The notes under the pieces were generated by a model. The model saw nothing but the letters and a program-made list of their open reading frames with translations. It did no database searches and was not told the DNA's origin. The translations under genes were made by a program, and so were the position numbers. 64,000 nt of DNA from Spirogloea muscicola (taxonomy: Eukaryota > Streptophyta > Zygnematophyceae > Spirogloeales > Spirogloeaceae), in the NCBI GenBank assembly GCA_009602725.1, contig WELB01000071.1, forward strand, positions 540,464-604,463, written 5' to 3'. The stretch's first letter is position 1; the number at the start of each line of letters is the position of its first letter. Below, piece after piece: positions 1 to 64,000 of the stretch.

Positions 1-2241
1 GCCCTTATGGCACAGCTGTATACTTTTGGTAGGCAACAAGGGGCCGCAGTTTGAGGACTTAGGGATATTTAAAGAGCTCACTCGACGAGGACAGGTAAGC
101 CACTCGAAGCGACCCATGTAGCCAGCCAGCTGCACCCAGAAATATAAGGAACATGTCAGCATTTGCGAGTCTTTGTTTATGTCTCGACCTGCAATATAAT
201 GGAGACACAATTAGATACAGATAAACGCCCGGTTGTACTGCATGACCATGCGCAGCTTGGAACACCAATTGCCACAAAAAGATGAGTATAATACAGTTGC
301 TTGAGCGAGTACTTCTGCGTAGATAGTCCAGTACATATACAGACCAGAAAAGCTGCGACTATTGTCGTGACAGAAGCTCCTAAAAAGCCCTCCCAGGTCT
401 TTTTGGGGGATAGCTTGATCAAAGGCGTTCGCCCAAAAAAGACACCAAAGAAGTATGCCGCACAATCATTGATGATGATGAGAGACGAAGGAAGAAGGAA
501 CCTGGTCAGCACATAGTCAAAGATAAGGTCAACAATGTCATCTTTCCCCTTGCATATGCTTACTTGGGCAACAGAAGCACATTGTCAAACGCTATTCTGA
601 AGCTTGGGCTACACTGCTCAGCTCAAGATTATACACTCCCAAGGGCCGCGCTTCGCACCAAATAATTCCACGGAAGAGGTTCGCCACAAAAAACGATGAC
701 TGGAATAGAACAACGAACAGGATCATGTGCGACCATGCATACTGGCCAAATTGGGCCTGGTATGACTTTTTCTGTAGCCGTAGGATGAATATTACAAAAC
801 CTGTAAATAGCTCAGCACGTGGTCAGCCCCAGCAGTGTGGTTGCATGACCTTGGTTGCATGAGATTCACAAGCACATACTGGCAGACATCATTGATTGTC
901 ACTTGCGACTTGCAAAAGACTGCAACCTCTGCGTGCTCAGCGGGTAGGGTACGGTCTGTAGGAACTTGAGTTTGTAAAACAAAAGACATCAAGACGAGGT
1001 GCAAGCAAGACATCCAGAGGAAAGGTCTCTGCTAACATTTTTCTTGGACTAAGCAGCTGAATCCCTCTCACCCTTTCTTTTCGGGCTATAGATGCATACA
1101 AAGGTGCTGAAAAGTGTAGAGCGGAAGTAGACAGGATTGCATCACCAACCAGTTATATACATGGCATAACAGATGATGAGATGGTAGTCAACGAGCTTCA
1201 CAACAAGTATCTTTGTGAAATGATACTCTTCGTCTCGGAAGGTGGAAACCGTTTCAAGGAATTGTTTGTACATGAACCTCCCATATACGTATACCATGGC
1301 TGTGAAGAAGAACCACCTGCGCAGCTCCCACCTTGATGAGATCTTTGTAGGCCTCTTTCTACACCAGGCAACAGCTTCTGTAATGGCAGTAAAGACGCCA
1401 ATAAAGATGCTCTAATTCTCAGGGTTTATGATGGATGCTGCACTCTGAGCAGCAATGGTGAGGCTTCGCTTCCAGCACAATGCGTCAGAGTAGGACCACT
1501 GCCTAGTAAACGGAATTGTACTTGGATCACCTACACACCAGTTTAGGAATCTGAAGCTAGGCAGAGCGTGCTTCTTCTGCTTCTGAGCATTGTTAGCCAG
1601 ACCAAAGAGCTCCTTTGCCATCAGTGTCTGTGAAGGGCACAGGTCATGCTGGCGTGATCAGTGAAATGCAAACATATCAAATGCACAGCTCAACCTTGCC
1701 GTGTTTCAGGAGTCTCACTCAAATCAGCCCAAGCCCAACCTTCTACCGTCTGTATATTTATGAACCTTTTCAATCAAGCCCGCGCAATGAAATCCTCATG
1801 ATGGAATTGCAACAGGAACAATTGTAGCAAGATGCCAAAGGAAGCCAGCAGACTGATGCTGCCAGTCTGAGGGAAGTGCAAGCTCAGTGAGCCTATTACC
1901 ATCTCAAAGCTCTCCTTCAGGAGCTCAGACTCTGCACCGGCACCTTACATGCCCTGTGACTGCATGTGACAGAACGGGGCAAGGTGCTTGCTGTAGCATG
2001 TGTGCACAGTGTGCCAGAGCCGTAGAGTTACCTGGAGGAGAATGATGAGGGCCCACACGTAGACGTGGCCGAGGTATATGACGGCCACGAAGCCCGCGAT
2101 CATCACCGCCCCGGACAGCACCCTCGTGCGCATGCTGCTCAGCTTCTTGAAGTTGCGCCGGAGCTGGTCCTTGGGGCTGGGCGCCATGTCGCCCTCCTGC
2201 GCCCTCACCCCGCACAGCCGAGGCGATAGGAGCGCCGCCAT
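1..2241 (-). CDS. CDS1: CDP-diacylglycerol synthase (phosphatidate cytidylyltransferase), C-terminus off window
   Basis: Makes CDP-diacylglycerol from CTP and phosphatidate, the precursor of phosphatidylinositol and phosphatidylglycerol; an integral membrane enzyme. Six coding exons can be joined with GT-AG introns and matching phases: 2032-2241, 1539-1627, 1150-1316, 659-800, 345-501 and 82-129 (complement), giving 271 residues. The order matches plant eukaryotic-type CDS: first membrane segment ([19 protein letters not shown]), then [20 protein letters not shown], the [10 protein letters not shown] segment, and the highly conserved [12 protein letters not shown] and [11 protein letters not shown] blocks, then [10 protein letters not shown]. 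The catalytic C-terminal part lies beyond base 1. The start at 2241 is the first ATG of exon 1; an in-frame ATG 18 codons on is an alternative. Family assignment is firm; the gene is incomplete only because of the window edge. Confidence 0.93.
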
Positions 2242-2825
2242 GACTGTGGACCAGTACTGAGAACCCTGCCTACGGCCGTCAAGGAAGCAAGCGCTCTGTG
2301 GGCCTGCTCAGCTCTCCGGCCGCCTGGTCCCAGCACTGCAGCTGTAGCACGGGGGCGCTACTGGGAGCTTTAGGGGACGTTCCCGTAGCTGGTGCGCCGA
2401 GCCGCAGGAACGACGGCGCCTCGCCAAGAGGCTCAGACGAGCTGGACGGAGCACAAGGGTCTCAGATTCCCAGCGCAGGGGCTGCGGGCGAGGGGACTGA
2501 CGTGGGAGTGGTCCTCGCCGGCTGCGCCGGCGGCGCCGCCGTTCCCGCCGGAACCCTGCCGCCTCCTGCGGCGCGGCTGCTGCGGCGGCCGCTCGCGGGC
2601 CGCCGCCNCGGGCGAGAGCGCCGCGGGCAGCGCCCGGGCCAGGCAGTTGCGGCAGCGGGCCCCCGCGGAGATGATAAGGGCGCGAGAGGGAGGCTGGGAG
2701 CTGTGCCTCTGGTTGCTCCGACGTCCGTCTTTCGTTTGGAGGTAGCGGCTATTCCACGAAGACGAGGGACCTGAACCGTTCACTTGTGGCGGCTGTCCAC
2801 GGCCCGCTGCCCATTTGGAAAGAAG

Positions 2826-2945
2826 TGGCAAAGGGGGCAAGGGCATTTGGAAGAAGAAGTGGCACTCCCAATGGGGGCAAGGGCTGCGTAAAGCCAGCCC
2901 AAAGTTTGATAAAAGGTTCGGAAGAGTGTGGGTCCAACTAGGAAC
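2826..2945 (-). repeat. LINE-A 3' tail fragment
   Basis: Read on the minus strand this gives TTTGGGCTGGCT, a short loop, CAGCCCTTGCCCC and then a CCATTGGGAGTGCCAC stretch. It matches the hairpin region found downstream of the intact LINE-A ORF at 34500 and about 20 other places in the window. No coding part is attached. Confidence 0.75.
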
Positions 2946-3298
2946 GGTACCAGACGGTGCTGAGTAGCCCTCAGCGGGGCTGTCGGCATGCTGCCGCGTG
3001 GCAGGGAGATTGGAGCAGCCCCGTCAGCAGGTCAGGTGGTCGCCGTCAGGGACTATCTCGAGAGCGCACGCATCCTCGGATGTGAAAAGACAGAGCGCTT
3101 CAAAGAAAGCTCTTCACGAGAAAGCTTTTCCCTGAAACTGAAACAGCCCAAAACGGGGCATTGGTGTGAAAGGCCTTGCCCAGCAATCGCTTGGGCAAAC
3201 GCTATGGGCGAGCACTTTGCTTTCTTGGGCAAGTTCGAAGGAACCGCAAAGCGTGAAATTACATACCCACTCAAAATTGCGACAATATGTGGGAGCTT

Positions 3299-3335
3299 AA
3301 CCCTAGTCAGGAGCTGGAAGTCAGAGTAGCTTGCA
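3299..3335 (-). pseudogene. LINE C-terminal scrap (SDFQLLTR)
   Basis: The minus strand encodes SYSDFQLLTR, resembling the last residues of the LINE ORFs in this window (SDLRLLSRGY, SDLYVLTRGY). The final Gly-Tyr codons are disturbed by an apparent one-base loss. Short and therefore weak alone, but the same peptide recurs at 24700, 30340, 38840, 56430 and 58870. Confidence 0.4.
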
Positions 3336-4179
3336 GCCGATTTAAACGGTCCCTGGACCTTTAACTTGATTTGTTACTCTCCTCTTCCTCATCTGACACA
3401 ATGTTGTCTCCCTTAGTTGCTTGTGTCATTGTCTCCCTTGCTGACATTTTTTTCTTATGCTGTAGTCTTGTTGACAGCTCTATTGACAGCCCACTTATGT
3501 CTAGCACTCTCAAATCTTCCTTTTCAGTAGCCGGATATTGTCAATCATCAGCTTGCGATGTCAACAAAAGGTTGTTATAAACTACATCACAGCCCTGCAC
3601 AGATAAGTGTTCCATTTTCAATTGCATTTTACAGTGTGGCAGGTATCTCATTCCTACATGTTTCAGCGCGCTGCTAATAGACTCGCTATATCACAAGTTA
3701 CGTCATCAAGTTTCACTTCTCATACCCGTGCTTCATGATTGTCCAATTTTGAAATGTAATCCTCGTGAGCATGCATGTGAACAACCAAGCTGTTCGTCTA
3801 CAAAGCAATACAGTAGTCACCAGATTCTGGACATCATTCCAATTGAAAGGATTATTTTGTATAGCATCAGGATGTAAGTTCCCATCACAGGCTGTGGGCA
3901 GAATGCTCAACTTATTGTGTCCTGATTTAATCCTGACTGATGGAAATTGCTTATTCGCGCCACAAGGGCTCAAAGAATGTGCGAGAGGTCCTATGCTCAG
4001 TTCATATACCTTCTATACTAATATAACTCTCAAACGACCCACATCGACACTTTGACAAATAGAAGTGTATCATATGAGTTGATACCTGATCGAGTACCTA
4101 ACGTCACCGTTATCAACCTATACACAACTCTTTAGCGAAGAATAATAATGAATGGGCTCAAAGAGTACGAGCATCATGC

Positions 4180-6170
4180 TTAGGCTTGCACGACAATTTG
4201 GACAGTGTTGCCCTCCTCAGCAGGATGCTCGTGCTCCGCCCTTTTGCTGTCCTGAACCCCTCCCAAGCTGGCACTGCTCGGGCTCCTTTCCATGAGGCTC
4301 CTTTTGTGGCCATGAGCATCACTGTTGTCATGGACAGGCAGGCTGCCGGCAGCGGTACTCTTTGTGCCGAAGGACTGGCCCAGCCGGCGGACCATGGACG
4401 GGAGCTTCCTAAGGTTGGTGATGTAAGAGCTGGATTTGGGTAGCCCGCCACCTGGAGCTCTTTCCCTTGCATCCTGAAGGTCGGAGGTAGCGCCAAAGTC
4501 CACCACGGCAAACTCTTGCGTATCGTCACTGCTTAGCACAAGACTGCCCTGGCTGGCAGAGGACACCAGGTGAGGATCGGTTTCATTGTCGTCTGAAGAG
4601 ATCGACGTGACGTCGGACGAGGGCTCGAAGCAGGCCGTAGGGATGGGCACATTGCCCACAGTGAGGCTGGTAGCCTCCTCGCCCGCCAGGTCGCAGGCCC
4701 AGGCCTTTTGGACCAGCGCTTTCCAAAAGCCATGGGTCTCATCGATCACGTCAAGAGTGAATGCACGGTCCATCGCACGCTCGCCAAGCTCAAACTTGTT
4801 CTCGGGCTTCCCATCAAGAGTCTTGTAGGTGCGAAACCATTCCCTGCAGATTGGAAGACAAGCAACCCTATGAGTATCTGATTGCTTCAGTCAGAGTCTC
4901 TGTTGAGAGAACAATGCACGCATGGCAGGTGACAAGTTGAAAGACCTCTTCAAGACAGCCGGATCCTATAGTACCTGATAGCAGAGAGTGTGCCGGGGAA
5001 GTGAACCTCCATGTCCTCAACGTCATGTACAAGATCCACTCGGGGATCTGTGGCAGCAATGGCCACTACCTTCCAGTCCAGCTCTCCCTCATCGATCATG
5101 GCAAAGGCTGCAAGCCAGAGAAGGTTGTGGCTGTCAGTACAACATTACAACTATGACAGAGGCTGAGAAGAGTCATTTCGTGTGCTGTCTGGAGCAAGTA
5201 AGCAGAGAGGATCATGGGTCAGAATAGCGCATCACTAACCTGCAATTGGCTTCACGGCGCATATCTCGCCGGTGGTCGCCGTGCGATTGCCAACCTCAAC
5301 TACGTCCACAGGGTCGTTGTCCCCAACGTGGCCGCCGCACTCAGGGCTGGCATGCTCAGGATCCTCCCATGTCTGCAGTAATTATATACGGGCTCAGACC
5401 AGTCAGGACTGAGGATATACTTAGCCTGCGAAGGCAGTGCACAGACTCATCACAGAAACACGTATGCCAGTCGAGCGAGGACGATAAGTGAACTGTGCAA
5501 GGCACCTGAGGAAGCATTCCGTAGTTCCACTCAATGTCAAGAGCATAGAAGCGGGGCTTGCCCTTCTTGGAGTCCTGCTTGATTGGGTTGTTGGCCTCTG
5601 CAGTAGCGATCTGTCAAGCAAGCACAGAAAGGTGGCCAGGTCAGGGCCACACAATGCCTGGCAAAATGCACACCGTCAAAGAGAGAGGAATAGAGGCGAT
5701 ATCCACATGCCTCTATCTGCTGCACGGCAAGACAGCAGCGAAGGGGTGGGCACTGACCTCAAACTTGGCCCTGGTCTTGCGGGGGATCTCGCAGACGTAG
5801 TTGAGGAGGCCATTGCCAGCATGAAGCGGGACGGAGTGCCAGAAAGACCGAGGCCGGCCGTGCTTGGTCTCCAGGTGCACGCGGTACTCGAGAGTGCCCT
5901 CGGACCCAAGCTTGGACAACTGCAGTGGCCGCCGCAACAGCACCCCGTCAGTCAGTGCAGTCACAAGGTTTCCTGCGCAAAGGGGCATTATCGACTGGCA
6001 CATCACAGGCGTCGTGAGGTGGGCATGCATGACTGGCGATGACGATCAAGGTCGAGCAAGAAGAAAGGTGGGCACCTCGAGGCCCTCGGCGGCGCTGCTG
6101 GCGGCCGCGCGGGAGGCGCACTCGCAGGGCTCTGCCGGCCTGCGGCCGGCGCCCTGCGTAACCATCGGAG
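4180..6170 (-). CDS. Soluble inorganic pyrophosphatase (family I) with long C-terminal extension
   Basis: Hydrolyses PPi to two phosphates. Exons on the complement with consistent phases: 5758-5972, 5506-5610, 5240-5372, 4975-5107 and 4180-4843. Family I landmarks appear in order: GTLEYRVHLETKHG, WNYGMLPQTWEDP, the metal-binding DNDPVDVVE with Asp cluster, ICAVKPIA, DEGELDWKV, and DVEDMEVHFPGTL then EWFRTYK. An upstream exon probably ends at 6079 (phase fits a GTGCCC donor) and supplies a basic leader, suggesting plastid targeting, but its start is not resolved because the frame runs into a poly-T tract and gap. After the usual end of the fold (HGFWKALVQKAW) the reading frame continues for about 170 Ser/Asp-rich residues to a stop at 4180, which is not typical of this family. 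The enzyme call is firm; the leader is uncertain. Confidence 0.9.
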
Positions 6171-6420
6171 GGTGGCGGAGGCGACGGCGGCTGCGCGGGC
6201 GGCGGAGGCAGGTGGCGCCGCGGGGGGAGCCGGGTGGCGCCGGCGGGCGCGCGGGGGCGCGGAGGGGTGGGGAATGACGGCGACGGTGCCTGTGGGGGGC
6301 GCTCGAGGACCTTTGAAGAGGGGCTGCGCTGGTCGGGCACCCCCCCCCCCCCCGTCCACCGTCCAAGGAAAGTGGGAGTATGGGTGTTCGGGCTGGTCGG
6401 ACGGCGCGAGTGGCCAAGTA

Positions 6421-6612
<192 letters not shown>

Positions 6613-7205
6613 GGCGCGGACCGCGGCGCGCCGGGCGCCGCGCCACGCGGCGCAGCATCTCGGCGGGAGGGGGAATCTCTACCCTCCCCGCCATTGGCGG
6701 CGCCCCGCTGGGCCTCTCGTTGTGGCCGGCGCGCTACCACGTGGCGGGCGTCGCGCCAATCGCGGACGGCCGTGAAAAGGCCCTGACGCGCGTCGGGCGC
6801 GGAAGGGGCCAGCGGCGGGCCACGTGGGACGGCCGCGCCGGTGGGTGGGGGGCCGCACGATGCCCGCCCCAACGGGCCGCGGGCGGGCATCGGACGGCGG
6901 GGGGCGGACGTCGCCGGGCGACGCGATGCATCGGATCGGACGGGGCGGGGCTGCCCGGCCCGCTGGCGACCGGCCGGGCGGGGACGTGTGCGCTCCTGTG
7001 TGCCTGCATTGCAGCTCTCGCCGCTTCCCGCCACTTGGCTGCGCCACTTCCAGCCGTCCACAGCGGCTCGACGACGCCGTCTCCCCGCTTGCCCACCCTC
7101 CCACCCCACCCCCTTTTTCTCCTCTTTTTGAGCCGGCCGCTCCGCAGCTGGCCCACTGTACGACGTCCGGCTTGGACCACCCGTGCCAGCTCCCCGCCTC
7201 TTTCA
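6613..7205. other. Very GC-rich intergenic stretch, no gene recognised
   Basis: CpG-dense DNA with overlapping open frames on all strands, as expected by chance at this composition. No protein family is recognisable. It may include promoter DNA for the leftward pyrophosphatase. Confidence 0.5.
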
Positions 7206-7312
7206 CCCCCCTGTTTCGGGTCAATCTGCTGTACGTTATGCAGATCTTTACATGTGCTTGCTACCTTTGTACTTGGCCATTTGGCCTTCGTTTGTTTTAA
7301 ATACACGACGTT
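7206..7312 (+). mobile_element. LINE-B 3' UTR fragment
   Basis: Matches the LINE-B tail: GGGTCAATCTGCTGTACG, TGTGCTTGC, then a hairpin GGCCATTTGGCC and AATACACG near the 3' end. The same block follows the LINE-B stop codons at 7733 and 58206. No coding part precedes it, so it is a strongly 5'-truncated copy. Confidence 0.75.
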
Positions 7313-7327
7313 TTCCTTGCCCCTGTT

Positions 7328-7830
7328 GTCACGGAGGTCCAGCATCGACGCACATCGCTGGCCACGCAGTGGGCGGTGCAGAACAAAGAAAGCTGCAGCA
7401 CTACTCATATTACCCCCAATGTGATCAGCTCCTGCCAGCGGCAGTCGACATCTTTGGCTGTTTGGGTCCTCGTTAGCACACTCTCCTTCAGAATATTGCC
7501 AATCTAGGCTACACACGACATGCAGATGTATTCCCGGCTGAGATGGGCTTGCCAGCTGCATATCTGTCGTTCTTGCGACGACGAGTTTCGGCCTGTTTGC
7601 AACGTGCTCAGGCTAATGCTTTGCACCAGAACGCTGGGCGAGCTTTAGTTGGTGGCAGAAGGGCTTCGTATCTGCCATCTAGTAATCAGGCATCGATTAG
7701 CAACCTTTATTTTTGGACCCGTGGTTACTGAGCCGGTCAATCTGCTGTATGTTATGTAGGCCTGTCAATGTGCTTGCCTTTGTACTCGGCCATTTGGCCT
7801 TCGTTTCGTTCAAATACACGATTCACCCCC
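7328..7830 (+). mobile_element. LINE-B 5'-truncated copy, C-terminal ORF with a stop, plus 3' UTR
   Basis: Encodes the end of the LINE-B protein from STHIAGHAVGGAEQ through AAVDIFGCLGPR, then an in-frame TAG at about 7474, then HTLLQNIANLGY to the terminal WTRGY and stop at 7733. At 57121-58206 the corresponding codon is Phe, so the copy is inactive. The 3' UTR with the GGCCATTTGGCC hairpin follows to about 7830. A tail of the same family lies directly upstream, giving two tandem truncated insertions. Confidence 0.85.
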
Positions 7831-8027
7831 TCTAGCACCCCTCTTAATACCCTATGTGCTTGAGCGCTTTCCCGGGCCCTTCGAAGTTTGTTATATCTTT
7901 ATTCTGGGCTGGACTCTCACTTCCACCGCGCTCTCCTGGAAGCGCCGTTCTTCTCCTCTAGCAGCTCCAGAAGCGGACGTAGGACGGGTTGACAAGGGCC
8001 CCATTTCTTTGTACTAGTTTTTGCTTG

Positions 8028-8092
8028 AACAACGATTGAGCTTGAGTTGGCCACCCTTTCAGTTCATGCGCGTCTTCTCTCTTTTTTCCCGG
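8028..8092 (+). repeat. Repeat C copy
   Basis: Contains TTGAGTTGGCCACCCTTTC followed by a CATGCGC...CTTCTCTC motif, the core of a short element seen at least six more times in the window. A more divergent copy may lie at 8300-8372 (GCTTGGCCTCCCCTGTGC...CACGCCTTCTC). From 7830 to 8028 there is a LINE-A-like scrap (TTCTGGGCTGGAC near 7900) and nothing else recognised. Confidence 0.6.
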
Positions 8093-8845
8093 GGCACCGG
8101 CGCTCGCTGTTCTACCGAGCCCGTCTGTCCTGATTTCTGTGTGCTCACTCGTGAATACGAGTGCCCCTCAAAGAAACTGGCTCTCCCTTGCCAGCCATGC
8201 TTTCGCCCTGCATCTCTGTTCCAGCAGCCGCATCCTTCTTACCAACCTCTCCTACATTAGGGGCTCGTTTCGTGTAGGACCATGGTTTGCACTACCTTTG
8301 CTTTGAAGCATTGAACGAACAGTGCATTGTCTTGGCTTGGCCTCCCCTGTGCACTGTGCACGCCTTCTCTCTCCCCCATGTCATGTTCGCTGATCTGGTA
8401 CTGCAATGGCTGGGTCCACTGGACCTGAAGTGCCGTCGGACCCCAACGCCCCGTTCCTCTGTGTCGGCTAGAATCAGTCCAAACTTGATCGATGCTGACC
8501 ATGCAAGCGATTTTCTGTGCAGCAGATGGCAGCACGCACTTGTGACTTTGACGAGTCAACGTCCAGCTAAGAAAGAATGTGAACGGTCTCATCAATGCCT
8601 GCTTCTAATGTCCATTCATATACTGCCCAAGCGGCAGACCTTGTCTGTCTCTCGGACAGTGACCTGTTCAACAGTTCACATTCAATAGATCGTCTCTGAA
8701 GTCTGGTCAGAGTTGTAAAGACTTCACCGATCTCCAACAGTAGCCAGGAGCGCCTTTTTCTCCAATGGCGTGAGGTCCTGCACAACCCGTCTCCATGGTC
8801 ATTTCTGGGTGCCTTGATTCCAAGATTTGGCTGCAGACCACGAGG
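8093..8845. other. Intergenic or 3' UTR of importin-9
   Basis: Lies downstream of the importin-9 stop codon at 8846. A divergent repeat C copy sits near 8300-8372. Open frames on both strands are short and match nothing I know. Confidence 0.4.
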
Positions 8846-11800
8846 TCATTCATAGAGCCTAACCTGACTTAGTGCTTCCAAGGCAGGCGAACTTTGTCTT
8901 GCTAGGGTCCGCAGAAGCTCCCTCAACCACTCCACCAGGTCAATCTGTCAGAGATGGCACCAATGCGCATCAGATACTGGGACTTCCAAGTAGACTTTCC
9001 GGGCTGACTTGACTGCCAACAGGCAAACCATATCTTTCCGCGGCCCAGAACATCGACAAGCACTTTAACCAGGCGGGCTGTGGCTCTTATCAAAGGACAA
9101 TGGAGAGGAGCTGTGCTTGGAAGCTTCAAGGCATGTACCTGGTTGATAAGATCACGAGCAGCATCCACGTCATCAGCATCAAGATCTAACGTGTCCACCT
9201 GGAGGGACTGCTTGTGGAAGGTGTCTCAGCTTCCGACCTTCTATGAACGGAACAAAGACAGCAAATTGCAGGTCTGCAGTCGGCTGTTTCAGCGTCTTCT
9301 CAATGTATCGGGGTATGAAAAGGCTAGATAAAATACCTCGTCATTCTGCAATGCCTGGTATGCACCAGACGTATGTTCATGAAGTGACTCATTGTTGGAG
9401 GCGACAGCAACTTCTGCAGGATCAGTCTCTACACTATCAACGTTGCCTTCTCCCAGTTCCTCCCACTCGTCGTCGTCCTGGGCCACCAACCACCGTCAAA
9501 AAGGTTTCATAACCATCTCCTTACACACAGGGGTGATACGGCATGAGAGAGGAATTCAGAGCATTGCCTGCTAAGATACAGTATCCTGGCCTACTCTCCT
9601 GGCTGCCATAGAGAAACAGCGCTCTTCTCAGAGGTGGAGGGACACAGACCTGTTCATTGTCATCTTGCTCACTCATCTCAAGTAGCGTTGCAAGCAGCAA
9701 CGACAGAATCTGCAAATACAGCCACCATTTGCTTCCCTGTCAGACTGCTAGACACACAGCCGGGTCTAACTCGTGGATCATCGATGGCACACAGCTTCGC
9801 CGGAATGCAACTGAACAGTATGTGAATGTTTGTCATATTATACCTTGCTAGGTAGTGCCGCAGTTGACCACTGCACTGGGGCTAACTTTGCTCTTGACCT
9901 CGTCAGGATTCCAGCCATGGGACTCTGCATGCACAAACTTACTTGTGCTGTGGGCCTTGACAATAGATTTTATGAGTGCAAGCAAGAGAAAGCAAGCAGA
10001 GAGTGCAAGCAAGCAGCAGATGCCCTACTAGAAAGAGCAGAAAAGATTCAGGCAGGCCCAGCTTTATGCTGGACGATGAGGCATATTCAACACAGAGAAA
10101 CTTCGTGCCTAGCTAGCTCTCTAGCCATCTTGCTTCTACATACCTCAAGTAGTCGGCCTTGCACTTGCACGGAAGCCAGACGAGGATCTCCAGATGCTAG
10201 TAGCAGCGCCAGCGCTGTTGTGCTCACCTTTATCTGGTAGGCGCCTTGTATGTCACCTGTCATGAAGTTGGAGCTCGTGACCTTGTCATGAAGGCAATTG
10301 TCAGGATCCACAAGCTTCGCATATCCAAGTACCTTCTTTGTCACCATCCTTTTCAAATTGGCAGGGTGGTATAAGTATATCTAGTACCTTGATATTGAGT
10401 CCACGTAGACATCACAAACGAGAGTGCACTTGTTTGACCTTCCATTGATATTGCTGCCAATAGGGTGACAAACTCCCCAATGGCTGGTGCGCTCATGTGC
10501 ACCTTGTCGAAGCACGACCATCATGTGTGAATATGGATGGTGGACAGTTATACAAGCCTTACTTGTGCCAATGAGACGTTAGTGCATCTGAGGTACAAGG
10601 TTCGCTACCATGTGGATTGTGCAGTGACAGCGAGGGCGTTTCAAATTGCTGACTTGTCTGCAGGTGATTAATCTGCTTGATCAACAGGAGCAGAGGCAAA
10701 AGCATGACACTGATAGCAGAAGCTGGTGCCCAATGACACAAGAGACTGGAGACGAGGCCTGGCTCGCAACACAGACTCTTACCAAGCGAGAAAAGACGAG
10801 TAATAGAGATGTTGTAAGAGAGGGCATCTGTGAGGTTGCCAATCGACCAACTACAGCCCTGACGAGAGCTGGCAGATGGGGTGCTAACTGATGGGGCAAC
10901 CTCATCACGAGCTGATTGACAAAGTCTCCAGCAAAAAGAGAGGCCGAGCTATCAAGCCCCGGGTCCAGGAGCCTACATTGCAGGGGATTAGCAAGTATCA
11001 GGCAACAAAGCTAAGCAGGGTTCGTCTTTAATGTAAAGCCCTGGTTTGGAAAAATCTGACAGAGTGAATTCTTGCAAGAGCTACTTGCCCACTGTTCTTC
11101 TCATCAATACATCTACTGCAAGGAGAGCGTGTCGATTTACCTGACAGCAACTTCGAGCAGTGTGCTCATGACCTGATGACAAGTTTCATTGCTGTCCAGC
11201 AGCGCAGGACCCCCTTGTCTAACAAGCATGGCCAAGCACTCTGCTCCATCCTGGACAGTTGCCACGGTCCTGCAGCTCAATGGGAAGTCCACATCCTCAC
11301 CTCGGCTTCGTGATAGACCATTGAATGTTTGCTAAATCTATCAGAAGCACTGCACAAGTACAACAGACCCAACCCATCCTCTGTATCCTGATAGAGAATT
11401 AATAAGGGCAGACTGTCGCATGCGATGAACGCTAACCTGGAGAACTGCGTGATCCTCACTGTGCAGGAGGAGAAGCGTCAAAGGTTGGAAGACAGCTGGC
11501 TGAATTGCACATACATGATGCAGCTGCGACTTCTGCCGCAGGATGAGCCATGACGGACGGTCACAATGTTGGAAATTGAAAATTCAGCTGTCAATCTGCC
11601 AATGTGTAAGATCGCTGTACATGATCAACCAGCAGACTAGAAGTGCACTGGTGATGAGCACATGCCATGCCTTGCAATGTATGAGAAATTCATGCTATAA
11701 GCTACATAGAGTTTAGGCTACTCCTAAGCATAAGCAACAATGATTCGATTGGCAGCATACTTTCAGCAGCATAGTAAGAAGGCTGCAGGCCCCAGCTAAG

Positions 11801-14800
11801 GAACTCGAGGAATGCTGCTCAGGCTGTCATAGCAGATACATCCACATGTCAAGAGTGCATGCGACAGCTGAGTACAGGCACATGCAGCAGCTCACAGATG
11901 CCAATCTCCGTGCATTTCAGTAGTGAGGAGTGCAGAATGCAATGCAGAATTATGCAGACTGATGATGTAGTGTACCTTGCTCAGAACCTTTTGCAGACTT
12001 GGAAGCACACGGTGGAGGATAGGCTCCAGACAGCTAGGCACCGCAGCTACAGCCTGTCAGCGCGTCTCAGTTTAATATACTGGTCTGGTAAGTGCTTCAT
12101 TGGCTTCTCTTTCTCCCTAGGTGCTTCCCCTGTCCAAATGCTTGGCCAGACAAGGCAAGGCGCGGCTCATGACATCCCACCGAGGAAGATGAATGCAAGA
12201 AATGGCTGAAAAGCATGTATTAGCAAACACCCACAATTATGACATTTCAGCACACACCTCAAGAACTTCCAGGGCATCAATGCTGATCAATGGGTCATTG
12301 ATATATTGAGCCCAGATTTCCAGCACTACTGGCACCACAACTTCTTCCATCTGGAATGCTGTGCTTGCATCTGCATGAAGATTCACAAGCTGATTGAACG
12401 CTTATTGACTGATAGGTGCGTGCACTAACAGACTGTCAAATTCAGACTACTCTCACAGCCGTAGACTCCTCTGCTGTCTAGCCCCTCAAGGTCTTATGCA
12501 TGCTAAGCTCTACCAGGATACCTGCTCTTATCATTGCTGTCAAGGCTTCCAATGCGAGGTGCAATGCGTCCTCAGAAAGCTGTGCAAGTGGAGGTGCACG
12601 CAAGCAGGCAGAAGAGAAAGCTTGTGTGAGACAAAATATCATGAGAGACTCAGATCTAACACTTCTTACTATGCCCACGACTATGAGTAGATAGCCTGCA
12701 ATCGCTCCTCCAGGGTACTGCACTCCTTGCCTATCTGAGTGTCCTTTGATGTGAGCAAGATTTCACCTCAGTAAGCATGCCTGGGGGACCAAAGAAAGAG
12801 CATTCTGATACCTGCGTGAGTAATGGGCCCAGAGAATAGTACAATGTCTTGAGTTGTGAACCAAGGCTGGCTGCATCAAACTTATCCAGGACCTTGGTGA
12901 TGGCTCTGCATGCCCCAACCTTTGTCAATGTTGACCTGCAGAAAACCTCCCCAAGTCATACTGAGCAAAGGCAAGGGGATGAAAGCTGGACAAAGAGGTG
13001 AATGTCAATGGTCATCATGCGGCTCAAGATCTTATAAATCGAGTACCCTACTCAGCTCTTTTGTGATGGTTCCTTACATGACTCACCCCCGGGACATGAG
13101 ATGAGCGCTTGCTGCTTCAAGAATCAATGTTGCCCTCGATTTATCAATCTGAAGTGAGGACGTTGCATTCTGAGATTAGGACCAGTATCAAGTCTGACCA
13201 TCACTGTGGATGGAAGAATATTAGCATGACGCGTTGTGATCTAGTTGCATGTATGGATTTTCAGAATACGAACCTTGAAATGGCCATGTCATAATTTGCT
13301 AGCTTGCATATACTGGGCACCTTGTACAGATCAGTTATTACATCCTTTTGCTTACTCAATAAACAGATTGGCGCTGACTAGCAAACGATCGCGGCAAAGC
13401 ATTCCTGTCAGACCTACCCTGTCAACAAGCTTAGCACTCAATCCAAAGGCACGGGCCTGCAGAAAGGGATACACCTGCTTGCCTGCAACGAGGAGTTTAG
13501 GATTAGCTACACCAGACATACATTACTATGTCCTTCTTGCTACATAGAGCCATGTATCCCAATCCATCTGCAATGGAGATAAGACATTGAGCCTCTCTTT
13601 GCTAACCTCATCAGAATGTATGTTCTCCGTAAACATGGAATAGCATCGATGGATCGTGAAAGGAGGCAGGACCAACCTAAGCTTAAGTCAGACAGTACGT
13701 CATCCACAAGTGTGGTGACCTCAAAGTCCTGCCATATTAGCCACTCACTGAACAAATTAGACCATATTAAGCACCATGAGGTCATCTTTCTTCAACGGAT
13801 GACTATTTCTTCTGAAGACCTGCTCCTACTAGATATCAAAATGACATGCCGACCTTCTCTTCCACAAGTGCCTCCGCGATTGTGCCAAGCCCCAACATTC
13901 CAGCCTCTCGGATCTGCCACACAAAAGGATGGCTCGATGCAAATTAAGTAGCTTGTGTGTGCTAATGGGAGTTACTTTGCAATGACAGATCTTGGGGACA
14001 AGCTGAGACTTTGAATGCTTGCAAATGACTCAGCTTCTGACTCGTCTCATCTGCAGCTGAAGTTGCAGCTGGAGCTGAAACATGTCTCTCTGAAGATGTG
14101 AAACAGAGCTTGATTGCAGAAGTTGGCATTGCAACCAGGCTGACGACCTGAGGATGTTAACAGAGCAGCTTCACCTTCCACCAATCTTTGTGCCCGGAGT
14201 TGCTCAAAGCTTTGGCTTCCTGAAATCGTTGAAAGGCTGCTGCAATGATGTGCTTCACAATCACTGAGCCATGGTTCTCCACAAGCTCTTCAAGAAGCAA
14301 ACAACCTGCAGGGCATATTAAACACATAAGTAGGAGCTGGCTGGTATGGCTGGCAAACAGAACGCAGTCTTGATTTATTGTGTGATTCCAGCCACAAGAC
14401 TGCTCACCTGAAACCCGACAGCTGTACGCCTCATTATCCTCATCAGCAACATATTGATTGGGGTCATCAGACCATTCGATGATCTGCACAGAAAACAGAT
14501 CACTGCTCTGTCAACCTGGTCATGTAATATGAGAGCCTGCACTTTCCGACTACCTTGCCATACTACTGCCCTCTTGGGGCAAGAGGACAATTTGTATTAC
14601 TCCTTGAGCAGCAGAGCAGCAAATCAAGCAAAGCAGGATGACAAGTGTGCATAGCTCAGAAGACTGCACAGCAAATCAGGCAGACTAGCCATTTCTGATC
14701 CAAGGCATTGATCAACATTCAAATAAGTGGACCTAGTCATTGTAGACAACCTCTGCTCCCTTGCCAAAAGTAGTGCAGCTTGTACAGGCAATGTTTACCT

Positions 14801-17800
14801 GCTCCTCAGTCATCTGGAGGTAAACGAACGTGTACTTCACGAGTTCCGGAAGGCCTTGCTCAACCAACTAACACAGCAGAATGACACGTATAGACAATTA
14901 ATCAGACAAAGGAAGATAATTTCAATACCTCGCTAAGTTGCTCACTTGCAAAGCTCATCATTGCTTAGAATGTGGAAAGACAGGTATATAATTTGTCCTC
15001 TTTGAAAAATTTCTGTTGTTATTCCAACCCTGGAAACAGGGGAGGCGACATGATTGTTCAAAGTAACACCTTACCTTGAAGTATTGGGGATGGCATGACA
15101 CACTCATGAGGAACTCAAATACCTGCAAGTTGACAGAAGAAGGCCCTCAGCAGCCTGGAGCCTCATCATTAGCTTTGCATCACCAAAGTAGAGAGATAAC
15201 AGAGTACCAACCAATACTTGCTTGCAAGTTTTCAAATGCAACACATTTTCAAAGCTAGAAACGCTGTTACAGCAACTAGGCTTGCATATCAATAACCGGA
15301 TTGCGGCCGCTGCTGTGTTTTTTCACAAAATGAAGTCTAAGATAGGTACACAATGACTGGGCCTTGCATACTTGACTAGGCCTTGCATACTTGAATCATG
15401 AGCACTTCGAGTCCCTGCTCACTCCCATCCATGTCGTCAAGATTGCCATGAGTATCCTCCAGGCCGGCGCCTGCACCTCTCTCATACACAGAGCTGCCAC
15501 TTGTGAACGTCTGCCAAAGTGATCCCAATATCCCTGCTTCAATTGCAAAGCGTCCAAGCTTATGGACGGTCAGAGAGTCTTCTAAGAGATTAAGATTTTC
15601 CTAGGTAGATTATGCTATGCAAAAGCAGAGGCTCAGATGAATTACCTGGTAGATGCTCTGCAGAAAGCCTTGGAAATTTCTGAACAATCTGGAATAAGCA
15701 CTTGATGACCTATTCATAGAAATTGTCAGGAAAAAGAAGGTTTAGGACAATCTTTATGCCCATGCTGCCAAGTCCTGGTTGCTAAGGAAATGTCAACGTT
15801 GCTCACCTGCATTCGCATTGCCCATTCTGTAGGAGAATCAGATGGCAGAGGTGGTGTAAGCATCGAACAGAAGTATTTGATAAGCTGCGGTAGCATAGGA
15901 GCCATGAGATCCCTTATCTCCTCCTGTCAAAGAAATAATCGAGACACGCACTCATTTATGACGTCTCCCAATAGCTGCAGTCTTACTGCCAACAATAAAG
16001 AAGAGTCATGTTGACTGCGTCCAGAACGTCTGACCTTGATGAGCTTTTTCAGTCATTCAGCTGATATAGTAATCAAAGGCTGACGACAATGGCAATTGCA
16101 TCTGGCTAGGCTGCTTCAGCACACGAATCTGATCCTTCATCCTTGCCTGAAGTAGCCTCTGTGGGACACTAACAAGGGTCGTACACAATTCCTTCTATTA
16201 GCTTAAAAGGAAACTGCAATTATGAGCTGTGTGACTGCTTGTATATCAATGCACCTGGTAGACTCCGCTCATGACTCCCAGCATGGCTATGCAATTTCGA
16301 AGAACATATAAGGCTCGCTGACATACTGATGATGGATAGACCTGCGCCCACACAAGCCCATACCGTACGTTATGCCATAAAATAGAACATGACAGCCGCT
16401 CAGAATGCTGACCAAAGCCCTCTTAGAAATAATCTGGATTAGTAAGAAGGTACCTGGTCACTAGTGAGAATGGAATATAGTACAGGGAACAATTTTGGCA
16501 CCAACAATGGCAACTGCGTATCATCGATGTCATCAGACAACAGAGCCAAGCACTGAAGAGCTCCGTGTACTATCACATTGGAAAACAGATCACAAGAGGC
16601 CATACATGAAATCTTCAAGTCTTTGTGCTTCAAGACAAGCTGACAGAGGAAGAATTGTCTGGCCCAACTTAGAGCAAGAATCAGGCAGCTGTTTGATGGA
16701 TTTGAAGCTGATGGACAAGCAAGCAACACCCAACCCCTGTATCATTGGCAGGCAGTGGTGAGAGGATGAAAGCAGGAGGGCAAGTGCACCTCGTAGTTGA
16801 TTGCTTGGATCTGCAATTGACTCGACGAGGATTGGCATCAGCTCAGGCCACTCCTGTGGCCAGTCAAACTGTGCAATGGCAATGATAGCCATGCCAATGG
16901 CGGTCTGCAATCTTCTCTCACGAACTTCCAAAGCAGCTGGCAACAATGCCTTCATAATGGCCTGTACAATATTAACTATAACTTGAGTCCGCCTCTCAGC
17001 ATGCAACTGAGACATGCTGATTGGAGGGGATGACAGCTAGCTCGAAAATTGATCATTCGAATACAATCTGGCTGGAGAGGACAATGAGAAGGTGTACTGG
17101 GGGGAATATGTTGCGTTCTACTGGATGTGATAAGACTGAAGAACATGCTTATAGTACGAATAGCTGCAGCTTGACATCTGCATTGTGTTGAAGAAGGCAA
17201 TGCCACTATTATTTTACTTTGTCTTCTGCAGATACACTTGGGGGCCTGTAGTGCTCATCGCCTTCTTGCCAGTGCTCCTTGACGTACTGTTTCACCAACA
17301 CAGCAGCTAGGTGTACTAGAGTCAAGCAAATGAGCGAACCAGTGCAGATATGGCGGCCAAGTCTTATGCTGCCTACAATAATTTCCAGATTGTCTCAAAG
17401 AAAGACATATTCGCGATGAATTGCTAAACGAGAAGTCAGAAGGATATCTGCCGAATATCTACATCCACGCCTTGCTGAGTCACAATCCTCGCCAAGACAA
17501 CCCCATAACCTGGCAGAAAAGGATGCATGATCAATCAGCTACTGACAAAGTAGTAACACATATGACATCGTGAATTTACTTGAGGCTCTCCAGCTCCCTG
17601 GTTGCTTTGCAGCGTTGCTGAGATCCTGTGTCGCTAGATTGATGATAGTCTTGTACTGTCCAGCCAAGGCAAGCCAGCTCGAGCTCCTCAACAATCAACC
17701 AGTGGGCAAGTTCACCTGGCTGCTCACTGGCAGCCGCCAGCGCCTGCTCGGCGGTCCGGCGTGTGACCAGGTCGGCAGACATGGTGGCCTCCAGGCGCTG

Positions 17801-17851
17801 CAGGATCCACGCTCTGCCGTCGTCCGCCAGCTCCGCCATGGCAGCTGCCAT
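8846..17851 (-). CDS. IPO9: Importin-9 (karyopherin beta, nuclear import receptor)
   Basis: HEAT-repeat import receptor; in animals importin-9 carries histones H2A-H2B and some ribosomal proteins into the nucleus. The gene fills 9 kb with many small exons. Clear parts: exon 1 17716-17851 (MAAAMAELADDG...), exon 2 17448-17509 (GYGVVLARIVTQ...DIRQ), exon 3 from 17310 (LAAVLVKQYVKEHW), then AIAQFDWPQEWPELMPIL near 16860, LPLLVPKLFPVLYSILT near 16480, EEVVVPVVLEIWAQYIN near 12320, an acidic stretch (DDDEWEELGEG) near 9470, and the last exons ending DVDAARDLINQ at 9139 and DLVEWLRELLRTLA at 8846-8944. The N-terminal importin-beta repeat, the DWPEAWP-like motif and the acidic region near the C-terminus are all typical of importin-9. 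Exon 2 is joined to exon 3 by an apparent AT-AC intron (17311-17447). Middle exons were not all placed, so the full protein is not modelled. The stop at 8846 is the first in frame. Confidence 0.9.
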
Positions 17852-18489
17852 CAGCCCGGCCCCTGGCCGATGCTACAGCCTCATTGCGGCCGCATCTCCC
17901 CGGCGAGCCGCGGGGACTGGGAGACACGCCCGGGCGGGGCAAGTGTGTCCCAAGCTCGCATCAGCCTCCCAACGACGCGGCGCGCTGAGCGGCGCTGCGC
18001 GCGCGGCGCGGCCCGCTCGCCGCCTGCAGGGGCGGGAGAACGGAGCTGCCGAGAACCCGTAAGGATGACGAGTTCAACTTATTATATGATGAAGGGAGAA
18101 GGCGCGCGCGGTGCGCATGAATTGAAAGGGTGGCCAATGCAAAGCCAACAATACACTATTCAGGCAGAAACTAGTGCCAAAAACTAGTGCAAAGCGAGTG
18201 ATGGAGGGCATGGGGCTGGGCTCGCCTCCCACCCAGGGCCCCGCAACAACGGCGGACCAGACGAGGCGTCCTGGCTTTGGCCAAAAGCTGCCGTGGGACC
18301 GATCGATAGAAAGTGGCTCTCGATCGATGGCCCGTTCAGTGTGAGTGAGCCGAAAGGCAGACACAGATCAGCGTTACAGGAACGCCGGCTGTCCAGGCTC
18401 CGCGCAGGCCACGGCCAGCGCCCGGGGGAGCCTGCGGCGCCGCCGCCGGAGGCGGCGCGTGCTCCTGCCAGGTGAAAGGGCGGCCCGCC
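17852..18489. promoter_or_regulatory. Head-to-head intergenic region between importin-9 and BtaB-like gene
   Basis: The two genes start 638 bp apart on opposite strands, so both promoters must lie here. The DNA is GC-rich except for a repeat C insertion at 18096-18187 and a short palindromic pair of ATCGATCG motifs near 18300-18330. No TATA box is evident. Confidence 0.5.
18096..18187 (-). repeat. Repeat C copy (long)
   Basis: Minus strand reads GCACTAGTTTTTGGCACTAG, then a TTGGCCACCCTTTCAATTC block and GCACCGCGCGCGCCTTC. This is one of the longest copies, and it sits in a shared promoter region. Confidence 0.75.
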
Positions 18490-20341
18490 ATGGAGCTCCT
18501 GCGGGGCCTCTGCGACGACCTGCTGGTTCTGAAGACCATGTGGTTCTCCAAGATCAGCGGCGACACGCACAAGGCGCGGCTCGAGTCCTTCTACGGGCCC
18601 CAGGCCCACGCCTGTGAGCGCTCCTCTCCCTTCTTCGCGGCACTACTGCCTGTGCTGCTGGATGAAGTGATTCATGCTAGAAGCACTCCTTAGGTGTGAT
18701 ACTTAAAGGAACTGACAGAACAGGGGGGTCAGAGCAGGTTGTCAGCTTACTTGAGTGTGCAGCACATTCTCGAGCTGGCGCTTGACTGTTTCCCAGCGTT
18801 CCGAACGAGAGACTAGCGTAATGTATGATAGGGTGTTCACAAACTCCTGGGAATCCAGTAGATGTGCGCAGCTAACTTCATCGAGCAGGAAAAAGTCAGC
18901 ATGCTAAAATTAAGCTGCTACAATCGGCACCAATTCCTGCTGACTCTTTGGCTTGCCAAACACGTTTGTCATGCTTGAACCGTGTGAGTTGTATATTCCA
19001 GTCGATCTGAGGAATTTATGCACCTTGCTCTGCTGGTGCTGTTGTGCAGATGATCGCTTCCGAGCGAATTTCTTACATGGCAGGCGTCCCATGCTGCAGG
19101 CATGTGCCGCTGAGGTCCAGGCAATGCAGGACACGTCAGGACTAGTCTGGGTGGACCTGGGCGGCGGGACAGCTGAGAATGTGGAGATGATGGCTGATTA
19201 CATGGACCTCTCCTTGTTTGAGAGGATCTATGTCGTGGACATCTGCGGCCCTCTTTGTGAGGTAGCAAGCAAGAAAGCCAAGCAGCGTGGGTGGAAGAAT
19301 GTGGAAGTAGTGGAGGCCGACGTCTGCGAATTTGTCCCTGCAACCTCAACAGCCAAATTGATCACATTCTCGTACTCTTTGTCAAGTATGTCAGCTCCAC
19401 AAAGGGGACGTTACTCCTGGCCGCTCTGTCTCTACGCGTGGCCCAGCTAGCGATTGAATGGGACTCAGGAGAAACTCTTTGAGCTTGATCAGAGGCCACT
19501 AGCAGAAAAGTAGTGAGAGCATCTTGCAGCTATGTGGCACTTCAGGAGGCTTTAAGCATGCCCAGGTCCAATAGCAGCAGATACTAGCTCTCAAGCTTTG
19601 AAGAGAGCTAAACTAACGAGTGACGTGAAGTGTAGGTTTGAAACGGGCACACACATTGACTAAGTCATAGATGGGTGTTGCTTATGCAGTGATACCCCCC
19701 TTCATGGATGCAGTGGATAAGGCACTTGGCTACTTGGACCCAGCAGGGTTGGTTGGAGTGGCAGACTTCTACACATCAGCCAAATATGATGAGGCACCAC
19801 GGCAGCACAGCTTTCTAACCAGGTGGTTTTGGCGAGCCATATTTGACCTGGATGGCATCGATCTGGGCCCCGATCGCAGGGCTTACTTGGAACATCAACT
19901 CTCTAGAGGTGAGTGCATGGATCTCTAGTAACCCAGGAAACAACCCCCACAATTGACCTGATCTTCATATTGGCAGATCGCTTAGCTTTGCTGTGATCAC
20001 TAATAATAAACACGAAAGCAGTCCTGCTTCCAGTACTGGGAGTCCAAGCTTGCCTCTAGTGGCCTCTGGAGTAGCCAAACTCTATGTTCCATAATTAGCG
20101 GACATTGGTGAGTCAAGCCCAAATACATTAGTCTTTGACTTGAAACCCTATATCAAGGATGACCTTGTGTGCTCTTGATCACTAAGCATGTTATCTCTGA
20201 CCTATTGTGCGAGCTGCTATTGCAGTGTATGAAGTAAATAGAAGTGGGCGCATCCCATATGTCCCCTTCTTAAGAGCTCCATACTACATCTGGTTAGGAC
20301 GTCGCGACAACTCTGGTAGGTCACAAAGCAATGGTCAATGA
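18490..20341 (+). CDS. Betaine-lipid synthase methyltransferase part (BtaB-like, N-terminal half of BTA1)
   Basis: In algae BTA1 makes diacylglyceryl-trimethylhomoserine (DGTS); the BtaB part adds three methyl groups from S-adenosylmethionine. Four exons in phase: 18490-18613, 19050-19385, 19690-19908, 20226-20341; 264 residues. Seen: SAM-binding motif I VWVDLGGGTAENVEMM, IYVVDICGPLCEVA, GWKNVEVVEADV, FSYSLSMIPPFMDAVDKA, then VGVADFYTSAKYD, IDLGPDRRAYLEH and the terminal VNRSGRIPYVPFLRAPYY. The order and sequence match the N-terminal domain of the Chlamydomonas protein. The second domain (BtaA, 3-amino-3-carboxypropyl transfer, with a QSWEDP-like motif) is not found downstream: the frame stops at 20341 and the next gene faces it. 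Either the two activities are on separate genes here or the gene is truncated. All motifs of this half look intact. Confidence 0.88.
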
Positions 20342-21036
20342 CCCTAACTCCACATATTCCATGTAGGGCACACCCACTTTCCCTCGGTCTTCTAGGCTAG
20401 GCAACTCGACTGCCCCAGTGCTGAGGCTCAGGCAGCAACTTTGAGATAACGTGCAAGCGTGAGGTCAATAGAAGCCCCCGAGCAACCCTGCTGCAGCAGT
20501 CTGCCACAGCGCAGGCCGACCGCCCAGCAAGTAGATTCCCATTACAAGAATTTGACGCGTACTGTACACAGTACTTTCAAGCTGCAATACGCTGCCCTTT
20601 GTCGTAAGACAGGGCTGATAAGGAAGGCATGCCTGAAGTAGAATATAAGTCTGCCACCTGATTCCCATGGTAGTGACAAGACCGATAAGTGCACTAGATA
20701 GAGCCCACACCATGTTTTGGTATTCTGTGCTTCAGAGTGGCCCTGGCTCGACGAATCTCATCTTCATTAAGAATATGTCCTGCACAACAGCACCGCATGT
20801 GCCTCTGAGGCTGAGTCTGAGCCTGAAACTGGAATAGGTGTCGAGGAGAATGACCTGGACTTGCAACTCCCTCATGCCGAACGTCTCTAGCTTGCATCCA
20901 TCACGGGCATGCACTTGTCACTCAGCAAGAGACCAAGATTCCCCGAACATCCTGCGAGCGATTCATGGTAAGAAGTCTAGATGATGAAGGCCAAGGCCAC
21001 CATGTTGAGACCAGCGTATGAAAGTACACCCAATCA
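20342..21036. other. Intergenic, converging 3' ends
   Basis: About 700 nt between the stop codons of the BtaB-like gene (+) and the YjbQ gene (-). I looked for a BtaA domain on the plus strand and saw none. Short open frames have no recognisable similarity. Confidence 0.5.
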
Positions 21037-23213
21037 TTAGATGCATGATAATGGCGTCGGGACTTTTAGATAACTGTGGAAGAACACATACTTGCCATCC
21101 GCTCGCCTTTCTCCCTGAATGGTGATGCAGAGGCTCCGACGGCCTCCCTGGTTTCGGTGCTCGTTTAGCCATATTCCCTGCTCAGTGCAACCCAACCCGA
21201 GATGATGCTGGACTGTAAGCAGATGCAAGGTGCTTGTGTTAACGCTCTCTAGGAGCCTGCGTTCTGAATAGGATTCAAGAGAATGCTAGTATTTTAGGCA
21301 TCACACGCTAAGACCTGATAACTACCTGCCAGATGCCCATGTTGAGTCGACCAGACGTGATTGGGATTGTGAGTGAGCTTCCCATCATAGAGGCCTTGAC
21401 ATGAGCTGCCAGGAGACAAGACACTTCAAACTTTGTTACAACAAGAATCAATGATTTGCTCACCAACACAACAAACCCATCATACTTGTAGAAAGCTGCA
21501 ACATTAGATGCAACATCGTTCTTCTTGGACATCTGAACTCAAAGGTGGCAATATAGGTCACTGCGGTCCACTTGTCATTGATAGGACTTCCTTTCAAAAG
21601 CTCAATCTGGTTCTCATCACCCAGCTCAAGCTTGAATTTGTGATCTGATCTCTGCATTTGCTCTGACCTGGCATGTCATCATAACCCTCGTCGAGGTGGC
21701 GATACTGGTTGCCCTGTGGACAACAACAGCAAAGATGAGTTTGGACACAAAAGTCGTTGCAGAAGGCCTTATTTCTGGAAAGATGTACATGTGTCCAATA
21801 CGAGCAACCCATAGCACAGCATTCTCATAACCTCTCATCTGAGAGTGTATTACGCTGCATGGCTTTACTCGAGCCAGTGGATCTTATAGCTGTTACCTCA
21901 GGCACGATACGATCCAGAGACTCTGCCATGTCCAGGGGCACATCAGGACTTGCGTTTTCGTTGATTGTCAGGCTTGCTGATGTGTGAAGCACTGCAATCA
22001 ATGACAGAAAGATCTTGAAGGCTTAAACATGAAGCACAAGCAACTGCTTGCACAGTACTTGAGGACTGGCCAGAACACAGATGTGCTGAGGCTGCCAAGC
22101 ATCAACAACCTCAATGAAGGACAGAAGTAAATATACAGTCTACCAGCTGCTGCTGTAATACCAATTTGAATATAGGTGGTGGGGACTGATCTGACTGGAG
22201 AAGGACAATGGAACTTCTTGCATATGCTAATTGCACCCACCGAAGATATGACAGATACCAACTCGAAATGAGGTAATTTCTGGAATACTCTTTGTGATAT
22301 GGGAGGTGATGATATGGCAACCCCTGCGACAATAGCACTCATGGCCCATTGATGCCATATGTTGGCGCTTGCTCACAACAACGTAACGTAACCTAGGAAG
22401 TAGTCCAGCTTCTTTCCACAAAGTTGATGGTGAATGGTGGTGATCCTTGTGCTGCTTGATCCCCTATCATCGAATTTGCGTCATGATAATCTTGCAGGGA
22501 TGCAAATGCTCATCTCCAATGTGCTTCGATCTTCGCATAGATGTGAAGTACCTTCTGAAGGAGGGGAGCTCAATGGTCCTCTGCACCCACTCCGTGGCAG
22601 TGCCGCCGTCGGCTGGTCAGTTGGATACACGAGCTCAATTTCAGGCACTCCTGAACACCAAGCTTTGAAAGCGGTACAAGCTATTGCTCCAGAAGCAAGG
22701 CGCGCTTCCAGACGCAGGTGAACGCAGAAGCATGAGCTGCAACAAGGTGTCATCTGTTGCAGTATCAAATGTGCTCAATTACGCATAAGAGCTTGGCTTG
22801 AGTGAACCTGCTTAAGATCTCAGAGGAAGGAGGGGCGGGGCGCTACTTACTGATGGTCCCTGTGGCCTCGGCCAGCACCGGCCGCGCAGGTCGCCTCAGA
22901 CGCTCTTGCTTCGGGGGGGCTTGTATCTGCATGGAGGGACGCAGTCCCATCCATTCCCATCAGTGCCGCTGTTGCGCACCGTCGCCGTTGTCACCGCCGC
23001 TAAGATTGCCAGGCCCGCTGAAGGCGCTGGTATCCATGGCGGTGGACATACCTGCCCCCTGACTTGCTCCTTGCTGCAGGGCCGCAGGCGAGCCGGCGCG
23101 GCACCCGCAACCGCCCTTTGCTGGCGGACGTGGCTCAGTGCCGCTGTGTCGCGGAGGCTTGCAGGTGCTGCCTTCGAGGCAGCGGCAGGAGTGGCGGCGA
23201 CGGCGGCCGCCAT
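21037..23213 (-). CDS. yjbQ: YjbQ/UPF0047 family protein with transit-peptide-like leader
   Basis: Eight exons join in phase on the complement: 23052-23213, 22851-22926, 22552-22612, 22241-22323, 21897-21991, 21668-21713, 21326-21405 and 21037-21177, giving 247 residues. The core is the UPF0047 fold: GCHIITSHI, VLHTSASLTINENASPDV, YRHLDEGYDDMPAHVK, GSSLTIPITSGRLNMG, then GIWLNEHR and CITIQGE. The histidines of the HTSAS and DDMPAHVK segments are the residues usually thought to form the active or metal site. Bacterial members are about 140 residues and have a weak thiamine-phosphate synthase activity; the physiological role is unsettled. Here about 85 Ala/Arg-rich residues precede the fold, consistent with organelle (probably plastid) import. 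There are about 20 extra residues after the usual QGE end. Confidence 0.93.
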
Positions 23214-23388
23214 GGCCCCAGCTGGAGACGGACAAGGACGAGAGAGCAGCAGGCGGAATGGTGGACGTCATCTTGCCACTTAGCAAAAGCCTCCCCACCG
23301 CCACTGCTTGCATGTGCTCACTCTGGGATATCAGTGTCCACCCTAGCCAGCTCAATACCCAGTTAACAGGACATTTGTAAGGCTAGAA

Positions 23389-23470
23389 TTGGCCTCCCTT
23401 TCAATTTCATGCGCACCGCGCGCCTTCTCTCTTTCAAAGATAAACTTGTCGTTCTGTGCTTCTTCAATCC
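23389..23470 (+). repeat. Repeat C copy
   Basis: Reads TGGCCTCCCTTTCAATTTCA then GCGCACCGCGCGCCTTCTC and CTTGTCGTTCTG. A LINE-A-like GGGCTGGC...ACAGCC hairpin follows at 23478-23500. Confidence 0.65.
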
Positions 23471-24685
23471 ATTTCTGGGCTGGCAAATTACAGCCATCGC
23501 CCTCTCTTAGAAGAGCTGTTTCTGTGTGGTGGCCTTCAGTGCCCTCCCTTCAGTGCCCTCCCCCCTTCCTAACAGCCGATTTTGCTAAGAGAACAAGAAG
23601 TAGTTGCTGAGTACAACTGCACTTACAAGAGCTTTGAAAGCTGCAGTCACAAATCGACCAGCCGGCACAGATCGATCTAATCTGTATCATTCAGATTTGT
23701 CCAGCTTGACAATCTTGCCCAAGCTCAACTCATGCACTAGGGCGCAGACAAAAGATCTTCGTCAATGTAATGGCAGCTCTTGAGTACAAACAACAATACA
23801 TAAACCCCTGCCCATGGTCACAAACTAGAGTTCAGTCCAAAGCAATGGCACAAGTCCCAAGTCTAAATCAATGCAGTGAAGAATCTTGGGTCCGTTCCGC
23901 AAGTAAAACTAAGCGAAGTAGTTACTAAACGATAATGAGCGTGCAAGAGGCTCTCCGATCATGGTTTCTTAAATTTTGTCACGGGACTTTTTGAAGGAAG
24001 CCGCTAGTCCACTAGTCACAGAACTCCCCGAGGAAATGGCTGTATTACCTGTCTCGGGACTTCCTGAGGTAAGCCACTAGTCCATGGGACCAAGGTTACT
24101 GATGACAAGTCCGCAGCCTATGTTGTCCTATCTTTGTTCGTGTTGCAAGCAATTTATGCAAGGACCAACTTGAATGCAAGCAATTCCTCGACCACAAGAT
24201 GATGACTTGTGCAGGGTCAGCAACTGTCAAAGAGGGTTGATGTGACTAGGCCTCAAACCACAACCTTGAGTGATTGACTCTAAGAACTAGCGTTCAGAAT
24301 TAGTACTCGCAGTAGACAGCACAATGCAAGGCAGAATCATAAAGACTTCGTGCAGTCGCTCGGGTCTGGCGAACGCTCACCAGCTGCTGCGCCTTCCGCA
24401 CCAGGCTCGACAATCTAAAGGGGTGGGGTGGGCGCAGGCGTGGACTCCAAGCAAGAGAGTGGCGGAAGCCGCATATTGTGAAGTGCTGCGCATCTTCACT
24501 AGTGCCTATGAGATAATGCGCTTGACCTTCAGCACAAATGCGGCTCCCGACGAGCTTGAGAGGGAGGCCGAGCCGAGCAAGTACACTATTTTGGCGCAAA
24601 AAGTGCAGAGAGTGGGGCTTCACAAAGCAAGCCCTAGGCTGATATGGGCTAGGTAACAAGGCGAAAGCACAGCTGAATTGACACT
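23471..24685. other. Intergenic repeats, no gene recognised
   Basis: Holds a direct repeat at 23985-24085: two copies about 70 nt apart of CGGGACTT followed by GGAAGCCGCTAGTCC or GGTAAGCCACTAGTCC. At 24530-24555 the minus strand carries one copy of a 24-nt unit that occurs twice more at 24806 and 24877. A 119-codon open frame at 24300-24659 (-) overlaps this repeat and shows no known domain. Confidence 0.5.
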
Positions 24686-24689
24686 TCAG

Positions 24690-24730
24690 GACTCATGAGT
24701 GAGAACATACACAACTGACAGGCTAAATGC
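24690..24730 (-). pseudogene. Possible LINE-B C-terminal scrap
   Basis: The minus strand gives SLSVVYVLTHES, resembling SASDLYVLTRGY at the end of LINE-B. Short and diverged. Confidence 0.3.
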
Positions 24731-24805
24731 GAGGAGACGGAATATGGGCCGGCCTTCCACAGCCATCCCCCTTTCTGCACACCTGGAAGGGGGCTGCACA
24801 CTCAG

Positions 24806-24915
24806 CGGGAGCCGCATTTGTGCTGAAGGGGGGCAATGTTGTGCAGAAAAGAGCCTAAAAAGCGGGGGGCTGCACTCTCGTCGGGAGCCGCATTTGTGCT
24901 GAAGGGGGCAATGAC
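24806..24915 (-). repeat. Two direct copies of a GGGAGCCGCATTTGTGCTGA unit
   Basis: The unit with its flank GAAGGGGGCAATG occurs at 24808 and 24882 on the plus strand, 74 nt apart, and once in inverted orientation at 24530-24552. It runs into a LINE-A-like GGCCAGCCCAAAAAGG tail at 24922, so the block may be part of a mobile element. Confidence 0.55.
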
Positions 24916-25039
24916 TGTGAAAGGCCAGCCCAAAAAGGGATGGACAAGGTCCGAAGGGGCCGGAAAAAGCGAGGCCACTTCTGAACGCCAAGCGGGAACG
25001 CGTGAACGGAGGTGAATAGGAGCAGAAGCCGCCATGCGA

Positions 25040-25486
25040 GCGAAAAGAAAGAGCTCGCCCATTGAGGATAGGGGCTGGAACAGCCAGCCCAAAAAAGAAT
25101 GGACTAAGTACGAGAAGAAAGAAGATCGTGTATTAGAAAGAAATGTAGGCCAAATGGCCGGGTACAAAGGCAAGCACATCTAAAAATCTACATAACCTAC
25201 AGCAGATTGACCCGCTCAATAACCACGGGTCAAAACATAAAGGTCACTACTCGATGCATGAATACTAGATGCCAGGAACGGAGCCCTTCTGCCACCTACT
25301 AGAGCTCGCCCAGCTTTCTGGTGCAAGGCACTAGCCTGAGCACGCTGCAAACAGGCCGAAACTCGACGTCGCAAGAGCGACAGGTATGCAGCTGGCAAGC
25401 CCATCTCAGCCGGAAACACATCTGCGCGTCGAGTGTAGCCTAGATTGGCAATGTTTTGAAGCAGAGTGTGGAAGCGAGGACCCAGA
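25040..25486 (-). mobile_element. LINE-B 5'-truncated copy with 3' UTR, followed by a LINE-A tail
   Basis: Read leftward: LGPRFHTLLQNIANLGYTRR and MGLPAAYLSLLRRRVSACL to the stop at 25216, then the 3' UTR with hairpin GGCCATTTGGCC to about 25120. A LINE-A tail (TTTTTTGGGCTGGCTGTTCC) follows at 25060-25105. The coding part is open but is cut upstream by the gap at 25487. The tail from 25125 to 25307 matches 34904-35086 with only a few differences, indicating recent copying. Confidence 0.85.
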
Positions 25487-25831
25487 NNNNNNNNNNNNNN
25501 NNNNNNNNNNNNNNNNNNNNNNNNNNNNNNNNNNNNNNNNNNNNNNNNNNNNNNNNNNNNNNNNNNNNNNNNNNNNNNNNNNNNNNNNNNNNNNNNNNNN
25601 NNNNNNNNNNNNNNNNNNNNNNNNNNNNNNNNNNNNNNNNNNNNNNNNNNNNNNNNNNNNNNNNNNNNNNNNNNNNNNNNNNNNNNNNNNNNNNNNNNNN
25701 NNNNNNNNNNNNNNNNNNNNNNNNNNNNNNNNNNNNNNNNNNNNNNNNNNNNNNNNNNNNNNNNNNNNNNNNNNNNNNNNNNNNNNNNNNNNNNNNNNNN
25801 NNNNNNNNNNNNNNNNNNNNNNNNNNNNNNN
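25487..25831. other. 345-N assembly gap
   Basis: Run of N between a LINE-B copy and a LINE-A copy, both on the minus strand. Probably unresolved retrotransposon sequence. Confidence 0.95.
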
Positions 25832-26150
25832 AGAATGAACAAAGAACGAGAAGGGGGCCAGAGGAAGCCAGAGGAAGCGCTAAGAAACCAAAGCACACAA
25901 AGAAAGAAAGCAGCTACAAATCACTCAGTAACCCCTGCTAAGCAGCTAGGGCTCTTCCGGCACGAAGGTGCAGCGCACGGGCCATGGACCTCTGCAGCGA
26001 GACGGCCAAGCGCATGCGATACACTTGCGCCAGCGACCCGGCTGCAGGAAAGTCTACCGGTTCACCATGGAAGCGACGGGCGATTGCGTGGCGGGCGAGC
26101 TGGTTAAGTAGAAAACCCCAGCCCCTATCCTCAATGGGCGAGCCCTTTCT
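25832..26150 (-). mobile_element. LINE-A 3' fragment with internal deletion
   Basis: The minus strand from about 26107 encodes LNQLARHAIARRFHGEPVDF and AGSLAQVYRMRLAVSLQRSM up to HLRAGRALAA, then jumps straight to the TTAGCAGGGGTTACTGAG end. It lacks about 20 codons present at 34315-34375. The 3' UTR continues to the gap. Just outside, at 26112-26150 on the plus strand, lies another LINE-A tail piece (CAGCCCCTATCCTCAATGGG), so two insertions in opposite orientation meet here. Confidence 0.85.
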
Positions 26151-26210
26151 TCTTTCCTCCTGCTTTCGTCGGGGGGATAGTTTTCCGGCAGGTAGTCTGT
26201 CGGATCGAAA

Positions 26211-28175
26211 ATGGCTCCCACACTGGCGGCCCGGCTGGCCCAACCCCGCCCTTTCCGCCAGTTCGAACTGCGGCCTCGAGAGACCTCCGCCCCACCCGCC
26301 GCCACCCGTCCCGCCGCCCTCGCCGCCGCCTCCTCCGCCAAAGCCGCCGCCGCCGCGAGCAGGCCCGTCGCAGCAGCCGCGCGCATGCGCGCCGACCCCA
26401 TGGCGCTCGCCGGCCCCGCTCCCGCCGCCGTCGCCGCGTCCTACAGCGAGGACGACGATGGCGACGAGGACGACCTTGCCAAGCTCATGCCCCACAGCTT
26501 TGCCGCTAGCCGCCTGGAGTACGGCGCCGGACTGGATGCGGGCCAGCTCGAGAGTCGCGGCGAGCCTGCTATGGTGAGCTCTGGCGCCCCGCTGCGGCGC
26601 CCTGTGGCTTTGCCGCTGCATTGCCTGCTGCCTGCTGGCTCTGCCTGCCATGAGCTGCTTGCCGCAGCCTGGCCAGGCCCGCCATACGTAGCATGTGACC
26701 TTTGGCGCTCTCGGCAGGCTCAGAAGCGCGGAGCGGTAGATGAGCCCTTGGCGGAGAAGGAGAACCTGGCCCCGAAGCCTCATCAGGAGAGTCGCCGCGA
26801 ACGGCTGCAGCACGCCAAGCGCCAGGGCAGCGGCCGAGCGACGAGCGCCCGCGCGTACGGCATGCTGCAGGAGCGCAAGTCCACGGCGGCCGCACCGTCT
26901 CGCCGTAAAAGCGGCGGTAAGCAAAGGCAGGAGGCAGAGAGCAGCGAACTGAGCATCAGTGGGCGGCGGATGCAGACACAGGCGGACCGGAGGCACGGCA
27001 CAGGGCGTGCCACCAACGCTCGCGGCTTCAGCTTCCACTCGGGCTGGGCCGGCGGCGGCCTCCCCCGCACGCCCCAGCGAGCCGACGCTGGCCATCCTGC
27101 CACCGTGCAGCAAGACTCGAAAGCAAGAACGGCGGATAGCATGGTGCAGCACTCGTCTCCCTTGGCCTACCGCGACCGGCAGAATACAACCACTGAGCTC
27201 GCCGGCGAGGCCATGGCCTGGGACGCTGAGCAGCTCGAAGTGGAGGAGATGGCGCCCGCGCACTGGCAAAGCCCGAGGCTGCCACAGGGCCCGGCCTCTA
27301 GGCACCCGGTCAGCCGCGACCAGCCAGCTGGCACCGCAAGCAGCAAGCCAGAGGAGAAGCAGCATGATGAGACAATCCAGGAGCGACCAACAGATGAGCT
27401 GCCGATGCTGTCCCTGCAAGCACTTGCGCATGTCGCTAAGATGCAAAGAGGAGAGCGGCTGTATGCAGAATACAGAGAACCGCCAGTTCCAGAGATGCCA
27501 GACATGGAGGATCCGGGCCAGTCGCCGGAACAGGGCTCCACACAGACGAAAGAGGGTGACTATCAGCAGCACCTAGAAGCCATGGCAAAGGCAGAGCCGT
27601 CACCGGCTGCAAAGGCTGCTCCGTCAAAAGCAAAGCGATTCAAGAAGGTGGCTCAGAAGCGGCGGCAAAGTCTGGCAGGTCACTACCGGACAGTTGTTTG
27701 CTACATATTCGTGCACTTACTTGAGCATAATTTCAACGGCACCAAGAGGCTATGTTGCATCCTGGACAAGTCTCTGCTTCAATCTAGCACTTGCATAAGC
27801 AGGACTTCACTCTCACCTACAAGCTGTATTCTCACACATACAGGAGCTGGAAGCAGTTGGTCTGGAGGAGTGCGGCGAAGCACACGAAAACGAGTGCGGC
27901 CACTGCAGTACTGGCGGAATGAACGCCTCATATATCGCCGCCAACATGCAAGTGAGAATATGTCCTTTCAAGAGCTTGATACTGATGCACACTTGACAAA
28001 CTAGGTGAACTATGCTGAAGGCATGTCTGCTGTGCTTTCTGCAGGTCTTCCCACTGTGGCATGCATAGAAACTGTGTCCCCAGAACCGCTCTGGCCACGT
28101 CCATCTGGCCGCAAGAGGAAGGTGTACCAACCCCACATTGCCAACATCTCACCACAGCAAGCTCCAAGTCTGTGA
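26211..28175 (+). CDS. CENPC: Centromere protein C (CENP-C), plant type
   Basis: CENP-C binds the CENP-A nucleosome and anchors the inner kinetochore. Exons 26211-26573, 26718-27678, 27844-27951 and 28045-28175 join in phase to 520 residues. The decisive part spans the exon 2-3 junction: RRQSLAGAGSSW, then GVRRSTRKRVRPLQYWRNE and RLIYRRQHASLPTV. This is the CENP-C motif, with the Arg residues that contact the H2A-H2B acidic patch and the Tyr-Trp pair that contacts the CENP-A tail. Everything before it is low-complexity, Ala-, Pro- and charge-rich, with no other domain recognised, as is usual for this fast-evolving protein. Only about 45 residues follow the motif and there is no cupin dimerisation domain, which resembles land-plant CENP-C rather than animal or fungal forms. 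The start is the first ATG after a LINE-A tail. Confidence 0.88.
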
Positions 28176-28634
28176 CCGCGGACTCTTCTAGACAAATTTT
28201 AATAATCAAGAGAGCAGTCAATATATGTGTTCAAGGCCCCTTGTACTTCTATTCACAAATTATCAACAGAAGATTTTGCTTTGCACAGCCTTGTCTTGAG
28301 CCCAGCAGAGAGCCAGCAGAGAGCCTGCCTGATGACTCAGCAATAAATGAAATGAATGTGGAAGTATACAGGTAAGCCACTGTTTTTGCTACATGTTCAG
28401 CAGTAAAGGAATAAAAATTAAAAGTACATTGCTAAGATGGAACTCTGATGATGATTGTAGGTCCACAAAATCAAACAGCTTACATGAAAGTTGCAGCACT
28501 TTATGAAGGACTAGTAGAGCAGACAGGCTGGTACATATCACAAGTCTGCTCCAACAGAATGAAATACATCACTGTGGTATTCAGTGAAGTGGAATCCAGC
28601 CACAACACAGGGCTAATCCTGCTGACCTGACCGC
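28176..28634. other. 3' flanks of CENP-C and the next gene
   Basis: Convergent intergenic region. Open stretches such as ESLPDDSAINEMNVEVYR (28315-28370, followed by GTAAGC) could be an alternative 3' exon of CENP-C, but I could not connect them in phase. Confidence 0.4.
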
Positions 28635-29487
28635 CTACCTAAGCGGCGGTGGAGCAACAGGGTATGGGTTGTAAGTAGAGCCTGCAGGCTTGTCCACTGG
28701 GTAGCCCATTGCTGGACCTCCATCTTGCACCACGCCAGGTCTGTCATAAGCAGGGTATGACTGCTGGGCGTTCACAGTCGGATTGAATGTGGGGATCTGT
28801 GGGGCCTGATTTCTGGCTATAAGAAGCCGTCTGCGCCTCCGCATGACAACAAAGAGGACGGCAAGTACTATAAGTGCCACAAGTACCACTCCGGCTGCAA
28901 TGACGCCGATACCCAACCATTGCGACCGATGTAGCTTCCGCGACTCCTGGGGTAGTAACCATAACCATAACCACGATAAAGGCGACCAGTTACATGGAGC
29001 TCTGGAACTGCAGCTTCAATGGGCTCTGATGCTGACAGCAAGGGCTTGTCAGTGGCTGCAACTTCTGTTTGATTGCATGACTCCAGGCAGCTGCTTGATA
29101 TCCTCAACAGGCGCCGGGCCACCAGGCTCACTTGACTGTCGCGAGCTGCAAGGTGAGAGGAGACAGTCAGTCCTTTGTCCTATTAAAACACACCTCAATT
29201 GGTGTACACTGTAGACCTAAATTCTACAAGTAGCAAAGTGAAGGCCAGCATAAGTGCCGCAGACGAGCTACTAAGGTGAGGTTGAGCAGGCCGGTCAAGG
29301 TTGAGCAGCGGCAGAATATAGTGCACGCCGAACACTGTCAGGGCCCCAAGAAGAACAAGCAGAGGGCAGGTGCGGGAGCAAAGAGTGTGGCAGTGTGATG
29401 AGTCGTACCAGCGGAAGCAGCGCCAGCAGCGCACGCGAGAAGGATCAACCCGAGGAGGAGGTGGGGCCGAGCCAACGGGCTGACCAT
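28635..29487 (-). CDS. Small type I membrane protein, unknown function
   Basis: Three exons on the complement, 29409-29487, 28994-29145 and 28635-28946, give 180 residues. N-terminal signal peptide (ARPHLLLGLILLACAAGAAS), a short luminal part with two Cys (SSCLESCNQTEV), one membrane segment (IGVIAAGVVLVALIVLAVLF) followed at once by MRRRRRLL, and a cytosolic tail rich in Pro and Tyr (YPAYDRP, YNPYPVAPPPLR). The positive-inside rule fits a type I topology. The second intron would be only 47 nt (28947-28993, GTAACT...CCCCAG); reading through it breaks the frame before the membrane segment. I do not recognise the family. The architecture resembles that of the gene at 35965-38009. Confidence 0.7.
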
Positions 29488-30336
29488 CGCGGCGGCGGCA
29501 AGAGCCGGGAGGCCGCACGACGTGGGAGCGGCCCCGCGGACGCTGCCAAGCGTCTGGAGCCTCGCACAAGAGCGGGAGGTGCGCCGGGACGGAGCGGCAG
29601 GCAAGAGGGCGGCGGAGGGGCGCAGGCGCCGCCCTTGTTGGGAGCGCGGGCGGAGGCGCGGCGAGGCGGCGCGCAGGGCGGGCGAGGCGGAAGCGGGCGA
29701 GTGCACTACGTGGGCGGGGCAGCGGACACTTGGTGGCCGACGGCCGTGTCCCGACCCAGCGCCACCTGTTTATAGGACTGCCAAGGGTTTGCGGGTCCCG
29801 ACGGGAGCGAGCAGCAGCGTCAGCTGGTGCGGGCAGCCCCGGCGGCGCGGGGGGAGGTCGGGAGCACCTTCCGGTGCTTCTTCCGGGAAGCTCGTCGCCC
29901 CTGTGGCCGCGTGCGCACCTGCTGGATCTACCCGTCTCTCCCCGTTCTGTCGTAGCTCTGTCAGGCCCCCGTCGTAGCTGCTAAGCGTTTTTGGCCCCTT
30001 CGAACCTTTGTCATTCTTTTCGGGCTGGCTTTTCACAGCCCTTGCCCCTATGGAAGAAGTGCCCGCCTATGGGGAGTCGGCGCGTAGAGCAAGACGTGGC
30101 ACTGGTCTCCAGCCCTTTCCTTCCATTGGTTTTAAATTTTGATCTTAGATTTATGCCCCCCCCAATTTCCAAAGCAAGTGAGCTATTCCTGAGAAAAAGA
30201 TAGAGAAAGTGCTCGCCCATAGAAAAAGGGGGCCAGCAAAGCCAGCCCGGAAAGAATGGACAATGTCCGAAAGCCAAAGAAAAAAAATCACACAGCTAGG
30301 CAGCTAGACAGGAAGAAACGACGGAACCACAGGAAG
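29488..30336. repeat. GC-rich promoter DNA and LINE-A tails in both orientations
   Basis: 29488-29980 is GC-rich and probably holds the promoter of the leftward membrane-protein gene. At 29990-30060 (+) there is a LINE-A tail (CGGGCTGGCTTTTCACAGCC). At 30215-30290 (-) there is another (GGCCAGCAAAGCCAGCCCGG on the plus strand). Confidence 0.6.
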
Positions 30337-30383
30337 CTCAATATCCACGGGTGAGCAACATCAGGTCAGAGTAGCTCGACGGG
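30337..30383 (-). pseudogene. LINE C-terminal scrap (YSDLMLLTRGY-stop)
   Basis: The minus strand encodes SSYSDLMLLTRGY and a stop, a clean end of a LINE ORF of a third subtype; the same peptide is at 58859-58894. It abuts the 5' side of the intact LINE-A, in the opposite direction. Confidence 0.7.
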
Positions 30384-30409
30384 GGCTGGGGCTCTCAATT
30401 GGGCTCGCC

Positions 30410-33400
30410 ATGGGGTCCGCGGCGGCGAGCAGGCCCCCTCCCGCGCCGGCCCCCGCCGCCTCCGCCGCGCCGCCCGCCGCCGCCGCCCCACCCACGCGTC
30501 CAGGGCGCCGTCGCCGGAGCAGGAGCCCCGAGTACCCCCAGGCCAAGTTCGCTTGGGCGCAGCGGTGTCTCACCCTGGCCGCCCTCCATGCCGCCACTGC
30601 GCCACCTCCGGAGCAGCCCCCCCTTCTTCCGCCGCCGTCATCCCCGCCTGAGGCGTCCGCGCGAGCGCAGTGCCCAACCTGCCCGCGGGACTTCAAAAAT
30701 CAGAAGGGTGTCTCCATGCACAAGAAGCATTGCAAGGGGTCTCCCAGCCCCGCCGGCACGACGCCCGGTGTGGCCGCCGCAGCTGGCAACCCCATCGCCA
30801 CGGTCCTGGCAGCCTCACCCCAGGAGCAGGCCACGGAGGAGCATCCACTGCCTCCCGCTCAGCCGCCGTCCCCACCGCCGTCGCCGCCGCCGCCGCCGCC
30901 CTCGACGCCGCCCGATGTGGCCGCCGCAGCTGGCAGCCCCACCGCCATGGTCCTGGATGCCTCACCCCAGGAGCCGGCCAGGGAGGAGCATCCACTGCCT
31001 CCCGCTCAGCCGCCGTCCCCACCGCCGTCGCCGCCGCCGCCGCCGCCCTCGACGTCGCCCGATGTGGCCGCCGCAGCTTGCAGCCCCACCGCCACGGTCC
31101 GGGCAGCCCGACCCCAGGAGCCGGCCACGGAGGAGCACCCATCGCCTCCCGCTCAGCCGCCGTCCCCACCGCCGTCGTGCCCACCGCGGTCAGCGCCATC
31201 GACGCCGCCCCCGTCCCCGCCGCCTCCACCTCCGCCGAGCGAGCCGGCGCCACCGCCGTCGCCCCCACCTCGCTCGCCCGACCCGCCGCGGTGCCAGCTG
31301 TGCCAGAAGACCTTCTCCACGCGGTCCGGCCGGTCCAACCACCAGCGAGCTTGCACGTGTACCAACAACCGTGCGGAGCAGGCGCGGAGCGCAGCGGCAG
31401 CGGGTGGTCGTCGAGGCCGACCAGGCAGGCCTCCCGCGCCGTCCCCGCCCACGCCTCAGCACTGGGAGTGGCTGGCAGGCCTCGACCTGGCCGCCGTTCA
31501 CCGCACGGCGGCCCTGCCGCTCCTTCGCCACGTCCCGCGCTGGGCGCGCCCGCACCTCCGCCGCGCGCTCCGCCCGGTGACGCAGCGGATCGTCGCGGAC
31601 CACAGGGACGAGGCCGCCTGGAAGCTCTTTCTCCTCTTCCCGCGGCTGTTGCTCGGGCGGGTCTCTCCCGACGGCCGCAAGCAGGGCCAGCAGCCCCTCT
31701 TGGAGCGCGTCCACATGTTCGAGAGCGGGCACTGGGAGGAGCTCCTGGCGAGGCACGACGCAGCCGTGGCGACGTCCGCGGCCAACGGTGGTGGCCGTGG
31801 GACTACACACGACCGGGCCGCCAGCGTCCGCAGGGCTCTTCGCTACGGCCACGCGGGTGAGCTCTCCCGGGCTGTGCAGGCCCTGGACGATGCGATGCTG
31901 GCGCCGACCAATGCGGCCACGCGGGCGGCCCTGGACTCCCTCCACCCCCCGGCCAGCTCCTCCCTGCCACCGTGGTTGGCCGCGTTCGCCCCGCCGGAGG
32001 AGGTGGTCTTGGAGGCCGACGCCCTCAAGAAGGCGCTCCAGACCAGCCGTCGCGCAGCCGCCGGCGGTCCCTCCCGCATGCTCACTGAGCACCTGCGGGA
32101 GATCTTCCTCGAGGGCGAGGCGGCGGACTTCAACGGGCTGCTGCAGATCTGCCAGCACCTGGCCAGGGACAACGTGCCGGCCGGCATCCGTGGCGTCCTG
32201 TGCACCAGCACGCTGCTCGCCCTCGACAAGCCGAGCGGGGGGGTCAGGCCCATTGCCATTGGGGAGGTCCTGTACCGCCTGGTGAGCCGCGTACTCTGGC
32301 AGCAGCATGCGGGGCCGGCGCAGGTGCACTTGGCGCCACACCAGTACGGCGCGGGGCTGCGGAGTGGAGGCGAGGCCGTCGTTCACGGGGTCCGTGCGAC
32401 CTTGGACCAGCACCCGGGGTGGCTGGTGCTGGCCGTCGACGTGGCGAATGCCTTCAACACCGTGGAGCGCGCCAGCATTGCGGAGGAGCTCCGGGCCTCC
32501 TTCCCCTCCCTGGTACCCTTTTTCCGCTTGGGGTATGGTCAGCCCAGCGACCTCCTCTGGCGGACAGGGGGTGAACAGGTGGAGGTCCTGCAGTCCCGCA
32601 CGGGCACGCGGCAAGGGGACCCCCTTGCCGGCTTCTTCTTTGCGCTCGCGCACAACCGGGCTCTGCAGGCAACCGCAGCGGCCCACCCGGGAGTCCTTCT
32701 CCCAACCTTCGCGGACGACACCACAATAGTCGGCCCTCCGGAGGACGTGGCGGCGGCCTTCGGTACCTTCGAGCAGCAGCTGGCCTCCCTCGGCCTGTCC
32801 ATTCGGGCGGCGAAGTGCGCGGCTTGGTCCCCTGGCGTTATTCCACCCACCCTGGCGCTGCCCCCCGGATGCCGGACTCCGGCGGATGGCTTCACCCTCT
32901 TGGGCGTCCCCATCGGCACGCCGGCCTTCGTGGAGGGGCAGCTGCGAGCCCGCCTCGAGGAGCACCTTCTGCCCGCGGCCCGGCTCCCCGAGCTGGAGGA
33001 TATGCAGCTGTCCTTGGCCATGCTGACCAAGGCCATAGGGCAGCGGCCCCAGTACCTGACGCGGGCCACCCCGCCGTCCCCAGGGGCATTGGCAGCGTAC
33101 GAGGCGTTCGACGCGGGCATGGGGGCGAGCTTGGCGGCCCTGGTCCGCCACCCGGGCTTCGTCCCGTCGTCAGCAGCTCTCCACCAGGCGGCGCTACCCA
33201 TCAGCCACGGCGGCCTCGGCCTGCGCCCGCTCGTCCGCTCATGCCGGGCGGCATACCTCGGCAGCTGGGCACAGACTGCCGCCTCCGTGGCGCAGCGCTT
33301 CTTGGTCCATGGCCGGCGTGCACTGGAGCAGGCGGTGGTGGAGGTGGACAAGGGCGCGCTGCCGTTCCAAGTGGCGCTTAGCACCGCCCACCAGGAGCTG

Positions 33401-34399
33401 CTCGCGGCACACCCCGACATGGCAGGCCAGGCGGTCTCGTTTGCGCACCTCGCGCACACCGCTGACCTGCGCGTCCAAGCGCGCTTCGCGGCCGTCGTCG
33501 ACAAAGCCGCCTACACCACCGTCGTACTGCAGCTCCCTGAGGCCGACCAGCGCGGGCGCGCGAGACTCCTCTCTGCCTCGTCCCCGGGAGCAGCGGCGTG
33601 GCTTCAGGCCCTCCCCCTCACCGACGCCCTCACGCTTCCCGATGAGGTCTTCCGTACTGCAGTCCACAGGCTCCTGGGCTTGCCGCCTCCTTGTCTCCAG
33701 GGCGTGCGACAATGTGCATGCGGCGAGCGAGGGGCCGAGTCTGGGGAGCTAGCCGCCCACGTCCTGCGCTGCGCTCACGGCGGCGAGCGGACGGCGGCCC
33801 ACGACCGCCTCCGCGATGCCATGCATGGCATCCTGGCGGAGGCGGGCTTCTCGGTGGCTGCGGAGCACTCCGGCGTCATGCCGCTACAGGAGAGGGCCGA
33901 CGGTGTCCACGGCCGGCGAGTCGACCTGGTGGCCACCCCACAGGCCGGCGGGCCACGTCTTCTCCTGGACGTGGTGACCACCGACGCCTTCGACCGCTCC
34001 CACCCAGTCCAGTGTGCCACCCAGGCTGGGTATGCGGTCGAAGGCGCCGCTCGCGCAAAGGTGACCAAGTACGCCGACCATCCGCCAGCCGACGCGTTCT
34101 TCCCTCTGGCTATCGACACCCATGGGGCGTTGGGTGCTCGGTGGCTCGAACTGCTCCACCAACTTGCTCGTCACGCCGTTGCCCGCCGCTTCCATGGGGA
34201 GCCGGTGGACTTCCCCGCCGCCGGGTCGTTGGCCCAGGTGTATCGCATGCGCCTGGCCGTCTCGCTGCAGAGGTCCATGGCCCGTGCGCTGCACCTGCGT
34301 GCTGGCCGAGCCCTTGCTGCTGCCTCTGGCTCTGGCCAGGGGACATACTTCCAGGAGCATAGCCTCTCCGACCTGCGCCTGCTTAGCAGGGGTTACTGA
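30410..34399 (+). CDS. LINE-A ORF: non-LTR reverse transcriptase with restriction-like endonuclease
   Basis: One uninterrupted ORF of 1,329 residues. Order: C2H2 zinc finger CPTCPRDF...MHKKHC (about 88-108); three 49-residue Pro-rich tandem repeats (119-266); second C2H2 finger CQLCQKTF...NHQRAC (about 295-316); reverse transcriptase with VRPIAIGEVLYRLVSR (about 612), VLAVDVANAFNTVER (about 674), GTRQGDPLAGFFF (about 731) and the catalytic FADDTTIVG (about 767); Cys-His motif CACG...HVLRC (about 1102); restriction-like endonuclease region RRVDLVATP...LLLDVVTTD, followed by the KVTKY lysine motif (about 1170-1225); end SDLRLLSRGY. Single ORF, N-terminal fingers and C-terminal endonuclease place it with R2-like elements, not with APE-type LINEs. 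All catalytic motifs are intact, so it could be active. An earlier in-frame start at 30410 is preceded by no obvious alternative. Confidence 0.92.
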   Translation: MGSAAASRPPPAPAPAASAAPPAAAAPPTRPGRRRRSRSPEYPQAKFAWAQRCLTLAALHAATAPPPEQPPLLPPPSSPPEASARAQCPTCPRDFKNQKGVSMHKKHCKGSPSPAGTTPGVAAAAGNPIATVLAASPQEQATEEHPLPPAQPPSPPPSPPPPPPSTPPDVAAAAGSPTAMVLDASPQEPAREEHPLPPAQPPSPPPSPPPPPPSTSPDVAAAACSPTATVRAARPQEPATEEHPSPPAQPPSPPPSCPPRSAPSTPPPSPPPPPPPSEPAPPPSPPPRSPDPPRCQLCQKTFSTRSGRSNHQRACTCTNNRAEQARSAAAAGGRRGRPGRPPAPSPPTPQHWEWLAGLDLAAVHRTAALPLLRHVPRWARPHLRRALRPVTQRIVADHRDEAAWKLFLLFPRLLLGRVSPDGRKQGQQPLLERVHMFESGHWEELLARHDAAVATSAANGGGRGTTHDRAASVRRALRYGHAGELSRAVQALDDAMLAPTNAATRAALDSLHPPASSSLPPWLAAFAPPEEVVLEADALKKALQTSRRAAAGGPSRMLTEHLREIFLEGEAADFNGLLQICQHLARDNVPAGIRGVLCTSTLLALDKPSGGVRPIAIGEVLYRLVSRVLWQQHAGPAQVHLAPHQYGAGLRSGGEAVVHGVRATLDQHPGWLVLAVDVANAFNTVERASIAEELRASFPSLVPFFRLGYGQPSDLLWRTGGEQVEVLQSRTGTRQGDPLAGFFFALAHNRALQATAAAHPGVLLPTFADDTTIVGPPEDVAAAFGTFEQQLASLGLSIRAAKCAAWSPGVIPPTLALPPGCRTPADGFTLLGVPIGTPAFVEGQLRARLEEHLLPAARLPELEDMQLSLAMLTKAIGQRPQYLTRATPPSPGALAAYEAFDAGMGASLAALVRHPGFVPSSAALHQAALPISHGGLGLRPLVRSCRAAYLGSWAQTAASVAQRFLVHGRRALEQAVVEVDKGALPFQVALSTAHQELLAAHPDMAGQAVSFAHLAHTADLRVQARFAAVVDKAAYTTVVLQLPEADQRGRARLLSASSPGAAAWLQALPLTDALTLPDEVFRTAVHRLLGLPPPCLQGVRQCACGERGAESGELAAHVLRCAHGGERTAAHDRLRDAMHGILAEAGFSVAAEHSGVMPLQERADGVHGRRVDLVATPQAGGPRLLLDVVTTDAFDRSHPVQCATQAGYAVEGAARAKVTKYADHPPADAFFPLAIDTHGALGARWLELLHQLARHAVARRFHGEPVDFPAAGSLAQVYRMRLAVSLQRSMARALHLRAGRALAAASGSGQGTYFQEHSLSDLRLLSRGY
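30767..31207 (+). repeat. Three 147-bp tandem repeats inside the LINE-A ORF
   Basis: Units start at 30767, 30914 and 31061, each encoding (G/D)VAAAA(G/C)(N/S)P...ATEEHP...PPAQPPSPPP. The 49-residue period keeps the frame. Differences between units are few, so the expansion is recent. Confidence 0.85.
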
Positions 34400-34903
34400 G
34401 TGGTTAGTAGCTGCTTTGTTTTTTCTTGTGTGCTTGTCATTTCTGCTGCTTCGCCTTAGGGCTTCGCCTGGCTTCCCCCCCCCTCTTCTTGTACTCTGTT
34501 CATTCTTTTTTGGGCTGGCTGTTCCAGCCCATATTCTCAATGGGCGAGCCCTTCTTCAATTCCTAAGGGGGCTGGGGCTCTGAATCCCGGGGGCTACCGG
34601 GAAAGCTTCGCAAAATCGCTGTTTGGCCCCTCGGACCCTGTCAATCTCGGGCTGGCTTTTTCTTTCTCTTCTCTATGGGCGAGCACTTCTCTCTTTTCAT
34701 AGCCCTAAAGCAAAAGCTTTCAAATTGCTCGAGTCCTCACCCTCTCTATGGGCGAGCACATTCTTTCAGGACCTCCATCACTCATCAACACTCGAGGTAA
34801 TACTTTCTTCATCATTGCTAATCGCTTGTAGGCCCCTTCCAAACCTTTGTCAATTCTTTTTGGGCTGGCTTTTCGCAGCCCTTGCCCCAATTGGGAAAGT
34901 GAT
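34400..34903 (+). mobile_element. LINE-A 3' UTR and extra LINE-A tail pieces
   Basis: After the stop at 34399: GTGGTTAGTAGCTGC, a C-run, then TTCTTTTTTGGGCTGGCTG and CAGCCCATATTCTCAATGGG at 34500-34545. Additional partial tails begin at 34645 and 34850 (GGGCTGGCTTTTCGCAGCCC), so several 3' ends are stacked. The true 3' end of the full element was not determined. Confidence 0.75.
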
Positions 34904-35086
34904 CGTGTATTAGAAAGAAATGTAGGCCAAATGGCCAGGTACAAAGGCAAGCACATTTAAAAATCTACATAACCTACAGCAGATTGACCCGCTCAATAAC
35001 CACGGGTCAAAACATAAAGGTCACTACTCGATGCATGAATACTAGATGCCAGGAACGGAGCCCTTCTGCCACCTACTAGAGCTCTG
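34904..35086 (-). mobile_element. LINE-B 3' UTR and C-terminal codons
   Basis: The minus strand encodes ALVGGRRAPFLASSIHASSS to DLYVLTRGY and a stop at 34999, then the 3' UTR with GGCCATTTGGCC. It is nearly identical to 25125-25307. Confidence 0.85.
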
Positions 35087-35964
35087 TTGGGAGTGCCACT
35101 TCTTCTCGCCACCACCGGCACAACCCATTCCTCAGGGTTGGTCGCGCTTCGGGTGCCCCCGCTAGTCTTGCGCCATTTGGCGAGTCGCAAAGGCCTGCCG
35201 CCCTTGCCGCCACGTTGTCGCGTTGTGGGGCGGGCTCCTTCGCGGGGCAGCAATATCCCATCCCCTCCCACTTTCCAGGCGGGCTGACCTGGTGGCGCCA
35301 TCGCCGCGCCGCCCTAGCTGCCGACGTGGAGGAGATAGAAGCAGCTCATTATAATAGGGTGGAGCCCCATTGCCCCACCCACCTCGGGCTTCTTGGCGTG
35401 CTCCCAAAGCTGCGAAAGCCGTGCCCCTAACTCGGCGGCAGCGCCGCGGGGACGAGGCCGGGTGTTTACACCCGGCGCTGTTGTGTTCGGCCCAGCGCCC
35501 TGACCGTCGCTTTCCATAATGAAGAAACGACCATTTCAACCCATGCACCCACGCAGCACACGAGCCAGAATAATGTTCAAGTAGTCACCACGAGAGCACA
35601 CGCACCAGTCACTCTCCAGAGTGGTGCTAGGAAACGTACAAGCTCGGTGTCGAGCTTCTGCTAGATTAGATTTTAAGAATGAGTCTTATGCTCCACTCAC
35701 ATCCGAAGACAGTCTCAGTGGCGAGACTTTACTGCACTCAGCACTACATTCAGGAAGCATAGTGCGCTGCTCATGATCTGCATGTAGATCAGTTCGCTGC
35801 ATGCCAAGGATAAAGCGTAGAAACTGTGTCAGCTTGTTCAGCCATTTGAGTTTCAGCCAAATAACGTCTCCATGCCCTCCCTGTTTCCTTGGCCCATATT
35901 GACAAAGCGTGTGGAGGACATTGTCAGGGGTTAACTAAGTTGCAAAGTCTAGAAAGTATGAACA
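35087..35964. other. Intergenic, no gene recognised
   Basis: GC-rich to about 35510, then AT-richer. Open frames up to 128 codons on the minus strand show no known motif, and one is continuous with the truncated LINE-B codons only by chance. Confidence 0.5.
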
Positions 35965-38009
35965 TCAGCCTGTGCGGATGTACTGAGGAGCAGGTGCGCT
36001 AACAGGATAAGGGTATATTGGGAAGCCATACTGAGGACCCTGTGCAGGATATCCATAGGCTGTATTAGAGGCAACTGGCTGCGAGTGGTGCTGGTGAAAG
36101 GCTGGAGGATGGTCTGCGTCAAGGCTGTAAGGGGATGGCCCAGTCCCATATGCTGGAAAGGGCGGCTGTGTATTCGCCTTCTTTCTACGCCACCATTGGT
36201 AAAGGACATAGAGGAAAAAGATGAAAACAGCTGCAGCGATGACAATCCAGATAACCAGGGCAGCAGTGCCATGCAGCCAGCGCGAGGAGGAGCCATAGTA
36301 GTAGTAATACCCCGAGGGGGAATTATTGCCGCCTGTAGGATCCAGGTTCTGCGTTGACGTGAATGTGTGAGAAGAGGTGACCTTGCCGTAGGGATCAAAG
36401 TACGAGACGCCCTGTACAATGTCAGAGGACACGAATTAGGCATAGCTGATATGGCAACTGACATTTCCAGAAAGATCGAGGGTAAAGCAGCATCTAGGCC
36501 TGTCTCTGAGCTGTTCTGATCTCAAGTGTGATGTGCCAATCTTGAGTACAACCATGCAACATGCGCACCTGAAAAATAGTTTCAGGGTGGTTGGCCAGGA
36601 CAAGCTGGAAAGCTGAAGCTGCTTGCTCGTAATTAGACTTTGAGAAGATCGTCTTTGACTCCACAGTGATACCTTTGGCACCCTGCGTTATGACGTCCAC
36701 ATCCTTGATTGTGACCTGTGAGCAAGTCTGTTGTCTAGTTAGACAGCAACCATGCATTCACACACCAGGCTTGAGAGCAGCTGCTCATCTCAATATGGCT
36801 GATAGTATATTGTGTGGCAGCTTATACAGCTACTTTGGCTGATTCAATCTGCAGCAGCGTGCTTGTTTCCGGATATCCACTGAGGTGACAGATGGAGATA
36901 TCATCTTCGGTACAAGTTGCTGACCTGCCCTGTGAAATTGACCGTGCTTCCTGCATTGACTGCAGCTGCCACCATTGCATCCACAAACTTGTCTTGAAAG
37001 TCGTTAATGGAAGCATTTCCATTCGTGATGGGGCTGCTGAAGATCATGTCACTGTAGACAGCTCCATCGTTGTTATCTCCAGAGGTTATAGGAGGCAGGG
37101 TTGGGGGAGGACTCATTTGCTCCTGTTTCCGTGCAAGAGACAGTGAGAGCACAAAAGATATTCTATTGTGGAATCCACCTTACAAAGAATAGATTCAGGG
37201 ACAGCAGAACGTGAGCAGGCATAAGCAGAGCCGCTTCTCAAGCATCACCACTTGAGCAACCATGCGCAGTGCTACCTGTTGGAGGAGCCGCCGTGAAGCT
37301 GTACTGATTGAACCACTGGGAGAGAGCCTGGTCATATATCGTGCAGCAGTACGATCAATGAGGAAGTGTTTGAAAGTACTTATGTATCGTGCGGAACTTG
37401 ACAAGCACTAATCCCTGGTCATCTGGGGCAGCCCTGCAGTCAGCAATAATGGCAGAAGACCACAGCAGCTGATCGCCCTCTGGCACGGCTGACTGGCAGG
37501 TGCTCAATCCGCGCAGGATCACTGGAGTTAAAAGATCGAGGTTGCAGATATTGCAGTGGCACTCGCGTCTAGAAGTGGTCGAGAGGTGGCGCACCAGCCT
37601 GCTTGGGCATGCTGGAGGCACTTGGCTGCAGCAGCGCCGGCACCACAGTCGCCTGCAGGCGCGCCATGGAGCCAACAAGCTGGTCTTGAGACGCATTCCG
37701 GCGTCGGGAAATGTGGGGAAGACCGTGCCCGAAGCGAGTTGCGCGGCTGTAGACATCAGCCCCTGGCGTCTGCCCGAGGTGGCGGCTAGCGGGGGCCCAG
37801 CAGAACGACAGGGCGCCGTGCCCGTGTCCCCCCGGCGCGGGCGCGAAGCTCGCGCCGGACGGAGGAGGTCGTGACGCACCGGTGGCTCGGGCGCGGGGCG
37901 CCGCGGAGGCCGCCAGCAACAGCAGCGCGGCCGTGAGGGCGCGCACAGGGCCAGCGGCGCATCCGGGGCCGGGGCCGGAGCCTGGGCCGCCGCGCCGGGT
38001 GGCCACCNT
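35965..38009 (-). CDS. Type I membrane protein with Tyr/Pro-rich tail, unknown function
   Basis: Exon 1 (37880-38009) encodes a signal peptide (RALTAALLLLAASAAPRARA). Its ATG would fall on the ambiguous base 38008. Later exons: about 37420-37500 (VPEGDQLLWSSAIIADCRAA), 36936-37130 (SGDNNDGAVYSDMIFSSPIT and DFQDKFVDAMVAAAVNAGST), 36568-36716 (VTIKDVDVITQGAKGITVES), about 36450-36500 (CCFTLDLSGN), and 35965-36420 with the membrane segment (AALVIWIVIAAAVFIFFLYV), WRRKK and a tail of GYPAQGPQYGF-type repeats. The larger luminal region and the single helix suggest a receptor- or adhesion-like surface protein, but no family is recognised. The exon 2-3 joins are tentative. Confidence 0.6.
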
Positions 38010-38010
38010 T

Positions 38011-38050
<40 letters not shown>

Positions 38051-39334
38051 GGCGCCGCCTGCGGAAGTCCTGCTGATGTGGAGAGGAGAGCAGAAATGGC
38101 GGTGGGGGTTGGCATGACTTGCCACCCCCGTCTCGCCTCGCCGCCCAGCGAGGCGAGAGGGAAGAGAAAGTGGCTCTCCCAAAAGCGAAGCAAACAGCTC
38201 TTCCAAAGCAAGGCGATGAGAAGGCGCCGGTACGCATGAGATGAAAGGGTGGCCGATTTAAGCCAAAACACTGTTTACGCAAAAGCTAGTGCAAGAAGTA
38301 TGGCTACATTAAACAAAGCCCTGGGTAAGGTAACAGTGTGACGTTAGTCCCCAGGATGAGCACATTGAGGCATTTCTTTCTATCATTCAGACATGACAGG
38401 CAAGGGAACTGAAGAAGAAGGCTCGCCCAGAACTGGCTCTCCCAAAGAAGGTAGCGACAGGTTAGCTTGGGGAGACGGAGCGCCGCCACGGTAGCGGGGC
38501 CTGCCTTGAAGCGCGCGCCCAGCACGGTGATCAGTAGCCAGAAGAAGCAGCTCTTCCAATATAAGGCAATGACTGTGAGAGAACAGACCATAGGAATGTA
38601 AAAGGGCCGATAGGCGAAGAAGTGCGAAACTACTCTTGGTATGAATCCTGCGAGTGGGCGCTCAATAGAAGGAAAAGCCCTTCCAGTTTAAGGCAATGGC
38701 TGAGGAAGAAAGTGGCTCTCCCAATTGGGGCAAGGGCTGTAATAAGCCAGCCCGAAAAGCGGTGAGAGGCAAACCCAAAGGGATGTACAAGGATTGCAAG
38801 GGCCGAAACGCGCAACAAGCACGAAAGTATTCTTAATGACTCCTGCCAGTGGTGCTCGATAACCTCTAGTCAGCAAGTGCAGATCAGATTACCAGAGGGC
38901 GGAAAAACGTCACCCTCGCGGACCCGGGAGGCAGCCGCCTGAGTTTGGGAGCGCTGCAAGTTGAGCGAGAGCCGATTCTGTAACATGCAATGATTGCCTG
39001 CGGAATGCTAGTGTGCCCCAAGCTGCCCCCCGAGTGCGACGACGCGCGTCAACCAGCTGGGCTGATGCTGGATGAGGGAGGACCATTTCATACCGTAGCG
39101 ACCGCTAATGTACTTTGGCAGCCGCCAAGATCTCCTTCCAGGAGTATTGAGAGGAATTGAGGCTGCTGGCTGCAATGCAATTACTCGCAACAATCATGCC
39201 CTCTGCATGTACACCACTGCCCTACACAGTGAGGCGCTGAGTGCCTGCTCCCACCCTGTTGCATCTTACACACAATCCACAGTGGAGAAGGGCGGAGCTG
39301 CTAGAGAGCTTGGCGGGCCTGGCATTCAATTGGC
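38010..39334. repeat. Intergenic with (CCG)n, repeat C, LINE-A and LINE-B scraps
   Basis: (CCG)n at 38012-38052. Repeat C on the minus strand at 38219-38292 (CGGCCACCCTTTCATCTCAT). LINE-A hairpin on the minus strand at 38720-38755 (TTTCGGGCTGGCTTATTAC). LINE C-terminal scrap on the minus strand at 38845-38880, encoding SDLHLLTRGY with the stop TGA changed to CGA. From 38880 to 39334 nothing was recognised apart from the 3' flank of RRP36. Confidence 0.65.
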
Positions 39335-41735
39335 TCACTCTTCCACGGTTCTCCTGTATGGCACCCGCCGGTGGTCCTTCGAAGCATTTCTTTTTCTCCT
39401 CTTGGCCAGGAAAGCTTCCAACTTCCCAGCGGCCTGCCATATAGCAGCATGCCCAACTGCATGCTCAGCATTGTCCACTGGCCGCATGCTTTCTCATAGG
39501 CCAAGTAAGACCGAGCAGCTTTCAGCATACTCAATGTCAGCTGCAGCAAATGAGCTTGTCTAGATCTCCGGCACCCAATTGTTCAGGACTGAGGTCAGAA
39601 GCAACACTCACCTTCAGCTCCTTGTACTTAGCAATCAAATCCTCTCGCCGTAGTACCTCTGACAAATGCTCAGCCAGATCAATTGCATCACCAGACTGCC
39701 GAAATGTGCACTTTCAAACACGTGACAAGCAGAGAATGCAGTGCTTGCACACCTCCAATTAACAAGAAGTTGCTTGCTGCAACTGTGGCAAAGATGACTG
39801 CTCACTCTTTGTCACATAAAATGGCTTCTTTCCCTTCATTACTGCTTCCTTTTCACGGCGCTTTCGTTCAAGGTTATGCTCCTCTTTGACTTTCCTGGTC
39901 CTTTCCTCTTGTAGCTGTAAATCCTACAGGACGAAACGAACACAGTGAGTCAGAAGGACCACGCCTGGCTCAAGTGACCGGATCATGTACTGCATATATA
40001 GGCATGGGAAAAGCGAAAGCAAAGACGGATAGGACGTACAATGTTCTTCACCAACTTCTGCAGCTCCTCCCTGCGCTCCACCCTTTTCTCCTTCTTAATC
40101 AGCTTCTGGAGCCTCTGTTAGTGGCAGAAAGTCAAGACATCAAAATAGCAACTTGCAGCAACAAGAGGAGAAAGGAGGGCTACGCTCTGCTGTGGCTTCT
40201 GAGGAAGGACAGAGGTGGGTCGCTAAAGAGCAGGAGAGCAGACCTGACGCTCAGCGGGAAGCTGCTCATTGTAGATGAAGTTGTACGCAGCTTTGAACCT
40301 GGACATACATGCACTTCGGTGGGATGTATTGCACACACTTTGGAAAGCAGAGCAGAAAGGTGACCATGTGTGAGCAGACATGGAGGATTGACAGCCTGGC
40401 ACCGTCCTCCTATTCACTCTGATACTCGTGCTTCTTCTGAGATCATGGAAAGAGGCAGACTGGTACAGATGAATCAGTGCTGCACTCCAGGAAGAATGTC
40501 ATATGATTGGCACTGTAAGTGGAAGTACAGCTCACAAGCTCACCTGCCTTCATCATACTTGCCACAAAGCGACTCAAACCGGGGATCTCGGACATCCTGC
40601 AAGCATAATCATCTTGATGTGTAAGATAGAGACGCTCCAAACGCCTCAGAATATAGCAGATCTCTGAGGATAAGGTGGTCCCTAGATGCCTGCTTGGGCA
40701 GCGGTACAGGATTGCCGGCCATCCAAGCAATCCCAGCATGCGCTCTATAAGGGCACTCCCAGGTCAATTCATAATAGGAGTGGCACCTCTAAAAGGTATC
40801 TCAACCAACAAGTGCTGACTGCCAAGCAAACTCTACGCTCCATATCTCTCACCAGCTTGGGCGCCTGAATAACATCACGAAATCTTGGGACGGGCTTCTT
40901 GGCTGGTTGCTCCATAGGCCTTCACCAGCCTCGAGCAACTACAGTGACTGTGAGAAGGTAAGCAGCAGCCAGTATCTACATGCAAGCAGAGGTACACACA
41001 GCAGAGCACTGGCAAATGCTACGAGCAATAGCCTGCCACCTCGTCTGCAGACTTGCTAGCTATGCTTCAACATCTGAGTGCATCTTTATATGCATGTCTC
41101 AGAGAACGAGCATTTGGGTCATATGCGCCTGCTGATTACACGCCGGCTTCTGGTCGTTCATGCGCTACCTTTGCGAGCGTAGCATGACAGCGACCACTTA
41201 CAGTACATTGTTTGGTAAGATGATGCGTGTAACTTAAGCAGTACTTTGCTGCCTGCTGACAACTGGTCGAAAGTGGGCGATCCGGGAGGAAGAGGTGTCC
41301 TGGAGTGGCCGAGCTGCACCTGTTCTTGTTGGCTCGCTTGAGGCTCGCCGCCTTCGCCGCCTGGTGCCGCGGCACGAGGCCGCTGCCGTCGCTGCTCATG
41401 CGCCGGAGCTCCTCGAACGGGACGTCCGCCACAGCCTGCAGCAAGTCCTCCTGCCAAAGAGCCGGGGGCCGAAAGCATGCTGCATCAGTGGCACGCCCAA
41501 TAGCCAGCAATCGAGATCAGAGCCAGCATCTGGAATCGAACCTGACTCTCAACTCAACTCTGCTGCATTCCTATCAGAGCTCCGGGATGGCCGTCTGGTT
41601 CACCGCAAGCTGGTCTCTGGCGTGCACGCCCCCGCTGCCAGCCTCGCCCTGGTCCTCGTCCTCGCCGTCGTCCGCGTCGCCGCCATGGCGGCCTCCTCGT
41701 CGCGCCGGCGGCCGCTCGCCGCGGGTATGGCCTCG
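39335..41735 (-). CDS. RRP36: RRP36, ribosomal RNA processing protein
   Basis: Nucleolar protein needed for early cleavages of pre-rRNA leading to 18S. Conserved pieces in order on the complement: acidic N-terminus (DADDGEDEDQGEAGSG, about 41606-41690), DLLQAVADVPFEELRRM and PRHQAAKAASLKRANK (about 41325-41455), KKPVPRFRDVI (about 40880), DVRDPRFESLCGKYDE (about 40595), FKAAYNFIYNEQLPAE (about 40270), KLIKKEKRVERREELQKL (about 40080), DLQLQEERTRKVKEEHN and GKKPFY (about 39870), DLAEHLSEVLRR...AKYKELK (39612-39700) and the last exon 39335-39433 with KLEAFLAKRRKRNASKDHRR. The FEEL box, RDPRF box, coiled coil and basic C-terminus are the family signature. The start codon is probably in the gap at 41770. 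Confidence 0.9.
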
Positions 41736-41769
41736 CCGCAGGGCAGCGTCGGGGCCGGCGCCGCCCGCG

Positions 41770-41850
41770 NNNNNNNNNNNNNNNNNNNNNNNNNNNNNNN
41801 NNNNNNNNNNNNNNNNNNNNNNNNNNNNNNNNNNNNNNNNNNNNNNNNNN
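41770..41850. other. 81-N assembly gap
   Basis: Separates the RRP36 leader from a Yip1-family exon on the same strand. The stated length cannot hold the missing remainder of the Yip gene, so the size is probably nominal. Confidence 0.9.
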
Positions 41851-42018
41851 CAGCACGTCGCGCTTGAGCGTCTCCCACACCGGCTCCGTCAGCGTGCCGT
41901 GCGCCGGCCCGCCGCCGAAGCCCGCCAGCGGCACGGCGCTGGACGGGTCGCCGCCGCCGCTGTTGTAGAGGCCGCTGCTGCCGGAGCCGCCGCCGCCGCC
42001 TTTTTTTTTTTTTTTTTT
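41851..42018 (-). CDS. Yip1-domain family protein, N-terminal fragment at a gap
   Basis: The minus strand encodes SSGLYNSGGGDPSS, then GTLTEPVWETLKRDVL, ending at the gap. The TLTEPVWETLKRD block is the entry to the Yip1 domain (Golgi/ER membrane trafficking, YIPF family) in plant-like members. The membrane helices are missing, presumably within the gap. Upstream the frame passes an 18-A run (42001-42018 as T on the plus strand), where the reading frame is unreliable, so the start is unknown. The motif is short, hence the moderate confidence. Confidence 0.55.
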
Positions 42019-42113
42019 GGCGGCGGCGGCGGCGGTCCTGAGGACCCTCGGCGGCGGCTGCGGCGAAGGTCTGCGGCTGCAAGGCGGGAGCGGCAGCGCC
42101 GGCGGCTGCGGCG

Positions 42114-43409
42114 ATGGGCATGTTCGTGGGGCACGCCGGGCCGGGGACGTTCTGGCTCCTGGCGGGCGTCTGGCACCTCGCCAATACCGCCGCAAACCAC
42201 GCCGCGAACCGCGGCGGCGGCGGCGGCGGCGGCAGCGGCGGCTTCCGCACACGCGCATGGCACCCGGCGCGGCTGCCCGGCGCCAGCCGCTACCTGGAGC
42301 TGCTGCTCATCGCCGCGGCGGCGGCTTCCGAGATCGCCATGGAGCTCTTCATCCTGCCCCGGCGCCACCAGGTCTGCGCCGCCGCCGCCGCAGCCGCCGT
42401 GGTAGTGGGCTCGGCAGCCATGGAGGCGCCATGGCCTCATGGGTGCGCTCCCTCTGATGGGCGGCCACGCTGCCGTTGCGCTGCAGCCGCTGGACGACGA
42501 CTGGAGCATCCCGGCGTCCCACCTGAACAACTTCGAGCACTCGTTCATGTCGGGCTTCTTCCTCCTCTACGCCGTCGCGGCGCTCGCGGCGGAGGCCAGC
42601 GCGCTGCTCCCGCTGCCGCCGGGGGCGCTGCACGCGCTCGCCGCCGTCGCGTTCGCCCAGGAGGCGCTGCTCTTTGGCTTCCACTCCGCAGACCACATGG
42701 GCTTGGAGGGCCACTACCACTTCCTCCTCCTCCTCGCCATCCTCGCCGGTCAGTCTGCTGCAGTGCTCACCACGCCTGACAGAGACAGTGTCCGCCATAC
42801 TACATGTTGTCTGCCAGCGGCCTCGCAGAAGCGGCCCAGCCATGGCAGCGCTGGACTGTAGCCTCATGATGTTGCGCGTCGCTGCCAGGGCTCGTGGCGG
42901 GCCTTTTCGAGATCGCATACCCCCACGCAGTGCTCCTCCCTGTGGTGCGCTCCATGAGCATGGTGCTGCAGGGCACTTGGTTCTGGCAGACCGCGTTCTC
43001 CATCTTCACAGACGGCGGACTAGCGGAGGGTTGTGCGCGCGTGCGGCCGGAGGGCACTATCCACGACGTCGTTAGGTGCGGGACGGCCATGCAGGCGATG
43101 CGCGCCAAGGCGCTGGGCATCTTGCAGTACAACTGGCATTTGGGCGCTATCCTCGTCTTCACAGTTGTTGTCTTCTGCATTGCTGGCAAGCTTGCGGCCC
43201 GCCCCGGGGCCAGCTACGAGCCGCTCCACGACGAGGACGCTCCAGAGGTGGAGCTCTTTGGAAAGCCCCTCAGCAGTCAGTTGGAGGCAGGCACCGTCCC
43301 TAGTGGCAGACACAGAGGGCCTGCGCCCAGCCACAAGGGGGACGATGAGCCAGCCGAGAGCGGCAAGATGGAGCTAGACTCCAATGGCTTTCAAACAGTC
43401 TCCATCTGA
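42114..43409 (+). CDS. TMEM45/DUF716 family multi-pass membrane protein
   Basis: Exons 42114-42371, 42487-42748 and 42889-43409 join in phase to 346 residues. The family start MGMFVGHAGPGTFWLLAGVWH is clear, followed by ASEIAMELFILP, a HLNNFEHSFMSGFF segment with the conserved His of TMEM45, LLFGFHSADHMGLEGHYH (His-rich loop), VLQGTWFWQTAF, and ILQYNWHLGAILVFTVVVF. Seven hydrophobic helices are expected. Animal TMEM45 and plant DUF716 members are about 275-300 residues, so the Gly-rich insert after helix 1 and the acidic C-terminal tail are extras. The function is not well defined; plant members have been linked to responses to viruses. It is transcribed away from the Yip fragment. Confidence 0.9.
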
Positions 43410-44595
43410 TGCCTGCCGGTGATGAGCTTGTGCAGAATGTTGCTCATTATCAATGAAGTGCTCATTGTAGCCATGAAGAGCTTGTCTTGCATATAGACCC
43501 TGTACTTATTGACAAAGTATCTACATGACAAGAAAGAATAAACGCGCGCAGCCACTCAAGCACGCAATCTCACACTCCCTTGACAAGAGCTACTTGGGTG
43601 GAAATAGCCTGCTGTAATTGTGGGTTGCTGATCAGAGAATGTCTGCAGCAATTTTGTGTCAGCCTTGCGGCCATGTCAAAGCTCTTATGCCAGGTCAGTG
43701 ATTAAGACAAGGCAGTGTACTTTCAGTGATTGAGCATACAAGGGATGTGGCTTGGTACAGGTCTTCTTGCAGACCAAACACCTAAGCAGATGGCTGGTTG
43801 GCCTTGGATTGTGGCAGGTAAAGGGTCAAAGTGAACTTCATTAACCTGCAAACACTAGCCGTGTGCCAACGACCTCCTGTGCAGCTGCTGCATTAGTGAG
43901 ATGAATCTGTAAAGTCCTTGAAGACGGGGATCAACCTGCTTCTGTAGGGCTTGTTTGCCTGTGCTCTCTGAGCAAAGGGTGAAGTGTGAGGTCGAAACTG
44001 GCTGGACATTGCCTGCATGCGAAGCCCAAAACTGCTTGGTGATCTTGCCCTCAACCTGGAGCCAGCACAATGCCCGCCAGCAATAGATGGAAATAGCACG
44101 AGCAGGTGGTGATCATGTCTAACTTAGGCTCAGACTATGCACATAGATGGAGTCAGTCTTCAATTCTTGCCTATCTGTTGGCAGTACTTGAAGGCGTGAT
44201 AGCCGTGTCCTGACACAGCCGGGGAGGGGGGCCGGGAGGGCGCGGGGGGGTGGGGGGAGGGGTGCTCAACCAGACAAGCATAAGATTCACTGACTCACAG
44301 TGAATCGACTGAACCCAGTGAGCTCAATATCCCTAAAGGTTCTGCAAATTTCAGGGCTTCCATTAAGGAACGGTGGGTTATGTACCAAGGCGTGGGGCAA
44401 CCAATGTCCTTGACAATGACAGGCCGTCACTAGACAAAGCAACCAGTAGTCACTTGTCCAACCTCTTTAAGCATGCACGACCACTGCACACCACATTTTC
44501 ATGGTGAAACGAGGGCACTTGGCTGCAGATATACGTGACCTGAATGATTGACAGAGCACTATCTGTACACGGGCTGCCATTTGGCGCACAGCTCA
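43410..44595. other. Intergenic between TMEM45-like and ARG1-like genes; G-rich tract
   Basis: Convergent 3' flanks. At 44220-44265 there is a dense run of G tracts (several runs of 4-7 G within 45 nt) capable of forming G-quadruplexes on the plus strand. A 71-codon open frame at 43855-44070 (-) is not recognised. Confidence 0.5.
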
Positions 44596-47500
44596 TCATC
44601 CGCGGCTTGTCCTGTTTGCCGGGGTCTTGAATGTGGACCCTATGTTTGGGAACCAGCTATTATTCCTGGCCGCCCTGCCATTATCCTCGTAACCATCCAC
44701 ATCCTCTGGCGTCAGATTCTCTACTGAGCCCTGCGGCATGCCCCAGTCAGGCTGGCTGTCTGCAGAGAAGGCCCCCGCAGTGCTTACCAAGGCCTTCGAT
44801 GTGAATTGGCTGTGGATTTTGTCCCGTAGGATCAAAAGCTCCTCCACCTGTCCACAACATGTACAACTTGCTGCCATTCAGTGAGTATGCTTGTTCAAAT
44901 GCAATTTGGTGCTAGGCGACTACTGCAAAGGTCTTGCATACACAGTCCAGGCCTAAACCCTCAATGCTACAAATCAAACCCTAAACCCTGATCAACCAAG
45001 ATGCTACATAAACTCACCGAAGTCTTCTCCTGCTGGTATCTAGCTGTTGCAGCCACATGCCTTGCAACAGCCTAAGTATAGTAGGGAACAGACAAGGCAA
45101 ATGTAAGTACCAAAAAAAGCAGCGAGTGGCTAGCCACCACGCTATTTAACAACCACAACAACGCACAGATAGAGGTGTTGTGCCTTCCATATCCTGCAGC
45201 AATGGCCTAATGAGACAACAACCAGCTCAAATATTAAGCACTGAAATAGCTGAACATTCAAAGTGTAAGAATATTACGACAGGCTCTACACGCACCTCTC
45301 TGTACTCAGCCTCAAATTTGCGGAGCTCATCCCGCTTGGCCAAGATGGCTTGCTCTACTTGTTTCAGAGCCTCCTTCGTCTCAGAGTGGTTTGCCAATGA
45401 GACAGCTTCTATGGTGTACGCAGCCTTGTTGAAGAAATTATCGCCTGCGCAAAATAACAGAGACGATCACATGCTCCATTGAGTACATCAAGCACAGTAG
45501 GTTGATGACCTACTCGAAACTCTTGTCTGTAAGTCTATCAACACCAGCATAGAAATACAGTACAGAAGACAGGCCCTCAAGACCCAACTGTACAGGGCAA
45601 CTTGAAGAGAAGACAAGATACAATGAGGGCTCTTGTTGCTCCTACCATATACAGCAAAGATGTGGGTCCCTGCTCTCAATGACGACATATCGCACGGTTG
45701 CATGTTTTCTAACTTCTTGAAAAGAGCTGCTTCTGGATCTTTTGCCACCTCCAACTGTGCATTGCACAAACAACCTTCTGATCAGCAAGGAGCATTGACA
45801 TGCTCAAACATTGTACCGATGTAGTGCAGACTGGCACAAACCGCCTCAAGTATGTGCATCAGACAAAGGCTTGTTAGGGAATCCATACCGCATTGACGCT
45901 GGGGTCTAATCTGTAGACTTGAAAGTGTACGAAAAAGAATCCAGCTGCCGTCTGCCTTCCACTCTTTACGCTGTTTTCCTGTGCACAGAATGCCCTTCGC
46001 TGCTTCAGATGCCGAACACTGCAGAATTGCTGCACAAGGACATGCATCGTGCTGTTCTCATTGGTCATCACTGGGGTTAGTGATCGTGTGCAGCCAATAC
46101 CTCACCTGAAGGGCCATTGATAAGCCACCTGTGTCCTCCTGCTCGAAATACAAGAGCTGCACACAAGCTAGCAAAGACCCTCAGTGCACCACTATGACTG
46201 TAGTTGCCAGCTTCCACTTCCCCCAGTATGATGTGAACTGGTCAATACTTGATCTTATTTGGTATGGGCATTATCCAGTCAGGCAAGGCTTTGAGGCGTT
46301 CGAAGCATTCTGCTCTCGGTAGCAAATGAGGAAGTGCGTGAATAGCTCCGACCAGGAATGGCATGTTGATAGGTTGGCAGCGCACACCTTGAACTTGCTT
46401 GCAGATGGTGAAGTGACCCTCACTGCAATGCCGCTTTCAGCTTGCTCCTTGCTGATGCTAACCCCGTAGTAGTGAGCAGTTCCCTTCTCAACCTGTTGTG
46501 CAACGGGCTAGTAAGACCTAAAGTACTGGTGCAACACGCTCCTTCACATGCATGGAGTCCCTGGTGGCAAGGTACCTCACCCTGTCCGAGACTGCTCGTC
46601 CAATGGGAAGAGGTCGGACGGTCACAGTGCCATTCAGTGCCTCCTCTAAGACAGTGCTCGAGATTGCCGTTTTTATGGGAACACCTAATTTGCTGGAGAT
46701 GGCAGGTCAGGTCAAGAACGGAGTAAGCGAGGGTAAGTGCATGCACATCAAGAAGGACACTAGAACTTCACGGCGACGATAGGGGGAGGACATGTCCATC
46801 TCGTGACGGTCAGGGAAGCAATGCTGGACTGTTTCTGATGAGGTTGTGCCAAGTTCAGACACGAGAGTCAGGGAATGCAAGTGCCAGACCAGACGGTAGG
46901 GATGGGCTGTTTTGGGAACATGGCCACAATACCCTACTTCTTTGGTACGCCTACCTAAAGAGCGCCACTACTGTTGTGTTGAACATGTTGAGACTAGAGA
47001 TGTCGAGCGCAGTGTCAAGGCCCTCAAGGTCAACAGCCTGCACGCACAATCCCCCTTCAGATAACAAGTTAGCAAACGGAGACAGCATGACACAGGTTAT
47101 AGAGCAAGTTTGCCGTGCGCTCCAAGATAATCGATTGGGCTATGGAAGTGGCATGGCCGTAAATGATTGACAGAAGGAAGCTCACGGAGAACCACTTCTG
47201 GGGGTGTTATCAAAGCAAGGTCAAAGAAGAAGCTCAAAAATGGCGTCAGCCAGCAAGAATTGACCGGGTGAGATTGACAGAACCTCGGCCAAAACCCCAG
47301 CCTGCAGAGGCAAGGACCTGCGTCGTGCAGGGCCTGGGGAGCGTCGCCTCACCTCGAATCCCATGGTGTCATACTGCCGCCTCTTGTCAGGGTCGGACAG
47401 GATGCCATATGAGTACGCCACCTCCTTGAACTGCTCGGATGCCGCCGGGTTGTTGGCGTTCTTGTCCGGGTGGTACCTGCGAGCAAGGCACCAGCTCTTG

Positions 47501-47764
47501 CTTAGGAGGTCGCCCATGTACCAGTCGTATTGGCACAAATCTGCAGGCCCGAGATCGATAGTGGCAGCAGGACTTCGTCCGTTGGAAGCCGACAATGGAC
47601 AAGGCCATGATGCAGGGGCCAGGCTGTGCGTACTTGAGGGCCAGCTTGCGGTATGCGCTCTTGATCTGGTCCAGGTCCGCGCCCTTGGGCAGGCCCAGGA
47701 CCTCGTAGGGGTCCCGGCGCAGCCGCTTCTCCGGGGGCGGCGCCCCCGCCGCCGCTTGCGACAT
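44596..47764 (-). CDS. ARG1: ARG1-type J-domain protein (altered response to gravity)
   Basis: DnaJ co-chaperone; the Arabidopsis homologue is a peripheral membrane protein acting early in gravity signalling. The start ATG is at 47764. J domain in two exons: RRDPYEVLGLPKGADLDQIK and YHPDKNANNPAASEQFKEVA with the HPD catalytic triad, then SYGILSDPDKRRQYDTMGFE. Later exons follow the ARG1 order: VDLEGLDTALDISSLNMFNT, KLGVPIKTAISSTVLEEALN and GTVTVRPLPIG, VEKGTAHYYGVSISKEQAE, LLYFEQEDTGGLSMALQ, GFFFVHFQVYRLDPSVNA, AKDPEAALFKKLENMQPC with AGTHIFAVYG, DNFFNKAAYTIEAVS, a coiled coil (QVEQAILAKRDELRKFEAEY), ARYQQEKTS, and VEELLILRDKIHSQF ending at 44596. Introns are GT-AG. Exon junctions I checked keep phase. 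The acidic, Asn-rich final 60 residues are not conserved. Confidence 0.94.
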
Positions 47765-48054
47765 GGCTGGCTCACCGCCGAGAGCAGCCGGGGGGCGTCC
47801 CTCGACGGCAGCGCCCCAGCTCCTCGAGGACCAGCGACGGCAGCGCCACGCTCGCCACCGTAGCCGCCGCCGCCGCCGCCACCGCCGCCGCCACCGCCGC
47901 CGCCGACGGGCAAGCACTCAGGGCAGGCCCAGAACGGGGTGCGCTGCAGCTGCTCGCTGCAGCCAGGGAGCGGCCCCTGGCGGCGGCCCTCCGCTTCTGC
48001 CTCGCGATCCACGTGACCGCCACCTTCTCGGCGCGCTCTCGCACGGACGCCGCT

Positions 48055-48088
<34 letters not shown>

Positions 48089-48369
48089 ACTGTTGCGGCT
48101 CGGGGCGCCGCCAGCCGCGACAGGGAGGAACGGCGACTGCAGAGTGCGACGAGTGCCACAATCAGCGGGACGTTGCTGGCCGCCAGCGGTTCACCGTCGG
48201 CGGGAAAGGGGGAGATGCGCGCCATGTGCACGCAATGGAACGAGTCAGACGCCAAGGCGAGCCACTCCGCCGATCAGGCCATAACATTTTGCCAAGGATG
48301 GGGCTACACAATGCTAAGCCCGTGGCTGAGAGGCTCAGTTAACTTGCAGCTGGAGAAGGAAAATGCGTG
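47765..48369. promoter_or_regulatory. GC-rich upstream region of ARG1-like gene
   Basis: Contains (GCC)n tracts at 47865-47905 and 48050-48090, typical of promoters in this genome. Long open frames here are triplet-repeat artefacts. Confidence 0.45.
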
Positions 48370-48428
48370 TATATTAAGAGATGGGGAGGCCATGTGTGGC
48401 CAAGTACAAAGGCAAGCACATTGGAGAA
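48370..48428 (-). mobile_element. LINE-B 3' tail fragment
   Basis: The minus strand reads TGTGCTTGCCTTTGTACTTG, the hairpin GGCCACACATGGCC, then TTAATATACACGC. It matches the end of the LINE-B copy at 58240-58300, including the variant hairpin loop. Confidence 0.75.
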
Positions 48429-49304
48429 GGGGGCGGGGTCTCTGCGAAGCCCATCTGCAAGACGGCATCCGACGCTCTAGACTGACGTCTTGCAGCTTCC
48501 GCCCTCTCCATGTGAAGCTGATTATAATTTCTGCGTGTGCTTGATTATCTGTGCCCATCGTCCAGCAGCAAACTCACACGACGCAGGAGGTTGGCATGGA
48601 ATGACACAGCTTGCCACCTTTGCTGCGATGGCTATCATCGGTACGACGACCTTTGTAAATCATAGCCTGGGCGAGCACGACACCAGCCAATCCATGTAAT
48701 CTCCAAGTAGTCACATGTTTGAGGACGTCTTCAACAACGTTTTGGAGCAACACTTTGCCAGTGCAGCCATGTATATACTAATTACGACAACGGCTTGCTA
48801 GCTGGCAGTTATCTACATGCACATGTTCGCAGCACAGCAGCTAGTAAGCTGTCAAAAGAATCTGAAGGAGCTCAGAAGCGTCACACGGCCTCCAGCAGAG
48901 GCTGGGAGATTGCAGAGGTGCCCCTCTGTAGCTTCTCAGGCATGCCTGCTAACTTGCAGCACATGACAGCTCCTTCTATGAACACAATCTGTAGACATTC
49001 TGAAGTGGCACCATATTAGGTGCAACTAATGGCACAGCCTATTAGCTACTTAAATTTCACGTTGTAAGTGACGCTAGACGTCTACTTGACTCTGTCTCTT
49101 CCACCAGGCAGGCTCAAGAGAGGGTGCAGATTATGCACCAACAGCTGGTGCTGTCTGTAGGATGACTTCGCTTGCGCTAAGTTCTTCACCCAAGTCAATC
49201 TTCTGTTGAAGCTGCGAAGGGTGATTGGACCATAGCATGCACAGTGTGACTGAAGCATTGCCAGTGTATTCTGTACGTCCTAAAGGGTGCACTGAGTTCC
49301 AAAC
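48429..49304. other. Intergenic, no gene recognised
   Basis: Downstream of the GH31 stop codon. No conserved coding or RNA signal seen. Confidence 0.4.
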
Positions 49305-52300
49305 TCAGCAGCTGATTGTAGGAACAGCTTCTGATGGTTGTATGGAGTCAGCCACAAATGCGACGGCCTGGGCTAGATCTGGCATACTTGATGGGCCGGC
49401 CTTGACACGCCTGAATATGGGAATTTTGTGTAGAGGAGCTGGCAGATCCCGGATCCAGCAGGGCCCCTCGATGACTGTTCCATCTGTGCCAAGAAGCTCC
49501 ATCCATTGACCCCTGCAAGCAACGGCAGATCTTGATGTTGTGATAGTCTTGGCCTGGTAGGCTGGCTTCTCAGCACCCGTGAAAAGAATAACAGCAGCTA
49601 AGTACAGCTAAGCAGCATGTTGTGAGCGTTGCCAATGACTGTTTGAGCAATGATTGATTGAGCATGCAAGTAAGAGGAGCCTGCTGTACGGTGCCTACTT
49701 GGGCAGGTACACATCCCGCTGCTTCTGCCCCTTCACTACCACTGGGGCAATAATCAAGTCGTCCCCAAGAGAGAATTGATCTCCTATTGAGAAGGTCTGC
49801 AATATAAACACCCCCGCAATGAGTCAGTCTTGCAGCAAGACAACAGTGACTACTGAAGTACAGCACAGTGCTGGTTGACTACAAAGCAACAACAATGCTT
49901 TACCTCATGATCCTCAGGGTCAAGCCACCACATTGGCCGACAAACAGGAGAGAGTGCTTTGCAAGCGTCCTCCATCAGCGAGACGATTGGCTGCACCATT
50001 GTCTTTCTTATCTGAAAGAGCAATCAAGAGCACCTCAGTGTCCTAGCCAATGGGTACAACCGCAAAATATAGCAGAAAGGCTATGAAACTTCTGCACATT
50101 GAGATACAGAAATCAAAGCTAAGTGCTCGCGTCATTCTCATGTGCTGCCGGTTAGGCATAAGCAGGTTCCTTACCTCCATGACAGACTGGCAAAGCTTCT
50201 CCGCCTGCTTGCTCACATCCCAAGGAGGTATGGAGAATTGCATGGCCGGCATGAATGCATTTGCCTGTGCCCAACGTACCAAAAGCTCCATGTCTGCAGA
50301 AGCCATTGAAGACATGTGATCAGACAAGGAAAGACATGTTTCAGCAGCAAAGGTCTCCACAAGCTGCCTACGGATCTGAAGCGCCTGCTGTTTCTGTATC
50401 TCTCACCTGGCTTACGTCCAAAGTACCCGTTCCCACCAATCATGTCCGGCAAACAGAAAGGATATCCTAACAAGCCCGATGTGAGCAGGGTTGGAATCAC
50501 ACTACGCAACCCATTCCCTGAACTCCACGTTGAGAATCTGCATGGAGCAATCAGATAGCCAGGGTCACTTCTGTGCTGTGGAAGCCCTTTCCAGCAATTG
50601 ACTTGATCCTTATAACCAATCTCCAAGACAATGCACAAGAAGGATCAGGAACATCCGCAAAACAAATCTCCAAGACAAAGCACAAGAAGGATCAAGTATG
50701 TATAAGCACTTGATAGCATGTGCTTATGTTGGCTAGCCTCTTCTTGCTCAGCCTCTGTGGCCCCATTACAAGGAGCCAAACTTCACCTGTCTCCCATGCG
50801 AGTCAAAAGAGGTACACTGTTGGTACGATGGCCAGTTCGCACCTCAGAGCACGGGAAGTTGGAAGCCACCTCCTGAGAACAATGACAATCACAGATGACA
50901 ACAAAATCCATCAACGGCAACCCTTTCGACAAATATTGCAGACAAGGCCTAGTCTACATTTTATCGGCGGGTCGGTGGCCACGAAGAACATGAACAACCA
51001 CTTGCCTCCTGATGTTGTCTATCTTACACCCGCATTCCATTGCGGGCCATGTCACAATGTCACAATGTCACACATGTCCCCAACATCACTCAGCAGGGAC
51101 CTTTCAGTGGCCAGCAGCATCCTGCTTAGTAAGCTTTCCTGGGCCTTGCATTTGGGAGAGGTGCAGACTGAAAGGATACACTTGGACTGACCTGGACATA
51201 GAGGCGTGTGTATTCAATGGGCGTTGAAATTGGTTGAAAGCTCCGGAACTTTCTTGGCAGAAAGCAAGGCTCTCCAGCGTCAAACTTGAAGCCATCAATG
51301 CTCACGTCCTCCTGAAGCTTTTTCAAACGCTGCACAAACCTGCAATGCACATATTCAGAAGTCAGCACAAGGTGGTGCGACACATGTCAAGCACTAGCTC
51401 TGAACTGCCTCTGCACATTCAGTGACTGGAATCTTATATAAGGCGAAGCAAGTATGCACTTGGCAAGCTGCTAGGAAATCATAGAAGCTGCTCAAAAAGC
51501 TGCTCAAAGATTCAGTGTCTAGACACTCTACTTCAAGGACAAATTTCATGCACCATTCTACAGCTTCAGGGTTTGTCACATCCAAAGCTGCTGCCGGCAC
51601 GGGCTGCCACCTGAAAATGAAAGGAAGGACAAAAGTCTGGCTTTATCAGCACCACGACTGGCAAGATGCCTTAGTAGAAGCGCAAGCCGCGGCCCACAAA
51701 TTAAGCTTGGAAGCAAAACGAAAGACATTGATGAAACACTTACCAGCGAAAAAAGCCTTGCTTCAAACCAAAAGTGGCTGGAGCATCTGATTTGATAAAG
51801 TAGCCCCTGGGACACCAGACAATAATGCTCAAAATCTTGTGCTCTTGTGATTGTGATGTTGCAAGACCGATTGAAGCGTCCATACAAATGTGTAACAATA
51901 GCATCCACAAGTAGGTCAGCAGGCTTGCGCAGAGTATGTTCCCTACTTCGGCGAACCCTCTTTATATGCCTGTGACGACTCCTCGGCGAATGGCATCACC
52001 CAGACAGTAACCTTGAAGCCCAGGGCATGGAGTGCATCCACCATTGCCTGCATGTCCAAAGCACACCTCACTTGAACAGAAACATGTCGAGCAACTCTAG
52101 CCAAACTGCACTAGCTCATTGTAACGTATCATGAAGGAAATAAAGACTCAAAGTATCATGAAGATGTTGAAATCTAGTCAGATGCACTGTAGAGGTGAGA
52201 TGCACAATAGAGGTGAGACAAACCTTTGGGTCTGGAAATTTCTTTGTATCGAAGGTGAAGTCTCCATATTTAGACTGCAAGCAACAGCCACGACAGACAA

Positions 52301-55146
52301 GCAGGGGTGCTTTAGACCCCGACATACCCTGGAGTACCAAGATATGCATAGACAAAGTCCTGCCCTCATTAGTACAAGGTGATCTTCTGCCTGATATCAC
52401 TGCTTGAAGTGCCAACCTGCCACTTGTCATCAATTTCCATGACAGAACGTTCTAAGCCCCTGGAAACAATCTCCTTCGCAAAGGACTCCACCTTTGCTTG
52501 ATTGACCTGCGTACAATGATAACCGCAGTCTTAGGAAAAAAAATTCAGCAGTACAAGAAGGTCACATGAGATGTAACTTCCTTTCCCCTGTGAATCTCGT
52601 ACATGATAGAGATATTTACCATCCAGGGTTGATGCAGAGTCTGTCACTTCATCATGCACGTGTGTCAATGAATAGTTAGAAAACCTGCTCGAGAGCTGAA
52701 GAAGCAAGACAATGAGCTCACATTGGAATGATAGCGTGCCCACGTGGTCCAGATAGGAGCCTCCACTAGCTCTCGAGGTGGTGGGTTTGCCGGAGCATTC
52801 AAGGTTCGCAATGCCGCCAGGGTAGCCTCTTTCACATTTTCATGTGCACAGAGAGCAAACCTCAAAGAAACACTTCGCATACCTGTAACAACCAGACAGT
52901 GTACACAGGATTGAGGATTATCACAGCACAGTGATAGCTACGACAACGACCTCCATCTGCATGTCAAAGTCTAGATGTGCTTCGACAAAACAGAAACCTT
53001 TCGATTTTACCTTGGTTGTTGTCTTCAAGAATTGGTGGCATCCAATCCCTCAAAGGGTGCAGCATGTCGTGACAGAAATAGCTGCTCCTTGCCTGCAAAG
53101 AAAGCTCGTCAATCACAAAGCTTGTACATATATATGTCACGAGTCACACACCTACTCGCTACGTGCATGAACAGGTGCCATGCATATGAGTGAGACAGCT
53201 ATTCAGGCACAATACACTAACAGCAAAAAGCGAGCCACCTGAATACGAAGTAACCCATCGCCACTTCCATCGCATCTTGAAGGCAGATACTCCTTCGTCA
53301 GATTTTGCACCTTTGAAAGACAATGCAAGCAACAAGTAGTCTTGTATAAATATAGGAGCTCGTACACACTGTCAACAAGCAAGACCCAGCAGAGCTTGTA
53401 CTTATACCAAAAAAGACAAGCTTTATGATTAAAGTTGTCCAATACCAGCATGATATTAGGCCAACCCTTGCAAAGTATGACGTGCTGCCATTTTCCTGTT
53501 AGGATATCACAGCATGATGCTCCCTTCTCCCAGTTCCTGCCTACAACTGGTTATATGAGCAATATATTAGCATGACTACTCACTCCAGTCCCCCAGGTTC
53601 TTTGGATCCACCCATCATGAGGCCCAGGTACAGGTGCATTCATTCCAACGTGGAGGAAAGGAGTATCTGGATCGGCCAAGACAAGGAGGCCCTTGGACGT
53701 CATCCACTGCGGTGCAGTGAGAGTGTTCAACCCATTGGGCCCGTTGTCAAAGGGGAAAAAGGGCCCCACCTGTTTGTGTAAATCAGACAGGATAAGTCCA
53801 TATTTACCTCAATGTGCAGTGCAATAGCTGCAGCTGTTGTGCAAGTCAAGCTTCTCCCTAACAACAAGGGCTTCTGTCTGATGCACGTCTGATAGCATAT
53901 ACCCTTGTAAAACCCGTCTGAAGCCAAGATAAGTGCTTCACATCTAGTACCTCAAAAGTGGCAAGGTTGAGAGGCCAGTGCTGCTTCATGAAATGACCAC
54001 CGCCGAACCAATGTCCAGAGGACTGCATGTCAAGGACCAACTCTGCCATCTCCACGTCTACAGCTCGGTGTTTGATGCTGTACTCCATGATGAAGCCCTC
54101 CTCCAGTTTCTGACAACATTTACATGAGTGTGAGCTTGGTCACAGAAAGTGTGACAAGGCACAGAGACATCTGCAAATGCGTTCACGGTTGAATTTTGTA
54201 CACAGCATTGCTCCAATTCGCTACTCCTCAAGTGGAACAGTCCGAGTGACATGGACGTACTGTTGCCCAGTCGTGGTCAGTGCCAGCAGCATCACGATTT
54301 GACAGGTCCTTGAGATTCGAGCCAGCTGGCAGTACTCGTAAAGCTGCTCCATCAGACCAGCTGACTTCAATTGCACCAGTCTTTGCATCCAACAGTTGCA
54401 CCGCAAAGCCGGACAAGGATGACCTTCCAGACTTGGGAGGTTGCACCTGCTCCACATTATCGAAGTTGGATTACAAGCTGACGAGGTAGCAAGTGTGTGA
54501 AAGACATGGATGAATGTCTCCTAGCAGGTAATCTGGTTGCTTGATCACAGCACCCAAGCATTTCATGTTGTCTCTCAAAGTTCACAGTCACATTGACTAA
54601 CACCTCGTTCATCTGAATTTGAGCAAGGCAGCAGAAGTGGAGAGAAGAATGAATGACAGAACGTACCCTTCCAGACGAGACAAGTACATCCTGATTTTTC
54701 TTGTGACCATGTAGTTCAAATCCACCATCCTGATAGATTCTCAACCTAGTCATTCCCTGTGATACTTCAACCCAGCCCTTGTCAATCACCAGATTAGGCT
54801 GGGCATTGGCAGCCACTTCGATCTCTGCAGCAAATATCACCTGGTCTTCCAGAGCCTCCAGCATGGCAGTCTCGTCTAGAAGAGCATTACAGCTTGGCAG
54901 GACCACCTCCATGGGCTTCTGCTCTAGGGGCGTGACATCTGAAGGCGAAGCTGTTGATACACTGTTCTCGGCTAACAAGGATCGAGGTGCTACACTCCAT
55001 GCTGAAGCCCTTGGCACTGCGCTCCATTTCAGAGGCGGCTGGAATGTGACCCTTTTGCCATGGAACTGCGACAAAGAACTCCCTGTCCTTCGCAAGGCTC
55101 CTTGCACAAATAAGGGACTCGCCAGGCCAATTGTGGCAGTCGCCAT
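49305..55146 (-). CDS. GH31 glycoside hydrolase, MYORG/KIAA1161-like alpha-glycosidase
   Basis: Exons on the complement were joined in phase: 54667-55146, 54261-54446, 53951-54109, 53584-53769, 53239-53310, 53011-53092, 52722-52882, 52417-52506, 52224-52274, 51947-52047 and several more to 49305. Landmarks: [82 protein letters not shown], the nucleophile block [34 protein letters not shown] carrying the acid/base Asp, [30 protein letters not shown] and [13 protein letters not shown]. These are complete, so the enzyme should be active on alpha-linked glycans. Order and motifs fit the MYORG branch rather than lysosomal or ER glucosidase II. The leader before residue 60 is Ser/Ala-rich without a membrane helix and may be a plastid transit peptide. 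An in-frame ATG at 55230 is an alternative start. Confidence 0.93.
50618..50700. repeat. Imperfect tandem duplication in a GH31 intron
   Basis: The unit AATCTCCAAGACAATGCACA with AGAAGGATCA occurs twice about 45 nt apart, at 50619 and 50666. It is non-coding. Confidence 0.6.
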
Positions 55147-55230
55147 CTTCGCCGACCTTTCAGCAAGGGCCAATTGCCCAGATTTCAGAGTTCCTGCAGT
55201 TGATTGCTGGAGTTCCGCTTGTCGATTCAC

Positions 55231-55950
55231 TGGGCTAGGCTAGGCCTCGAGAACGAGCAAGCAGTCTGCAGCCTGGCGTGCAGACAACTGCAACGGAAGG
55301 AGACGATCGAGCAGCCGGAGCGGGTAGTTGATGTCGTGGAGCAGCCGCAAGTGCAGGCGACGGAGGCTCTGCCGGCTAATGCTGGGGACTGCCCGGCCGC
55401 AAATGGATCTGCGCTGAGCCGCCTATTGGCTTCGAAGGCGCAATTGGCGCGCGGGGGCGCGACGGCGGCAGCGCTGTCGCGGACGGGGCCAAGGCTTGAG
55501 GGAGGGCGGGGAGGGGCGACGGCGGGGCAGCCGCGCGAGGCCCGCGAGCCACCGCCGCGGTGGTGGAGAGCTCTGGTGGCGGGAGGGGGAGGCGCCGGGC
55601 TGCCCCTCCTCCCTCCCTCCTCCCTCCTCCCTCCTCCCTCCCTCCTCTCCCGGGCTTGGATAAGCACCCCGCCCCCGTCACCGCCGCCGTGGCCACGGCG
55701 GGCCCCCCGCCTCGGGCCCCCGGAGCGCGATCCGGGCGATACTTCTCGTCCCTGGCGGCGGCCGCGCCGCCTCTGTGGGCTCCAAACGGCAGAAGCGGCC
55801 CCGCTCCTCAGTTGAGCATTCCGCTTTCTTACCTTATTCAGCTCCTCTCTTAAGTGTTTCGCAAAGTTTTTGCATGTACAATGTGTTGGCTTGTGTTGGT
55901 TTCATTTCGCGCATTTCGCGCCTCCTCTCTTTTTACACTACCTCTTGCCA
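55231..55950. promoter_or_regulatory. GC-rich upstream region of GH31 gene
   Basis: Contains a pyrimidine microsatellite of (CTCC) type at 55605-55652 and CpG-rich flanks. No gene recognised on the plus strand, despite a 203-codon open frame that is only compositional. Confidence 0.45.
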
Positions 55951-55954
55951 GGAC

Positions 55955-56085
55955 AATGTATGGCTTGACTTGGCCACCCTTTCATCTCAGGCGCACCGCG
56001 CGCCTCCACTTGTTTTACACAGGGCACTTGCTTGTTGGATGGCCTCCCTTTCGTGATAATGCGCACCGCGGCGCCTTCCTTCGAC
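55955..56085 (+). repeat. Two adjacent repeat C copies
   Basis: The first copy at 55955-56008 has GACTTGGCCACCCTTTCATC and GCGCACCGCGCGCC. The second, shorter, at 56036-56080 has TGGCCTCCCTTTCGTGA and GCGCACCGCGGCGCC. GC-rich DNA of unknown nature follows to 56360. Confidence 0.7.
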
Positions 56086-56379
56086 CGCCGGCCCCGAGAC
56101 GGTTGCCCCTCTGGCCGACGTGGCGCCAATGGGACGCCCAGCGCAGGGGGCCCCCGTGGGGAGGTCCCACCGACGCGCTGGCGGCAAGGGAGGCGCGACA
56201 TCGGATCCGCGCCGTCGGGCCCGCGTCGGGCCCGACGGCACGGCTCCAAGAACGCCGCCGGCCGCCGATCTGTGCCGCAACGGCCCGCTGGATGTGTGCC
56301 GCGTGGCTGATTCGGCGCGCAGGAACGGCCCGGCCCGACCCGCGCCGCCTCTTGAGGAAGAAGGCTCGCCCTTGTCCTT

Positions 56380-56730
56380 CCTGTCCATTCTTTTTGGGCT
56401 GGCTTTGCCACTTCCAGGAGCCCAGCATCTCTGATCTGCGGCTGCTTAGCAGGGGTTACTGAGTGTCTCGTAGCAGCTTTGTTTCTGTTACTTAGCGCTT
56501 CCCCTGGCCCCCTTCTCGTACTCTGTTCATTCTTTTTCGGGCTGGTTGTTCCAGCCCCTATTCTCAATGGGCGAGCACTTTCTTCTTTGCCAGCCCCTCT
56601 TTCTCTATGGGCGAGCCTTCTTCTTGACCTTGTCCATTCCTCGGCATCTCATTCTTCGGCTTTGGACATTGTCCATTCTTTTTGGGCTGGCTTTGCCAGC
56701 CCCTCTTTCTCTATGAGCGAGCCTCTTCTT
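56380..56730 (+). mobile_element. Stack of LINE-A 3' tails
   Basis: At 56411-56462 the frame EPSISDLRLLSRGY plus stop is a LINE-A end, followed by its 3' UTR with CGGGCTGGTTGTTCCAGCCC at 56540. Further tails begin at 56390, 56690 and 56735. The segment at 56630-56725 reappears almost unchanged at 58935-59030. Confidence 0.8.
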
Positions 56731-57120
56731 CTGGGCTGGCTTCTCCCAGCCACCAGTCAATTCGGCCGCGCTTTTCTATCCGGCGGGGCCGAGATCGGGG
56801 TTTGGGCGGCGCCTGCTTGCCCCCATTGGGAGAGCCACTTCTCTGTCCGCCCTTCTTCTTCTCTGTCCGCCGCCCTTGCTGGAGATACTTGACATCAGCA
56901 AGCGCGCTCCCGTGGATCCGGCAGCGGTGCAGGCTGCCAACCAGCAGAAGAGAAGAAGTGGCTTTCCCAATGTGGGCAAGGGAAAAGCCAGCCCGAAAAA
57001 GCTTCGAAGGGGCCAAATGACGGAGGGGCCTAAAGCGCTAAGCAGCAGAAGAGTTGCTCGCCCTTTCTTGCGCAGGCAGCCTTTCTCGGTTGCTGGCACC
57101 AGGTTGCCTCCCTTCTTCCC
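56731..57120. repeat. LINE-A scraps ahead of the LINE-B copy
   Basis: Includes a GGGCTGGCTTCTCCCAGCCA hairpin at 56736 and a minus-strand tail at 56960-57010. No independent gene seen. Confidence 0.5.
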
Positions 57121-58300
57121 TTGCGCTTCCCTTGCCTGGCCGGCCCTGCAGCCGAGGTGGAGGAAGGCTCCTTGGCATTCCAAGTACAACTGAGGAGCAT
57201 CCGGGAGTCAGCACTCGGCTCCTTCCCGTCCCTACAACCCCTCCTCACCCCCTTCTCAGCGCTTGCTCAAGCACCAGACAAAGCGGCACAGGCCAGACTC
57301 GTTGCGGCAGTTGAGGACGAGCGTCGCAAGGCGTTGAGGACGATGCCGGATATCAAGACCAATCCAAGGAGTCTGGCACGTCTCACATCGCTCGCAACGC
57401 CTGGGGCAACGGATTGGCTCACCACACACGCAATCCACAACGCTTTCAAAATCAGCCCTGAAGCATTCCGGACGCTTCTCCAGCTGTTCCTGGGCCTGCC
57501 CCCGACCTGCCTGATTGGAGTAACTCAGTGTGAGTGTGGCTTCCGTACGGAGGGCGGAGACCTAGCCACCCACATGCTGCGGTGTCCCACAGGCCCTGAG
57601 GTGGTGGGCGTCCACAATCTCCTACGGGACGCCCTGGCGGGCTTGATGCGCGACGCCGGCTACCGCGCCATCGTTGAAGTGAGCAATGTAATGCCCATCA
57701 CCACGGATTCCCAGGGAGGCCATCACCGTCGCACCCTGGACATTGTGGGTGTACAACCTGGCGGAGGCCCACGAGCTTTGGTTGATGTGGTGGTGACTGA
57801 GGCATACAAGAGTTCCGCTTCCACACACATTGCTGGCCACGCAGTGGGAGGTGCTGAGCAGAAAAAGCTCCGACACTACTCAGACTACCCCCGCAGTGAC
57901 CACCTCCTCCCGGCCGCAATCGACACTTTCGGCTGCTTGGGTCCTCGCTTCCATACCCTACTCGAGAACATAGCGAGTCTGGGATATGCACGACGCGAGG
58001 ATATGCTCCCAGCCCAGATGGGTATGCCGGCAGCCTATCTGTCATTTCTGCGACGTCGAGTGTCAACCTGTCTGCAACGAGCTCAGGCGTATGCTCTGCA
58101 TCAGAAAGCTGGTCGAGCCTTAGCTGCTGGCACAAGAGCTAGTCAATTGCCGTCCGGTATTCGAGCGTCAGCTAGCGACCTCTATGTGCTGACTCGTGGT
58201 TACTGAGCGGGTCAGCTTAGCAGCAGGTGACGTACATTTGTCCAATGTGCTTGCCTTTGTACTTGGCCACACATGGCCTCCCCATCTCTTAATATACACG
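57121..58300 (+). mobile_element. LINE-B 5'-truncated copy with open C-terminal ORF and 3' UTR
   Basis: An open frame of 361 codons ends at 58206. It carries the Cys-His motif CECG...HMLRC, the endonuclease region HRRTLDIVGVQPGGG then RALVDVVVTEAY, EQKKLRHYSDYP (the lysine motif), AAIDTFGCLGPRFHTLLENI, AYLSFLRRRVSTCLQRAQAY and the end SASDLYVLTRGY. It aligns with the C-terminal third of LINE-A, but the two are clearly different families. No reverse transcriptase is present. The 3' UTR ends with hairpin GGCCACACATGGCC and AATATACACGC. Confidence 0.88.
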
Positions 58301-58369
58301 CATTTTCTTTCTTAGAGAAGGGGGGAAGGCAGCCCCAAAAGGATGGCTAAAAAAGTGCCGAAAGAGGGC

Positions 58370-58452
58370 AGGCGCGCAGTGCGCATGAGATGAAAGGGTG
58401 GCCAAGTCAAGCCATTACACTTGCTCAGGCAAATCTTTAGTGCAAAAAAGGG
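58370..58452 (-). repeat. Repeat C copy
   Basis: The minus strand reads GACTTGGCCACCCTTTCATC then TCATGCGCACTGCGCGCC; upstream is GCACTAAAGATTTGCC. A LINE-A-like CCAGCCCAAAAAGC tail (-) lies at 58548. Confidence 0.75.
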
Positions 58453-58854
58453 AAGAAAGAAGGAATGGAAACAGCTCTTGGACAATAAGCTGCAGCTCAA
58501 CAAACCAACAAGTCATGCGAAAGGGCGTCATGCGATGGTCGTGAAAGGCCAGCCCAAAAAGCACCAATAAATTCCCAAAGGCTTTGAGAGTACAAATCAC
58601 ACAGCTATGCTATGGCAGGTGTGCGGAGGCCTCGGTCGAGCTTGCATATCGGCACGAGCTTCTCCATACATTTCCCTCTCTCAGAAGGACGAGCACACCA
58701 ACACAAGCCCAGGTGCGCAGCGTAGGAAGTTGGAAAGGAAATAGCATGGGGCCGCAACAGCAAGAAAGCAACACAGTCCAAAGAAGAAGTGGCACTCCTA
58801 AAGAGACACAGACATGTCCAAAGAGGTCGAAGGGTGGGGAAGCTGTCCCCACCC

Positions 58855-59030
58855 TCGAGCTACTCGGACCTGATGTTGCTCACTCGCGGGTACTGAGCTT
58901 CCCTAGTATGTTGTCGTGATTGGTAGGGTAGAGGAGTCCTTCCTCGGCATCTCATTCTTCGGCTTTAGACATTGTCCATTCTTTTTGGGCTGGCTTTGCC
59001 AGCCCCTCTTTCTCTATGGGCGAGCCTTCT
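58855..59030 (+). mobile_element. LINE C-terminal scrap and LINE-A tail
   Basis: 58859-58894 encodes YSDLMLLTRGY plus stop, the subtype also seen at 30340 on the other strand. 58935-59030 is a LINE-A tail (TTTTTGGGCTGGCTTTGCC) duplicating 56630-56725. Confidence 0.75.
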
Positions 59031-60162
59031 ATCCACCCACCCTCCTCCACTGGCTCCTGAGAAGAAATTTAAGCTCTTCCCCACAATATGACGTAAGCTC
59101 ATCCAAATGGAGAGAGGACTGTGAGAGTCCTCAGAAGCCCTTCCTAGCCCTAGCTATTTATGCTGCAGGTCCCCACAGATGCGGTTCAGAATACAGATTA
59201 CTTAGTCAACAGGTCGCCAACGGCCACAAACAGGCTCTCAAGTCTGCAAATGGCCTGATGTCAACGGCAAATCCTGCTTTCAGCATCATCTTCAACGGCC
59301 AGTTGTAGTCTACCATAAATGGTAATTTTAGCAATTGTCGCCTTCCGCTTCAACATCCAGCTCCAGCTCCAGCGCCCAATGTCTTGCGCCACGACTCTGT
59401 GTGTCATGCTCTGCTCGGCTCTGCTCTGCTCTGCTCGATTAAGCACTTCAAATTTCCGTATCCTCAGCCTGGTAAGGTGCCAAGCCTCTTCTGGCATCTG
59501 CCAAGCCGTCTTTGCTACACCACTGACTTTCCAAATGACATGACATCAACTCACCTCCCCCTCACCCTCGCCCTCACATTCGCTTGTTCATTTTCCTTTG
59601 GAATGAAGAAGCCTCTCACAGCCACTTTATTGAGGAGCTATTCTCTTCGTCCACACCCACGCTCACCCTTTCCCTCCCTCCTCCACCTCCCCGCCCTCCT
59701 GCCTTTCTCCCTCCTTCACCTGTAAAGAAAGATTGTTTCTACAAGCTTCACTGTTGCATTCCTTGTCCAGGGTTTATCACCGGCATCACTGTGCCAACAC
59801 AGTGATGACAGCAGGGACTCCTGTGCTGACAGAGCCTGTTTGTGTCCATTGCAGGCAGCAAAATGCAAGCAGCTCCGGAAAGCTGCAACTTAAGCAGGAG
59901 CACGGCCATCAGCTGGCGTCTTCTCTCCATCCCAAGGGCTTGTGGAGCCTTGTTCCTAATATGTTGCATGCTCAAAGCACTGGCACTGACTACATCTGTG
60001 CACTTGCAGATGATGCATGTCAGAGACTAAGTGGCTCGCCAAAAAATGCAGGGCTGTGAACGACCTAGTCAACTGAATTTGACTGGTCAACTAATCATGA
60101 GAGGTGATGGACGCGTACGCGCCAGCAATTAAAAGAAGGCAGTCTGGCTGTTAGCTCACATA
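59031..60162. other. Intergenic, no gene recognised
   Basis: Contains a (CTCTG)n microsatellite at 59408-59436 and a CT-rich tract at 59650-59715. A plus-strand stretch at 59195-59308 (ANGHKQALKSANGLMSTANP, stop at 59308) has a coding look but could not be tied to a gene. Confidence 0.4.
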
Positions 60163-62818
60163 TCAGTACTCTGGACCCATCCTATCAAGCTTTGCCACTA
60201 AATCGCCTGACAGCCAGTGGAATTTGTGCTCCGGTATGACCCCTCCAACACAGAAGTGCGTGCAATGAGGCTGCATTGCGAAGGCGGCTTCGTCTGCAGT
60301 GCACTTAGCATGTCCCTTTGGTTGCTCGTCAAGAACCAGGTCACCATCGCACAGCTTCTTTGGCTCTGCGATGGCTGAGCTATTTGACTGCAGCTTGCTG
60401 TACTTCACAAGCAGGATGCCCCAGTATAGCGTGCGCCCTGTCCAGGAGCAGCCCCACCTGGCAATCCGGTTGGCGTTGTTCACCATCTCCTGCACCTCAG
60501 TATCGTGCTCCTTTGCCCACTTGACCTTCTCAAAAAGATCATCGAAGCTGCCATCAAGCATGCATGAAGGATTCTCAGAGTGTCACAGCTGTTAATTACA
60601 TACGTCTCCCCAGGTGAGCCCTAGCCCATCGTCATCAACGGATCCAGTGACAGCAGTGTCCGCATATGCAATGTCACTAAATTTGAGTAGTTTGTGTGAT
60701 CTCAAAGATCAAAGTAGAGAGACTCACTTGTGCGTAGTTTCCAGCATATGGATGCCACTGACGAGGAGAGGTTCAAAGAAAAGCTTAAAAGGTGACCGTT
60801 GTCGTAAGGCCAGCTGGCTACTTCGCAGAACCCCACATGTCCGGCAGCTGCCTTGGCCACCATCCACGATGATCTGCAGCAAAGCACACTAGCTGCATTG
60901 TGACTCCTTGGCCCATGCAAATCAAGCAGGTAGTCGTCCATCCGCAGTCTGGGAGCAGCAACCAACACCATCTATCACAAACTGGAGCTCTTACCCAGCG
61001 TAGCACAGGGAGAGAGATGCAGTACATAGGACTTCTCAAAAACAAGAGCAGGATATGGTTGGGTTGCTGAGGAAGAATGCGTGCGGCCTTGACAGTAGAG
61101 ATGACCTGATATTTAAATGAGCTCATAGTCGACGCGTTCAGAAAGCCGCCAAGCTTCACGCCATCAGCAGCTAGCTCTTGAATTACATCTTTCTCGACGT
61201 GCGACCAGCGGTGTACGCGGGCGTCCACCAAGTCCGCTTCGATGTCTGTCAACCTGATGCAGAAGGCAAATGCAACACAGGCCTTGTGACATTTTCCCGG
61301 TACTCATTGACGCACAAAGGGAGCCAACACACCTCCCCAACTTTCAGCACACAGTCAAATTGGCTCAAAGCAAGCTCCTCGGTCTAAGTGAACAGCGTGC
61401 AAGTTGGAGCTCTACCTATGCAAGCGAATGCGAGGACTGGCGCCATAGTTGCCATCCTTAAGGTCAAAGTTCGTGGTGGCCCCCCGAAATGCAGCCTTTG
61501 AGACCTTCATATTCCAGGGCACCTCCTCCACCTTTCCTGGTGGGGGAGTGTAGCCTGGCGAAAGGTCCAGGGGGTCTGGTATGGCTATGTCCTGCACATC
61601 CTCGGTGATCTCGGTAGACATTACAGGAAACCCAGCCCTTCCAATGAAATGGGAGCTGAAGAAGGCCATAGAGTGGTCACAAGTATTAATGAACATCTCC
61701 ACCCTCAGATCTTGCAAGCCAAACGATTCGATGGCATCCTGCATGACCCAGGACAAGTCCGCACTCAGAGCTTGCAAGCTGGAGCAGCTTTTGTGCAGCT
61801 GGACCTGGACAGATCAGTAGTGGGCAAGTCAACGATGCATTGAAGCTTTGATGGTCAATGTCCACTAGTGGATGTGCAAAATATCAGCAGGAAGGACATC
61901 TAGCCAAGCTACATCAAGGACAACACAGAAAGTAAGGACAACACACAAATTGCAAGACTATTTGAGTGTGGAGACAAAGAGCAAGCCATGAAGAAGCGCG
62001 GAGATGGACAGAAGGTGTGTGTTGGACAGAAGGTGTGTGTGAACAAATCACAAGCTTCAATTTGGAAGCTGGCAAGAGCTCAGCACACTAGCGTGTGGAG
62101 AGTAGCAGAGACCATGCCTGAGCTATGGAAAGCTTGATAGAGCAGTGGAGAAGTGGGCAAGCTGGCGAAGAGACCGGGTACTGCACCTGGATCAGGAGGA
62201 TTGTTTGGTGGAAGCGCAGGAGGCGGTACCAGTCAGAAAGGAAGCCGCCATAGCGGAAATAGACCTTGCCACCAATGACTCGCAGATGCCCGCAGCAAGA
62301 CATGAGCATGGGGACGCGGGAGACATGTCGCAGCGCCTCTGGCGTGATGGCACCTAGGCTCCCGCTCCCAGTCTGTAGGGCATGACAAGTACACGGCAAC
62401 AAGGGCCGATTCAGGACTTCAGGTTCGTGATGCACATGGGACGATGCCGAAGCGTGGAGACGAGACGTAGTTCATCATCGCAGCGGTGCGCCAGGCGCCT
62501 GGCAAAGCTCACGTGGGCTTCAGGCAGCGGCGCCCAGGCGGCAAGGTGGCGGTCGATGAGCCCGGCGAACATGGCCACCGCGGGCTCCGAGAAGTTGAAG
62601 TTGAAGGCCTTCAGGCCTTGCAGCGCGTCGGCAGCGTCCACAATGGGCTTGGGCGGTGGTAGCAGCTTCCCGCAGCCGGCGGCGCCTCCCGAGGGGTCCC
62701 CGAGCGGCCCGAGCGCCAGCCATGCCAGCGTCGCCGAAGCGGCGACCGCCAGCGCGGCCGCCAGTGGCAGCACGCTGGCACCCTGGTTGCTGAGCTTCCG
62801 GAGCGGCGACGATGTCAT
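60163..62818 (-). CDS. GT90 glycosyltransferase (CAP10/POGLUT-like), type II membrane protein
   Basis: GT90 enzymes transfer glucose or xylose to proteins or glycans in the secretory pathway. N-terminus MTSSPLRKLSNQG then a helix LPLAAALAVAASATLAWLAL is a signal anchor. Ordered family blocks: DRHLAAWAPLPEAHVSFA, LRVIGGKVYFRYGGF, LRVEMFINTCDHSMAF (the lPDvef-ntgD block), VPWNMKVSKAAFRGATTN (the W-AFRG block), SSFKYQ joined to IIVDGGQGSCRTCGVLRSSQ (the vDG-s-R block, exon ending 60871), SPFKLFFEPLLVSGIHML and DDLFEKVKWAKEHDTEV with the final WGILLVKYSKL. The start at 62818 is chosen because the helix follows directly; the frame is open further upstream to 63256 and an ATG about 40 codons earlier is possible. 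The stop is at 60163. The Arg of the usual G-S-R motif is kept (GSCR). The acceptor specificity cannot be read from sequence. Confidence 0.85.
62009..62043. repeat. Two tandem 17-nt units
   Basis: GGACAGAAGGTGTGTGT occurs twice in succession, within an intron of the GT90 gene. Confidence 0.6.
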
Positions 62819-63258
62819 GCCGGCTCCGCCGGGCGCCACACAGCCCACCGGGCCCCGCGCCGGATCAATGCCGCTGCGGCCCGCTGCCGCCGCCGCCGCG
62901 GCTGGCCCCGCGCGGCTGGAGGCGGCCGCTTCCATGCCGCCCTTGGCGGAGCATGGCGGCCGCTTGCAGCCGGCTGCTCGTTGGCGCCAGGCTGCCACAA
63001 TGACGGCCGTGCCTGCGGGAGCGCCCCAGGCGAAGACCTGACCAACGAACCGGGCGTCGCTCCGACGGCCCTGGGCTGCGGCGGATGAGGTGATCCGAGG
63101 CGGGCGGCGGCGGCGGCGGCGGCTGCGGCGGCGGCGGCTGCGGCGGCGGCGGGAGCAGTCAGGCCTTCTGAGACGGCGCCTTACCAAAATCGGGCACCCA
63201 CAGAAACACCGATAAGAAGCAAAAGAGTATAGATTGTCTGCACTAGCAGGAAACACGT
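62819..63258. promoter_or_regulatory. GC-rich upstream region of GT90 gene
   Basis: Includes a (GGC/CGG)n tract at 63100-63155. It is bounded on the right by the 5S rRNA gene on the opposite strand. Confidence 0.45.
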
Positions 63259-63379
63259 GATACGATCATACCAGGGCCACTATACCGGATCCCATCAGAA
63301 CTCCGAAGTTAAGCTAAGCTCCCTTGGGCGAGAATAGTACTGGGATGGGTGACCTCCCGGGAAGTCTTCGTGTCGTATC
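63259..63379 (+). rRNA. 5S ribosomal RNA
   Basis: A 121-nt match to the plant/green-algal 5S consensus: CGATCATACCA near the 5' end, GGATCCCATCAGAACTCCGA, GTTAAGC, TTGGGCGAGAATAGTAC, GGGATGGGTGACCTCCCGGG and AAGTCTTCGTGTCG. The terminal stem pairs GATACGA (63259-63265) with TCGTATC (63373-63379). The internal Pol III control region (A box to C box) is intact, and the first T-run for termination lies at 63390. Helix II has an unusual GGGC/GCTCCC pairing that remains complementary, so the gene looks functional. It is single here, not in a visible tandem array. Confidence 0.95.
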
Positions 63380-63429
63380 CACCCTCACCTTTTCTCCCCA
63401 CCTTTTCTCTCCACCGCTTTGGTGGCACC

Positions 63430-63600
63430 CCGGCTCCTTCAGACCTTGTCCATAGCGCTTCCTCTGGCTTCCTCTGGCCCCCTTCTCGTTCTTTGTTCAT
63501 TCTTTTTTGGGCTGGCTTGTCCAGCCCCTATCCTCAATGGGCGAGCCCTTTCTTCTCCCATTCCTTTGGGCTGGCCTTTCCCAGCCACCAGTCAATCTGG
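63430..63600 (+). mobile_element. LINE-A 3' UTR fragment just downstream of the 5S gene
   Basis: GCGCTTCCTCTGGC, CCCCCTTCTCGTTCTTTG and TTCATTCTTTTTTGGGCTGG match the LINE-A 3' UTR (compare 56493-56560). A second hairpin GGGCTGGCCTTTCCCAGCC is at 63569. It begins about 50 nt after the 5S 3' end. Confidence 0.8.
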
Positions 63601-63628
63601 CAGCGCTTCCCACCTTTGGGCTGCCCTG

Positions 63629-64000
63629 TCGCGCAAAGGTGACCAAGTACGCCGACCATCCGCCAGCCGACGCGTTCTTCCCTCTGGCTATCGACACCCA
63701 TGGGGCGTTGGGTGCTCGGTGGCTCGAACTGCTCCACCAACTTGCTCGTCACGCCGTTGCCCGCCGCTTCCATGGGGAGCCGGTGGACTTCCCCGCCGCC
63801 GGGTCGTTGGCCCAGGTGTATCGCATGCGCCTGGCCGTCTCGCTGCAGAGGTCCATGGCCCGTGCGCTGCACCTGCGTGCTGGCCGAGCCCTTGCTGCTG
63901 CCTCTGGCTCTGGCCAGGGGACATACTTCCAGGAGCATAGCCTCTCCGACCTGCGCCTGCTTAGCAGGGGTTACTGAGTGGTTAGTAGCTGCTTTGTTTT
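63629..64000 (+). mobile_element. LINE-A 5'-truncated copy, identical to the end of the intact element
   Basis: From 63629 to the window end the sequence is collinear with 34051-34422 without any indel and, by eye, without a mismatch. It encodes AKVTKYADHPPADAFF to the end SDLRLLSRGY, with a stop at 63977, then the first bases of the 3' UTR. It runs off the window. Confidence 0.92.

Follow-up and report, generated by a model that had tools for sequence, protein, structure and literature searches.

The stretch of DNA that we analysed (64,000 nucleotides; referred to below as the window) contains an importin-9 (IPO9) gene on its minus strand, and the second intron of this gene has the features of a U12-type AT-AC intron. 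The parts of the gene that bear on this assignment are the following, in window positions; the homeologs are described below.

17716..17851, minus strand: importin-9 exon 1, 136 nt, with a likely start codon at 17851
17448..17509, minus strand: importin-9 exon 2, 62 nt, ending VDVDIRQ
17311..17447, minus strand: importin-9 intron 2, putatively of the U12 AT-AC type, 137 nt, phase 0
17439..17447, minus strand: 5' splice site ATATCCTTC, 9/9 columns invariant in 3/3 homeologs
17321..17329, minus strand: branch site TTGCTTGAC, one mismatch to TTCCTTRAY, 8/9 columns invariant in the homeologs
17311..17316, minus strand: 3' splice site GTACAC, 6/6 columns invariant in the homeologs
17218..17310, minus strand: importin-9 exon 3, 93 nt, 31 codons, beginning LAAVLVKQYVKEHW

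Three further features lie elsewhere in the window.

30308-34399, plus strand: possible non-LTR retroelement, an open frame of 1363 codons encoding a reverse transcriptase domain (PF00078, E 4e-17)
47221-48273, minus strand: open frame with a DnaJ domain (E 1.1e-13)
63258-63381, plus strand: 5S ribosomal RNA gene (83.5 bits)

U12-type introns of the A-type consensus carry ATATCCTTY at the 5' site and a branch site near TTCCTTRAY, and they end in AC. In IPO9 intron 2, ATATCCTTC fits RTATCCTTY in 3/3 homeologs, and the AT and AC termini are fixed by the coding sequence. The A of the branch site TTGCTTGAC is nucleotide 17322; its distance of 11 nt to the exon lies within the range of ~10-13 nt from the 3' end that is typical of this class, and the 137-nt segment ends in TTGCTTGACTCTAGTACAC. 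The coordinates, strand, 5' site, branch site, AC end and frame that the first-pass annotation had proposed for 17311..17447 all agreed with our reading.

Joining 17448 to 17310 gives VDVDIRQ|LAAVLVKQYVKEHW, with VDVDIRQLAAVLVKQYVKEHW as the full junction peptide. The spliced product aligned without a gap to residues 56-102 of a PDB importin-9 chain, which we take to be the human protein (phmmer, E 9.7e-07), and the alignment runs across the junction, bearing out the earlier proposal that the AT-AC join yields the importin-9 sequence IRQ-LA. The product of the five predicted exons was recognized as an importin-beta N-terminal domain (PF03810, E 1.2e-12). Retention of intron 2 would bring in a stop after three codons.

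We then searched the genome from which the window comes (G000; 153 Mb in 471 contigs) with the importin-9 exons. Of the 18 matches obtained, C71 (the contig of the window), C308 and C32 accounted for five each; the other three, all weak, fell singly on C66, C43 and C89. Downstream of the gene, the C308 and C32 regions were collinear with the window over ~8.5 kb, at 91.7% and 85.7% identity, respectively, and the two additional IPO9 copies therefore appear to be homeologs and not haplotypic duplicates. Dispersed repeats common to the three regions were also seen, at window positions ~7217-8082, 25049-25484, 34485-35084, 56510-58269 and 63466-63550.

The aligned introns of the three IPO9 copies measure 137, 136 and 135 nt. 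Nine of the last ten bases were invariant, as were 71 of 110 columns of the interior. The C32 branch site, TCGCTTGAC, has two mismatches, and in the same copy TG stands in place of the AG at -5, which leaves no upstream AG closer than 58 bases; GTACAC is unchanged. With no nearby AG in C32 and GTACAC preserved, the acceptor is most simply read as AC. The retention of the splice motifs in all three copies suggests selection on them.

Next, the same genome was searched for the RNAs of the minor spliceosome with Rfam models. U12 was found at three loci (80-81 bits, cut-off 53), U6atac at three (83-86 bits, cut-off 33) and U11 at four (46-60 bits, cut-off 39), all exceeding the curated Rfam cut-offs; U11, U12 and U6atac therefore occur together in the genome that contains the intron. 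The snRNA copies are near-identical internally and their flanks diverge. The U12 copies retain GAGTAAGGAA and ATTTTTGG, presumably the branch-binding stretch and an Sm-like site, and the U6atac copies retain GAGAAGGTTAGCA, which we take to be a functional stretch. A TATCCCA motif, presumably related to the upstream element of plant snRNA genes, which it resembles, lies 68-77 nt upstream of 9/10 snRNA loci: the distance is 68-69 nt at each U6atac locus and 76-77 nt at the U12 loci and at three of the four U11 loci. It was absent within 200 nt upstream of the fourth U11 copy (L011, C439:1913-2051), which may be a pseudogene. Calculated energies of short duplexes are uninformative for this intron, with the U12-branch site pairing matched or beaten by 21% of 1000 shuffles and the U11-5' site pairing by 55%.

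A protein specific to the minor spliceosome was detected as well. The CENATAC profile (PF14968) matched five exons in two places of the genome, three on C7 and two on C4 (best E 2.5e-26), and CENATAC promotes the splicing of AT-AN minor introns in human cells (PMC8280824). The first-pass annotation had stated that a genome devoid of minor-spliceosome parts would refute the intron; U11, U12, U6atac and CENATAC are all present. U4atac gave no match with RF00618 at E 0.001, and PDCD7/59K gave none with a PDCD7 profile; in both cases the control genomes were equally silent, so that these negative results do not prove that the two are missing. A U4atac pattern derived from the U6atac pairing matched once (control pattern, 0), at a place where the expected loop was absent and which was unconvincing by eye. 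The three U6atac copies (L005-L007) have GATAAGGACGGGA where pairing with U4atac is expected, and a partner U4atac should covary with it.

We also looked for further AT-AC introns with the pattern ATATCCTTY-N85-115-CTTRAC-N8-12-AC, which gave nine matches in the genome, compared with 11 for a control pattern; each such count covers one length range only and is not a total of minor introns. The lack of excess over the control pattern disfavours a large number of minor introns within that length range. Three of the nine matches were the IPO9 introns, five are treated below, and one fell in an NHX5/6-like gene.

C58:447143-447280: second putative AT-AC intron, NHX5/6-like gene, between VSVALSCAL and LFKYAGLSV, found by the pattern search

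The joined exons of this gene aligned without a gap to residues 321-407 of sodium/hydrogen exchanger 6 (E 5.1e-16), and in its intron the branch-site A of GTCCTTGAC lies 11 nt upstream of the 3' end. U12 introns are known in Arabidopsis NHX5 and NHX6 (PMC4892727). Two gene families of this genome would accordingly be predicted, from their sequences, to carry AT-AC minor introns. No further two-site U12 intron was found in the two CENATAC regions, the NHX region or the window beyond those of NHX and IPO9.

The other five matches (L060, L064, L065, L066 and L067) gave no convincing join by eye and look like chance; two of them sit in coding or GT-AG context. Among these, L065 (C168) and L067 (C256) are related stretches that both begin with ATATCCTTY and match the AT-AC pattern, and perhaps represent a repeat. 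Two other patterns were likewise unproductive. The consensus pattern TATCCTTT-N70-100-TTCCTTRAY gave one match (control, 1), which by eye overlaps a kinase-like exon, and the short pattern ATATCCTTY-N10-40-TTCCTTRAY gave one (control, 0), at which intron context was absent by eye.

These results bear on the possibility that an intron formerly of the U12 type has been left mostly unspliced in the gene copies by an ongoing loss of the minor spliceosome. Neither U4atac nor PDCD7 was recovered by the Rfam model, the pairing pattern or the PDCD7 profile (the models matched nothing in the control genomes either), and strict U12 motifs were not in excess over control patterns, as such a loss would predict. 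However, U11, U12, U6atac and CENATAC are all multi-copy and conserved, the RNAs beyond their flanks and CENATAC as a protein, and the splice motifs are kept in every IPO9 copy; we consider ongoing loss very unlikely. A wider reading is that an alga near the land plants has retained a reduced minor spliceosome for a few, mostly A-type introns, with U4atac strongly diverged, or absent and its task of delivering U6atac taken over by another RNA. We regard this as a long shot.

We used a scan of alternative borders to assess whether the major spliceosome could remove the segment, be it as one of the rare AT-AC introns of the U2 type or by way of a displaced GT-AG pair. Donors from -40 to +79 and acceptors up to +64 relative to the proposed borders were combined for five border types, giving 477 donor-acceptor pairs, 92 of them with an open frame. 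The first-pass annotation had held that no GT-AG pair nearby keeps the frame. In this literal form the claim failed, since 12/66 GT-AG pairs in the scanned interval leave the frame open, but its conclusion stands: each of the 12 joins removes 13 to 31 exon residues around the part where conservation is highest, and even the join that deletes least loses VDIRQLAAVLVKQ. Major AT-AC introns do exist (PMC8280824). By inspection, however, ATATCCTTC is not a U2-like 5' splice site, as it has CCTT at +5 to +8, which marks the minor class, and only CTCTAGTACAC follows the branch A. With the minor machinery also present in the genome, removal by the major spliceosome is even less probable than loss of the minor one.

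A decayed or misread gene with a chance U12 motif is next to impossible: although an unanchored motif of like quality arose at least once in 7/100 first-order Markov windows (mean 0.08, compared with one in the real window), the exons on either side are intact and resemble those of an importin, and chance is not a reasonable explanation of a motif that lies exactly on homology-fixed exon borders and is kept in 3/3 diverged homeologs.

We conclude that IPO9 intron 2 is very probably a genuine U12-dependent AT-AC intron that would be removed by the minor spliceosome. The U12-type assignment made by the first-pass annotation is thus supported by the motifs, the homeologs and the machinery. The intron motifs, three snRNA families and CENATAC can be read directly from the genome, and the splicing steps are taken from the established pathway. 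In the first step, base pairing would bring U11 to ATATCCTTC and U12 to the branch site, whose A would be bulged; U11 would then be replaced by U6atac. As an A-type intron, it would be favoured by a CENATAC-containing minor tri-snRNP. Since the retained intron brings a stop three codons downstream, slow removal could limit importin-9 output.

The type of host was examined with light-harvesting proteins. An Lhca4-type exon (L022) scored 246-266 bits against full-length Lhca4/P4 chains in the PDB and 218-225 bits against two truncated ones, compared with at most 185 bits for other chains among the best 60. An Lhca3-type exon (L025) scored 245 bits at best, with green-algal chains reaching at most 197 bits and the weakest full-length plant chain only 201 bits, close to the green-algal value, among the best 60 chains; the plant and green-algal assignments of these chains are our assumption. 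Neither exon was closest to proteins of Chlamydomonas and its allies. Both matched streptophyte proteins best, and the genome is therefore most likely that of a streptophyte, not a chlorophyte.

Copy numbers in the genome were three for IPO9, U12 and U6atac but two for CENATAC, and by eye the LHC look-alikes form sets of 2-4. Because genes occur in sets of two to four, the genome has probably been multiplied, with triplication as the simplest form. A genome triplication has been reported for the zygnematophyte Spirogloea muscicola (PMC7994812). The host, probably an alga, may be close to this species, with a land plant as a less likely alternative.

The first-pass annotation had set the intron against Chlamydomonas, which lacks the minor spliceosome, as an informative case in a green alga. 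Green algae were indeed reported in 2010 to be without U12 splicing, with Chlamydomonas as the example (PMC2846911), but this framing does not suit the present genome: the Lhca exons place the host among the streptophytes, and minor introns have been published for streptophyte algae, with 166 in Chara braunii and 110 in Klebsormidium nitens (Larue and Roy 2023; PMC10639083). The present case resembles these two in its streptophyte host and in the presence of minor snRNAs, and differs in that it concerns another genome, perhaps a member of the Zygnematophyceae. The names Spirogloea and Mesotaenium are absent from the main text of that study, algae are not treated in the available part of PMC7367187, and the main text of PMC10407611, which mentions both Spirogloea and the spliceosome, contains neither 'minor intron' nor 'U12'. 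Among the matches listed in our literature searches, we found no report of minor splicing in Zygnematophyceae and no paper on importin-9 U12 introns.

Compared with plant and animal U12-type AT-AC introns, IPO9 intron 2 shares the 5' site, the branch A 11 nt from the end and the AC end, and differs in the one mismatch of its branch site and in being present in three homeologous copies. According to the accessible text of PMC8280824, nuclear transport genes are enriched among those that retain AT-AN introns without CENATAC, and IPO9 is also a nuclear transport gene.

Taken together, the IPO9 case is a well-supported further example of a known intron type, in a lineage where it is expected. The intron and the machinery fit existing knowledge of the land-plant lineage and overturn nothing. 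In what is most likely a streptophyte genome, they document genes for minor snRNAs, CENATAC, and putative AT-AC introns in two genes, and with the three IPO9 homeologs nature has provided a mutational experiment on the splice signals of U12 introns.
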